DNA of 46,790 nt from Desulfobulbus sp. (GTDB taxonomy: Bacteria > Desulfobacterota > Desulfobulbia > Desulfobulbales > Desulfobulbaceae): positions 1 to 46,790 of the forward strand of contig JAAYDD010000264.1 of assembly GCA_012729435.1 (NCBI GenBank). Reading direction: 5' to 3'. Under the pieces are notes generated by a model, which saw nothing but the letters and a program-made list of their open reading frames with translations, was not told where the DNA came from and did no database searches. Position numbers and translations under genes: made by a program. How positions within the stretch are numbered: position 1 is the first letter of the stretch; every line of letters begins with the position of its first letter. This document shows, in pieces, positions 1 through 46,790 of the stretch.

Positions 1-852
1 AAGAACGATGAGCGAGCCGGTTGAAGTCGGGATCCGTACCGATTCGGCGATAAAACCAATGGATTTCATCTCCGGGATGACAAGGGCCAGGGCATTGGCG
101 GCACCAGTGGTGGTAAGGATAATGTTGTTTAAAATCGACCGGTTTTTACGGAGATCCGATGCTCCTGCCGCCGGCAGCCGGTCAAGCACTTCCTGGGATC
201 CGGTGGCTGCGTGGACCGTGACCATGGAGGCAGACAGAATACGGCCAGCGCCAAAGTGATCAAGCAGCGGTTTGATCATATACGACAGACAGGTGGTGGT
301 GCAGGAAGCTGCCGAGATGATGTTGTGTCTGGCCGGATCATAATCGTCGTCATTGATGCCCATGACCATGGTGACCGCATCTTCCGGCATATCCAGGCCT
401 TTGGCCTTGATCTTGAACGGTGCTGAGACCATGACCTTTTCCGCGCCGGCCATGAGATGACCGCGAACAGATCCCTTTCCTTCATCCGGATCAGCTGTCG
501 GGTCCTTAAAGGCGCCGGTGGTATCAACCACCAGACGGACCTGGTTGTCCTGCCAGTTGATGTCTTTGGGATTGCGCGCTGTCCGCAGGAAGGTGACCGG
601 CACTCCGTTGATGGTCATGGTTCCCTTTTCTTCATTCAGGTTTTCAATAACCCTGCCGCCCTTGTGACCATGGAGGAACATGGCGAGCCGTCCGTAGGTG
701 GAATCCCTTTCAACGGCGGCGGCGATATCCTCCAACCCTCCGCCCACATTGCGTCCGAGGTTGACGACGATTTCTGAGAAGAATTGTTTGGAAACATGGT
801 TCCACAGCGAGAGTTTACCGATTCGTCCAAGACCATTGATGCCGAGTTTCAT
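1..852 (-). CDS. gap: Glyceraldehyde-3-phosphate dehydrogenase, divergent class (3' end outside window)
   Basis: Open from an ATG at 852 to the left edge (284 codons, no stop). The N-terminus reads MKLGINGLGRIGKLSLWNHV, the Rossmann glycine motif of GAPDH. The catalytic block SAASCTTTC places the nucleophile Cys near residue 184, followed by TVHAATGSQEVLDRLP with the catalytic His and by TTTGAA and RIPTSTGS. The family oxidises glyceraldehyde-3-phosphate to 1,3-bisphosphoglycerate with NAD(P) in glycolysis and gluconeogenesis. The Cys lies about 35 residues later than in textbook GAPDH (about 150), and the usual HAYTNDQ and VPTPNGS segments are altered, so this is a diverged subclass. AGGAG sits just before the ATG. 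The family is clear; cofactor preference cannot be read from the partial sequence. Confidence 0.9.
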   Translation of the reverse strand, partial: MKLGINGLGRIGKLSLWNHVSKQFFSEIVVNLGRNVGGGLEDIAAAVERDSTYGRLAMFLHGHKGGRVIENLNEEKGTMTINGVPVTFLRTARNPKDINWQDNQVRLVVDTTGAFKDPTADPDEGKGSVRGHLMAGAEKVMVSAPFKIKAKGLDMPEDAVTMVMGINDDDYDPARHNIISAASCTTTCLSYMIKPLLDHFGAGRILSASMVTVHAATGSQEVLDRLPAAGASDLRKNRSILNNIILTTTGAANALALVIPEMKSIGFIAESVRIPTSTGSLIVL

Positions 853-931
853 AGGGACACTCCTTTACGGTTGGATTAGAGGAGAGAACGTATTATATGC
901 CGAAGAGTTTGTATGCCGCCTGTTTGCACAC

Positions 932-953
932 CGTTTTTCAAAAACGCATTATA
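932..953 (-). promoter_or_regulatory. Candidate -10 box and palindromic operator before gap
   Basis: On the minus strand a perfect TATAAT lies at 953-948, about 95 bases before the gap ATG. Next to it is CGTTTTTCAAAAACG (932-946), an inverted repeat with 7-base arms around one base, which would cover the transcription start. I found no convincing -35 at 15-19 bases. The surrounding AT-rich stretch could also serve the divergent sfsA gene. The rest of 853-1125 shows nothing recognisable. Confidence 0.3.
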
Positions 954-1125
954 AATCATAATAGAGAAAGATACTATTGAAGAAAATGACGGTTGGCCGA
1001 CTCCATCGGTCTCAGCGGGTGTTGAAGTTGTCTTTTCTGCAAGACAGTGACCGGCAGCCGGTGATCCGTTAAGCCAGCAACCTGACTTCCGTCCTTCTTC
1101 CTTATCATGTTTCCCCAAAACTGTC

Positions 1126-1839
1126 ATGCTGCTGCCTGCCCGCTGCCAAACCGGTATTTTACTGAAACGCTATAAACGTTTTCTTGCCGATGTCCGTCTT
1201 GAGGATGGACAGACTCTGACCGTCCACTGCCCGAACTCCGGTTCCATGCGCGGTTGTTCAACCCCGGGAAGCAAGGTGATTATCAGTCATTCGGAGAACA
1301 TCAGGCGCAAGTATGCCTGGACCCTGGAGATGGTTCAGGAACAGGGAGTGTGGATCGGCATTCATACCGGTCGAACAAACGCTCTGGTGCGTGAGGGACT
1401 GGAACAGGGCGTGATCACAGATTTCGGCCGCATCCATTCCATTGCTCCTGAGGTGGTGGTTTCTGCCGGCAGCCGTTTGGACTTCCGTCTGGGAACTGAT
1501 CAGGGGACCGTCTTTTTGGAGGTCAAGAACTGTTCGCTTGCTGAACAGGGTACTGCATTTTTTCCTGATGCGGTTACCAGTCGCGGTACCAGGCACCTGC
1601 ATGAGCTGGTTCGGCTTGTTGAAGTAGGCAATGTAGCGGCCGTGCTGTTCTGTGTGCAGCGCGGGGATGCAGATTGTTGTGCGCCTGCCGCCGGCATTGA
1701 CCCTGTATATGCTGACACCGTCCTCTGGGCAGCAGGGCAGGGAGTTCGGTTTTTAGCCTACCAGGCGGATGTACAGCCGGCGGAGATTGTTCTTCATCGT
1801 CAGCTTCCCTTTGTCTTTGAACCGCATATGAGGTCCTGA
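1126..1839 (+). CDS. sfsA: SfsA family protein (sugar fermentation stimulation protein A)
   Basis: 237 residues, the usual SfsA length. Family signatures are RYKRFLADV near the N-terminus (an OB-fold-like nucleic-acid-binding part), [11 protein letters not shown] around residues 34-44, LEVKNCSL in the middle, and [16 protein letters not shown], which carries the conserved acidic and His residues of the nuclease-like C-terminal domain. SfsA was first described as a DNA-binding activator of maltose genes in E. coli; its biochemical role remains poorly defined. No clear ribosome binding site precedes the ATG, but residue 1 lies close to the conserved start of the family. Two bases separate its stop from the queC ATG, so the two genes are probably cotranscribed. 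Confidence 0.9.
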
Positions 1840-1841
1840 CC

Positions 1842-2531
1842 ATGTCTCAGCCCCAAGCTGTTGTCCTTCTCAGCGGTGGTCTTGATTCCACCACAGTGCT
1901 TGCCATTGCCCGTTCACAGGGGTTTATCTGCAACTGCCTGAGTTTTCAGTATGGCCAGCGTCAGGCCGTTGAACTGGAGCGCGCCCGGGCCGTCAGTGCC
2001 GCCTATGAGGCAAAACGGCATCTTGTCCTGCGCATAGACCTGGATGCTATCGGCGGTTCAGCCCTCACGGACGCCATTGCGGTGCCGAAGGACCGGAACC
2101 CGGAAACCGGAGACAAGGACATACCGGTAACCTATGTTCCAGGGCGTAATATCCTGTTTCTGGCGCACGCGCTTTCCTGGGCCGAGGTCATCGGTGCTGC
2201 TGATATCTTTCTGGGAATCAATGCGGTTGATTACAGCGGTTATCCGGACTGTCGCCCAGAGTTTCTTGCTGCCTTTGAAGAGATGGCTCAGTTGGGGACA
2301 AAGGCGGGGAGCATGGGAACCCGCTTCCGGTTTCATGCACCGCTCATGTTCATGAGCAAAAAGGAGATCATCAAGACCGGGATCAGGCTGGGTGTGGACT
2401 ACAGTTTAACACACAGTTGTTATGACCCTGTCGGTACCCTGGCTTGCGGCCGTTGTGATAGCTGCCGGCTCAGATTACGCGGGTTTGCCGAGGCCGGGCT
2501 GAAAGATCCGGCGGCCTATGTGGAAGATTAG
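1842..2531 (+). CDS. queC: 7-cyano-7-deazaguanine synthase QueC
   Basis: 229 residues, normal for QueC. The enzyme converts 7-carboxy-7-deazaguanine plus ammonia to preQ0 with ATP, on the way to queuosine in tRNA. The PP-loop motif LSGGLDST is at residues 9-16. Four zinc-binding cysteines lie near the C-terminus in [17 protein letters not shown]. The gene follows sfsA by two bases. It converges on pyrC with only three bases between the stop codons, so no terminator separates the two transcription units here. No other queuosine gene is in the window. Confidence 0.96.
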
Positions 2532-2534
2532 CGG

Positions 2535-3821
2535 TCAGGGAAGGGCGGCAGAGATCCGGTTGTAACGGATGGAGCCGCCGACCATGGTGAGCATGGCGCG
2601 CCCCTGTAAGGACCAGTCGAGAAACGGGGTGTTCCGGCTTTTGGAAATAATCTGGTCGGCTGTGTAGATGAACTGTTGCTGCGGATCAATGACAGTGATA
2701 TCCGCTACTGCACCGGCACTGAGGTGGCCGGCATCAAACCCGAGAATTGCAGCCGGATTGACGGCCAGCAGTTCGATCAGTCGTCTTTCATCGACCACCT
2801 TGTCGCGGACAAGGGCCAGTGACAGGGAAACCGCCGTTTCCAGACCGATGATGCCGTTGGCCGCCTGATCGAACTCGACTTCCTTTTCCAGAATGGAATG
2901 CGGTGCATGGTCCGTGGCAATGGCATCAATGGTACCGTCGGCGAGCGCTTCCTGAATGGCCTGGCGATCCTGTTCGGTGCGGAGCGGCGGATTCATCTTG
3001 GTGTTTGTGTCAAACCCTGTGACCGCATCGTCGGTGAGCGTAAAGTAATGCGGCGCGGTTTCAGCTGTGACCCGCACACCCCGGATCTTCGCCGCACGGA
3101 TAAGATCAGCGGCCATGGCTGTACTGACGTGGGCAATGTGCACTCTCGTCCCGGTGAATTCGGCCAGGGCAATCTCCCGATAGACCATGACTGCTTCGGC
3201 TGCAGCGGGAATACCCTTCAGGCCGAGCCGGGTGGAAACCGGTCCTTCATTCATGAGGCCGGTGCTCAGCGCCGGGTCTTCACTGTGGGAGATGACCGGA
3301 AGATTGAAGTCGGAGGCGTACTCCAGTGCGCGCCGCATCAGCTGGCTGTCCACGACCGGCTGGCCGTCGTCACTGACCGCCACCACCCCGGCCGCACGGA
3401 GTTCTCCGAATTCCGTTAACTGCCTGCCTTCACATTTCAGGCTGATCGCACCCACCGGATACACTCGCGCCGCTGCTCCGGCGGCACGCGCTGTGATCAT
3501 GGCCGTGACAGCAGCACAGTCGTTCACCGGTCTGGTGTTGGGCATGCAGGCAACGCCGGTGAATCCGCCGCTTACTGCGGCCAGACAGCCGGAAAGAATG
3601 TCTTCCTTGTACTCTTCTCCCGGTTCACGGAGGTGTACATGCATGTCGGTCAGACCGGGTACGATCCAGCAGCCTGAGACATTGATCTCCGGTGTTCCGG
3701 CCGGAACAGGATGGTCAGGGACGGCAATGCGACCGTCAATGACCAGCAGGTTACCGGTACGATCGACCTTGTTTAACGGATCAATGATTCGGCCGTTGAT
3801 GAAATGCCAGGTGGTGTTCAT
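2535..3821 (-). CDS. pyrC: Dihydroorotase (class I, PyrC/PyrX type)
   Basis: 428 residues from the ATG at 3821, which has AGAGG upstream. A TTG at 3845 in the same frame is less likely. The enzyme cyclises N-carbamoyl-aspartate to dihydroorotate in pyrimidine synthesis. The metal-binding DMHVHLREPGEE is near residue 60. Further conserved pieces are MPNTRP, ISHSEDP, HIAHVST and the active-site ATDHAPH, so the usual zinc ligands and catalytic Asp are all present. This makes it an active class I dihydroorotase rather than the inactive type that accompanies some aspartate transcarbamoylases. It lies downstream of pyrB on the same strand. Confidence 0.95.
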   Translation of the reverse strand: MNTTWHFINGRIIDPLNKVDRTGNLLVIDGRIAVPDHPVPAGTPEINVSGCWIVPGLTDMHVHLREPGEEYKEDILSGCLAAVSGGFTGVACMPNTRPVNDCAAVTAMITARAAGAAARVYPVGAISLKCEGRQLTEFGELRAAGVVAVSDDGQPVVDSQLMRRALEYASDFNLPVISHSEDPALSTGLMNEGPVSTRLGLKGIPAAAEAVMVYREIALAEFTGTRVHIAHVSTAMAADLIRAAKIRGVRVTAETAPHYFTLTDDAVTGFDTNTKMNPPLRTEQDRQAIQEALADGTIDAIATDHAPHSILEKEVEFDQAANGIIGLETAVSLSLALVRDKVVDERRLIELLAVNPAAILGFDAGHLSAGAVADITVIDPQQQFIYTADQIISKSRNTPFLDWSLQGRAMLTMVGGSIRYNRISAALP

Positions 3822-3877
3822 CGGCAACAGACCTCTGCAAGACAAGAAGTTGTGACAGTGAAGTTCTGTTCCTGCTG

Positions 3878-4810
3878 TCAGGAATTGCCCATAACGAGAT
3901 ACAGCAAAGCCATCCGGACCGCGACCCCGTTGGTTACCTGATCGAGGATAACGGACCGGGGACCGTCGGCCACATCAGGGTTCAGTTCAACGCCCCGGTT
4001 GACCGGGCCGGGATGCATGACCAGAGCATCCGGCCTGGCCAGGGACAGAATGGAGCGGGAGATGCCGAATTCACGCGCGTATTCCCGTAAAGAGGGAAGG
4101 AGAGGGTCGTTTTGACGTTCGCGCTGAATACGCAGGGCCATAACCACATCGGCATCGCGGACCGCCTCTTCAAGTGAGGGGCTGAGAGTGGCGCCCATCT
4201 GTTCAATGCCCTTCGGGATGAGTGTGGCCGGCCCGTAGACGCAGACCTCTGAACCCATGCGCGTAAAGCCGATGATATTCGAGCGGGCGACCCGGCTGTG
4301 GGTTATGTCACCGATGATGGCGATTTTCAGACCGCTCAGCGTCCCCCGGTGTTCGTTGACCGTCATGAGATCAAGAAGGGCTTGCGATGGATGCTCATGG
4401 GCGCCGTCTCCGGCGTTGATGACGGCGGCCCTCACGTACCGGGTCAGCAAAAGCGGGGTTCCGGCACAGCTGTGGCGGATAACAATGATATCCGGATACA
4501 TGGCGGAAATATTACGGGCCGTGTCCGGAAGTGTCTCGCCCTTGACCGTACTGCTCGTGGAGGCGTTGATGTTGAAGGTGTCGGCACTCATCCTTTTGGC
4601 AGCAACTTCAAAGGAGAGACGGGTGCGGGTCGATGGTTCGAAAAAGAGGTTGATAACGGTCAGACCGCGAAGAGTCGGTACTTTTTTGATGGGCCGGACA
4701 GATATCTCTTTAAAGGAGTCAGCCGTGCTGAGGATGGTGTTGATATCCTCTTGCGAGAGCTGTTCCATGCCAAGGATATGGCGGTGCGCAAAGGTGGGAC
4801 CGGTTGCCAT
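3878..4810 (-). CDS. pyrB: Aspartate carbamoyltransferase catalytic subunit
   Basis: 310 residues, full length. It joins carbamoyl phosphate and aspartate, the committed step of pyrimidine synthesis. The carbamoyl-phosphate site [12 protein letters not shown] is at about residues 57-68, followed by [11 protein letters not shown] and HPSQALLDL (HPTQ-like), with [10 protein letters not shown] near the end. The start follows the lepB stop by 14 bases and the stop precedes pyrC by 56 bases, so lepB-pyrB-pyrC reads as one operon. No pyrI regulatory subunit is present, which fits the type paired with an active dihydroorotase. Confidence 0.96.
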
Positions 4811-4824
4811 GCTGTTGTCTGCAG

Positions 4825-5475
4825 TTAATGGATTATGTTGCCAAGCCTGCTCCAGCGAATTGAGCTGAGCCTGTCCAGAGAGAAGAAGGGAGTCTGAACA
4901 TCCCAGGACCAGTAGATAATCCAGGCCTTCCCGCGTACCGCCTTGAGGTCGACAAAACCCCAGAAACGACCGTCATAGGAGTTGTCCCGGTTGTCGCCCA
5001 TGGTAAAGATCTTTCCGGCCGGTACAGTGACCGGGCCGAAGTTGTCGCGGGGGTCAAGACCGGACGGGTGTATGATCGGATCGAGAAAAACACCGTACTG
5101 ATCATCAAAGGGCTTACCGTTGACAAAGATCTTTTTGTCACGGATCTCAACAGTATCACCGGCAACGGCGATCACCCGCTTGATGTAATCAAGGTCCGGA
5201 TTTTTCGGATACTGGAAGACAACGATATCATTTGGTTTCGGGTTGCTGATGGGGATCAGGGTGGCACCGGTGAAAGGAACCTTGATCCCGTAAATGAACT
5301 TGCTGACAAGGAGGTGATCCCCGATCTGCAGGGTCGGCAGCATGGAGCCGGAGGGAATTTTAAAGGCCTGGATGATAAAGGTACGGATAAACAGGGCAAG
5401 TAAAATGGCGACCAGGATCGCCTCAATGTTTTCGCGGATGACGGATTTTCTGGGTTCTTGGGGAGTATCGGTCAC
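4825..5475 (-). CDS. lepB: Signal peptidase I
   Basis: 216 residues from the GTG at 5475, chosen because AGGA lies seven bases upstream. A TTG at 5538 would add 21 residues without a ribosome binding site. It cleaves signal peptides of exported proteins on the outer face of the inner membrane. One hydrophobic segment ([20 protein letters not shown]) anchors it. The catalytic Ser is in [10 protein letters not shown] and the general base Lys in [11 protein letters not shown]. The C-terminal [17 protein letters not shown] is a family hallmark. It opens an apparent operon with pyrB and pyrC. Confidence 0.95.
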
Positions 5476-5692
5476 AGATGTTCCTGCTGTAGAGGGTGAG
5501 ATCAAAAATCGTGGCAAGGCTACCCGATGAAACGACAAAATTCAAGCAGCTTTTGTTGTCAGTTTTTCGCAAAATTCACACGGGATTTCCTGCCGGTTTC
5601 AGAACCGGATCTCCGGTGTGACACGATGCTCTCTTTCAGCGGGTCTCTACGGTTCCTGTCTGCACGGGGAGTGATATGGCAGCCGTGCGGAT

Positions 5693-5710
5693 TGCAGACC
5701 GTGGTCTGCA
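5693..5710. repeat. 18-base palindrome TGCAGACCGTGGTCTGCA
   Basis: Two perfect 8-base arms flank GT, between the end of the EAL-HDOD gene and lepB. No T-run follows on either strand, so it is not a standard intrinsic terminator. It could be an operator or a transcript hairpin. A second short palindrome, CAGGAGCTCCTG, lies at 5733-5744. The remainder of 5476-5756 shows no gene. Confidence 0.3.
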
Positions 5711-5756
5711 GACTGTGTGCGGGCGGCGGGAACAGGAGCTCCTGATATCTACCGGT

Positions 5757-6983
5757 TCATACCAGGTTTGCTTCGAAGCTGTCTGCCCAGGCAAGGGCCT
5801 GCAGGTAGGTTGAACTCATGACAACCGGAGATATGCCGAGCGTGGCGAGATGTTCTGTACAGGTGTCAAAGTTGCCCCTCTCATTGGCAACAACTGCCTG
5901 GAGATAGGGAGCGAACCGTCCCTTCTGTTCGGTAAGCGCCAGGATCAGCTCGTTACTCAGCGGTAATTTGGCGGTCAGTTCCGCCATGGGAACATCCAGC
6001 ATGGAGTCTAAAAGCGAGAAGAGCCCGAGAAGATAGAGCTGGGAAGCGTCACCTGTTTGGCCGCAGGCGATTGCAAGCAGCTGACACTGCTGCGCGCGGA
6101 CCATTGACAGGCGCATGAGCTCAGTTGGTTTATCCCGGGCGATCTCCGAGGCGGCTGCCATGGAAATAAACTGTCTGACACCGTATTCGCCCAGATAAAC
6201 AAGGGCATAGCGTACTGATTCGACCTTTCGGATGAGTGAGTAGTAGGCAGAGTTGATATAACGCAGCAGCTTGTACGATAACGAGACGTTTGGCGTGATC
6301 AGCTCCTCCAGTTTACGCAGGTTGATCTCCGGCCGGCAGACTTCGCCCAGCAGGTTGAGAAGAATGATTTTAGAGGCGTCAATGGTTTTTCTTTTGAGAA
6401 TCTGCGGTTTGTCAAAAAAATATCCCTGGAAGTAGTCAAAGCCAAGGGAAAGAGCCACTTGAAATTCTTCTTCGGTTTCTATTTTTTCCGCAAGCCACGT
6501 TACTGACTGAGCAGACTGTTGCATTCGTGCTATCCTGTCGGCCAGCAGCGTCTGGTCAACACTTTTAAAATCCACTTTGATGAGGTGGGTAAGGGGAATG
6601 AACGGCTCAATCTCGCTGTTGAAGTCAAAGTCGTCAAGGGCGAGCAGGTACCCGGAATCGTTCAGTTCCTGGCAGGCCTCAATAACAGGGGGAGTCGGCC
6701 TGACTGACTCGAGGATTTCAATGATACACCGTTCCTTGGGGAGCTGGAGCGGGCTTCTGGACAGGAGATGATCCTCGGTGAAGTTGATGAGCGCCGGATA
6801 ACTGCCGGTAATGGCATCCAGGCCGATGTTGAAGAGAACATGCCCCAGAACCGCATGCGTTGCCTCATTGCCGTCCACCTGCTTTGGGAAGGTGTTGACT
6901 GTGCCGGAGCGGTAGAGGATCTCGTAGGCGTAGAGCCGTTTGCGGTTGTCGAAGATCGGTTGTCGGGCGATATAGACATTCAT
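5757..6983 (-). CDS. EAL-HDOD (YuxH/CdgJ-like) signalling protein
   Basis: 408 residues. The N-terminal half (about 1-200) is an EAL-type domain beginning VYIARQPIFDNRKRLYAYEILYR, with INF, DDFDF, KVDFKSVD and AEKIETEEEF at the expected spacings. The C-terminal half (about 205-390) is an HDOD domain, with SLSYKLLRYINSAYYS and VRYALVYLGEYGVRQF. In the EAL half the signature reads YEIL and the DDFG site reads DDFD. That resembles the degenerate EAL domains of this architecture, which usually bind or signal rather than hydrolyse cyclic di-GMP. Relatives affect motility or surface behaviour. Loss of enzyme activity here is an inference. The start is the ATG at 6983, with a poor ribosome binding site. 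Confidence 0.88.
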   Translation of the reverse strand: MNVYIARQPIFDNRKRLYAYEILYRSGTVNTFPKQVDGNEATHAVLGHVLFNIGLDAITGSYPALINFTEDHLLSRSPLQLPKERCIIEILESVRPTPPVIEACQELNDSGYLLALDDFDFNSEIEPFIPLTHLIKVDFKSVDQTLLADRIARMQQSAQSVTWLAEKIETEEEFQVALSLGFDYFQGYFFDKPQILKRKTIDASKIILLNLLGEVCRPEINLRKLEELITPNVSLSYKLLRYINSAYYSLIRKVESVRYALVYLGEYGVRQFISMAAASEIARDKPTELMRLSMVRAQQCQLLAIACGQTGDASQLYLLGLFSLLDSMLDVPMAELTAKLPLSNELILALTEQKGRFAPYLQAVVANERGNFDTCTEHLATLGISPVVMSSTYLQALAWADSFEANLV

Positions 6984-7298
6984 GAAAGTAAGACGGTGAA
7001 GACAGACTGTGTAGGGTCAGGACGGGTCTCTATCAATGATAGCGAAAAGCTGCGCAACACCAAAGGTTTTATCCGGGGCGCCGGTTTATTTTCCCGGTCC
7101 CGGCACCGGGATGAGATGACCCGGCAAGAGAGCCGGGCGTGCGGACACGTTATGTGTTGTGCCTGTTCCGGCGGTCTTCCGAGCCTCCCGGCAGCAAAAG
7201 CGCATCACCGCCCGGTTTGAACGGGCCGGTTTCACGGCCGGAACAGAAAGCTGCTCAGCGAAGAACCTGTTTTTCAGCCGGCCGGAGGAGACAGGGTC
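6984..7298. other. Intergenic region, 315 bases
   Basis: Upstream of the EAL-HDOD gene and downstream of the helicase gene, both on the minus strand. It is rich in short CCGG-type inverted repeats, for example GCCCGGTTTGAACGGGC (near 7209-7225) and GGCCGGTTTCACGGCCGG (near 7223-7240). They could fold on RNA of either strand but have no U-tract. No convincing gene or promoter was seen. Confidence 0.4.
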
Positions 7299-7300
7299 TC
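7288..7300 (-). other. Hairpin at the helicase stop codon
   Basis: On the minus strand GAGAC-CCT-GTCTC begins inside the TGA stop of the helicase gene (7301-7299). The stem is 5 bases with a 3-base loop and no T-run follows. It may stabilise or mark the mRNA 3' end, but it is short enough to be chance. Confidence 0.25.
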
Positions 7301-8951
7301 AGATCCTCTCCAGGGTAACGACCCGGCGGCCGATACGGTAAGCTCCGTTTCTGGCCAGAAGACGACCGACCAGGTTTTCAGGCACATCGACCATGGTGTG
7401 ATGTGTTTCCAGGCGGATCTTGCCAAGCAGGGAGGAGGTGATGCCCGAGTAATGGGCGAGCGAGGCCACCACATGATTGACTCCGATACCGTCAGCTCGG
7501 CCGATATCGAGTTTTACCGGTACCATGTCCCTGTCCCGGTTTGCAACTCGCCGACGATCAGTCATGGCCGGGCTGTTGCGGCGGGCAGGGCGTGTGCTTT
7601 TCCTTTCGCGAGGAATAAACTGCTCTTCTTTGATCGGTGTGACCGGATCAATGGGCCGTTTCTTTTCATCCATCCGTGCGAGTTTTAAGGCTGCTGCGGC
7701 AATCTCTTCGGGCTGGTGGCCGGCGAGCACCAGGGTGTCCACCATCTCACGCTCCCGGCGGCAGCGACCGCGTCGTATCCACATCTCAAGCTGTTCCATC
7801 AGGAGGGCCTGACGATGATTTTCTATCTGCTGAATGGTGGGCAGTTCGGCCCTGTTTAATTTAAAATGGGTGTACTGTTCAATGCGGCGGAGCAGCCACC
7901 GGTCTTTGGGCGTCAGAATCGAGATGGCGGTGCCCTGCCGCCCGGCGCGTCCGGTTCGTCCCACCCGGTGGACGTAGACCTCCGGATCTTCCGGGAGATC
8001 GAAGTTGAACACATGGGAGATGTCATCAATATCCAGACCGCGGGCCGCCACATCCGTGGCCACCAGGATTTTGACCTGACCGTTCCGGTACCGGGTCAGT
8101 ACCTGGATCCGGGCATCCTGGCTGAGATCACCGTTGAGCGGCTCTGCGGGAAAGCCGCGGGTGGTCAGCTGATTGGCCAGTTCACCGGTGGCAAGCCTTG
8201 TGCGGACAAAGATGAGGGCACTGTCAACGATCTCCATTTCCAGTAATCTGGCGAGGGCTGCAACCTTGTCGTACTGGTTGACCAGATAGTACCGCTGGCT
8301 GATGGTGGCACCGGTCAGTTGTTTTGGAGTGATGGAGACGGTTTCCGGCTCATGCAGGTAGCGGGTCGAGAGCTCCAGCACCCGCTTTGAGATGGTGGCG
8401 GAGAAGAGCATGGTCTGGCGTCTGGGCGGTATATGTTCAAAAATCGATTCGATATCCTCGATGAACCCCATGCTGAGCATTTCGTCGGCCTCGTCAAGAA
8501 CCACGGTCTGCACGGTGTGCAGGTGCAGATATCCCTGACTGATCAGATCGAGGAGACGCCCGGGCGTACCGACGATGACCTGCACGCCGCGGCGAAGACT
8601 GCGGAACTGCTGTTGGTAGGATTGACCGCCGTAGACAGCGAGTACAGTGACACCTCGCTGAGCTCCGTAGCTGCTGAGCGCGTCGGCAACCTGAATGGCC
8701 AGCTCGCGGGTGGGAGTCAGGACCAGTGCCTGGACTCCGGTCTTTTCAGGATCAATCCGTTGGAGCAACGGTAAACCGAATGCCGCTGTTTTTCCTGTAC
8801 CTGTCTGTGCCTGGCCGATCATGTCACGACCCTGCAGTAACAGGGGAAGCGCAGCCTGCTGGATGGGGGTGGGCCCGGTAAAGCCCAGTTCGGTGATTGT
8901 GTGGACCAGGTCGGGGTGCAGACCGGACCAGGTGAGAGGTTCGGTGGTCAT
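7299..8951 (-). CDS. DEAD-box ATP-dependent RNA helicase with DbpA-type RNA-binding domain
   Basis: 550 residues from the ATG at 8951, which has GGAGG six bases upstream. A longer frame to 9056 has no such signal. The helicase core shows the Q motif (GFTGPTPIQQAALP), AQTGTGKT, PTRELA, TPGRLLD, DEAD, SAT, ATDVAARGLDI and HRVGRTGRAGR, so both RecA domains are complete. About 90 basic, variable residues follow. The last 75 or so residues (PVKLDIGRADG to VVTLERI) match the DbpA/CsdA RNA-recognition-like domain. Such helicases remodel rRNA or mRNA, often in ribosome assembly or cold adaptation. The layout is closest to DeaD/CsdA; the exact target is not visible. Confidence 0.93.
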   Translation of the reverse strand: MTTEPLTWSGLHPDLVHTITELGFTGPTPIQQAALPLLLQGRDMIGQAQTGTGKTAAFGLPLLQRIDPEKTGVQALVLTPTRELAIQVADALSSYGAQRGVTVLAVYGGQSYQQQFRSLRRGVQVIVGTPGRLLDLISQGYLHLHTVQTVVLDEADEMLSMGFIEDIESIFEHIPPRRQTMLFSATISKRVLELSTRYLHEPETVSITPKQLTGATISQRYYLVNQYDKVAALARLLEMEIVDSALIFVRTRLATGELANQLTTRGFPAEPLNGDLSQDARIQVLTRYRNGQVKILVATDVAARGLDIDDISHVFNFDLPEDPEVYVHRVGRTGRAGRQGTAISILTPKDRWLLRRIEQYTHFKLNRAELPTIQQIENHRQALLMEQLEMWIRRGRCRREREMVDTLVLAGHQPEEIAAAALKLARMDEKKRPIDPVTPIKEEQFIPRERKSTRPARRNSPAMTDRRRVANRDRDMVPVKLDIGRADGIGVNHVVASLAHYSGITSSLLGKIRLETHHTMVDVPENLVGRLLARNGAYRIGRRVVTLERI

Positions 8952-9282
8952 ACGGCTCCTCCATAACGGGCGGGTATTTCGTGATTCTGCAGGGACAGTC
9001 CGGTTGTGCGGGACTGATCCCGTTGTCTGTTGACAGATATCCCTGTTCATAGACACAAGAGCCTGACCGGCATATCCAACAGGTTCAGTCTGGATTTTGC
9101 GGCAAATGGTAGGGGTTTGTTGGTTCAGGCAGTGAGATTGCTACTACAAAGAGTGTCAGGCCAAAGAGGCCGGACGTCCGTTGGGATCCATCAGAACGTG
9201 TGCGAAGAGTACAGAGAACTGAAACTGATATACTTACAGTTATTCACTAAAAAAAGCAAGGATGATAAGCAGCCGGCCTGAT
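8952..9282. other. Intergenic region, 331 bases
   Basis: Lies between the sirtuin stop and the helicase start (both minus strand) and probably contains the helicase promoter and leader. A small hairpin GGCC-AAAGA-GGCC is near 9153-9165. A run of seven A at 9250-9256 would read as a T-run after the sirtuin gene on the minus strand, but I could not find a stable stem in front of it. No gene is supported. Confidence 0.4.
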
Positions 9283-10065
9283 TTACTTCCGGCGGCAGAT
9301 CTGAACAAGGTGCGGCAGAGTATGGACCAGATCACCCTGCAGAAAGAGGGCGGCACGCCGGGAGGACTCCGTATACATGGAGTCCGGTAACGAGCGTTCG
9401 CGGTTGCACTCTATTATGCGGCCGCCGTTCTGATAAACCAGAGACGGAAGCGCGGCAGCAGGGTAAACCTGAGCCGAGGTTCCGATCACGAGCAGCAGAT
9501 CGCAGTCAGCGATGAAGCGGTGAATCGCGTCAAGTTGCCGGACATCTTCACCAAAGAGAACGACATTTGGCTTCAGAGGAAAGGTGCAAAGGTTGCAGAG
9601 GGGTGTTTCTGTCGTGTGATAGTGTTCGGGAGTAACCGGTACCAGATTGCCGCACTGGAGGCACTGGAGGTGCTGATGGTCGCCGTGGATTTCAAAGACT
9701 TTCCTGCTGCCGGCCTGTTGATGAAGGTTGTCGATGTTCTGTGTGATGATGCCGTGCAGAAGACCCATCTCTTCAAGATCCGCCAGGGCCCGGTGCGCCG
9801 CATTCGGCTCCTTGCCGTTCAACGTTTTGCCGAGTGCCCGGTACAGTTCCCAGGCCTTGCCCGGATCTCGATAAAAAACCTCGATGGTGGCATACTCTTC
9901 CGGTGCAAAGACGGACCACAGACCACCGGAACTGCGGAAGTCGGGGATGCCGCTTCCCACAGAGATACCTGCACCGGTCAGGGCGGCAACTTTATGAGCG
10001 GTATGCAACCAGGCAGCTGCCTGGTCGGGAGGACTGGGGACGGTGTTGTTCTGTCTGGTTATCAT
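9283..10065 (-). CDS. Sirtuin family NAD-dependent protein deacylase
   Basis: 260 residues from the ATG at 10065. Motifs are ALTGAGISVGSGIPDFRS (NAD binding), TQNIDNLHQQAG, the catalytic His in EIHGDH, two zinc CxxC pairs (CLQC and CNLC), FGEDV and VIGTSAQVYPAA. Sirtuins remove acyl groups from lysine using NAD. The family-based start at 10065 has no ribosome binding site. Two upstream in-frame starts do better on translation signals: ATG at 10131, overlapping the stop of a small ORF as TGATG, and TTG at 10152 behind GAGGAGG. They would add 22 or 29 residues. The deacylase call is firm; the start and the acyl type are not. Confidence 0.9.
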   Translation of the reverse strand: MITRQNNTVPSPPDQAAAWLHTAHKVAALTGAGISVGSGIPDFRSSGGLWSVFAPEEYATIEVFYRDPGKAWELYRALGKTLNGKEPNAAHRALADLEEMGLLHGIITQNIDNLHQQAGSRKVFEIHGDHQHLQCLQCGNLVPVTPEHYHTTETPLCNLCTFPLKPNVVLFGEDVRQLDAIHRFIADCDLLLVIGTSAQVYPAAALPSLVYQNGGRIIECNRERSLPDSMYTESSRRAALFLQGDLVHTLPHLVQICRRK

Positions 10066-10130
10066 GACGGGAAAAAATAATGATGTCTGTCGGTCTTTTA
10101 ACGGTTTGAGAAGATGATTGCCAGGACGCA

Positions 10131-10235
10131 TCAACAGCCGGATCGGACACAATAAGCCTCCTCAGCCGGCTGGTGGTGAGCGCGGTTTTTCATCTCTTCC
10201 GGCTGTACTGTAATATCAGCCTGCTCCACGCTCAC
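10131..10235 (-). CDS. Possible small ORF (34 aa) coupled to the sirtuin gene
   Basis: A GTG at 10235 follows AAAAAGGAG at ideal spacing and opens a 34-codon frame. The peptide begins VSVEQADITVQPEEMKNRAH and ends EEAYCVRSGC. Its TGA overlaps an in-frame sirtuin ATG (10131) as TGATG, and a second GAGGAGG lies within its 3' end. I recognise no family. It could be a real small protein, a leader peptide controlling sirtuin translation, or chance. The region upstream (10236-10428) holds no gene I can support. Confidence 0.35.
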   Translation of the reverse strand: MSVEQADITVQPEEMKNRAHHQPAEEAYCVRSGC

Positions 10236-10428
10236 CTTCACTCCTTTTTCCGGAGTTGGAGAAGACCGTGGTGGAGCCTTTGTTTGAACCAGACAAAGAG
10301 CTCCTGAACAGCCCGGCTTCTGTCGCATCTTACTCTATCGGAGGCATTTTTTCGAATGTTTGTAGACTGCCGGGCCGGTTCGTCTGATGCGGATGGTTGA
10401 GAGCGTTTTTAAACATGTTCCGCCCGGA

Positions 10429-11580
10429 TCAGACCTGTGATTTTTTGACAGTGTACAGGTGGGCGTCCTGCAGAGAGGTCAGCTCCCGGTCAACAATTCC
10501 CTGGTTGAAGAAGAGCCGGAAGAGCAGCCAGGTATAGGCCAGAACAGCCAGCACGGCAAAGACCGGTTGAAAGTAGCCGAGGGGGCAGAGGATGAGAACG
10601 GTCAGCCAGTGGAGAAGGATAACGGTTTTCGAATGGAGCTGGAGCGGGAAGTCTCCGTGACGGCTGATCACGGCGAGGCCGCTCAGGTTCCAGCCGTACA
10701 GAGCGGTAAAGGCATGCAGTCGGAGAAGGGGATGGCTGATTTCCGGAGTGTAGTAAGGGGAGAAACTGAGCAGAATGTACGCAATGCCGGTGAGAGAGGT
10801 GATCAGTAAAAAGAGAATGCCTGAGGTGAGGAAGGCCTTTTGCTGTAGTTGAATACCTTCATGCCAGTAGAGGTACAGGATAAGTGCCACGGTCAGAAAC
10901 AACAGGTTGGAGATTGCCACCTGAGCGGCGAACAGATTGGCAAGAATAAAGCCAAAGAAGATAATCACGCCCAGGTTGATACTCCAGAAGGAGGCCTCTT
11001 TCAGGACAGCGGTTATCGGCCGGGTCTCCTGTTTCATGAGTGTGAAGATCACGGACATGGAGATCAGGGAGACCGGAAAGGAGAAGCCGAGGAAAAAGGT
11101 ATCGAGTTTCAGTTTTTCAATGGTGAACCAATGAAGGTAGACAGAGTTGAGAATGACCGGACTGGAGATGAGCAACCCGAGTGACAGGCAGAGAAGCGCA
11201 GCCTGATGGAATTTCTGGGGGACAGAGTCTTCAAATGAGAAGAGTCCTTTGGGAAACCAGCTGCCGAAATGCTCAACCCGTGCGGTCTCGATCAGGTAGG
11301 CGAGGGCCAGGGGAATGAAAATTGTCGGCAGATACCACTGAAGAAAGGCACAGAGGGCAAAGGCCAGGGCTAGAACAAGGAAGAGTACGCCGCGCCGGGA
11401 AAGGGCGGAACGGCCTTCAGTGAAGTAGATGAGCAGGGTGCCGCCGGTACACAGGTTGAAAAGAAAGATGTGTAACCGTTCAAAGTTAAGAACCGTCGGC
11501 GGCACAAGGTGATGAAGAAAACCGCAGGTCAGCGCGGTGGACATCATGACCAGTAAAATGGTTTTGAGTTTCCAGCTCAC
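10429..11580 (-). CDS. Multi-pass membrane protein of unknown function
   Basis: 383 residues from a GTG at 11580 with AGGAG six bases upstream. About eleven hydrophobic segments run through nearly the whole length, so it is an integral inner-membrane protein. Histidines lie in or near several segments (LHHLVPP, FERLHIF, LRLHAFTALYGW, ILLHWLTV). That recalls haem- or copper-binding membrane proteins such as the NnrS or oxidase subunit I groups, but I cannot assign it to either. It starts 18 bases after the SRPBCC-YfcH gene and is probably cotranscribed with it and the preceding YfcH. The function is unknown. Confidence 0.75.
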   Translation of the reverse strand: MSWKLKTILLVMMSTALTCGFLHHLVPPTVLNFERLHIFLFNLCTGGTLLIYFTEGRSALSRRGVLFLVLALAFALCAFLQWYLPTIFIPLALAYLIETARVEHFGSWFPKGLFSFEDSVPQKFHQAALLCLSLGLLISSPVILNSVYLHWFTIEKLKLDTFFLGFSFPVSLISMSVIFTLMKQETRPITAVLKEASFWSINLGVIIFFGFILANLFAAQVAISNLLFLTVALILYLYWHEGIQLQQKAFLTSGILFLLITSLTGIAYILLSFSPYYTPEISHPLLRLHAFTALYGWNLSGLAVISRHGDFPLQLHSKTVILLHWLTVLILCPLGYFQPVFAVLAVLAYTWLLFRLFFNQGIVDRELTSLQDAHLYTVKKSQV

Positions 11581-11598
11581 AGTGAACTCCTGTATGGA

Positions 11599-12978
11599 TT
11601 AGGTGCTTCGGCCGAGAAGATGGCGGAGAGTCTGTTCCAGATCATCGTGCCGGAAATGGTAGCCCGACTGCTGCAGTTTATCCGTGGCAACACGACACCC
11701 GCCCAGCAGCACCTCTTCGGCCATCTGACCGAGCATGGTTCTGAGCACTCCTGCGGGTATCGGCGGCAGCAGGGGCCGGTGAAGAACCCGTGCCAGGGTC
11801 TGCAGAAGTTCGCTGTTGGTGACCGGGTGAGGTGAGGCAATGTTAACGGGACCGTGGAGTGAGGGGGTGCACAGGGCGTGGAGGATAACGCTGATCATGT
11901 CGTTGATGCCGATCCAGCTGATAAACTGACGGCCGTCACCAAAACGGCGGGGGAACCCAACGGGAGCAGTGCTGAGCAGTCTCTGCAGGGCTCCGCCCCG
12001 GGGAGTAAGCACCACGCCGATACGCATGACAACAGTGCGTATGCCGCGATCTTCTGCCGGTCGGGCAGCCTGTTCCCAGAGGCCGCAGACATCGGAAATG
12101 AAGTCGTCGCCGGCCTGATCCTCTTCACGCATGCAGCAGTCAAGGCAGTTGCCGTAGAACCCGACCGCTGAAGCGGTGAGGAACACCCGGGGAGGAACAG
12201 GCAGTCTGGCAATGGTGCGGGCGATGAGACCGGTCCCCTGGACACGGCTCTCAATGATCTTTCTTTTTTTTGCCGCGGTCCAGCGCCCGCCGCCGATGTT
12301 GTCGCCGGCCAGATGAATGATGCTGTCAAAGGGAGGCAGGTCGGTCAGGTTAAGATGGCCGGAGGGCGGATCCCAGTGGATTTCTTGTTTGCTCCTGTCC
12401 GGAGGACGTCGGACCAGAGTCCAGACATCATGACCGCCGGTGGTCAGGAGAGGTCGCAGGGCCGAACCAAGCACACCGCTGGCGCCGCTGATCAGTATGC
12501 GCAACGGTTGTGTACGCAAACGGTTGTGGAGTTCGATGTCAGAGCGCAGTGTGTCGTGACGGTATCGGAAGATGCGCTCAAGGGTGCGATTAACCAGTTT
12601 CCCGGCAGAAGCCGGCAGAAGAAATGATCCGCGCAGAGCGTAGTCGATGCGGTCCTCCAGCAGTGCTCCTTCTTCTGTGTCTGTAAAACAGTGAGTGTGC
12701 GTCCAGCGGGCAAAAGGACCCCGTTCCTGGATATCCTGGAACACAACACCGGGGGTGTTCATTACATGTCGGGCGTGCCAGTTGTAGGGAACCGGACCGG
12801 CATACATTCTCATTGTCACCCTGCCGCCGGGTTCGATGCCGCCTTCCCGGGCAATGACACGGGTCTTTTCCCAGGGCGGGATCAGACGCTCGAGAGCTCC
12901 GGGACGGCTGTGCCAGGTGTACAGTTCGTCGGCTGTGCAGGGAAAGAGTGAGCGTGCTGTGAAAGCGGAGTCAGTCAC
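11599..12978 (-). CDS. Fusion of SRPBCC domain and YfcH-type SDR epimerase (TIGR01777/DUF1731)
   Basis: 459 residues from a GTG at 12978 with GGAGG six bases upstream; the start overlaps the previous gene by 8 bases. Residues 1 to about 150 (FTARSLFPCTADELYTWHSRPGALERLIPPW) resemble the SRPBCC/polyketide-cyclase ligand-binding fold. From about residue 157 an atypical SDR begins (LRILISGASGVLGSAL, NAD(P)-binding glycines), with LTASAVGFYGN keeping the active-site Tyr region. It ends with the DUF1731 tail (LLPPIPAGVLRTMLGQMAEEVLLGG). The substrate is unknown for the family. The fusion suggests that a lipid or isoprenoid-like ligand is presented to the reductase, which is inference. Confidence 0.85.
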   Translation of the reverse strand: MTDSAFTARSLFPCTADELYTWHSRPGALERLIPPWEKTRVIAREGGIEPGGRVTMRMYAGPVPYNWHARHVMNTPGVVFQDIQERGPFARWTHTHCFTDTEEGALLEDRIDYALRGSFLLPASAGKLVNRTLERIFRYRHDTLRSDIELHNRLRTQPLRILISGASGVLGSALRPLLTTGGHDVWTLVRRPPDRSKQEIHWDPPSGHLNLTDLPPFDSIIHLAGDNIGGGRWTAAKKRKIIESRVQGTGLIARTIARLPVPPRVFLTASAVGFYGNCLDCCMREEDQAGDDFISDVCGLWEQAARPAEDRGIRTVVMRIGVVLTPRGGALQRLLSTAPVGFPRRFGDGRQFISWIGINDMISVILHALCTPSLHGPVNIASPHPVTNSELLQTLARVLHRPLLPPIPAGVLRTMLGQMAEEVLLGGCRVATDKLQQSGYHFRHDDLEQTLRHLLGRST

Positions 12979-13873
12979 TGGTCGCCTCCAGCAGGGCTGT
13001 GTGGAGGTCTGGATAGGTGAACTGAAAGCCGCTGTTGATCAGGGCGTCGGGCACGGTCTTCTGCCCCTGCAGCAGGGAGCGGCCGAATTCCCCCAGAACC
13101 AGTTTCACAATAAAGGCGGGGGTTGGCAGGAACGCCGGACGCTTGAGGACACGGCCCAGTTCACGGGCAAATTCTTTTTGTCTGACTGTGTGCGGTGCCG
13201 TGAAGTTAAAGGCGCCGTGGCTTTGTTCCGCACCGAGAAGGAAGATCGCGGCATTGACGAGATCCTCCAGGTGGATCCAGGGGAACCACTGTCGGCCGTT
13301 GCCGATCGGTCCACCCAGGCCGAGCTGAAAGGGAAGTTTCATCGTAGCCAGCGCACCGCCGCCTTTACCTAGCACAAGGCCGAAACGCATCACCGCCACC
13401 CGGGCACCCTTGTCAGCCGCCTTGTAAGCCTCTGCTTCCCAGTCTTCACAGACCCGGGCAAGAAAACCGCCTCCCGCCGGGCTGGTTTCCGGTTTTTCTT
13501 CTTCACCGCCGTCACCGTAATATCCGGCTGCAGAGGTACTGAGCAAAATTGTTTTGCTGGAGTCCGGCAGGGCAGTCACAAGATTTCTGGTGGTCAGAAT
13601 ACGGCTGTCGTAAATGGCTTTTTTCCGGCGTTTTGTCCAGAGGCTGATTACCGATCGACCGGTGAGGTTGATGAGCCCGTCCTGTCCGGGAACGTGTTCC
13701 TGCCAGTCTCCCGGTCGGGTAGTGTCGGCGGTTACATAGGTCAATTGAGGGTGCGGTGCGAGAAGACAATGCCCGCTGCTGCCGATGATGGTGATTTCAT
13801 GACCCAGATCAATAAGTTTTCGGCTGAGTGCGGTGCCGACAAAACCAGATCCACCGGTAAGCAGAATTTTCAT
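12971..13873 (-). CDS. YfcH-type SDR epimerase/oxidoreductase (TIGR01777/DUF1731)
   Basis: 300 residues from the ATG at 13873 with GGAGG six bases upstream; the frame continues to 13957 without a start signal. KILLTGGSGFVGTALSRKL is the N-terminal NAD(P)-binding fold, LSTSAAGYYGDGG holds the active-site Tyr, and PAFIVKLVLGEFGRSLLQGQ belongs to the DUF1731 C-terminus. It is about the size of E. coli YfcH, whose reaction is not established. It is paralogous to the C-terminal part of the next gene, and the two overlap by 8 bases, so they are translated together. Confidence 0.88.
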   Translation of the reverse strand: MKILLTGGSGFVGTALSRKLIDLGHEITIIGSSGHCLLAPHPQLTYVTADTTRPGDWQEHVPGQDGLINLTGRSVISLWTKRRKKAIYDSRILTTRNLVTALPDSSKTILLSTSAAGYYGDGGEEEKPETSPAGGGFLARVCEDWEAEAYKAADKGARVAVMRFGLVLGKGGGALATMKLPFQLGLGGPIGNGRQWFPWIHLEDLVNAAIFLLGAEQSHGAFNFTAPHTVRQKEFARELGRVLKRPAFLPTPAFIVKLVLGEFGRSLLQGQKTVPDALINSGFQFTYPDLHTALLEATSD

Positions 13874-13955
13874 GGCAACCTCCGGGCAACAGGATGGAAT
13901 TGAATAAGAGATGGTCTGCTGTCCTGTTAGCATAACCATCCTCTCGCCGGACGGC

Positions 13956-13996
13956 AAAGAAAAAGGCCGAAAGAGTGTGATCTGGCCGCTCTTTCG
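13956..13996 (-). terminator. Intrinsic terminator after the DUF155 gene
   Basis: On the minus strand CGAAAGAG and CTCTTTCG form a perfect 8-base stem (13996-13989 and 13975-13968) with a 13-base loop, followed by GCC and a T-rich tail at 13964-13956. It begins four bases after the stop of the DUF155 gene. Confidence 0.75.
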
Positions 13997-13999
13997 ATG

Positions 14000-14773
14000 T
14001 TAGTTGATGAAGAAGAGAAGGATTTCGATGGCTATGAGGATGATGATGATCCATTCCAGCATACTTGAGTGGCGATGTTTTTGTTCATCTGCCATCATCT
14101 CCAGCAGTTCCTGGATAACCTCCAGCCGGTTTTTGAGTACAGTGGCCCGCGGGGCGATTTCGAGATACCGGGAGAGGGCGAGATAGTAGTGCTCCAGCTC
14201 CGGGTACTCCCAGATGAACTCAGGTGTGTCGAGCAAGTTAAACTGCAGGATGATGTGCGATTTTTCCAGGTACACACGGCCCCGTTCCCTGGCGAGCTTG
14301 ACTCGGGACAGGGCGATGGAGCCTTTCCGGGCCAGTGTTTCGGGGATGTATTTTGTTTTCTGAATGGTTTTTTCAATTGAGGTTTCAAAAAAGGCCAGCT
14401 TGGTCGACTGTGCCAGGGCATGACTCAGCGAGAGGCAGGTCAGTTCGGACAGGTTGTCAACCTCAATCAGGTCGTTGCGGATGCGAATACTGATTTCACC
14501 GGTCTGTCGGAAGTGGAGCTCTTCATCAATAAGAGGTGTCAGGGGATTGATCAGATACTTGCCCAGCAGAGCAAGTAAGCGCTGTTCAGCTTCATGTTCG
14601 TACTGAAAAAGTACGCAGACTCCGTAGTCAAAGAGAAAGGCAAAAACATTCTCGCCCTGTGTGAGGATGATAACGTTGCGCAGTCGGGTGGCTTTTGTCT
14701 GCTGTGAGAGAAATTCCCAGAGGGCGTCAAATTGAAATCGTTCGGCCAGACAGATTGCTTTAACGGTTTGCAT
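14000..14773 (-). CDS. DUF155 / RMD1 (YagE-like) family protein with C-terminal membrane anchor
   Basis: 257 residues from the ATG at 14773; a TTG six codons earlier is the alternative and neither has a good ribosome binding site. The family core is seen in FIWEYPELEHYYLALSRYLE, in VLKNRLEVIQELLEMMADE and in the terminal SSMLEWIIIILIAIEILLFF, which is one membrane-spanning helix. This is the layout of eukaryotic mitochondrial RMD1/RMND1 proteins and their bacterial homologues. In eukaryotes they support mitochondrial translation or membrane tethering. The bacterial role is not known. Most of the protein should face the cytoplasm, but the topology is inferred. Confidence 0.83.
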   Translation of the reverse strand: MQTVKAICLAERFQFDALWEFLSQQTKATRLRNVIILTQGENVFAFLFDYGVCVLFQYEHEAEQRLLALLGKYLINPLTPLIDEELHFRQTGEISIRIRNDLIEVDNLSELTCLSLSHALAQSTKLAFFETSIEKTIQKTKYIPETLARKGSIALSRVKLARERGRVYLEKSHIILQFNLLDTPEFIWEYPELEHYYLALSRYLEIAPRATVLKNRLEVIQELLEMMADEQKHRHSSMLEWIIIILIAIEILLFFIN

Positions 14774-14836
14774 TGACAGTGGGCTGCTCAATCGGGGCGG
14801 CCGATGGTCGCTCAGGTTTGTCCTGGATGGAAGAAA

Positions 14837-15268
14837 TTACTTTTTCGGGGGTTCGGAGCCAGACCTTCGTTTAAGCTCCGGATAGTATTTTTCAATGCAT
14901 TTCGGACAGATACCGTGGGTGAATTCAGCGGCGGCCTTTGTCTCCACAACCCGTTTAACGCTGTCCCAGAATTCCGGATCCAGACGGATGCCTTTGCAGG
15001 AGGCGCAGACCGGCAGAATACTTTCGAGGTAGCTTATTTTTGTTAGGAGCTTGTACGTGTGACGGATTATGAGGGCACCTACAATGCCGATGACAATGCT
15101 TTCGAAGATGGATTCCCGCCAGTTTATCGGTGTTGACGGGCCGCCAAGCAACACGTAGGGGATATCAAAAATTTCATCGAACCACGACAGCGCAATACAG
15201 AAAAAGATAGCAAGAGATTCATACCAGCAGACCTTTTTGGCGATCAAGTTGTTTACAGGCTGCTCCAT
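14837..15268 (-). CDS. Small membrane protein with paired CxxC (zinc-ribbon-like) sensor tail
   Basis: 143 residues from the ATG at 15268, with AAGGA eight bases upstream. Two hydrophobic segments lie at about residues 18-41 and 54-70. The C-terminal soluble part has CASC (88-91) and CPKC (121-124) separated by KGIRLDPEFWDSVKRVVE and AEFTHGIC. This module is familiar from the ends of many deltaproteobacterial PAS and histidine-kinase proteins, where it reads like ICAxCKKIRDDxGYW...SHGICPEC. Here it is attached only to a short membrane domain, with no kinase, GGDEF or receiver part. The cysteines probably bind a metal or form disulfides. The function is unknown. Confidence 0.7.
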   Translation of the reverse strand: MEQPVNNLIAKKVCWYESLAIFFCIALSWFDEIFDIPYVLLGGPSTPINWRESIFESIVIGIVGALIIRHTYKLLTKISYLESILPVCASCKGIRLDPEFWDSVKRVVETKAAAEFTHGICPKCIEKYYPELKRRSGSEPPKK

Positions 15269-15419
15269 GATACGTTCCTTAAGAAAGATAATTTTATCGG
15301 CTGTACTGGAAAGCGGACAGAAAAAACAATGATTATTGTCTTTGTGCAAGCATCCGCATCATACTCCGCTTTCCCGTGGATTGCACAGGGAAAAGCAGTC
15401 GGGGCATGCATGTGTACTT

Positions 15420-15680
15420 TCAGAAGACCGGGGTTTCACGGCCGTCAACATGACTGATGACGATCCGCGGTGTCTTTAAAGAGATGACCTGCGGCTCAAT
15501 GCGGAGCAGTTCCTCTCTGTTCCATTGACCGCTCTGCTCAAGCAGAGCAAGAGCCTCATCTTTGGAAGTGGCGAGCACCGTGACATCAGCCTGCAGGTAA
15601 TTACTTGTGTGGATGTGTGGTTCGTCGAGCATGGACCAGCTGGAAAAGTGTTTGCTGTGTCGCCAGATGAAAAGTTGCAT
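15420..15680 (-). CDS. Small hypothetical protein (86 aa)
   Basis: 86 residues from an ATG at 15680 preceded by GGAGA at eight bases. No membrane segment or known motif was recognised. The middle part (ADVTVLATSKDEALALLEQSGQWNREELLRIEPQVISL) looks like a compact alpha/beta fold. It lies alone between the CxxC membrane protein and panE, divergent from panE. A TATAAAAT-type -10 lies upstream on its strand near 15723-15716. The start signal and sensible composition support a real gene. Confidence 0.6.
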   Translation of the reverse strand: MQLFIWRHSKHFSSWSMLDEPHIHTSNYLQADVTVLATSKDEALALLEQSGQWNREELLRIEPQVISLKTPRIVISHVDGRETPVF

Positions 15681-15794
15681 GCATGTCTCTCCGCGTTGAG
15701 GATGAAAAAACGTTCATTTTATACCAGGATATCTTACTCTGTCGTACCGGGCTGTGCAAATGTTAGCTCCAGCGGACTCTTTGACGGGTTCGAG

Positions 15795-15824
15795 TTGACC
15801 TTTTTGGACGATGGTTTATAAAAT
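15795..15824 (+). promoter_or_regulatory. Sigma70-type promoter of panE-panB
   Basis: TTGACC at 15795-15800 is followed after 16 bases by TATAAA (15817-15822), or after 18 bases by TAAAAT (15819-15824). It lies about 50 bases before the panE ATG. This is the best promoter match on the plus strand in the window. Confidence 0.6.
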
Positions 15825-15871
15825 GTCGCTGCCTGGATCAAGCCGGACCGCGGTCCATGATGGGAGCAGTG

Positions 15872-16825
15872 ATGCAGACTGAACAGAAACACATGGAGAT
15901 TGTGATCATCGGAGCAGGTGCCCTCGGTTGTCTGTTTGGTGCTCTGCTTGCGGCACATGCTTCGGTCACTTTGTATACCACAAACAGCGATCACGCGCGT
16001 GTCATCAACGAAGACGGTCTTCTGCTGACGGGCATGGACGGCCGGCGGCACAACCTTGCACTGCCTGTACTGACCGCGCCGGAGCAGTACGATCGCCGGG
16101 CTGATCTGATCCTGATCTGTACGAAGGCCAGGTCAACCGGTGCTGCGGCTGGCACAGCCGAGCAGCTTCTGGCTGCAGACGGGCTGGTGCTCACCCTGCA
16201 GAACGGGCTGGGCAATCTGGAGCAGATCGCCGCTCGCGTCGGCAGCCGGCGTGCTGCCGCCGGTATCACGGCACAGGGTGCGACCCTCCAGGCGCCCGGC
16301 CGGGTCCTCCATGCCGGTAACGGCGCCACGGTGCTTGCCGTCGGTCCCGGACAGGACACAGCGGTTGCAGCGGTTGTCGGGTTGTTCAACCGTGCCGGTC
16401 TTGATGCCGACATCAGCCATGATGTCGATGCCCTCCTCTGGTCAAAGCTGATTGTCAACGTCGGGATCAACGGTCTTGCAGCGATGCTTCGTGTTCCCAA
16501 CGGTACTCTGACCGAGGTCGATGCCTGCCGGAATCTGCTGGACGAGCTGGTGACCGAAGCAATGGCTGTGGCCCGTGCCCTGCGTATTGATCTTGATTAT
16601 GAGGAGCAGCTTGACCGTGTTCACCGGGTCTGCCGGCAGACGAGCGCCAACCGTGCATCCATGCTTCAGGACGTGCTGCGGAAGGTGCCGACAGAGATCG
16701 ATGTTATCAACGGCGCCGTGGTTGCCAAAGGACGTGAGACCGGTATAGCCACTCCGGCTAATCAGTTTCTTACCCGGATGATCAAGGCGCTGGAGGCCAC
16801 TGCAGGCCAGCGGGTATCCACCTGA
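15872..16825 (+). CDS. panE: 2-dehydropantoate 2-reductase
   Basis: 317 residues from the ATG at 15872, which has GGGAG seven bases upstream; ATGs at 15857 and 15893 fit less well. It reduces ketopantoate to pantoate with NADPH in pantothenate synthesis. IVIIGAGALGCLFGALL is the Rossmann motif, TLQNGLGN the nucleotide and substrate loop, and ALLWSKLIVNVGINGLAAML contains the catalytic Lys. PTEIDVINGAVV carries the conserved Glu. It is followed 28 bases later by panB, so both ketopantoate steps are together; panC and panD are not in the window. Confidence 0.93.
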   Translation: MQTEQKHMEIVIIGAGALGCLFGALLAAHASVTLYTTNSDHARVINEDGLLLTGMDGRRHNLALPVLTAPEQYDRRADLILICTKARSTGAAAGTAEQLLAADGLVLTLQNGLGNLEQIAARVGSRRAAAGITAQGATLQAPGRVLHAGNGATVLAVGPGQDTAVAAVVGLFNRAGLDADISHDVDALLWSKLIVNVGINGLAAMLRVPNGTLTEVDACRNLLDELVTEAMAVARALRIDLDYEEQLDRVHRVCRQTSANRASMLQDVLRKVPTEIDVINGAVVAKGRETGIATPANQFLTRMIKALEATAGQRVST

Positions 16826-16853
16826 AAACCGTCATCCCAACTCAGGAGGCTTC

Positions 16854-17696
16854 ATGCATCAGAATAAACTGACCATCCCTGACATCAAAAACCGCAAGCA
16901 CGGTACTCCCATCTCTGAACTGACCGCCTATGATTATCCGTGGGCCAGACTGGTTGATGGTGCGGGAATCGATATCGTGCTGGTGGGCGACAGCTTGGGT
17001 ATGGTGGTCTTGGGATACCCGGACACTGTCTCCGTTACCATGGAGGAGATGATTCATCATACCAAGGCTGTGGTTCGAGGGGTGAAACGGGCCCTCGTGG
17101 TCACCGACATGCCGTTTGGTTCGTACAACAGCTCCATTCAGGAGGCTATCCGTAATGCCACCCGTCTTCTCAAGGAGGGGCGGGCAGATGCGGTCAAGGT
17201 CGAAGGGGGGGTGGAGATGGCTGATACCGTGGCCGCCATTGTGCGGGCAGGTATTCCGGTGCAGGGGCATATCGGGCTTACCCCGCAGACCGCCACCAGT
17301 CTTGGCGGGTTTAAGGTTCAGGGGAAGAGTGCCCGGGCCGCCAAACAGCTCATCGAAGATGCGCGAGCCCTGGAAGACGCCGGGTGCTTTTCCGTGGTGC
17401 TGGAGGCGATTCCTGCCCCTCTGGCCGAACACATCACCAGAGAGATCACTATCCCCACCATCGGTATTGGTGCCGGGCCGGGCTGTGACGGGCAGGTCCT
17501 GGTCATCCATGACGCAGTCGGTCTTTATGACCGTTTTACCCCGAAGTTTGTCAAGCAGTACGCCAAACTCAATGAGCCGGTTGTCAGAGCCCTGGAACAG
17601 TACAAGGCGGATGTGGAAAGCCGCGCCTTTCCGGCAGCTGAACACAGTTTCACCATGAAACCCGAGGAGATGGACAAACTGCTCCAGCTGTACTGA
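16854..17696 (+). CDS. panB: 3-methyl-2-oxobutanoate hydroxymethyltransferase
   Basis: 280 residues with AGGAGG seven bases before the ATG. It adds a hydroxymethyl group from methylene-tetrahydrofolate to ketoisovalerate to make ketopantoate. Motifs are SELTAYDYPWARLVD, VGDSLGMV (metal Asp), TDMPFGSY (metal Asp), VKVEGG (catalytic area Lys and Glu), HIGLTPQ, LEAIP and TIGIGAGPGCDGQVLV. All family hallmarks are present. It acts one step before PanE and is the second gene of the panE-panB pair. Confidence 0.97.
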   Translation: MHQNKLTIPDIKNRKHGTPISELTAYDYPWARLVDGAGIDIVLVGDSLGMVVLGYPDTVSVTMEEMIHHTKAVVRGVKRALVVTDMPFGSYNSSIQEAIRNATRLLKEGRADAVKVEGGVEMADTVAAIVRAGIPVQGHIGLTPQTATSLGGFKVQGKSARAAKQLIEDARALEDAGCFSVVLEAIPAPLAEHITREITIPTIGIGAGPGCDGQVLVIHDAVGLYDRFTPKFVKQYAKLNEPVVRALEQYKADVESRAFPAAEHSFTMKPEEMDKLLQLY

Positions 17697-17718
17697 AGCG
17701 TACAGAAGGCCTCCTGCA

Positions 17719-17767
17719 ATCCCGGGCCTCAGACAGACCTGCGACCGGGATGAGCTGCCGTTTTTTT
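17719..17767 (+). terminator. Possible terminator after panB
   Basis: ATCCCGG (17719-17725) and CCGGGAT (17745-17751) form a perfect 7-base stem, followed nine bases later by seven T (17761-17767). The gap between stem and T-run is longer than usual, so this is only a fair candidate. It lies 22 bases after the panB stop. Confidence 0.4.
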
Positions 17768-17856
17768 ACCGTGCCTGCAGAAGCGAAGAATCCTCACCGG
17801 TGCCGGTCGGACCGGGTGCGGTGTCCGGCAGCTTCTCCCTGATACGGGCGATGTGT

Positions 17857-19203
17857 TCAGCGTATATATCCCCAGCTTTGCAGGCGTGAGTAGGCGTACT
17901 TGGCCTGCTCGCCGGAGCGGACTTTTTGCAGGAAGCTGTGATAGTGAGAAGCAGCATCCTGCTGTCTGTTCATATGCTCGTAGCAGTAGCCTTTATAGAA
18001 GATAACCTGCGGGTTTCCCGGCAGCAGACGATCGTACTCTCCCAGGGAGCGGAGAGCCTGATCGTACTTTTTACCGTTGATCAGGCTGATTGCCAGCAGG
18101 CTGTGGCCCCTGGGTTCGGTCGGATAGACGCCTGTGGCCCTGCGGGCATACTGTACGGCACCGGCCGTGTCTTTGAGCGCCATCTGACAGGATGCCATCA
18201 TCACAAGAGCTGTGTAATCTTGAGGCGCAGTCTGCAGCGCTGCGGCAAACTGCTCTTTGGCAGCCTGATACTGTTTTTTACCCATGGCGGTACTGCCGTT
18301 TTGCAGGGCCAGAACAGCCGGCTTGATTCGACGCAGACCGGCGGTGTTGTCCATATAACGTTCCCGCTGGATCACGCCGCCCCGTGATGCCTGATAGGTG
18401 GTGGCCACAGCCTGTCTCGCCGTGGCCAGGCGTTCGTTGCTCATCGGGTGGGTGGCAAACATCAGTTCTATGGCGCTCGGGTTCCGTTGTTTGTTCCGAT
18501 TGAGCACCTCCATGAGTTTCACCATGCCATCGGCACTGTATCCGGCCCTGACCATGTACTCCATGCCAAGGGCATCGGCCTCTCGCTCATTATCACGGCT
18601 ATAACTCGCCAGAAGCGCACCGGCTCCAAGACCGCCCAGCTGCTGCACCAGATCCGAAGCGCCGCCATAGCCTGCAACGCTGGTGGCCACAGTCGCTCCG
18701 GCCATAAGCAGGTTGGCGATCATGCCCTTGCTCGCCTGCTGAGCAGAATGACGTGCACAGACATGACCGATTTCATGTCCTAAAAGGGCGGCCAGCTCAG
18801 CTTCGCTTTCCAGTTCAACCAGCATGCCTCTGGTCACGGCTATGGAGCCGCCGGGAAAGGCATAGGCGTTGAGGTAGGCGGCGTTGACCCCGCGAAAGGA
18901 GAACGGCATCTGAGGACGATGGGAGCGCATTGCCAGCTCACGGCCGACCCGGGCTATGTAACTGTTCACTGCGCTGTCCTGGAGAACGCCGTAGTCCTCA
19001 GAGAACTGGTAGGGGGCTCGTTGACGGTCGATGGCAATCTCCTCGTTTTCCGACATCATCATCAGCTGCTGCCGGCCGGTGACCGGATTGACCGCGCAGC
19101 TGCTGAGAAGCTGTCCGACCGTGAGGGCACCGGTGCCCAGACCGAGCAGTTTAAGGAGCTGTCGTCTGTTTATAAGAGGTTGCGCACTTTTGCATATGGA
19201 CAT
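17857..19203 (-). CDS. Lipoprotein M48-family metalloprotease with TPR region (BepA/LoiP-like)
   Basis: 448 residues from an ATG with GGAGGAAAGGAC directly upstream. The signal sequence has a twin arginine (residues 13-14), a hydrophobic core and the lipobox LLSSC, so Cys36 is the likely lipid anchor. The protease domain follows: NAYAFPGGSIAVTRGML, the zinc site HEIGHVCARHSA and the third ligand in NEREADALGMEYM. A conserved THPMSNER closes the catalytic part. From about residue 300 to the end there are several tetratricopeptide-like repeats. This matches periplasmic quality-control proteases of outer-membrane protein assembly. A membrane-anchored periplasmic location is inferred. Confidence 0.9.
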   Translation of the reverse strand: MSICKSAQPLINRRQLLKLLGLGTGALTVGQLLSSCAVNPVTGRQQLMMMSENEEIAIDRQRAPYQFSEDYGVLQDSAVNSYIARVGRELAMRSHRPQMPFSFRGVNAAYLNAYAFPGGSIAVTRGMLVELESEAELAALLGHEIGHVCARHSAQQASKGMIANLLMAGATVATSVAGYGGASDLVQQLGGLGAGALLASYSRDNEREADALGMEYMVRAGYSADGMVKLMEVLNRNKQRNPSAIELMFATHPMSNERLATARQAVATTYQASRGGVIQRERYMDNTAGLRRIKPAVLALQNGSTAMGKKQYQAAKEQFAAALQTAPQDYTALVMMASCQMALKDTAGAVQYARRATGVYPTEPRGHSLLAISLINGKKYDQALRSLGEYDRLLPGNPQVIFYKGYCYEHMNRQQDAASHYHSFLQKVRSGEQAKYAYSRLQSWGYIR

Positions 19204-19386
19204 GTCCTTTCCTCCAGAGGCCGTTTAAAACCCATGTCGTGTCGTTTGCTCATCTGTACTTGTCCGGCTTGTCTCTTCAGTCCTCCGCCGCACACCTGAG
19301 CATAAGACATGCTGTCCGGCTGAGTTGATCCTGCTGCGGCTTTTGTGTCTTCAACGGACCTTTGGCGGAGGTGCAGCCCCGGGTTC

Positions 19387-20727
19387 TTACAGCTTTTTGA
19401 TGAGCTGGTTGGCCGCTGTCAGGAGCGGATCCCAGGTTGGACCAAAAGGCGGCGCATAGGCCAGGTCATTCTGATAAAATTCGGTCACAGTCATCTTTGC
19501 CAGCAGTGCGACCGCCGCAGCGTTGATACGGTGCGCCACCTGATCCGTCCCGGTGATCTGCACACCGAGCAGGCGTCCGGAAGTACGGTCACCGACCATG
19601 GCCACGTGGATGGGCTGTGCTCCGGGATAGATTCCGGCCCGGGACCTGGAACGGATGACGGCACTGACCGGGTCGAACCTTGCCTTCTCCGCCTCGTGTA
19701 CCGTGAGTCCGGTTCGGGCAATCTGCATGGAGAACACCTTGAACACCGCTGTACCGGCTATGCCCGGCAAGGTGACCTGACCGCCGCAGACGTTGTCCGC
19801 CACCGCCCAGCCGGCGCGATTGGCACGGAGAGCGAGGGGAATCCAGGTTTTCTTGCCGGTCACCAGATGGTAGCTGTCGGCACAGTCACCGGCTGCAAAG
19901 ATGAGAGGGTCTGAGGTGCGCAGACTGTGATCAACGGCAATTGAGCCGCCGACACTCAGCTCAAGACCGGCATCCTCTGCCAGGGAGGACAGAGGCTCCA
20001 CACCGATGGCCACAATGACGAGGTCAGCGTTGAGACGGAGCTGACCGGCAACCACCTCAAGATGGTCATCCACGGCAACGATCTGTTCAATTGCATGACC
20101 GTCGTAAAGATCTGCCCCGTTGGCCAGCAGGTGTTCCCTTACCGGTTCGGCCAGTTCCCGGTCCAGCCAGGGTAAAAGTCCTGCTCTGGGTTTGATCAGA
20201 TCAACTTTGAGTCCCCGTTTGCTGAGGGCCTCTGCCATCTCGAGAGCAATGTATCCCATGCCGATGATAACAGCCCGCCGGGCCTGCCGTTCATGGAGAA
20301 AGGTTTTAATCTTTCTGCCGTCAACCAGATTTTTAACGACAAAGACACCCTCAAGGTCGCATCCCGGAATATCGGGCCGTATGGGTTTGGCACCGGTGGC
20401 GATGAGCAGTCGGTCGTATTCAACACTGAAGGGTGTGCCTTCTGCAGTGCGGCCGTGCACTGCTCTGGCTGTGCGGTCAATTCGTTCCACCCTGTGTCCG
20501 GTGCGCAGGTCAATTCCGAATTTGTCGATAAAAGTCGAAGCGCTGCGCACCACCAGATCCTCGATGACTCTGTCCGGATCAGCAATATTGTAGGGAATGT
20601 TGCAGGCACTGTAGGAAACATCCTGACCCATTTCAAGGACAACGATCTCCAGGTCCGGATTGTTCCGCCTGGCCCGACTGGCGGCACTCATGCCGGCCGC
20701 ATCACCACCTATAATGACAAAACGCAT
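19387..20727 (-). CDS. FAD-dependent pyridine nucleotide-disulfide oxidoreductase (CoA-disulfide reductase/NADH oxidase type)
   Basis: 446 residues; GGAGG lies seven bases before the ATG. FVIIGGDAAGMSAASRARR is the FAD-binding motif. YSACNIPY holds the single redox Cys typical of CoA-disulfide reductase, NADH oxidase and NADH persulfide reductase relatives. AVIIGMGYIALEMAEAL is the NAD(P)H-binding fold, IFAAGDCAD the second FAD contact, and the C-terminal dimerisation domain is complete. No rhodanese domain is attached, unlike some persulfide reductases of the group. Likely substrates are CoA disulfide, persulfide or oxygen; sequence alone does not decide. Confidence 0.88.
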   Translation of the reverse strand: MRFVIIGGDAAGMSAASRARRNNPDLEIVVLEMGQDVSYSACNIPYNIADPDRVIEDLVVRSASTFIDKFGIDLRTGHRVERIDRTARAVHGRTAEGTPFSVEYDRLLIATGAKPIRPDIPGCDLEGVFVVKNLVDGRKIKTFLHERQARRAVIIGMGYIALEMAEALSKRGLKVDLIKPRAGLLPWLDRELAEPVREHLLANGADLYDGHAIEQIVAVDDHLEVVAGQLRLNADLVIVAIGVEPLSSLAEDAGLELSVGGSIAVDHSLRTSDPLIFAAGDCADSYHLVTGKKTWIPLALRANRAGWAVADNVCGGQVTLPGIAGTAVFKVFSMQIARTGLTVHEAEKARFDPVSAVIRSRSRAGIYPGAQPIHVAMVGDRTSGRLLGVQITGTDQVAHRINAAAVALLAKMTVTEFYQNDLAYAPPFGPTWDPLLTAANQLIKKL

Positions 20728-21044
20728 AGTCTGCCTCCATTTACCGTACCGGCTTGTGTTAAATGATCAAAGGCATCTGCTGCGTGACTGGCAGCAGGGA
20801 GCGAACAGTGGTCCGGAAGAAACGCAAACAGGGTTCCATAAAATATGCCGGCCGTCAAGGATTGGTGCGGGGGCGAAAGCTGATTGTGCCGGAGGTGTTT
20901 GGCAAAGGGAGACTGGCGGCGGGTTGAGCGCAGAAAACCGGATTCAGCCTTTGCACCGGTACTCTGCCTGATCAGCGGATATCCGGTTTCGTCGGCTGTA
21001 CGGTCTGAACACGCAATGCAACAGACAGTACAGTGTCTGTTCGG
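20728..21044. other. Intergenic region, 317 bases
   Basis: Lies between the flavoprotein start and the tautomerase stop, both minus strand. Nothing coding is supported. The tautomerase-proximal end holds the hairpin listed at 21020-21041. The rest should contain the promoter of the flavoprotein gene, but I saw no box pair good enough to name. Confidence 0.4.
21020..21041 (-). terminator. Hairpin three bases after the tautomerase stop
   Basis: AACAGACA and TGTCTGTT form a perfect 8-base stem with a 6-base loop immediately after the last gene of the cobalamin cluster. There is no T-run, so it is not a canonical intrinsic terminator. It may protect the mRNA 3' end or act with Rho. Confidence 0.4.
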
Positions 21045-21251
21045 TCAGCGACGGGTTTTCTGTCGGAGCAGGGTTACCTGCTCGCCGCCGATTCCCCAGT
21101 TATCGGTATCCACCTCATCAATAACAACCACCGTGGTGGCGGGGTTTTTATTGAGAACATCCTGCAGTAACCGTGTTACGCCGGATATGAGAGCCGCCTT
21201 CTGTTCAGAGGTTGCGCCTTCCCTTGTGATTTTGATGTTGACATAGGGCAT
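21045..21251 (-). CDS. 4-oxalocrotonate tautomerase family protein
   Basis: 68 residues starting MPYVNIKITREGATSEQKAAL, so after Met removal Pro is the N-terminal catalytic residue of this superfamily. The rest (VTRLLQDVLNKNPATTVVVIDEV) fits the short beta-alpha-beta fold of about 60-70 residues. GAGAGGAA precedes the ATG. These enzymes shift keto-enol double bonds; the substrate here is unknown. It starts 45 bases after cbiH on the same strand and may be the last gene of the cobalamin transcript, although no known corrinoid role exists for it. Confidence 0.88.
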   Translation of the reverse strand: MPYVNIKITREGATSEQKAALISGVTRLLQDVLNKNPATTVVVIDEVDTDNWGIGGEQVTLLRQKTRR

Positions 21252-21296
21252 TGTCTGTTCCTCTCTGTGAGATGTCGTCTGATCGCTGCAGACTGT

Positions 21297-22067
21297 TTAA
21301 AGGCCGTATTTGCGACTGTACCCCCGCGGAGTGATCATCTTGTCCCGCCAGACAAACGTCTGCGAGTTCCCGATGATCACTGTCGTCTGCATGCCGATGT
21401 CCTCATCCAGCATTGCTGCCAGGGTTGTCAGGCGGACAGTCTCATGCTCACGGGTGGCGCCGCTGACGATACCCACCGGTGTATCCGGCGCACGGAAAGC
21501 AAGCATGATGTCGCGGGCTCGTACGATCTGATCAGTGCGTTTTTTTGATTTCGGGTTGTAGATGACCACCACAAAGTCAGCCGGAGCAACCGCCTCAAGA
21601 CGCTGTTCGATCAGCTCCCAGGGAGTCATGAGGTCGGAGAGACTGATGGCGGCAAAATCATGCATGAGCGGTGCCCCGAGGATGGCTGCACAGGCGTTGA
21701 GAGCCGCAATGCCGGGGATGATGTCGATCGGTACCGTGGTGTCCATGGTCCGGGCAAGTTCAAAGACGAGTCCCGCCATGGCGTAGATGCCGGGGTCGCC
21801 GCCGCAGACCAGAGCCACACGCTGCCCCCGGTCGGCAAGTTCCAGGGCTTTGCGGCAACGGTCAATCTCCTGCATCATGGCTGAGGAGAGGACGGTACTC
21901 TCAGGATTGAGGCAGTCCCGGACCAGATCGAGATAGGTCCGGTATCCGACGACCACCTCTGCCTCTTCCAGGGCGGTCCGGGCTCTTGGAGCCATGAGAT
22001 CCACGGCGCCGGGACCGATGCCGACGACGGTGAGTATTCCCTTTGTACTGTGTTCTGCGGTTGTCAT
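21297..22067 (-). CDS. cbiH: Cobalt-precorrin-3 C17-methyltransferase, ring contraction (CbiH)
   Basis: 256 residues from the ATG at 22067, which overlaps the cbiG stop as ATGA; an upstream extension to 22142 lies inside cbiG and is unlikely. It methylates C17 and contracts the ring in anaerobic cobalamin synthesis. The SAM-dependent tetrapyrrole methylase motifs are GIGPGAVDLMAPRARTAL, CGGDPGIYAMAGLVFE, DIIPGIAALNACAA and YNPKSKKRTDQI, the last typical of CbiH/CobJ. It is the last cbi gene of the cluster. Confidence 0.93.
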   Translation of the reverse strand: MTTAEHSTKGILTVVGIGPGAVDLMAPRARTALEEAEVVVGYRTYLDLVRDCLNPESTVLSSAMMQEIDRCRKALELADRGQRVALVCGGDPGIYAMAGLVFELARTMDTTVPIDIIPGIAALNACAAILGAPLMHDFAAISLSDLMTPWELIEQRLEAVAPADFVVVIYNPKSKKRTDQIVRARDIMLAFRAPDTPVGIVSGATREHETVRLTTLAAMLDEDIGMQTTVIIGNSQTFVWRDKMITPRGYSRKYGL

Positions 22068-23113
22068 GATGCTGTGAGTTCCTGTGTTGAAACGGTGAAT
22101 GGATCGGCGATTTCCGCCACGGCAGTGGTGACATCTGCCCATTTTATTTTCGGAACAAGGAGGACACTGCCCGGCCCCGCACTGAGCAGAGCTGCGGGTT
22201 CTGCCACTCCCTTGGCTCCGGTGGCCCGCTGTACCGCCGGTGAGATACTGACTCCCTCAACGTCGTTGAGCTTGTCTTTGCTGTAGAAATCAAGGGGCAG
22301 ATGGAACCTGCGGGCGTATTCGCACAGTCCGGCTTCGTCCTGTTTGAGATCAATGGAGGCCAAGCGGGCAATGGCCTGGAGCGCCAGATCATGTTGCCGG
22401 CAGGTTGACCTGACAGCATCGGCAATCGCCTCGGCGGATGTACCCCGGTTGCAGCCGATACCGACCACAAGGGCCCGTGCAAAAAGGAGGGTGCCCGGGA
22501 AAGCCGTGTCGGTTCTGCTGCTGATGCACAGGTCTGCCCGGGACCGGTCGGTTATCTGCCTGAGATCTTCCGGAAGGTCCGGCAGGGGGTACTGACTCCA
22601 CAGGGTAACGTAGCCCCGATCGACCAGTCGTCCCATGGTACGGGTCAAAGCACCGGAGCTGGCCGCAGTCAGCCGCCACTGCCGGCACCAGAGGTCAAGG
22701 GCGGTGTTCCCGAGAACATCGGAAGCCGTGGTTATGACCGGCCGGCCGCCGGTGATTCCGGCCACCCGTATCGAGAGTTCATTGGCGCCCCCGATATGGC
22801 CGGACAGCAGAGAGATGGCGAAACGACCCAGCTCATCGCAGACCACTATCGCAGGGTCGTGGTATTTGTCCCGGAGGAGTGGGGCAATGGTGCGGACAAC
22901 AATGCCTGTGGCCATGATGCAGACAATCTCAGCATACAGATGCCAGACCTCTTCCACCACGGCAGCAAGCCGGCCTTTGCAGGCAAAGAAGTCACCGTTC
23001 AGCCGGTCGGCCAGGCGGCGTCCGAGTTCACACCCGCCGCGACTGATCGCCAGCACGGCACAGCGCCGGCCCGACCCGGTATCAGCGGTACTCGTGGGAG
23101 AAGTTGTGGGCAT
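22064..23113 (-). CDS. cbiG: Cobalt-precorrin-5A hydrolase (CbiG)
   Basis: 349 residues from the ATG at 23113. CbiG opens the delta-lactone ring and releases acetaldehyde, a step specific to the anaerobic pathway. The N-terminal part has IMATGIVVRTIAPLL and DPAIVVCDELGRFAISLLSGHIGGANEL, both characteristic. The C-terminal CbiG/CobE domain has VVGIGCNRGTSAEAI and VAEPAALLSAG. It overlaps cbiF by 32 bases and cbiH by 4, so translation is coupled on both sides. Confidence 0.94.
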   Translation of the reverse strand: MPTTSPTSTADTGSGRRCAVLAISRGGCELGRRLADRLNGDFFACKGRLAAVVEEVWHLYAEIVCIMATGIVVRTIAPLLRDKYHDPAIVVCDELGRFAISLLSGHIGGANELSIRVAGITGGRPVITTASDVLGNTALDLWCRQWRLTAASSGALTRTMGRLVDRGYVTLWSQYPLPDLPEDLRQITDRSRADLCISSRTDTAFPGTLLFARALVVGIGCNRGTSAEAIADAVRSTCRQHDLALQAIARLASIDLKQDEAGLCEYARRFHLPLDFYSKDKLNDVEGVSISPAVQRATGAKGVAEPAALLSAGPGSVLLVPKIKWADVTTAVAEIADPFTVSTQELTAS

Positions 23114-23861
23114 AGAGCTTGGATGCGGTGGTGATCCCGTCAGCCAGCGCCGGACCGACCACGATCATGGCGGTTTTTTTGATGTTTGACCCCTCTACCT
23201 GTCCGGCGATATCGGCGAGTGTCCCGTGCAGGATCTGTTCGTCCGGCCAGCTTGCCCGTTCAACCACGGCAACAGGGGTGTGGAGCGGATAGCCTCCGAG
23301 AGTCAGTTCTTCAACCACCGACCTTATCATCGAGACACTCAGAAAAATACACATGGTTGCCTGAGCCTGGGCCAGGCGGTGCAGAGATTCCCGTTCCGGC
23401 ACCGGCGTCCGGCCGGCCTGGCGGGTCAGGATCACTGTCTGGGTGATCTCCGGAACGGTGAGTTCTTTTTTGAGTGCCGCAGCTGCGGCAAAGGCGGAAC
23501 TGACCCCCGGCACCACCTCATAGGGAATCTGCATCCGGTCAAGCCACTGCATCTGTTCCCGGATGGCCCCGTAGATGGACGGATCACCGGTGTGGAGCCG
23601 TACCACCCGCAGACCGGCGGCGTATCCGTCCACCAGTAACCCCATGATCTCCTTGAGATCAAGCGCAGCGCTGTCGTGGCACACCGCTTTTATACCGTTG
23701 AGCAGTTCAGGATTGACCAGGCTGCCGGCGTACACCACGATATCAGCGGTGTCCAGCAGGCGGCGTCCCTTGAGGGTGATCAGTTCCGGGTCACCCGGAC
23801 CTGCACCGAGGAACACCACAGGATGACGAGTGCCTTCACATTGCGGATGCTTTGCTTCCAT
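23082..23861 (-). CDS. cbiF: Cobalt-precorrin-4 C11-methyltransferase (CbiF)
   Basis: 259 residues from the ATG at 23861; the frame extends to 23957 inside cbiL without a good start. The enzyme transfers a methyl group from SAM to C11 of cobalt-precorrin-4. Motifs are FLGAGPGDPELITLKG, YAGSLVNPELL, LHTGDPSIYGAIREQM, EVVPGVSSAFAAAAAL and TVILTRQAGRTPVPE, the CbiF/CobM pattern. It overlaps cbiL by 26 bases and cbiG by 32. Confidence 0.95.
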   Translation of the reverse strand: MEAKHPQCEGTRHPVVFLGAGPGDPELITLKGRRLLDTADIVVYAGSLVNPELLNGIKAVCHDSAALDLKEIMGLLVDGYAAGLRVVRLHTGDPSIYGAIREQMQWLDRMQIPYEVVPGVSSAFAAAAALKKELTVPEITQTVILTRQAGRTPVPERESLHRLAQAQATMCIFLSVSMIRSVVEELTLGGYPLHTPVAVVERASWPDEQILHGTLADIAGQVEGSNIKKTAMIVVGPALADGITTASKLYAHNFSHEYR

Positions 23862-24627
23862 CAGATACCTGTACCTTCTTTTTGCGAATGACCATGGTGG
23901 AGAAGTAGTGGAGTTTCTGCCCGCGCGCCTGACGAACATCGGTATACACCCGTTCATCGGGAAGGCCGGATCGTTCGGTCAGTACCGCACAGTCCACAAG
24001 TCCGAGCTCTTCAAGGAGATCGATCAGGGCATCAATGCGGCGGTGCACCTTCATCAGCACCACGGCATCCATGGTGACGAGGATATCCCGCAGACGATCA
24101 TCTTCAAAGGCGGCCGGTACCACAGCCAGGACATCGTCACCCAGAGCCAGAGGGCTGGACTGTGACGCGGCGCAGGCAGCCATGGCAGTGATGCCCGGAA
24201 TCACCGTGACGTCTGTGTGCGGCCGTTGCTCCTGGATCATGGCGAGGAGGTAGAAGGCCGTGGAGTAGAGGGTGACATCCCCCAGTGTGGGAAAGGCCAC
24301 ATCCTCGCCGCGGTCCAGATACCGCATGACCTCGTCTGCGGACTGCCGCCACGCGTTCAACAGCTGTTCGTCGGTTTCCTGCCCGAGGTAGACTTTTTTC
24401 ATGGGGAAGCAGAGCGAAAGGACGGTGCGGCCGGTATCCGGCACCATCTGTTCTGCGATCTGACGGGCACTGCTTGTTCCGTTCTGTCTGGCTGACGGCA
24501 CGGCCCATACCCGGGTTTGGCTCAGAACACGGACCGCCTTACAGGTCATGAGCTCAGGATCTCCCGGGCCGACACCGACCAGGTACAGATGACCGTTTTG
24601 TGAGGAAAGAGGAGAAACGTTGTTCAT
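23836..24627 (-). CDS. cbiL: Cobalt-factor II C20-methyltransferase (CbiL)
   Basis: 263 residues; the ATG overlaps the cbiET stop as ATGA. It adds a methyl group at C20 of cobalt-factor II (cobalt-sirohydrochlorin), the first methylation after CbiK. LYLVGVGPGDPELMTCKAVRVL is the SAM-binding start, FPTLGDVTLYSTAFYLL the substrate region and VTVIPGITAMAACAA the second glycine-rich loop. Length and motifs fit CbiL/CobI. Confidence 0.94.
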   Translation of the reverse strand: MNNVSPLSSQNGHLYLVGVGPGDPELMTCKAVRVLSQTRVWAVPSARQNGTSSARQIAEQMVPDTGRTVLSLCFPMKKVYLGQETDEQLLNAWRQSADEVMRYLDRGEDVAFPTLGDVTLYSTAFYLLAMIQEQRPHTDVTVIPGITAMAACAASQSSPLALGDDVLAVVPAAFEDDRLRDILVTMDAVVLMKVHRRIDALIDLLEELGLVDCAVLTERSGLPDERVYTDVRQARGQKLHYFSTMVIRKKKVQVSDGSKASAM

Positions 24628-25832
24628 GGGCTGCCTGTGATAAGGGTTATGGGATTGAGACTCTTCACGGTACGATCGGGATAGTGCTGCCGGGTAACGG
24701 CGAGCGTGCTGGCGTGTACCTGGAGGCCGAGCTTCTGCAGACAGGTGATGGCCGTTGTCGCGGTCTGTTCAAGCACGGCGCTTATGACGATTTTTCCTTC
24801 AGGTTTGAGCCGGGCGGTTGCGGCGGTGAGAATCGCCTCCAGCCGTCCCCCGCTGCCTCCGACGAAGATGCGATCCGGATCCGGCAATCCGGCAAGTATT
24901 TCCGGTGCCTCGCCGTTGACCGGTGTGACGGAGTAGCTGCCGTAGCGGCGTATGTTGGCGCGGATATTTTCCAGCTCTTCCGCCTTCTTTTCAATGGTAT
25001 AGACGGAAAGGTCCGGACAGAGATGAGAGGCCTCAAGAGAGACTGATCCGGAGCCGCCGCCGATGTCCCAGAAAATGCCGGTGCGAGGAAGCTGCAAACG
25101 GTGCAGGGCAGCGGCACGGATTTCATCCTTCGTGATCAGGCCCCGGGAGTGCTGAATATCGTTTTCAGAAAGACCGAAGCAGATTTCACGGGGCTGTGCC
25201 GGTTGTTCAATAAGCACCATGTTCAGGGGGCTGAAGGTTCGGTCTGCCATGTCAGCCAGTGGGCCCTCGATCAGTTCCTCGTCGGGCAGCCCCAGGTTTT
25301 GTGCCACTCGCATGTGAAGGGCAGCAAGACGTTCATGGTCGCCGCAGTCTTCCAGTCGTCTGATAAGCTGTGCCGCGATCCGGTCCGGAGTATTCCTGCT
25401 GTCGGTGAACAGGAGCGTTTTTGGACGGCGCAGTACCTGACCTGTGATGTTGTCTGCTGAGCGGCCATGCAGACTGAGGACAGCCAGGTCGTCCCAGGGA
25501 ACACAAAAACGCGAGCAGGCCAGCTGGGCGGCTGACAGAGCCGGATGAACACAGATCCGGTCCGGGCCGAACCGGTCAATGAGAAGACGGCCGATACCGA
25601 AGAACAGGGGGTCGCCACTGGCCAGAATCGCCACATCGCCCATGACCAGGAGCTCCTCGACCTGGTTCAGCATGGTCACCACCGGGCTGATATCGATGAG
25701 CAGCACCGGAATATCGGCAACAAGCGGTTGATGGCGGCGGGAGGCGGCTATGGCACAGCAGTGACGTAAAATTGCCCACTGCCTGCTGTCGAGCTCTGTA
25801 CCGCTGATACCGATCAGTTCAATGCGTGACAT
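24624..25832 (-). CDS. cbiET: Fused cobalt-precorrin-7 C5-methyltransferase and C15-methyltransferase/decarboxylase (CbiE-CbiT)
   Basis: 402 residues from the ATG at 25832, with AGGAG six bases upstream. Residues 1 to about 200 form a CbiE-type tetrapyrrole methylase (IELIGISGTELDSRQW, LASGDPLFFGIGRLL). From about 215 a CbiT-type Rossmann methylase follows (GLITKDEIRAAALHRL, FWDIGGGSGSVSLEAS, PDRIFVGGSGGRLE). The two together methylate C5 and C15 and decarboxylate the C12 acetate. The fusion equals aerobic CobL and is common in many lineages. It overlaps cbiD by 14 bases. Confidence 0.95.
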   Translation of the reverse strand: MSRIELIGISGTELDSRQWAILRHCCAIAASRRHQPLVADIPVLLIDISPVVTMLNQVEELLVMGDVAILASGDPLFFGIGRLLIDRFGPDRICVHPALSAAQLACSRFCVPWDDLAVLSLHGRSADNITGQVLRRPKTLLFTDSRNTPDRIAAQLIRRLEDCGDHERLAALHMRVAQNLGLPDEELIEGPLADMADRTFSPLNMVLIEQPAQPREICFGLSENDIQHSRGLITKDEIRAAALHRLQLPRTGIFWDIGGGSGSVSLEASHLCPDLSVYTIEKKAEELENIRANIRRYGSYSVTPVNGEAPEILAGLPDPDRIFVGGSGGRLEAILTAATARLKPEGKIVISAVLEQTATTAITCLQKLGLQVHASTLAVTRQHYPDRTVKSLNPITLITGSP

Positions 25833-26910
25833 GTACAACTCCTTGATCTGAGGTTACCAGGTAGATGTGCACCGGGAGACCGGACCACTGTTCTGCCTGG
25901 ACTTTGGCCTGCGCGCAGACTGCTGCAATCAGATCGTCGCGCCCTTGTGCCTTGAGGCGGTCGTAGATTTCACGGGTCGTATTGGCATGTCGCAGTTCAT
26001 CCGCACTTGTTTTTTCAAGACCGAGCCGGGTCAGGAGTTCGGCGGTGTGGCGGGTGTCAAGCGCACCGTTGCGCACATGGGTTTGCGGTACCGCCAGCGC
26101 AGCCTTTACGAGCTTGGCCCACATGGCGGCAAGGTGGATGCGTGAAAAGCCGTGACGGTTGGCTGCCTGCAGGGAGTAGAGGAGGTAGTCACCCATCATC
26201 ACCTGTGCCTCCTCCGGCAGCTCAAGCAGACGTTGAACCGCTGTTTCCGAGGTGCGGCCGGTGGCCAGAATCACGTCGTCCAGGCCCGCGGCGCGGGCCA
26301 CCTGCATCGACGCCTCAATGGTGTCGGTCCAGGCTTTGGCTGATACGGGGCGCACAATACCGGTGGTACCGAGAATGGAGAGACCGCCGATCACACCGAG
26401 TCGCCGGTTGAGGGTCTTTTCCGCCAGAATCTCTCCGTCACGAACAAAGATCTCCACTTCGAGAGAACGGTGTTTTTGATCCGATCCGGCCAGAGCCTCC
26501 GCCACCGCAGCCAGGATCATCTGACGGGGGACGGGATTGATGGCCGGCTGGCCGACCGGAACAGGTAAACCGGGTTTGGTCACAACACCGACTCCAGGGC
26601 CGTTCACGAAGACCACGGGTGCAGAACAGGTCTCCTCAAGCCAGCGGACGCGAGCGCCGATTTCGGCACCGTTGGTGACATCCGGATCATCACCCGCATC
26701 CTTGACCACGGTGGCGAATGTGCTCTGTGCGCCGCTGCTCATCCGGCAGAGTGCAAAACTGTGCCGGGAACCGTCGGGAAAAGGGATCTCCACGCCGGAC
26801 AGCTCCTGCTCACCAAGCAGGCCGAGGACAGCTGCCTTGGCAGCTGCTGCGGCACAGGCACCGGTTGTATACCCGCTGCGCAGCGGTCTTTTTCTGCCTG
26901 CGGATCCCAT
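25819..26910 (-). CDS. cbiD: Cobalt-precorrin-5B C1-methyltransferase (CbiD)
   Basis: 363 residues, full length. It methylates C1 after CbiG has opened the lactone. Hallmarks are RSGYTTGACAAAAAKAA at residues 11-27, VVKDAGDDPDVTNGAEI, GPGVGVVTKPGLPVPVGQPAINPVPR, and GGLSILGTTGIVRPVS. It begins 8 bases after cbiC and overlaps cbiET by 14. Confidence 0.97.
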   Translation of the reverse strand: MGSAGRKRPLRSGYTTGACAAAAAKAAVLGLLGEQELSGVEIPFPDGSRHSFALCRMSSGAQSTFATVVKDAGDDPDVTNGAEIGARVRWLEETCSAPVVFVNGPGVGVVTKPGLPVPVGQPAINPVPRQMILAAVAEALAGSDQKHRSLEVEIFVRDGEILAEKTLNRRLGVIGGLSILGTTGIVRPVSAKAWTDTIEASMQVARAAGLDDVILATGRTSETAVQRLLELPEEAQVMMGDYLLYSLQAANRHGFSRIHLAAMWAKLVKAALAVPQTHVRNGALDTRHTAELLTRLGLEKTSADELRHANTTREIYDRLKAQGRDDLIAAVCAQAKVQAEQWSGLPVHIYLVTSDQGVVHVTH

Positions 26911-26918
26911 GGATTATC

Positions 26919-27539
26919 TCAGGCAAGTCGCAGGAGAGCGTTGATGACGGCAACTGCCACCGGAGTACCGCCTTTGCGGCCCAGGGCGGTGATGAACGGA
27001 TAGGGTTGCTCGGCGAGGATCTCCTTGGATTCGGCGGCATTGACAAAGCCGACCGGCACCCCGATCACCAGATCGGGCTTAAAGAGGTCCTGATCGATCA
27101 GTTCCATGACTTTGAGCAGGGCCGTCGGAGCGTTGCCCACAGCAACGATGCCGATGTTGTCGGCGATGCTTCGGCTCATGGCCGCATCGGATCGGGTTGT
27201 CCTGTTGGCATTGGCCATGGTCGCCGTTTCAGCCTCTGCTATCCGGCAGATGACCCGGCCGCCGAAACGGGCAAGAAGGGTGCTGGAAACACCACTTGCC
27301 GCCATGTTGACATCAACCAGGATGTTTTTTCCGCTGCGGATGGCGGTAAGACCGGCGTTGACGGCCTGCGGGTGGAAACGAAGGGTTTCGGCAAAATTGA
27401 AGTCACCGGTGGCATGGATGATCCGCCGGACCACGGCAAATTCTTCCGGTGTGAAGTTCGTGGGGCCGAGTTCGTGTTCAATGATACGGAAACTTTCCGC
27501 CTCGATGTTGTGGGGAGCAATGGGTTGAAGTGTGACCAT
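26919..27539 (-). CDS. cbiC: Cobalt-precorrin-8 methylmutase (CbiC)
   Basis: 206 residues from the ATG at 27539, five bases after the cbiA stop and without its own clear ribosome binding site, so probably translated by coupling. An ATG at 27620 lies within cbiA and is unlikely. CbiC moves the methyl group from C11 to C12 to make cobyrinic acid. Motifs are IEAESFRIIEHEL, the catalytic His in RIIHATGDFNFAETLRF, DVNMAASGV and IGVPVGFVNAAESKE. Confidence 0.95.
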   Translation of the reverse strand: MVTLQPIAPHNIEAESFRIIEHELGPTNFTPEEFAVVRRIIHATGDFNFAETLRFHPQAVNAGLTAIRSGKNILVDVNMAASGVSSTLLARFGGRVICRIAEAETATMANANRTTRSDAAMSRSIADNIGIVAVGNAPTALLKVMELIDQDLFKPDLVIGVPVGFVNAAESKEILAEQPYPFITALGRKGGTPVAVAVINALLRLA

Positions 27540-27544
27540 GGCAA

Positions 27545-28954
27545 TCAGAAAGGTTGAGGGATGGGGGCCGAAGTGCGCGCCAGGAACGCAGTATCTGTGC
27601 TGATGCTGCACTGCCTGCATATCCGGACAAACCGGTGTGCCGCTTCAGGGGTACGCCCCCAGTGGAGATGGAGAAAACCTGCCAGCGTATGGGCGTTGCG
27701 GGTCAGGTAGCCTTCGCTTCGGTTGTCAGTCAGCCGGAAGGCTGTGGCTGCCGGCGTATCGCCGATCGTTATGCTTGAATAGTGGAATTCGTGGCCGTAA
27801 AGCTCTCCACCCTGCGGTGCCAGCAGACAGTCGGTCAGTACCCGGGCATGGCGATACCCGAGGCTGCACAGTGTCGGGTGGACCTGGGCGGTAAACGGGT
27901 AGAGGCCGGTCAGGGCATGGGTGTCGCCTTCCTGGTCGGTTATTGACCGGCACAGGTATATAAAACCACCGCTTTCACCGTAGATCGGTCTGCCCGAACC
28001 GGCAAAGCGGCGGATCTGGTCGAGCATGCTTCTGTTCGTGCTGAGACGATGGGCATGGAGCTCAGGGTATCCGCCGCCCAGATAGAGCCCTGTCAGACCG
28101 GACGGGAGCCGGTCATCATTGAGCGGGCTGAAAAAAACAAGTTCTGCGCCGGCATTCCGGAGCAGCTCGAGATTGTCCTCGTAGTAAAAAGAAAAGGCTG
28201 CATCCCTGGCGATTCCGAGCCTGACAGGGCTGCCGGCGGCCGGTTGCGGGGCTTCCAGGCCCTGATCAGGCCGGGTGCTGCAACCTGCAGCAATCCGCAT
28301 GAGCATCTCCAGGTCAAGGTGACGTTCGATGAGATCAGCGAGTTCGTCCACAACCTGCCTTGACAGAGGATGGTCTTCGTCTACGTACAGGCCGAGGTGA
28401 CGGGAGGGAAGTGTGATGCTTTCACGACGAGGCAGAAATCCGATCAACTGGACCGGGCAGCGGGCCTGAATGGCTTCGGCAATCATGGCCTGGTGTTTGG
28501 CTGATCCGACACGGTTGCAGACGACTCCGGCCAGCCTGATGGAAGGATCCAGCGTGGCAAATCCATGGACCACTGCTGCCACACTTTCAGCTGCGGAACG
28601 GACATCGATGACGAGGAGAACCGGCAGGTCGAGAGTTTTTGCTAGCGTTGCCGCAGAACCTTCACCGCCGTCAAAGAGTCCCATAACTCCTTCAACCACC
28701 GCAGTGCCGTCTGCGGAGGTGTGACGGGCAAAGGTCCGGCGGACAAAGGCTTCTCCGCACATACGGATATCAAGGTTACGCGACACTCGGCCGGTGACCA
28801 GCCGGTGCAGACCGGGATCAATGAAGTCCGGGCCGGTTTTGAAAGGGTGAACCCTGACTCCGCGTCTCGTCAGAGCGGCCATCAGTCCGAGGGTAACTGT
28901 TGTTTTACCGCAACCTGAATGAGTTCCGGCAACGAGTATCGCTGAACAGCTCAT
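27545..28954 (-). CDS. cbiA: Cobyrinic acid a,c-diamide synthase (CbiA) with Ser at the glutaminase nucleophile site
   Basis: 469 residues, full length. CbiA uses ATP and glutamine to amidate the a and c carboxyls of cobyrinic acid. The N-terminal P-loop domain starts AILVAGTHSGCGKTT (about 5-19), with PFKTGPDFIDPGLH and VEGVMGLFDG. The C-terminal class I glutaminase domain shows YLGGGYPELHA and GHEFHYSSI, with the catalytic His near 388-391. At the nucleophile position the protein reads YGESGGFIYL: residue 328 is Ser (AGC at 27973-27971) where the family normally has Cys (ECGG). The glutaminase may therefore be weak or ammonia-dependent. The start overlaps the btuF stop as ATGA. Confidence 0.93.
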   Translation of the reverse strand: MSCSAILVAGTHSGCGKTTVTLGLMAALTRRGVRVHPFKTGPDFIDPGLHRLVTGRVSRNLDIRMCGEAFVRRTFARHTSADGTAVVEGVMGLFDGGEGSAATLAKTLDLPVLLVIDVRSAAESVAAVVHGFATLDPSIRLAGVVCNRVGSAKHQAMIAEAIQARCPVQLIGFLPRRESITLPSRHLGLYVDEDHPLSRQVVDELADLIERHLDLEMLMRIAAGCSTRPDQGLEAPQPAAGSPVRLGIARDAAFSFYYEDNLELLRNAGAELVFFSPLNDDRLPSGLTGLYLGGGYPELHAHRLSTNRSMLDQIRRFAGSGRPIYGESGGFIYLCRSITDQEGDTHALTGLYPFTAQVHPTLCSLGYRHARVLTDCLLAPQGGELYGHEFHYSSITIGDTPAATAFRLTDNRSEGYLTRNAHTLAGFLHLHWGRTPEAAHRFVRICRQCSISTDTAFLARTSAPIPQPF

Positions 28955-29877
28955 AAACGGGCAAATCCTTCCTGACCGTAATCCGGGTAGAGCAGGGAAC
29001 GGACAAAGGCGATACCGTTCAGCAGACCCATGGTCGGTCTTGACACCATGTTTTCATCAACAAGAAACACCTGATTCTCCCGTATCGCCTTAATGGCTGC
29101 AAAGCCCGGTTCCTTGACAATGTCATCAACGCTTACCGGATTCATCCGACCGCTCTGAGCAAGGTAGAGGTCGATGCGATCCGCCTTGGCAAGGATGCGT
29201 TCTTTACCATAGGCGGCGATATTTGTTTCACGCACCTGTTCGGCATCAGCCGCCACATTGATGCCGCCGGCTGATTCGAGAACAAACATGGCAATCGAGT
29301 TCGGGGCAAAGGTTTTCATCTGCCGGTGAATGGCTTCAAAGTAGACCCGCTTCCGCTTGTCCTGGGGAATACCTTGCAGGGATGTGCGTATTGCGGTCAT
29401 TCGCTTGTTAAAGGTGGTGATCATGGCGGCAGCCTCTTTTTCCCGGCCGGTCAGCCGGCCCAGGCCCTTCCAGTAATCAAAGAGTTCCGCCCCGGTTGTG
29501 GGCTGGAGCGAGACAACCCGGACATTGTTTTTTTCCAGAATACGGACGAGGTTGGGGTAGCCGCGGAGGATCATCGGCCGGATAAGTACGAGATCCGGTT
29601 TGAGCGCAAGCAGTCGTTCCGGATCATCCGAGAAGTGAATCTTCGGCCTGTCGGGCAGCTGATTGTCGTTTAAGCCGCAGGCAATGATCTCCCGGTTCAA
29701 GCCGAGCTCCATCAGATTCGTGGTGTGGGCCGGGTAGAGAGAGATGATCCGTTTAAACGGTTTCGAGAACACCACAGTCCGTTTATCGCTGTCTGTGAGA
29801 GAGGTTGCAAGGACGTGAGAAGACAGCAGAAGCAGGATGATGCAGGAGATGATGGTTGAAAGGTGCTTGGTTTGCAT
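28951..29877 (-). CDS. ABC transporter periplasmic substrate-binding protein (BtuF/FepB type)
   Basis: 308 residues. A signal peptide is clear (hydrophobic core IISCIILLLLSSHVLA, likely cleavage after LA at about residue 24). The mature part is a class III helical-backbone binding protein (TroA/BtuF fold): KRIISLYPAHTTNLMELGL, KPDLVLIRPMI, ESAGGINVAAD and VFLVDENMVSRPTMGLL. Such proteins capture corrinoids, haem or iron-siderophores in the periplasm for a BtuCD-type permease. The riboswitch-controlled cobalamin operon around it favours a corrinoid or cobalt compound, but this is inference from context. Confidence 0.85.
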   Translation of the reverse strand: MQTKHLSTIISCIILLLLSSHVLATSLTDSDKRTVVFSKPFKRIISLYPAHTTNLMELGLNREIIACGLNDNQLPDRPKIHFSDDPERLLALKPDLVLIRPMILRGYPNLVRILEKNNVRVVSLQPTTGAELFDYWKGLGRLTGREKEAAAMITTFNKRMTAIRTSLQGIPQDKRKRVYFEAIHRQMKTFAPNSIAMFVLESAGGINVAADAEQVRETNIAAYGKERILAKADRIDLYLAQSGRMNPVSVDDIVKEPGFAAIKAIRENQVFLVDENMVSRPTMGLLNGIAFVRSLLYPDYGQEGFARL

Positions 29878-29895
29878 GGGCTGAACGTGTTGAGG

Positions 29896-30714
29896 TTACG
29901 AAGATCGCGGCAGTCTGAAACTGACCTGCCGGCTGTTGGTAAAGGTACTGGTCGAGACCTCCGCCTCGACGTTGTACACGGACTCGATGGTTGCTGGTGT
30001 GAGCACATCGCCGGTTGCCCCCTGACAGACGACCCTGCCATCTTTTAGGAAGATGAGCCGGTCACAGAAAAAAGACGCCAGATTCAGGTCGTGCATTACA
30101 GCTACAACCTGCAGTCTCTTCTGGTGAAAACGGTTGCGGATAAGATGCAGAATCTCGAGGCTGTGGTGGATGTCGAGATTGGAAGTCGCCTCATCAAGGA
30201 GAAGAACCGCCGGCTGCTGCGCCAGAGCCCGGGCCACCGCCACCCGCTGTTTTTCACCGCCGGAGAGTTGAGTGATCGGCCGATCTGCCAGTGCCGCGAT
30301 GCCGGTGGCCTGAAGCGTTGCATCAATGAGCATCTGATCGGTTCGGCTCGGAGACGCAAACCGGTGCAGGTGGGGATGGAGTCCCATCTCGACAACCTCG
30401 CGCACCGTGAAGCCGAAACGGACCATGAAGTCCTGGGGAACGAGAGCCAACAGGCGCGCCAACTGTTTTTTTGACCAGAGATGCAGCGGTTGTCCCTGGA
30501 AGCTGATTGATCCGGAATCCGGGGTGCGCAGGCCGGCAAGAAGGTCAAGCAGTGTGGTCTTGCCGCATCCGTTGGGGCCAAGGATACCGGTGCAGTAGCC
30601 GTGTTCGAGCTCCAGATTGATGTTGTGCAGCACCGGCTGGTCGCCGTAGCTGAAGTTGATGTCGGTCAGTGACCAGAGCGAACGGTGCCGCCGGTCAGAA
30701 TGCGGTTGCGCCAT
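29896..30714 (-). CDS. ABC transporter ATP-binding protein (BtuD/FecE type)
   Basis: 272 residues from the ATG at 30714, which overlaps the permease gene by 20 bases; the frame to 30777 lies inside the permease gene. Walker A is GPNGCGKTT, the signature is LSGGEKQRVAVARAL, Walker B is PAVLLLDEATSNLD, and the switch His follows in VVAVMHDLNLA. It energises the adjacent FecCD/BtuC-type permease. Gene order in transcription is permease, ATPase, binding protein. Confidence 0.92.
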   Translation of the reverse strand: MAQPHSDRRHRSLWSLTDINFSYGDQPVLHNINLELEHGYCTGILGPNGCGKTTLLDLLAGLRTPDSGSISFQGQPLHLWSKKQLARLLALVPQDFMVRFGFTVREVVEMGLHPHLHRFASPSRTDQMLIDATLQATGIAALADRPITQLSGGEKQRVAVARALAQQPAVLLLDEATSNLDIHHSLEILHLIRNRFHQKRLQVVAVMHDLNLASFFCDRLIFLKDGRVVCQGATGDVLTPATIESVYNVEAEVSTSTFTNSRQVSFRLPRSS

Positions 30715-31735
30715 TCCGTTGCCTTCGCTTGAAGAGGATACAGAAAAACGGGCCGCCGAGCAGAGCGGTGAGGACACCGATCGGTACCTCCGTCGGCAGC
30801 ACAGCCCTGGTCAGTGTGTCGGCTACCAGAAGGAGCAGGCCGCCCGCAAAAAAGGCGAGCGGAACCAGGAGCCGATTGTCCGGACCGACAAGGTGACGGA
30901 GCATGTGAGGAACAATGAGGCCGACAAATCCGATGATGCCGGAGACCGAAACGGCAAGGGCGGTCATCAGGGAGGTCACAACGAGAAGAGAGAGCCGGAT
31001 CCGGACTGCATGCACTCCGAGTGAAGTGGCGGTGCGGTCTCCTGTGGCCATGATGTTGAGATCCCGACTGTAGTAGATCGCCACCAGAGTGCCGATCAGC
31101 GCGGCAGGGGCCAGGAGTGCAATGTTGGCCCAGGACGCACCGGCAAGGCTGCCCATGAGCCAGAATACGATCAGACCGACCTGTTCGTCGGCCAGGAACT
31201 TCAGAAAGCCGATGGCTGCCGAAAGAATAGCGGCGACAATAACTCCGGCGAGAATGAGGCTTGTGGACGAGAGACGCCGGTCCCCGGAAGCAAGAAACAA
31301 GACGACTGCGAGGGTGGCTACAGCACCCCCGAAGGCAAAGATCGGCACAGTCACGCTGGTGGGCAGAGAAAGACCGAAAATCTGAAACACAATGACGAGC
31401 GAAGCTCCGAAGGCGGCCCCTGTGGAAATACCCAGAGTGTATGAATCGGCAAGGGGGTTGAGCAGGATGGCCTGAAAAACGGCCCCGCTGACACCAAGCA
31501 GGCCGCCGACCAGCACCGAAGCGAGGATTCTGGGCATGCGCACGTCAGCGATGACAGTGGCGGCGACCGGATCGATATCTGCCGGAGGTGCCTGTCCGCT
31601 TATCTTGGCAAAGAGAACTGCCACCACGTCTGTGACTGACACCGGCAGAAAACCGAGGGTTGCCGAGAAGGCTACCGCGGCCGCCACGGTTGCGGCGAGC
31701 GGCAGGAGCCATGCTGTCACGGTTCTTCTCGTCAT
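30695..31735 (-). CDS. ABC transporter permease (BtuC/FecCD family)
   Basis: 346 residues with about ten membrane segments, the size of BtuC or FecD. Family segments are VRMPRILASVLVGGLLGVSG, NPLADSYTLGISTGAAFGA, ISGIIGFVGLIVPHMLRHLVGPD and LPTEVPIGVLTALLGGPFF. The ATG overlaps the cbiK stop by one base (TGATG). With the ATPase and binding protein it makes a complete importer for a corrinoid, haem or metal chelate. Its place in a B12-riboswitch operon suggests a cobalt or corrinoid cargo. Confidence 0.93.
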   Translation of the reverse strand: MTRRTVTAWLLPLAATVAAAVAFSATLGFLPVSVTDVVAVLFAKISGQAPPADIDPVAATVIADVRMPRILASVLVGGLLGVSGAVFQAILLNPLADSYTLGISTGAAFGASLVIVFQIFGLSLPTSVTVPIFAFGGAVATLAVVLFLASGDRRLSSTSLILAGVIVAAILSAAIGFLKFLADEQVGLIVFWLMGSLAGASWANIALLAPAALIGTLVAIYYSRDLNIMATGDRTATSLGVHAVRIRLSLLVVTSLMTALAVSVSGIIGFVGLIVPHMLRHLVGPDNRLLVPLAFFAGGLLLLVADTLTRAVLPTEVPIGVLTALLGGPFFCILFKRRQRNGATAF

Positions 31736-32637
31736 CAGGGTAACTCCACTCCGGCGTCGGCCGCTGCTTCGGCCGCATGGTCGATGAGAATCTGGACGAG
31801 ATCCGGGTTCTCGTTCAACCCTGCAAGCACAGGAGTTACTTCGAACCCCTGTTCAGTCAGCCTTGACAGCCATGAATCCTCTTCCGGGCCGGCGAGATCG
31901 CGGCTGGCATGTTCGCCGGCTACAAGGAGGAAAGGCTTGAGTATCACCCGGCGGACCTCATGGTGCCGCAGGTCGGTCAGGATGTCATCAAGAGCGGGAA
32001 AACCTTCTGCTGTGGCAATCAGAGTCAGGACATCCGGATATAACTGCCGCATACGGGCTGCAAATTCGAGATACAGACCGCCGGACGGAAAGAACCGGTT
32101 GCCGTGGCCCATGTAGACGAGGGCTGCTTTTCTGTCACGCGCGAGAGCCGCATCTTCGGACAACGCTTCGGCAACCCGGCGGATGTCGCCGGAGTACGGG
32201 CGCTGGAGATGGTAGCTTCCGAGAAGCGGCCGGCCAAGCGCAATGGTTTTAAATGGCCGCCATTTCGGTTTCATGGTGGTGATCGAGGTCAGGCCGCGGA
32301 TGTAGGAGCCGAGATCATGAAACTCTTCAGCCGGAACAATGTGGGTCGGCTGAACGATGAGGGTGTCGACTCCCCTGTCCTGGAGGTTGGCAATGGCAGC
32401 CAGAACACCCTGGATTTTAAGGATCTCTCCGGGGATATCGGGGTGCGCATTCAAGTAGACGGGATCCCGGGCCCGACGCTGCCAGATCCAGCGGATCTGA
32501 TTGGATGTAAAGGCCATTGTAACCGGAATACCCGGGAAAGCATCGCTCATGGTCCGGCACATGGACAAGAGTCCGGAGACGGCCGTCTCCACCGTGGTGC
32601 CGAATGTGGCTAAGATGATCGCTTTGTTTTCGTGCAT
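31735..32637 (-). CDS. cbiK: Anaerobic sirohydrochlorin cobaltochelatase CbiK
   Basis: 300 residues from the ATG at 32637 with AGGA upstream; a GTG at 32670 is possible but unsupported. It inserts cobalt into sirohydrochlorin without ATP, the first committed step of the anaerobic pathway. Motifs are KAIILATFGTTVETAV at the N-terminus, YMGHGNRFFPSGGLYLEF with the active-site His, and LKPFLLVAGEHASRDLAG with the second His and acidic residues. No signal peptide is present, so it is the cytoplasmic type rather than the periplasmic CbiK known from Desulfovibrio. It is the first gene after the riboswitch. Confidence 0.94.
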   Translation of the reverse strand: MHENKAIILATFGTTVETAVSGLLSMCRTMSDAFPGIPVTMAFTSNQIRWIWQRRARDPVYLNAHPDIPGEILKIQGVLAAIANLQDRGVDTLIVQPTHIVPAEEFHDLGSYIRGLTSITTMKPKWRPFKTIALGRPLLGSYHLQRPYSGDIRRVAEALSEDAALARDRKAALVYMGHGNRFFPSGGLYLEFAARMRQLYPDVLTLIATAEGFPALDDILTDLRHHEVRRVILKPFLLVAGEHASRDLAGPEEDSWLSRLTEQGFEVTPVLAGLNENPDLVQILIDHAAEAAADAGVELP

Positions 32638-32712
32638 GGCTGCTTTTCCTGGTTGACGGCAGGCTGACACTTGACGGACAGGTGCGTATCAGGCTTTACG
32701 GGCCGCTGAAAC

Positions 32713-32743
32713 AAAAAAATCCCGGACCACAAATGATCCAGGA
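32713..32743 (-). terminator. Riboswitch-controlled intrinsic terminator
   Basis: On the minus strand CCTGGATCA-TTTG-TGGTCCGGG folds into a 9-base stem (with G-U pairs) and a 4-base loop, followed by ATTTTTTT. It lies between the B12 aptamer and the cbiK ATG, about 75 bases before it, the usual place for a B12-induced transcription stop. TCCAG in the linker upstream (near 32762-32766) could pair with CTGGA of the stem to form an antiterminator. Confidence 0.8.
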
Positions 32744-32807
32744 TGTCCCGTATTTACCGCTGGAGTCTGTCCCGTCTCTGTTGCCGGCAGATTCGGGATC
32801 AATACAA

Positions 32808-32970
32808 TTCAGGCAGGTCTTCTGACTTCCGGATCGATCTCGTCCCGCGTCTTCCCATTCCTCGTGAAACAGTGACGTTCGTGCAGGATCTGTCCCCGGT
32901 TACAGCGGCGGGCCCGTTCCGGTTTTACACCGGATTCCCTTTTCATCCGTTGAAACGGACACCTGAATAC
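32808..32970 (-). ncRNA. Cobalamin riboswitch aptamer
   Basis: Read on the minus strand the leader contains GGTGTCCG early, then GATGAAAAGGGAATCCGGTG, CCGCTGTAACCGG, and finally the B12 box as GTCAGAAGACCTGCC (near 32829-32811). These are the conserved cores of the adenosylcobalamin-class aptamer in the right order and spacing. With the terminator downstream it should switch off the cbiK-to-cbiH operon when B12 is plentiful. The boundaries are approximate. Confidence 0.93.
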
Positions 32971-32981
32971 TGTGCGGGCAC

Positions 32982-33010
32982 ATCGTACCCGTCGCCTTAA
33001 GTGAAGTCAA
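32982..33010 (-). promoter_or_regulatory. Sigma70-type promoter of the cobalamin operon
   Basis: On the minus strand TTGACT (33010-33005) and TACGAT (32987-32982) are spaced by exactly 17 bases. The predicted start would be near 32975, just before the first conserved aptamer element. The spacing and the position relative to the riboswitch support it strongly. Confidence 0.7.
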
Positions 33011-33069
33011 GCCGTGAATGGGGGCGGTACGGAAAAACAGGAGTCCGGCGACAGCGGCGCTGTTTGAGT

Positions 33070-33840
33070 TCAGTCGACGATGTGGGTGCTGCTCACCAGC
33101 GGCGGTAAGAGTGACTGCACTTCAGAAGCACTCCATTCAGGCAGGCCTGAAGGGGTGGCCGCCCGGATCTGATCCAGAGCCCGGGCGATTTCCTCATAGC
33201 TTTTTCCTTTTCGGCGGAGTCGCTGCACAGAGGCTGCCAACTGTTCACGACTGAAGATTTTTTTACTGCTTTTCGTGTCCGGCTCAACCGCGGAGACAGC
33301 TATGGAGTCGTCGGCCGGAAGCACAATTGTTTCGTACAGATCGGATGGCCCGTGTTCTGCAGTGAAACGGCTGCTCCGAGGCTGATCATCCGGTGCGGGA
33401 GGCATGGGTTTGTACTCCAGCTGCAGGCCGACCATCATCCGCATCAGATCGTCAATCTGCCGGTCGCGTCGTGCCAGCTGCTCACGCATGTCTTCGAGCT
33501 GGTCTCGAAGCAGTTCGATCTGATGCTTATAGGCCTGCAGGAGCTCATCAAGATAATTGTCCTGTACAGTGACCGGCGAGGAGACGGTTCTTTCACTGCT
33601 GACGGATCTGGACGGACCGGTTGTCTCTGCATCCCGGGCATAGGTGGCCATCAGCCGGCGGCCGTCGCTCCATTTTTCGAGATCCGATGCACGAAAACGG
33701 ACTTCCTGTTTGCCGGTTGCCGGGTTAAGAATCATCTTGAAAGGAAGCCCGCGCTTACGGTACCGACTGATGGATTTAATTGAAACATCAAGAAAATCAG
33801 CAGCCTCTTTCTGGGTCATCCCATACTCATTGTCTGTCAT
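33070..33840 (-). CDS. HTH (excisionase/MerR-like) DNA-binding protein with coiled coil
   Basis: 256 residues. The N-terminus (MTQKEAADFLDVSIKSISRYRKRGLPF to FRASDLEKW, about 8-58) is a winged-helix HTH_17-type DNA-binding domain. A long charged coiled coil follows at about 95-138 (YLDELLQAYKHQIELLRDQL). After a low-complexity linker there is a second helical segment near 195-235 (FSREQLAASVQRLRRKGKSYEEIARALDQ) that also looks HTH-like. The ATG overlaps the decarboxylase stop as ATGA, so the two are translated together. It may regulate the decarboxylase or unrelated genes; the target is unknown. Confidence 0.72.
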   Translation of the reverse strand: MTDNEYGMTQKEAADFLDVSIKSISRYRKRGLPFKMILNPATGKQEVRFRASDLEKWSDGRRLMATYARDAETTGPSRSVSSERTVSSPVTVQDNYLDELLQAYKHQIELLRDQLEDMREQLARRDRQIDDLMRMMVGLQLEYKPMPPAPDDQPRSSRFTAEHGPSDLYETIVLPADDSIAVSAVEPDTKSSKKIFSREQLAASVQRLRRKGKSYEEIARALDQIRAATPSGLPEWSASEVQSLLPPLVSSTHIVD

Positions 33841-35285
33841 GACCGCCTCATTGTATCCTCGTTCCGGAGACCGGTTTTCTGCTGCAGGAGTTCTTGTCCG
33901 ATTTCGATCACAGCGGCAAGGAATCGATCGATTTCAGGTTTGTCGACATTGATGTTAGTGATCAGGAGCCGGAGCACAAGCTCGCCGTTGACAAAACCGG
34001 TACCAACCAGGGCCCGTTTGCTGAGGTGCATCCGTTCGCGCAGTTGCTGGTTGAACAGAGCCGGTGCAATGCCCTTTGGCGGACAGAAGCGAAAACAGAC
34101 GTTGAACGATTCCCTGGGAACCACCATTTCAAGTTCCGGCAACCTTGTGATCTGTTCTTCCGCATATTGACAGAGTTCAAGGTAATGTTCAACGCGTTCG
34201 GCAAAGCCTTCCCGGCCGTAAAACTTCCAGTCAAGAAACCATTTCAGACTGTCGACACGGCGGCCGCACTGCAGGGACAGGGTACCGAGATCACGGACCT
34301 CGCCGTTTTCACCGCCATGAAAGATGTAGCTTTCGTCACCGGCGCTGCACACGCTGCGGAGCATATCCTGGTGTCGATTAAACAGCAGAACGTTGCACAT
34401 CAGTGCTGTGCCCAGCATTTTATGAAAGTCAAGAGTGAACGAGTCCGCGTCTTCAAGATGCGGCAGAAACCGCCTGCGGAGTTCTTCGCTGAAGATCACT
34501 GCTCCGCCCCAGGCACCGTCGACGTGCAGCCAGAAACCGTACTGCTCACGGAGGGCCAGTAGAGGTTCGATACGGTCATACGAACCGCGGACCGTGGTTC
34601 CGGCCGTGGCGGCAACAAAAAAAGGCACCCCTCCCCGGGCCTGAACATCGGCCAGCTGCTCTTCCAGGAAAGCCGTGTCCATGCGACCGTGCTCATCCAC
34701 GGCGATCTTGCGGAGATGATCGGTGCCGATGCCGAGGATGTTGGCAGCCCGATCCATGGAGTAGTGGGCGTCCGCGTTGACAAACGCATACAACGGCGGC
34801 TGAGCGAATAACCCTCTGTTTTTGATATCCGCAATTGCGGTGTTGCGGGCGGCCATCATGGCAATCATGTTGGCGTTGCTGGAACCGGTGGTCATCTGGC
34901 CGCAACCCTGCTCAAAACCCACGAGTTTGAGCATGGTGGCAAGCATGTACTTTTCCATCAGGGTGGATACCGGAGCCGTCTCATACGTGCAGGCCGAGGT
35001 GTTCGTGCAGGCAACGATGATATCTCCGATAACTGAAGGAAGGTTTGCACCGGCCCACATACGGTTGACATAGCCGGGGTGCGTGGTTTTCACAGCGTAT
35101 GCCAGGTAGGATTCGACCCAGGTGAACAGAGCCTCCCAGTCACCGTGACCGCGATCCTCGTCAAGCCGGAGCCGTTGCCGAAGTTCGTCGGGTTCCAGGT
35201 AGTCGACAAAACAGTCGGTGGTCCGTTGTTGCCGGTAATTGGTGATGATGTGCAGCAGTCGCTCAAAGATGGCGTCTTGTTCCAT
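33837..35285 (-). CDS. PLP-dependent group II amino acid decarboxylase
   Basis: 482 residues from the ATG at 35285; the frame runs open to 35399 with weaker starts. It belongs to the glutamate, aspartate, cysteine-sulfinate, diaminobutyrate and aromatic decarboxylase superfamily. TTGSSNANMIAMMAARN binds the phosphate, NADAHYSMDRAANILGIG holds the ring-stacking His, LHVDGAWGG has the Asp facing the pyridine nitrogen, and DFHKMLG contains the Schiff-base Lys. The substrate cannot be read from these motifs. Two context ideas: aspartate to beta-alanine (PanP-like) for the pantothenate pathway, or diaminobutyrate to diaminopropane feeding the carboxynorspermidine genes nearby. Confidence 0.88.
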   Translation of the reverse strand: MEQDAIFERLLHIITNYRQQRTTDCFVDYLEPDELRQRLRLDEDRGHGDWEALFTWVESYLAYAVKTTHPGYVNRMWAGANLPSVIGDIIVACTNTSACTYETAPVSTLMEKYMLATMLKLVGFEQGCGQMTTGSSNANMIAMMAARNTAIADIKNRGLFAQPPLYAFVNADAHYSMDRAANILGIGTDHLRKIAVDEHGRMDTAFLEEQLADVQARGGVPFFVAATAGTTVRGSYDRIEPLLALREQYGFWLHVDGAWGGAVIFSEELRRRFLPHLEDADSFTLDFHKMLGTALMCNVLLFNRHQDMLRSVCSAGDESYIFHGGENGEVRDLGTLSLQCGRRVDSLKWFLDWKFYGREGFAERVEHYLELCQYAEEQITRLPELEMVVPRESFNVCFRFCPPKGIAPALFNQQLRERMHLSKRALVGTGFVNGELVLRLLITNINVDKPEIDRFLAAVIEIGQELLQQKTGLRNEDTMRRS

Positions 35286-35580
35286 TGGATCTGTGCATCC
35301 TCCGTCATCAGTACAGGATTCGAATGAAAACAACGCGCTATGCGTTTTGGTATTCTGGGGCATTGTCGGCGCTGTCGTGATAACCGCGTATGCATGCACC
35401 GGTTGGCGTTTCGATCGGTGGGGATGCTTCCCGAACAGCCGTTGCCGGAGCAGACAGGAAAAAGTGATAGCTCTATACTACAGGAACATCAGATAATCGA
35501 ACAGAAAGTGATGAAAAACATGCGAAGAACGGGTGTTTTACAGGTATAAGACAGTTAAAACGTCTATTTTTGGGATCTGC

Positions 35581-36177
35581 TCATTCATCATCATCGATAT
35601 CGGGAGCAGCATGTTCGTCTATGGCCATCATGCCTTCGAGAAGAAGATGGTCGATACGGGTGTAAAATTGTGTGGCATCTTTATCCGGTAGCTGATTGGG
35701 ATAGAAGCGAAAGCTGCCCTCCTGCCAGGAGAGGGTGGCATAGAAGGCTTCTTTAACCTGGATCAGCAGAGACTTGTCCAGCCACCCGGGTTTGACATAT
35801 CCTTTCTCAATCAGAAGCTGTCCTATGCGCTGGCGGTTGGGGGACTGTTCGTGCAGCTGCAGGCACTCGTCCAGCTGTTCCTGAGTAATGACCTGCGCTT
35901 CGAGCAGGAGCTGGCCGATCTTGCGCTGGTTGATATGAAGGAGACCGTGAATAAGGGCTCCGTTACGAAAGTAAAAGACGCCGCAGTCGGTGGGCGACTC
36001 GATTTCGAGTTTACCTGTAAGAGCCGCAAGGTCAAAGAATTGAAAGACGTTCTCCAGGGCAATGACACCAATATCGCCCTGCATTGCCGGAGGAGTACTG
36101 ACCGTCTCTTCGCTTCTGTGAGATACAGACCGGGATGACCCGGTATTTTTTGTCTGTAATCTAAAAAAATTGTTCAC
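35581..36177 (-). CDS. DUF4388 (PATAN-like) domain protein
   Basis: 198 residues if it starts at the GTG at 36177. Other starts are an ATG at 36084, directly before the conserved part, and a TTG at 36207; none has a good ribosome binding site. The DUF4388 core is MQGDIGVIALENVFQFFDLAALTGKLEIES with CGVFYFRNGALIHG. A middle helical part (IGQLLLEAQVITQEQLDECL, RIGQLLIEKGYVKPGWLDKSL) resembles the type II secretion GspE N-terminal repeat. The acidic tail ends DIDDDE. Such proteins occur in deltaproteobacterial signalling and motility systems, often as adaptors; no partner is adjacent here. Confidence 0.78.
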   Translation of the reverse strand: MNNFFRLQTKNTGSSRSVSHRSEETVSTPPAMQGDIGVIALENVFQFFDLAALTGKLEIESPTDCGVFYFRNGALIHGLLHINQRKIGQLLLEAQVITQEQLDECLQLHEQSPNRQRIGQLLIEKGYVKPGWLDKSLLIQVKEAFYATLSWQEGSFRFYPNQLPDKDATQFYTRIDHLLLEGMMAIDEHAAPDIDDDE

Positions 36178-36406
36178 AAAAGTGACCGTTCTGCAGAGGA
36201 AATCCAACCCATGAAAGGAGATATGAATCTATAAACAAGCTGCCGGAAATCCCCGGTGGAGTCAAGAAAAAAAGCTTGCCGGACAGGGCTTGCCGCCGGA
36301 TACGGTAAAAACCGTGCAGCCTTGAGACGCAGTCTCTTCTCCTTGAGTGTACGGCCGTAAAGGGCGGGTATATTTTTTATCGCTATGACCGTACCGGCAG
36401 TTCCGT

Positions 36407-37600
36407 TCAGACGCAGATGATGCTTTCCGGCGCATGTGTTAACACCTGCGGGCCGTTGTGTCGGAGAACATAGGTATTTTCAGCACCGATGGCGCCATCG
36501 GCAAAGACGAATTTCGGTTCGATCGCAAAGGTCATGCCTTCTGCCAGAGGCATTTTTACACCTTTTGCAAAGATCGGATATTCATCCAGTTCAAGGCCGA
36601 GGCCATGGCCGATAAAACGGACGCGGCTGTTCCCGATTCCCATGAAGTGATCCGCCAGGCCTGCCTGTTCAGCCAGTTCAGTCGATCGGGCATACACGTC
36701 TTCACAGATGACTCCGGGTTTGATCATGTCGACGAGTTCAGCCTGAATGGCAAGACTGACGGTGTGCGCCTGGCGCAAGTGACCGGCGACATCACCGATG
36801 ACGAACATGCGCGCCGCATCACCGGTATAGCCGTTGATGACGCAGGTGTAGTCGATGTAGACAATTTCATTACGGCGGATGACCTTCCAGCCCGCACCGT
36901 GGGGATTGTTGGCCGGAGTCAGACCGGGGCCGCCCACCGGACCGTCAAAATAAGTCGGTACGGCCCCACTGGCACCGCTGGTCACATTACCGAGAAAAAA
37001 ATCCTGATTAAAGGCCCGCATTTTGGAACAGCCTCCGTAACCGCGGCGCCGCATGCCTGCCTCAAACAGGCTTGCCAGTTCGATTTCAGTCATTCCTTCA
37101 CGCAGCCAGGACGGCACATCTGCAAAGACTTCGTCAAGGATCTCGCAGGCTTTCTGCAAGAGGCCGATCTCGTATGCAGACTTGATGGTCCGTATACGTT
37201 TCAGAGGTTCGGAAATATCGGTAAAGGTGCTGCGGTTGAAAATTTTTGTGTAGAACTGCCAGGTGTTGTAGGGGATAACATCGAGTTCCAGGCCCACATC
37301 GGCAGAGGCATAACCCCGATCTTCCAGGATTCCGGGAATCATCTTCAGACTTTTGATCTCGATAATGTCCTCAATGGTCGATTCCTGGCGGGCACGTTCA
37401 AAGCTTTTGCGGACCATGAGCAGCGGCCTGCCGGAGCGGGGAACAAACAGATGAGCCGACTGGGAGGTGCCGCTGAGATAGAAGAGGTTGGTGTGGTGCA
37501 TGATCAGGGCACCATCGATTTTCAGCTGATCCAGAGAGGTCTGGAAGGCTGCGATGCGATTGTCAACCTCACTTTTCGGGGTATAGAGCATGTCGGTCAT
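36407..37600 (-). CDS. M24-family aminopeptidase P / Xaa-Pro peptidase
   Basis: 397 residues; GGAG lies upstream of the ATG. The N-terminal creatinase-like domain (about 1-150) is followed by the pita-bread catalytic domain. Metal ligands appear as the two Asp in YIDYTCVINGYTGDAARMF, the His in RFIGHGLGLELDEYP, Glu in FAIEPKFVF and Glu in GAENTYVL, so both metals can be held. The enzyme would remove N-terminal residues before proline or cleave dipeptides in the cytoplasm. It has its own promoter and is separated from nspC by 146 bases. Confidence 0.9.
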   Translation of the reverse strand: MTDMLYTPKSEVDNRIAAFQTSLDQLKIDGALIMHHTNLFYLSGTSQSAHLFVPRSGRPLLMVRKSFERARQESTIEDIIEIKSLKMIPGILEDRGYASADVGLELDVIPYNTWQFYTKIFNRSTFTDISEPLKRIRTIKSAYEIGLLQKACEILDEVFADVPSWLREGMTEIELASLFEAGMRRRGYGGCSKMRAFNQDFFLGNVTSGASGAVPTYFDGPVGGPGLTPANNPHGAGWKVIRRNEIVYIDYTCVINGYTGDAARMFVIGDVAGHLRQAHTVSLAIQAELVDMIKPGVICEDVYARSTELAEQAGLADHFMGIGNSRVRFIGHGLGLELDEYPIFAKGVKMPLAEGMTFAIEPKFVFADGAIGAENTYVLRHNGPQVLTHAPESIICV

Positions 37601-37659
37601 GGCGGGCTCCTTATGGGGGTGTTGATCCGGCGAGGGACTTGCCTGAAGAGATGCGGGCT

Positions 37660-37688
37660 ACCCTATTCACCCGGCATCGTTCTGTCAA
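37660..37688 (-). promoter_or_regulatory. Promoter of the M24 peptidase gene
   Basis: On the minus strand a consensus TTGACA (37688-37683) is followed after 17 bases by TAGGGT (37665-37660), a weak -10. The start would be about 50 bases before the peptidase ATG. Confidence 0.5.
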
Positions 37689-37746
37689 CATTTTGTACGG
37701 TGGCCGGCTGACTTGCGGCGGTCTTGCACCGGGGAACTCCAGCATG

Positions 37747-38940
37747 TTAACTGAGCCGGCTTCTGAAGTCCTCATAGCTGAACCGGCGGACGAGATGAAG
37801 CCGGTCCTTATCCGGTTGATAACGGAGTATGGAGGGCAGCTGCACGCCGTTGAAGGTGTTTGTCTTGACCATGGTGTAGATGGCCATATCGGTGAACACC
37901 ACCCGTGACCCCGGAGTCAGCGGCTGATCAAAGGAGTACTCTCCGGCAACATCGCCCGCCAGGCATGAGAGTCCGCCGACTCGGCAGGTCCATGTCTTTT
38001 TGCCGGGCTCAGCGGAGCCGATGATGTGCGGCCGGTACGGCATCTCGAGCACATCGGGCATATGTGCGGGTACTGATGCGTCGATGATGGCGACCGGCAG
38101 ATCAGCCTGCACCACATCGAGCACGGTGGTCACCAGGTAGCCGGCATTGAGTGCAACCGCCTCGCCGGGTTCAAGATAGACCTGCACATTCCAGCGTTTT
38201 TGAAAATCATTGATCGTATCGATGAGCAGGGCAAGCTGATAGCCGGGGCGGGTGACATGATGACCGCCGCCGAAGTTGACGTAGGTCATACGGGGGATGA
38301 TATCGCCAAAGCGGTGTTCAACCGCGGCAACGGTACGCTGCAGGCAGTCAGCATCCTGTTCACAGAGATTGTGCCAGTGGAGGCCGCTGATGCCGTCGAG
38401 CAGGTCGGTGCGGAAGTCAACCCGCCGGATACCGAGCCGTGACCCAGGTGCGCAGGGATCGTACAGAGGTGTGGTTCCTTCGGAATGTTCCGGATTGATC
38501 CGCAGACCGAAGGCCAGATCACGACCGGCAGCCTTTGCTCTTGCGGCAGCCGGTCCGCCATACTGTTGCCACTGGGCAAAGGAGTTGAAGACAAGGTGGT
38601 CTGAGATGACAGCGAGCTGCCTGATATCATCTGGAGAGTAGGCCGCGGCAAAGGTGTGGACCTCGCGGCCGAACTCTTCCCGTCCGAGTCTGGCCTCATG
38701 CGGTGAGCTGCAGCACACACCGTCCAACACCTGTCGGAGAAGAGGAAAGACGCTGAACATGGCAAAACACTTCAATGCCAGCAGGATCCTGCAGCCGGTC
38801 TGCTCCTTGACCCGGGCCAGGATGGCAAGGTTGTCGGCCAGCAGTCCCTCATCAACCACAAAGGCCGGCGTGGTGACCCCGGCGGGATCAAATCGGCAGG
38901 CGAGTCGGCCGTTGTATCGGTGAGAACCGGTGACGCTCAC
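37747..38940 (-). CDS. nspC: Carboxynorspermidine/carboxyspermidine decarboxylase
   Basis: 397 residues from a GTG that overlaps the previous stop as GTGA. This PLP enzyme of the alanine-racemase fold removes CO2 from carboxynorspermidine or carboxyspermidine to give the polyamine. LLALKCFAMFSVFPLLRQVLDGVCCSSPHEARLG starts with the PLP Lys (ALKCF). HWHNLCEQ, YVNFGGGHHVTRPGY and LEPGEAVALNAG follow, and LSCLAGDVAGEYSF carries the catalytic Cys. It works directly after the dehydrogenase encoded upstream. Whether the product is spermidine or norspermidine depends on the diamine supply, which is not visible here. Confidence 0.94.
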   Translation of the reverse strand: MSVTGSHRYNGRLACRFDPAGVTTPAFVVDEGLLADNLAILARVKEQTGCRILLALKCFAMFSVFPLLRQVLDGVCCSSPHEARLGREEFGREVHTFAAAYSPDDIRQLAVISDHLVFNSFAQWQQYGGPAAARAKAAGRDLAFGLRINPEHSEGTTPLYDPCAPGSRLGIRRVDFRTDLLDGISGLHWHNLCEQDADCLQRTVAAVEHRFGDIIPRMTYVNFGGGHHVTRPGYQLALLIDTINDFQKRWNVQVYLEPGEAVALNAGYLVTTVLDVVQADLPVAIIDASVPAHMPDVLEMPYRPHIIGSAEPGKKTWTCRVGGLSCLAGDVAGEYSFDQPLTPGSRVVFTDMAIYTMVKTNTFNGVQLPSILRYQPDKDRLHLVRRFSYEDFRSRLS

Positions 38941-40127
38941 AGTTCGACCGCGGTCCAGGGAAGACCATGGATATTGAGGTCATGCATAAAAGGGTCTGGA
39001 TCGAACTCTTCCATGTTCCAGACCCCGGGCCGTTTCCACAACCCCTGCAGCATCATCTTGGCTCCGATCATTGCCGGCACGCCGGTGGTGTAGCTGATCG
39101 CCTGTGAGCCGACTTCGCGGTAGGCCTCTTCATGGCTGCAGATGTTGTAGATGTAAAGCGTTTTTTCTTTGCCGTCTTTTAAACCTTTCATGAGACAGCC
39201 GATGCACGTGCGGCCCCTGGTCAGTGGTCCGAGCGAGGCCGGCTCGGGGAGAACAGCCTTTAAAAATTGAATGGGTACGATTTCCCGCCCCTGAAACAGC
39301 ACCGGATCGATCCTGGTCATGCCAACATTCTCCAGCACCCGCAGGTGGGTGAGATACTGGTCGGAAAAGGTCATCCAGAATCGTGCCCGCTTCAATCCTC
39401 TGATATTTTGTACCAGGGATTCAAGTTCCTCGTGAAACATGAGATAGCATTTTTTCGGACCGATGCCTTCAGGAAAATCAAAGGTCATGGACCAGGACAG
39501 AGGATCGGTTTCCACCCATTCTCCGTGCTCAAAGTATCGTCCGCGCTGGGTGATTTCCCGGATGTTGATCTCCGGGTTGAAGTTGGTCGCAAAGGCCTGT
39601 CCGTGGTCTCCGGCGTTGCAGTCGATGATGTCGAGCTGGCTGATCTCATCAAAGTGATGTTTTGCCGCCCAGGCAGTGAACACGTTGGTCACGCCCGGGT
39701 CAAAACCGGAGCCAAGGAGAGCCATGATGTTTTTTTGGGCAAAGCGGTCCCGATAGGCCCACTGCCATTTGTACTCGAATCTGGCCACGTCCGGCGGCTC
39801 GTAATTGGCGGTATCAAGGTAATCTACACCGGTTTCCAGACAGGCGTCCATCAGCGGCAGATCCTGATAAGGCAGGGCAACGTTCAGTACCAGATCGGGT
39901 TTGACCCGTTTGATGAGAGAAACTGTTGCCGGCACATCGTCGGCATCCACCTGTTCGACGGCAACAGAAACACCGGTACGCTGTTTGACGGATCGGGCGA
40001 TGTCCTCACATTTGGACACGGTTCGACTCGCCAGGGTGATACGGGAGAAGACCTCCGGAACCTGGGCACACTTGTGGACAACAACACTGCCGACGCCGCC
40101 GGCGCCGATGATGAGAACGTGCGACAT
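38937..40127 (-). CDS. Carboxynorspermidine/carboxyspermidine synthase (saccharopine-dehydrogenase family)
   Basis: 396 residues from the ATG at 40127, with GGAG upstream. It joins aspartate semialdehyde with putrescine or diaminopropane using NADPH. HVLIIGAGGVGSVVVHK is the Rossmann motif, LNVALPYQDLPLMDACLETGVDYLDTANYE and LLGSGFDPGVTNVF are family signatures, and IDCNAGDHGQAFATNFNPEINIRE forms the substrate part. It forms a two-gene unit with nspC, the standard alternative spermidine pathway in many gut and anaerobic bacteria. Confidence 0.94.
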   Translation of the reverse strand: MSHVLIIGAGGVGSVVVHKCAQVPEVFSRITLASRTVSKCEDIARSVKQRTGVSVAVEQVDADDVPATVSLIKRVKPDLVLNVALPYQDLPLMDACLETGVDYLDTANYEPPDVARFEYKWQWAYRDRFAQKNIMALLGSGFDPGVTNVFTAWAAKHHFDEISQLDIIDCNAGDHGQAFATNFNPEINIREITQRGRYFEHGEWVETDPLSWSMTFDFPEGIGPKKCYLMFHEELESLVQNIRGLKRARFWMTFSDQYLTHLRVLENVGMTRIDPVLFQGREIVPIQFLKAVLPEPASLGPLTRGRTCIGCLMKGLKDGKEKTLYIYNICSHEEAYREVGSQAISYTTGVPAMIGAKMMLQGLWKRPGVWNMEEFDPDPFMHDLNIHGLPWTAVEL

Positions 40128-40155
40128 GGGGGACTCCTTGGAGAGGGTTGAGATC

Positions 40156-40194
40156 AAAAAAAAGCGGCTGACAACCGACTGCGACCGGTGCCGG
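40156..40194 (-). terminator. Terminator-like hairpin just before the carboxynorspermidine genes
   Basis: On the minus strand CGGCACCG and CGGT...GCCG can form a bulged stem with loop GTCGCAGT, followed directly by C and eight T (40163-40156). It ends 29 bases before the dehydrogenase ATG. It either ends the ogt-alkA transcript or is an attenuator in the leader of the polyamine genes. The stem is imperfect, the T-run is strong. Confidence 0.45.
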
Positions 40195-40309
40195 CCGGGC
40201 AGAAAGCAACGCCATTCCTGTTCTGGGTCAACCGGACCGGACGGGTTAAAACAGAAGTCACGTCAGCAGCACTTCGGTCGGAGCGTTCTGTTCTGCACCG
40301 GGCAGGCAT

Positions 40310-40338
40310 ATATAACCGGGGTGCCCGCTTTCGTGCAA
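40310..40338 (-). promoter_or_regulatory. Candidate promoter with long leader before the carboxynorspermidine genes
   Basis: On the minus strand TTGCAC (40338-40333) and TTATAT (40315-40310) are 17 bases apart, with TATATA overlapping the -10. A start near 40303 would give a leader of about 175 bases that includes the terminator-like hairpin at 40194-40156. Confidence 0.4.
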
Positions 40339-40414
40339 CAGGTGCGGATATGTTTGCCGCAGAGCAGACAGGTATCTGCCGATCCTGCAGCCGTTGCTGT
40401 GACTTTTCGCCCGA

Positions 40415-40774
40415 TCAGTCAAAAGAAGACCCGGCAAAGAACTCTTCTGAGTCCTGTGGCGCCTCTGTCCGGTCATGTTTTGTATAGGATCTGATCTTTG
40501 TTGTGACGGTCAGTGTGTAGCTGTCAAACAGGGATTTCCGGCCCTGCTGCTGGCTCATGCGGTGATTCATGGTGTTGCGCCACTCTTCCACCGCCTGTTC
40601 GCTTTCCCAGACAGAAAGGCTGAGCAGCTTGCGCTCGTTGGTCAGACTCTGGAACCGTTCAGACCGGATAAACCCTCTGGCCTGTTCGAGTTCCTTTTTC
40701 AGAGCTGCCGCCAGGGTGAGGTACCGGTGCATTCCCTCTTTTTTAACAGTGACCTCAAACAGGACAAAAATCAT
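40415..40774 (-). CDS. Antibiotic biosynthesis monooxygenase (ABM/YgiN-like) domain protein
   Basis: 119 residues. The ferredoxin-like ABM fold is suggested by IFVLFEVTVKKEGMHRYLTLAAALK, GFIRSERFQSLTNERKLLSLSVWESEQAVEEWRNTMNHR and a last strand DSYTLTVTT. Proteins of this fold act as small oxygenases, haem-degrading enzymes or stress proteins. Without further motifs the role cannot be given. The last 25 residues are polar and variable. It starts 38 bases after alkA and may be read with the repair genes. Confidence 0.78.
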   Translation of the reverse strand: MIFVLFEVTVKKEGMHRYLTLAAALKKELEQARGFIRSERFQSLTNERKLLSLSVWESEQAVEEWRNTMNHRMSQQQGRKSLFDSYTLTVTTKIRSYTKHDRTEAPQDSEEFFAGSSFD

Positions 40775-40812
40775 GGTTTTTTCTCTTTAACTTCTTGATT
40801 GACTGCTGTTGT

Positions 40813-41460
40813 TCAGGATTTTGATGTTTTTTTCGGAGCAGGGTCGGTGTACCCGGTGCAGGCGCCTCCTGCCAGGGCCCAGAGGTAGAGACTGGCCACG
40901 GTGGAGTAGGGGGAGTATCGTCTTCTGTACCTGGTAAAGAGGGCGGGGGTGATGGTCCGGTGGCGATAGAGCATCCTGAGTCCGCGCTGGATGGCCAGAT
41001 CGCCCCGGCTCAGGATGTCCATACGCTGCAAGGAAAAGGTCATGAGCATCTCTGCCGTCCAGACACCGATACCCCGGATTGTGCACAGACGTTTGCACAC
41101 TGTGTCATCATCCAGGCCATGCAGTTCGTTCAGGTCAAGATCGCCGTTCAGGACGGTTGCGGCCATTTCGTGGATATAGACCGCTTTTCTCGTGGAAATA
41201 CCACAGGTCTGCAGCGTGTCGACTGAAAGAGAGGCGATGTGTTCCGGTGTTATTGGTGCAAACATGGTTTGGGCACGGTTCCAGACGGTTTTATGCGCCT
41301 TGGTGGAGATCTGCTGACCGATGATCGCATGGATAAGTGCAGTGAACAGATCAGGTATGACCTCTCGTTTCACCGGTCCCACTTCGTCAATGACCCTGGC
41401 CAGGGCCAGGTCTCTTTTTCTGAGATAGGCTGTTTCCCGCTCTCCGTATTGAAAGATCAT
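40813..41460 (-). CDS. DNA-3-methyladenine glycosylase II (AlkA/HhH-GPD family)
   Basis: 215 residues, the short form without the AlkA N-terminal domain. The HhH-GPD core is LFTALIHAIIGQQISTKAHKTVW, then the hairpin LCTIRGIGVWTAEMLM, with the catalytic Asp in LSRGDLAIQRGLRML. It excises alkylated purines such as 3-methyladenine from DNA. Its ATG is 5 bases after the ogt stop, so the two alkylation-repair functions are made together. Substrate range is inferred from the family. Confidence 0.9.
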   Translation of the reverse strand: MIFQYGERETAYLRKRDLALARVIDEVGPVKREVIPDLFTALIHAIIGQQISTKAHKTVWNRAQTMFAPITPEHIASLSVDTLQTCGISTRKAVYIHEMAATVLNGDLDLNELHGLDDDTVCKRLCTIRGIGVWTAEMLMTFSLQRMDILSRGDLAIQRGLRMLYRHRTITPALFTRYRRRYSPYSTVASLYLWALAGGACTGYTDPAPKKTSKS

Positions 41461-41465
41461 CGGTG

Positions 41466-42005
41466 CTACAGAGCCGTACCCTTTTTGGGGATGAAAAACC
41501 GGGAGGTGTCAACACCCTCATGATTGAGGAGTTGTATCTTGTTGCTGAGGCCGCTGGCATAACCTGTCAGGCTGCCGTCTGAACCCACGACCCGGTGACA
41601 GGGGATGATGATGGAGATGGGGTTGTGACCTACAGCTCCACCCACTGCCTGGGCAGACATCTTCTCCCGGTTCAGCTTGGCTGCCATTTTTCTGGCAATG
41701 GCACCATAGGTGGTTACCTCTCCGTACGGAATTTCACACAGCATATCCCAGACCGCTGTTCTGAAAGCACTTCCCCCGGGGGACAGGGGCAGTTCCGGGA
41801 TTGCCGGTTTTTCTCCGGCAAAGTACCTGTCCAGCCACTGCTTGACCAGAGTAAAGACAGGCGGGTCCGACGGAGTCAGGACCTTGTTCTGAACTGTGGC
41901 GGCAAAGAACTTCTGACCGTGGAACCAGACACCGACCAGAGAGTCACCGTCACTGACCAGCGTGACTGTTCCAAGCGGGGATTCGTATTCTGTCGCATAC
42001 AGCAT
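41466..42005 (-). CDS. ogt: Methylated-DNA--[protein]-cysteine S-methyltransferase
   Basis: 179 residues; GGGAG precedes the ATG. The protein takes the methyl group from O6-methylguanine onto its own Cys and is used once. The acceptor is in PCHRVVGSDGSLTGYASGL, preceded by the DNA-binding FRTAVWDMLCEIPYGEVTTYGAIA and VGGAVGHNPISIII. It lacks the Ada regulatory domain, so the Ogt name fits better than Ada. It is paired with the glycosylase gene downstream. Confidence 0.94.
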   Translation of the reverse strand: MLYATEYESPLGTVTLVSDGDSLVGVWFHGQKFFAATVQNKVLTPSDPPVFTLVKQWLDRYFAGEKPAIPELPLSPGGSAFRTAVWDMLCEIPYGEVTTYGAIARKMAAKLNREKMSAQAVGGAVGHNPISIIIPCHRVVGSDGSLTGYASGLSNKIQLLNHEGVDTSRFFIPKKGTAL

Positions 42006-42172
42006 GGTGTGCTCCCTGCATCAGTGGCATCAGATATGCCGGTTTATGGTTGACTTGCTGCTCCGGTATCAGTGCCGCCCCAGCCGAAATCTGAATTCTT
42101 CCAGAGAAAAAACTGCAGCGGAAGATGCTCAACAGTTATTTGTTCTTACTTGTTGTCCTCATCCTGTTGCAC

Positions 42173-42210
42173 GGCAAAAAGGACGCCGGAGCTCCGTTGT
42201 CCTTTTTGCC
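42173..42210 (-). terminator. Strong hairpin terminator after secB, possibly bidirectional
   Basis: GGCAAAAAGGAC and GTCCTTTTTGCC are perfect 12-base arms around a 14-base loop that itself contains CGGAGCTCCG. On the minus strand it lies 30 bases after the secB stop. The U-rich part is inside the stem, and the same structure forms on both strands. Confidence 0.7.
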
Positions 42211-42240
42211 TGCTTTCGGTCTGAAAAGGTGGTCGGTCAG

Positions 42241-42705
42241 TTATGCATCTTTCTTCTGTTGCTGGGCATTGTCGTAAAGGGCGATGAAGTTGATGGGTTC
42301 CATCAGGAACGGCATAAATCCGCCGTCCACAGCCGCCTGACAGACAATCTGCCTGGTAAAGGGAAAAAGCATGAGCGGGCAGTCAACCGCCAGTACCCGG
42401 TCGTGATGTTCCTCGGGAATGTTTTTCATCAGAAAAACAGCAGCATGTTCGATTTCCACGATGAACATGACTGAGTCATCGTTGTTTTTGTCCAGTACCT
42501 TCGCGGTGATGGCAATGGAGACTTCGCTGTGGTCATCGTCGAGTTTCTGATTTTTCAACTGCAGGTTGAAGTCCACCTTCGGGTCCTGATTCCGGGCCAG
42601 GAAGACTTTGGGGCTGTTGGGACTCTCAAAGGAAAAATCTTTGATGTACATCTTCTGCATGCGAAAAATCGGAATTTCCTGCTGCTCAGGTGTTTGATCT
42701 GACAT
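42241..42705 (-). CDS. secB: Protein-export chaperone SecB
   Basis: 154 residues, typical length; AAGGA lies seven bases before the ATG. SecB holds secretory preproteins unfolded and hands them to SecA. Family segments are FRMQKMYIKDFSFESPNSPKVF, PKVDFNLQL, FIVEIEHAAVFLM and the highly conserved LFPFTRQIVCQAAVDGGFMPFLMEPINF. It acts as a cytoplasmic tetramer. A strong terminator follows and no operon partner is evident. Confidence 0.96.
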   Translation of the reverse strand: MSDQTPEQQEIPIFRMQKMYIKDFSFESPNSPKVFLARNQDPKVDFNLQLKNQKLDDDHSEVSIAITAKVLDKNNDDSVMFIVEIEHAAVFLMKNIPEEHHDRVLAVDCPLMLFPFTRQIVCQAAVDGGFMPFLMEPINFIALYDNAQQQKKDA

Positions 42706-42825
42706 GGTATGTCCTTGATGTAGAAGTCAATAAAAATCGGCGCCGGTATGCTGGTCGCCGGTTCGGGTTAAAAATCTGCCGACCATCCTAACAGGCGACA
42801 GTTTGGAAAGACAATGAAAAAACCT

Positions 42826-45654
42826 TTAATCGTTGTTCAGAAACTGTTTCAGAAAGACACCGGTGTAAGAACCTGGAATACGGGCAACAGCCTCCGGGGT
42901 GCCGGTGGCGACAACCTGTCCGCCGCCGCTGCCGCCCTCGGGACCGATGTCAATCACGTAATCCGCTGTTTTGATCACATCAAGGTTGTGCTCGATGACA
43001 ACCACAGTGTTACCGCTGCTGACAAGCCGGTCAAGTACTCGCAGGAGGTACTGGATATCCGCCGGATGGAGACCGGTAGTCGGTTCGTCAAGGATGTAGA
43101 GTGTCTGACCCGTGGAGCGGCGGCTCAGTTCTTTTGCCAGTTTGACCCGTTGTGCCTCACCGCCTGACAGGGTCACCGAGCTTTGTCCCAGGGAAAGGTA
43201 ACCCAGGCCAACATCCGCAATGGTCTGCAGACGTCCGGCAATGGGAGGGACGTTCTGAAAGAACTCAAGCGCCTCTTCCACGGTCATCTGCAGAATTTCG
43301 GCGATGTTCTTTCCCTTGTAGCGAATATCGAGCGTTTCCTGGTTGTACCGTTTCCCCTGGCAGCGTTCACAGGTCACATAGATATCGGGGAGAAAGTGCA
43401 TGGCAATCCGGAGAACACCGTCGCCCTCGCATGCCTCGCATCTGCCGCCCTTGAGGTTGAAGCTGAAACGGCCGGGTTTGTAGCCGCGGGCGCGGGATTC
43501 GGGCAGGCGGGCGAGGAGTTCACGTATCGGGGTCATCACTCCGGTGTAGGTGGCCGGATTTGAACGCGGGGTGCGCCCGATGGGGCTCTGGTCTATGTCA
43601 ATCACCTTGTCAAGCTGCTCTAAACCGTGCAGAACATGGGGAGAGCGAAGATACCCCTTTTTATCGGAAAAGTACCGTTCTGCCTCGCGAAACAGTGTTT
43701 CGATCACAAGAGAGCTCTTACCGGAACCTGATACTCCGGTGACACAGGTCATTAACCCGAGCGGGAAACTGACAGAGAGTTGTTTGAGGTTGTTCGTCGT
43801 GGCGCCGCGCACCTCAATAACCCGTTCTGTTGCCGGCCGGCGTTTTAACGGTACCTCGATCCTTAAACGGCCGGAAAGATAACCGCCGGTCTGAGAGTCG
43901 TCACAGTCGAGCAAGCCGGCAACCGGGCCGGAGTAGAGGATCTCACCACCGTGAACACCGGCACCCGGGCCGATATCAAGCACATGATCGGCATTGGCAA
44001 TGGTGTCGGAGTCGTGTTCGACCACGATAACGGTGTTGCCGAGATCTCTGAGATTGATCAGGGTTTTGATAAGCTTGTTGTTGTCCCGCTGATGGAGTCC
44101 GATACTCGGTTCGTCGAGAATGTACAGAACACCGGCCAGACCTGAGCCGATCTGCGAGGCCAGCCGGATACGTTGCGCCTCACCTCCGGAAAGGGTTCCG
44201 GCCTTCCGGTCCAGTGACAGGTATCCAAGGCCGACACCAAGGAGAAAGGAGAGGCGTTCCCGGATTTCTTTAAGAATCGGGGCGGCAATGACCGTCTGAC
44301 GCGGTTCAAAGGTAAGTGTCTGTAACTCCACCACCAGTTGTTCAATGGCCATACGGCACAGTTCAATAATTGACCAAGGGCCGACCCGTACGGCCAGGGC
44401 CTCAGGTTTCAGGCGCGCCCCCTGACAGGCCGGGCAGTTCTGTTCAGTCATGAATTCCTCGATCTCATCGCGTAAACGGTTGGATGTGGTTTCGCGAAAC
44501 AACCGGTTGAGCCGGGGAACGATTCCTTCAAAGGCGATCTGTGAGACCAGGGTACGGCGGCCCCGGGTATGAATGAACTCCAGTTTTTCCCTGCCTGTCC
44601 CCTGCAGCAGCCCCTTTCTGGCCTTCACCGGCAGCTCGGCAAAAGGAGTGTCCGGATCGAAGTGGTAATGGCGGGCAAACGCTTCAATCCATTGGTGGGA
44701 CTGGGTGGAGAGCCGGCGGCGGCTCCAGGGGGCAATCGCACCGTCAGGCAGAGAGAGCGCCGGGTCCGGAACTATGAGATGTTCGTCGATGAACTGGTTG
44801 ATCCCCAGACCGCTGCATACCGGACAGGCGCCCTGGGGATTGTTAAACGAAAAGAGTTGCGTGGAGAGTTCGGGGACAGAGATGCCGCACTGATGACAGG
44901 CTGCCGACTCGCTGAAGAGTACCTCCTCATCACGATCAGGAAAAAAAGCCAGGAGCACGCCGCCGCTCAGCTTGAGAGCGGTGCTCACCGACTCGTCGAG
45001 TCGCCTGCGGATCGACGGCTTGATGACAAGCCGGTCCACCACGGCCTCGATGTAATGATACCTGTTTTTATCAAGAACGATCTCCTCGCTCAAGGAGCGG
45101 ATTTCACCGTCCACCCTTGCCCGGACAAAACCTTCTTTGCGCAGGCGCTGCAGTACCTGTTCGTGCAGACCTTTTTTGTGTTTGATGACCGGCGCCAGGA
45201 GTATCAGCTTTTCTCCCTCCGGCCGATTCAGCAGAGCTTCAAGGATATCCTGGACCGACTGTGATCGGATCGGCTGTCCGCACTGCGGACAGTGGGGTTG
45301 GCCGGCTCTGGCAAAGAGCAGACGAAGGTGGTCGTAGATTTCGGTGACTGTACCGACGGTGGAGCGCGGATTTTTGCTTGTCGTCTTCTGCTCGATGGAT
45401 ACGGCCGGGGACAGTCCTTCCAGCAGATCAACATCGGGTTTATCCATCTGGCCGAGAAACTGTCTGGCATAGGTGGAGAGTGATTCGACATAGCGCCTTT
45501 GCCCTTCCGCATAGAGGGTGTCAAAGGCGAGTGTTGATTTTCCTGAACCGGACAGACCGGTGAAGACGATCAGTTTGTTGCGCGGTAAATCGACGGAGAT
45601 GTTTTTCAGATTGTGCATCCGTGCCCCGCGGATGCGCAAGAATTGCGGTTCCAT
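42826..45654 (-). CDS. uvrA: Excinuclease ABC subunit A
   Basis: 942 residues, full length; AGGAG precedes the ATG. UvrA finds DNA damage and loads UvrB in nucleotide excision repair. The first ATPase has [21 protein letters not shown] and the second [17 protein letters not shown]. Signature motifs [16 protein letters not shown] and [16 protein letters not shown] and two Walker B sites ([26 protein letters not shown]) are present. Zinc cysteine groups appear as CPQC, CHQC with CPVC, CPAC, and CEAC with CERC. It is transcribed away from glyQ, with 140 bases between their starts. Confidence 0.98.
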
Positions 45655-45794
45655 GAAAGACTCCTGACAAGGCTTGCCCTGTGTACCTTCGACCCGATAC
45701 CGATAAATTCATTTACCCGTGCTTCAGGCTGTGGTAGATTGCCGCATACTTGTAGCCACGATCCACCAACAATCAATACTGGAAAGAATTTATC

Positions 45795-46670
45795 ATGTAT
45801 TTTCAGGATATCATTGCGACCTTGAACAGCTACTGGGCCTCCGTTGGCTGTGTTGTCATGCAGCCCTATGATATGGAAGTGGGCGCAGGAACCTTTCATC
45901 CGGCCACCACACTCCGTGCCCTGGGGCCGGAACCCTGGAAGGCGGCTTATGTTCAACCGTCGCGGCGCCCGACGGACGGTCGGTACGGTGAAAATCCCAA
46001 CCGGTTGCAGCACTATTACCAGTATCAGGTGGTCATAAAACCATCACCGGCCAATATCCAGGAGATGTTTCTTGAGAGTCTTGAGAGGTTCGGTCTCAAT
46101 CTCCTTGAGCATGATATCCGCTTTGTTGAGGATGACTGGGAATCACCGACCCTCGGAGCCTGGGGACTGGGCTGGGAAGTCTGGCTGGACGGGATGGAGA
46201 TTACCCAGTTCACCTACTTTCAGCAGGCCGGTTCCATTGACCTGAAACCCATAACAGTTGAGATTACCTACGGACTCGAACGGATAGCCATGTACCTCCA
46301 GCGGGTGGACTCCGTCTATGATATCGCCTGGAACAGGGAAGTCTCCTATGGAGAGATCTTTCATCAGGCGGAGAAGGAGTACTCGATCTTTAACTTCGAA
46401 GAGGCAAGTGTTCCCGATCTGATGATCGCCTTTGATACGTACGAGCGTGAGGCTTTGAGACTGGCTGAGAAAAATCTGATTCTGCCCAGCTATGATTACT
46501 GTCTGAAATGTTCCCACACCTTCAATCTCCTTGATGCCCGCCAGGCCATCAGCGTTTCCGAACGTACACGATATATCGGAAGGATACGTCATGTTGTCCG
46601 GCTGGTTGCTCAGCGGTATGTCAAGTTGCGGGAGGATATGGGACATCCGCTGCTTAAACAGACAACATGA
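45795..46670 (+). CDS. glyQ: Glycine--tRNA ligase alpha subunit
   Basis: 291 residues, normal for GlyQ. It forms the catalytic half of the bacterial alpha2-beta2 glycyl-tRNA synthetase. Signatures are [54 protein letters not shown] (motif 2 region), [33 protein letters not shown] and [13 protein letters not shown] (motif 3). The beta subunit gene glyS, usually directly downstream, does not follow: two hairpins, one with a T-run, occupy the next 77 bases. The window ends 120 bases after the stop. Confidence 0.97.
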
Positions 46671-46671
46671 A

Positions 46672-46695
46672 GACGCTGACACCTCAGTCAGCGTC
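46672..46695 (+). other. Hairpin directly after glyQ
   Basis: GACGCTGAC and GTCAGCGTC are perfect 9-base arms with a 6-base loop, starting one base after the glyQ stop. No T-run follows (ATAAAAG comes next), so on its own it is not an intrinsic terminator. Confidence 0.45.
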
Positions 46696-46712
46696 ATAAA
46701 AGAAAAACTGCA

Positions 46713-46747
46713 AACAGTGAAAAACAGCTGGCGTTCCACTGTTTTTT
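46713..46747 (+). terminator. Intrinsic terminator downstream of glyQ
   Basis: AACAGTG (46713-46719) pairs with CACTGTT (46737-46743) around a 17-base loop, followed by further T to 46747. It lies about 45 bases after the glyQ stop. The remaining bases to 46790 contain no gene that can be called. Confidence 0.5.
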
Positions 46748-46790
46748 GCGGTAGAACCTCAACAGTTGTATGAGTGCCGGAAGGCAGCCC

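Follow-up and report, generated by a model that had tools for sequence, protein, structure and literature searches.

A serine at the glutaminase nucleophile position of CbiA in two Desulfobulbus species

Results

The cbiA gene and its surroundings

The window, by which we mean the whole 46,790-nucleotide stretch of Desulfobulbus sp. DNA that was analyzed, contains on its minus strand (27545..28954) a reading frame of 469 aa with no internal stops. The product belongs to the CobB/CbiA family: it scored 501.7 bits against the NCBIfam model NF002204 (CobB/CbiA, cut-off 254) and 438.9 bits against TIGR00379 (cut-off 261.4), and Pfam identified the domains CbiA (PF01656) and GATase_3 (PF07685). The match to NF002204 alone leaves the substrate open, as a CbiA-like paralogue, presumed to be DsrN, also exceeds the cut-off of that model. 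The ATP-dependent amidoligase half covers residues 5–240 (28235..28942, minus strand; boundaries set by hand) and is followed by the GATase_3 half at residues 246–434 (27653..28219, minus strand).

The gene is a member of a cob operon, as further cob genes follow it on the same strand. These are a precorrin-8X methylmutase-like (CbiC-like) gene (26919..27620, best model below its cut-off), cbiD (25819..26910, over cut-off), a cbiE-cbiT fusion in a single 404-aa frame (24624..25838, both models over cut-off), and a cbiG-like gene (22064..23113, below cut-offs). The CbiC-like frame as listed overlaps the 3' end of cbiA, and the true start of that gene probably lies further inside the frame. A CbiK-like cobaltochelatase, also on the minus strand, is found at 31735..32670 with a weak match (109.8 bits, cut-off 400). 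The genome of the window additionally encodes cobQ and cbiB, both over cut-off, and a CobD-like gene slightly below it.

Around codon 328, the minus strand reads TAC GGT GAA AGC GGT GGT TTT, giving the peptide Y-G-E-S-G-G-F, with the AGC at 27973–27971 (feature 27971..27973). The original prediction, that Ser occupies the place of the glutaminase nucleophile Cys in this CbiA, was borne out by the sequence and by alignments. In an AlphaFold2 model of the protein (mean pLDDT 90.7), the C-terminal half is predicted to have the class I GATase fold with its nucleophile elbow, residue 328 being placed between strand 324–327 and helix 329–334 as expected for such an elbow, and Foldseek matched the model to CTP synthases and GatD.

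Catalytic residues in comparison with GatD

We aligned a profile of 42 CbiAs to solved structures and counted residue pairs along the printed alignment. The top sequence matches were GatD proteins, among them GatD of the MurT/GatD complex (6fqb_E, E 6.5e-06). The E-C-G-G of CbiA aligned on I-C107-G-G of GatD, and Y427-x-H429 on Y204-F-H206. Cys107, His206, and Asp32 are described as the probable catalytic residues of GatD, and in the S. aureus protein replacement of Cys94, which matches Cys107, by Gly abolished lipid II amidation and replacement by Ala suppressed the residual glutaminase activity (PMC6085368). The alignment with the Cys107/His206 pair supports the premise that the Cys of ordinary CbiAs is the nucleophile. 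GatD defines the Cys/His pair that the two proteins have in common; it differs from the Ser CbiA in being a separate subunit, in partnering a Mur-ligase-like protein, and in keeping its Cys.

The same alignment bears on the histidine. The original prediction had taken the conserved HEFH (residues 388–391; 27782..27793, minus strand) as part of the active site, and this motif is retained. The catalytic His of CbiA is nevertheless probably His429 of the LHLHW motif (27668..27670, minus strand), as it is His429 that aligns with His206 of S. pneumoniae GatD, and HEFH is then probably the wrong histidine. By the definition of a class I (triad) amidotransferase, the protein has the fold and the putative catalytic His and lacks the nucleophile Cys in the elbow motif.

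Ser328 is inherited and rare

The nearest relative of the window's CbiA comes from the same genus (L005), is 76% identical at the protein level, scored 509.2 bits against NF002204, and has the same AGC codon. We infer that the genome carrying it is that of Desulfobulbus oligotrophicus Prop6, an isolate from a sewage sludge digester whose circular chromosome of 3,102,012 bases is reported as PacBio-sequenced at 1,236-fold coverage with QV 93 (PMC7862947). The genome of the window itself is split over 376 contigs and 82.7% complete, and such fragmentation would on its own leave room for a sequencing or assembly error. Such an error would, however, have been needed twice, since a separately sequenced species, reported at the above coverage, has the same codon and also the same two companion changes described below. 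Ser328 is thus inherited and not a sequencing error, for which we see a practically negligible probability. The original prediction had allowed that reads might show TGC at this codon; the independently sequenced species shows AGC.

Residue 328 was Cys in 48 of the 50 family orthologues counted, the exceptions being the window's CbiA and its nearest relative; one more family orthologue, left outside this count (L144), also has Cys. Among wider relatives (the best 80 of 586, of which at least two, L034 and L035, duplicate family members), 79 had Cys and the remaining one Gly, and Cys was present in all 11 CbiA-like paralogues examined. The Gly belongs to the CbiA of a Clostridia assembly (L101:5001-6353), which keeps Y427 and M358; this may reflect a separate loss of the glutaminase, or else an error. 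An Acidobacteriales CbiA (L072) shows a different pattern, E389Q and H391R with Cys328 kept.

Motif surveys of 257 genomes of the order and 395 genomes of the phylum found no further Ser CbiA. The surveys used the pattern Y-[AG]-E-S-G-G, which is blind to CbiAs whose motif lacks the initial Tyr, several of which are known, and 10 of the 257 order genomes match the pattern with no codon at all. With AGY serine codons, the order survey gave three places, two of them CbiA (the window's gene and that of its nearest relative), and with TCN codons five places, none of them CbiA. The phylum survey gave 80 AGY places, one being the window's cbiA; the remaining 79 were examined in two sets (30 + 49) and contained no CbiA, and neither did the nine TCN places. 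Of the 79, 35 (16 + 19) resemble what we take, from its motif, to be alanyl-tRNA synthetase. Within the reach of this pattern, a wider Ser clade was rejected. So was selenocysteine at residue 328: some relatives have an in-frame TGA, but the stops seen fall at query positions 449–466, beyond the conserved protein, and none at 328. The original prediction had left room for Ser being common in a large CbiA clade; the Ser CbiA is instead a rare, real variant of a known enzyme, found only in a two-species lineage. The open literature searched (one open library) gave no published account of a Ser CbiA.

Companion changes in the GATase half

We compared the two Ser proteins with columns conserved at ≥95% in 78 non-family relatives, taken from the best 80 of 586 after exclusion of the two family duplicates (L034 and L035). 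This external set comprised 33 GATase columns (residues 246–446) and 40 ATPase columns. Both Ser proteins departed at three of the 33 GATase columns, C328S, M358V (codon 358, 27881..27883, minus strand), and Y427F (codon 427, 27674..27676, minus strand), and at none of the 40 ATPase columns. Among the remaining 48 proteins of the family, GATase departures averaged 0.06 and never exceeded one each, and the outside relatives themselves had at most two each. With conservation raised to 98%, the Ser pair departed at two of 26 GATase columns (C328S and Y427F), and with 100% at one of 19 (Y427F). An internal set, with columns defined from 60 Cys proteins (45 GATase and 51 ATPase), again gave three and zero departures for the Ser pair; in this test L083, a Cys-bearing non-family relative, had four in 46 against the three of the Ser pair, and such departures are thus not unique to Ser proteins.

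Residue 427, two residues before the probable catalytic His429, was Tyr in all 128 other CbiA relatives (the wider ones being the best 80 of 586); of the 11 paralogues, 10 have Tyr as well and one has a gap. Residue 358 was Met in 125 of the same 128 relatives, and Ile or Leu in all 11 CbiA-like paralogues. The change at residue 332 (27959..27961, minus strand) is a weak signal: the window's CbiA has Ile and its nearest relative Leu where all 48 Cys proteins of the family have Met, and Ile or Leu occurs in nine of the wider relatives (best 80 of 586) and Ile in 11 of 11 paralogues. As the three GATase changes are common to both Ser species, they count as one evolutionary observation on one branch.

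The Ser pair kept His429, HEFH, the GG after the nucleophile, and G294-G295. The original prediction that the rest of the site is intact accordingly held for HEFH and His429 and failed at M358V and Y427F, which depart from conserved columns; its companion claim of an intact ATP-binding half stood, with none of the 40 externally conserved columns changed. The Ser protein thus shares with an ordinary CbiA/CobB its length, domain order, ATPase half, His429, HEFH, and operon context; what sets it apart is Ser328 instead of the nucleophile Cys, together with Val at 358 and Phe at 427 in place of Met and Tyr.

Selection on the two halves

We compared the branch lengths of the two halves on a fixed tree of 62 proteins. 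The stem leading to the Ser pair measured 0.415 for the GATase half against 0.281 for the ATPase half, a ratio ranking 17th of 101 branches (median 0.94), and the ratios on the two tips were 0.86 and 0.72. Between the two Ser species, dN/dS was 0.15 for the GATase half and 0.18 for the ATPase half. Both values fall inside the ranges given by 95 non-independent Cys pairs (0.06–0.41 and 0.07–0.35, respectively), which led us to reject gene decay. That the frame is not decayed, as originally predicted, is confirmed by these ratios and by the uninterrupted 469 aa. The GATase half is under continued purifying selection, and the long stem, ordinary tips, and low dN/dS together mean that it changed once and has been held since.

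Cobalamin and nitrogen context of the Ser genomes

The cob frames of the nearest relative, judged by eye, have the same order as those of the window. In D. oligotrophicus, two methylmalonyl-CoA mutases exceed the cut-off of 876 bits (1147.6 and 1095.4), and a MetH-like protein falls short of its own cut-off. NifH over cut-off was absent from both Ser genomes, of which the window's is incomplete, and it was present in two of three Cys congeners tested and absent from one. With one Cys congener sharing the absence and one of the two Ser genomes incomplete, the NifH pattern says little.

In each of the two Ser genomes, five matches to PF00117 keep Cys, and so does CobQ (GICGG); the protein labels of the PF00117 matches, unlike that of CobQ, were assigned from motifs. 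Among the class I GATases examined in the two genomes, the loss of Cys is specific to CbiA, and a general loss of glutaminases was rejected for the class I GATases seen.

Discussion

The original prediction had offered free ammonia, a Ser nucleophile, and supply from another glutaminase as ways in which this enzyme could work. These are still the right three, and our data lean toward free ammonia while stopping short of proof. On balance, we find it probable, from sequence comparison, that an ancestor shared by the two Desulfobulbus species had the glutaminase of its CbiA abolished or crippled, and that the CbiA of both species amidates cobyrinic acid with free ammonia. The ATPase half of the CbiA family forms acyl phosphates, and the N-terminal half of the Ser protein would activate the a- and c-carboxylates with ATP like other CbiAs; cytoplasmic ammonia, not derived from glutamine, would then attack the activated carboxylates. 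The GATase half would be retained since the ATPase half needs it, be it for folding, for subunit contacts, or as a path for ammonia. Sewage digesters are rich in ammonium. Both glutamine and ammonia are described as substrates of CobB (PMC8123684), and loss of the glutaminase need therefore not halt the reaction where ammonium is plentiful.

A similar situation is described for human CPS1, in which Ser294 replaces the catalytic Cys; the enzyme draws its ammonia from the surroundings and keeps an inactive glutaminase-like domain (PMC4655335). CPS1 belongs to another protein family with another chemistry, and while loss of glutaminase activity and use of ammonia are established there, we infer both for the Ser CbiA, along with the structural role of its GATase half. 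The parallel is also not a clean one: the same study allows for a contribution of further factors, because the CPS1 of a frog is unable to use glutamine despite an intact triad (PMC4655335).

That selection still holds the GATase half in place is compatible with a role in structure or as an ammonia path, but also with a Ser that works as nucleophile. Since the split of the two species this half has evolved no faster than the ATPase half; a domain kept for structure alone could have drifted more, which might count against the use of free ammonia. We consider it unlikely that Ser328 works as a nucleophile, so that the class I GATase fold would house a Ser-His glutaminase for which Y427F and M358V compensate, and slightly less likely again that, more specifically, Ser328 and His429 hydrolyze glutamine via an ester intermediate in a pocket retuned by these two changes for the weaker nucleophile. 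Ser nucleophiles are found in the related folds of aspartyl dipeptidase and cyanophycinase, and retention of His429, of the glycines after the nucleophile and at 294–295, and of HEFH, the purifying selection on this half, and the predicted placement of residue 328 in an elbow would all suit such an enzyme. Against it, the inability of human CPS1 to use glutamine is attributed to this very replacement of Cys by Ser (PMC4655335). The disappearance of a Tyr hydroxyl next to the probable catalytic His also looks more like loss than like refinement, and the absence of a Ser-type class I glutaminase from the open literature searched is weak evidence in the same direction. It is the simultaneous loss of this conserved Tyr that makes us favor the use of free ammonia.

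The remaining alternatives involve other proteins of the cell. Homologues of CbiA, such as DsrN and CfbB, amidate other tetrapyrroles, and DsrN is described as a siroheme amidase that most organisms with a Dsr pathway possess (PMC10504309). The second CbiA-like protein (L145:9322-10704 and L147:1-714) scored 423.3 bits against the CobB cut-off of 254, and the family model cannot separate it from CbiA; this gives some room for the idea that the paralogue performs the amidation of cobyrinic acid and that the Ser CbiA is redundant or re-purposed. We regard that as improbable, as the paralogue is more likely, we presume, DsrN, and the Ser CbiA is still encoded within the cob operon of both species, with its conserved ATPase columns unchanged and dN/dS at about 0.15–0.18. 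All 11 CbiA-like paralogues, presumed DsrN, differ from the Ser CbiA in keeping Cys and from CbiA in having Arg at position 391. No dsrAB was seen near the paralogue in the frames listed.

More doubtful still is that ammonia is channeled to the Ser CbiA within a complex with another glutaminase, either the Cys-bearing DsrN-like paralogue or CobQ. Both Ser genomes encode a CobQ with GICGG, and D. oligotrophicus has a CbiA-like paralogue with ECGG; the copy in the window's genome breaks off at the end of its contig, ahead of the GATase active site. A match to the paralogue is, however, found as well in 16 of the 18 congeners that have a Cys CbiA, the paralogue lies outside the cob operon next to what we take to be uvrB- and mazG-like genes, and whole-genome searches with PF00117 and PF07685 placed no other GATase on the window's contig.

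A lineage that has lost the Cys and kept both domain and operon, with a B12-dependent methylmalonyl-CoA mutase encoded in D. oligotrophicus, forms a natural experiment on whether this amidotransferase needs glutamine in the cell. If free ammonia is indeed the nitrogen source, the Ser CbiA would provide a parallel to CPS1 in bacteria. One of the two carriers is apparently a cultured type strain, and the use of glutamine, the use of ammonia, and a Ser nucleophile are thus separable. For annotation, the case means that the label "glutamine-hydrolysing" can fail for a member scoring far above the family cut-off.

As a separate observation on class I amidotransferases of these species, both Ser genomes have what we take to be HisH and HisF in one open frame, the arrangement of eukaryotic HIS7. 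The frame is 584 aa from stop to stop in the window's genome (contig C18) and 537 aa in D. oligotrophicus, where it was partly seen, and the nucleophile Cys is intact in these fusion frames.
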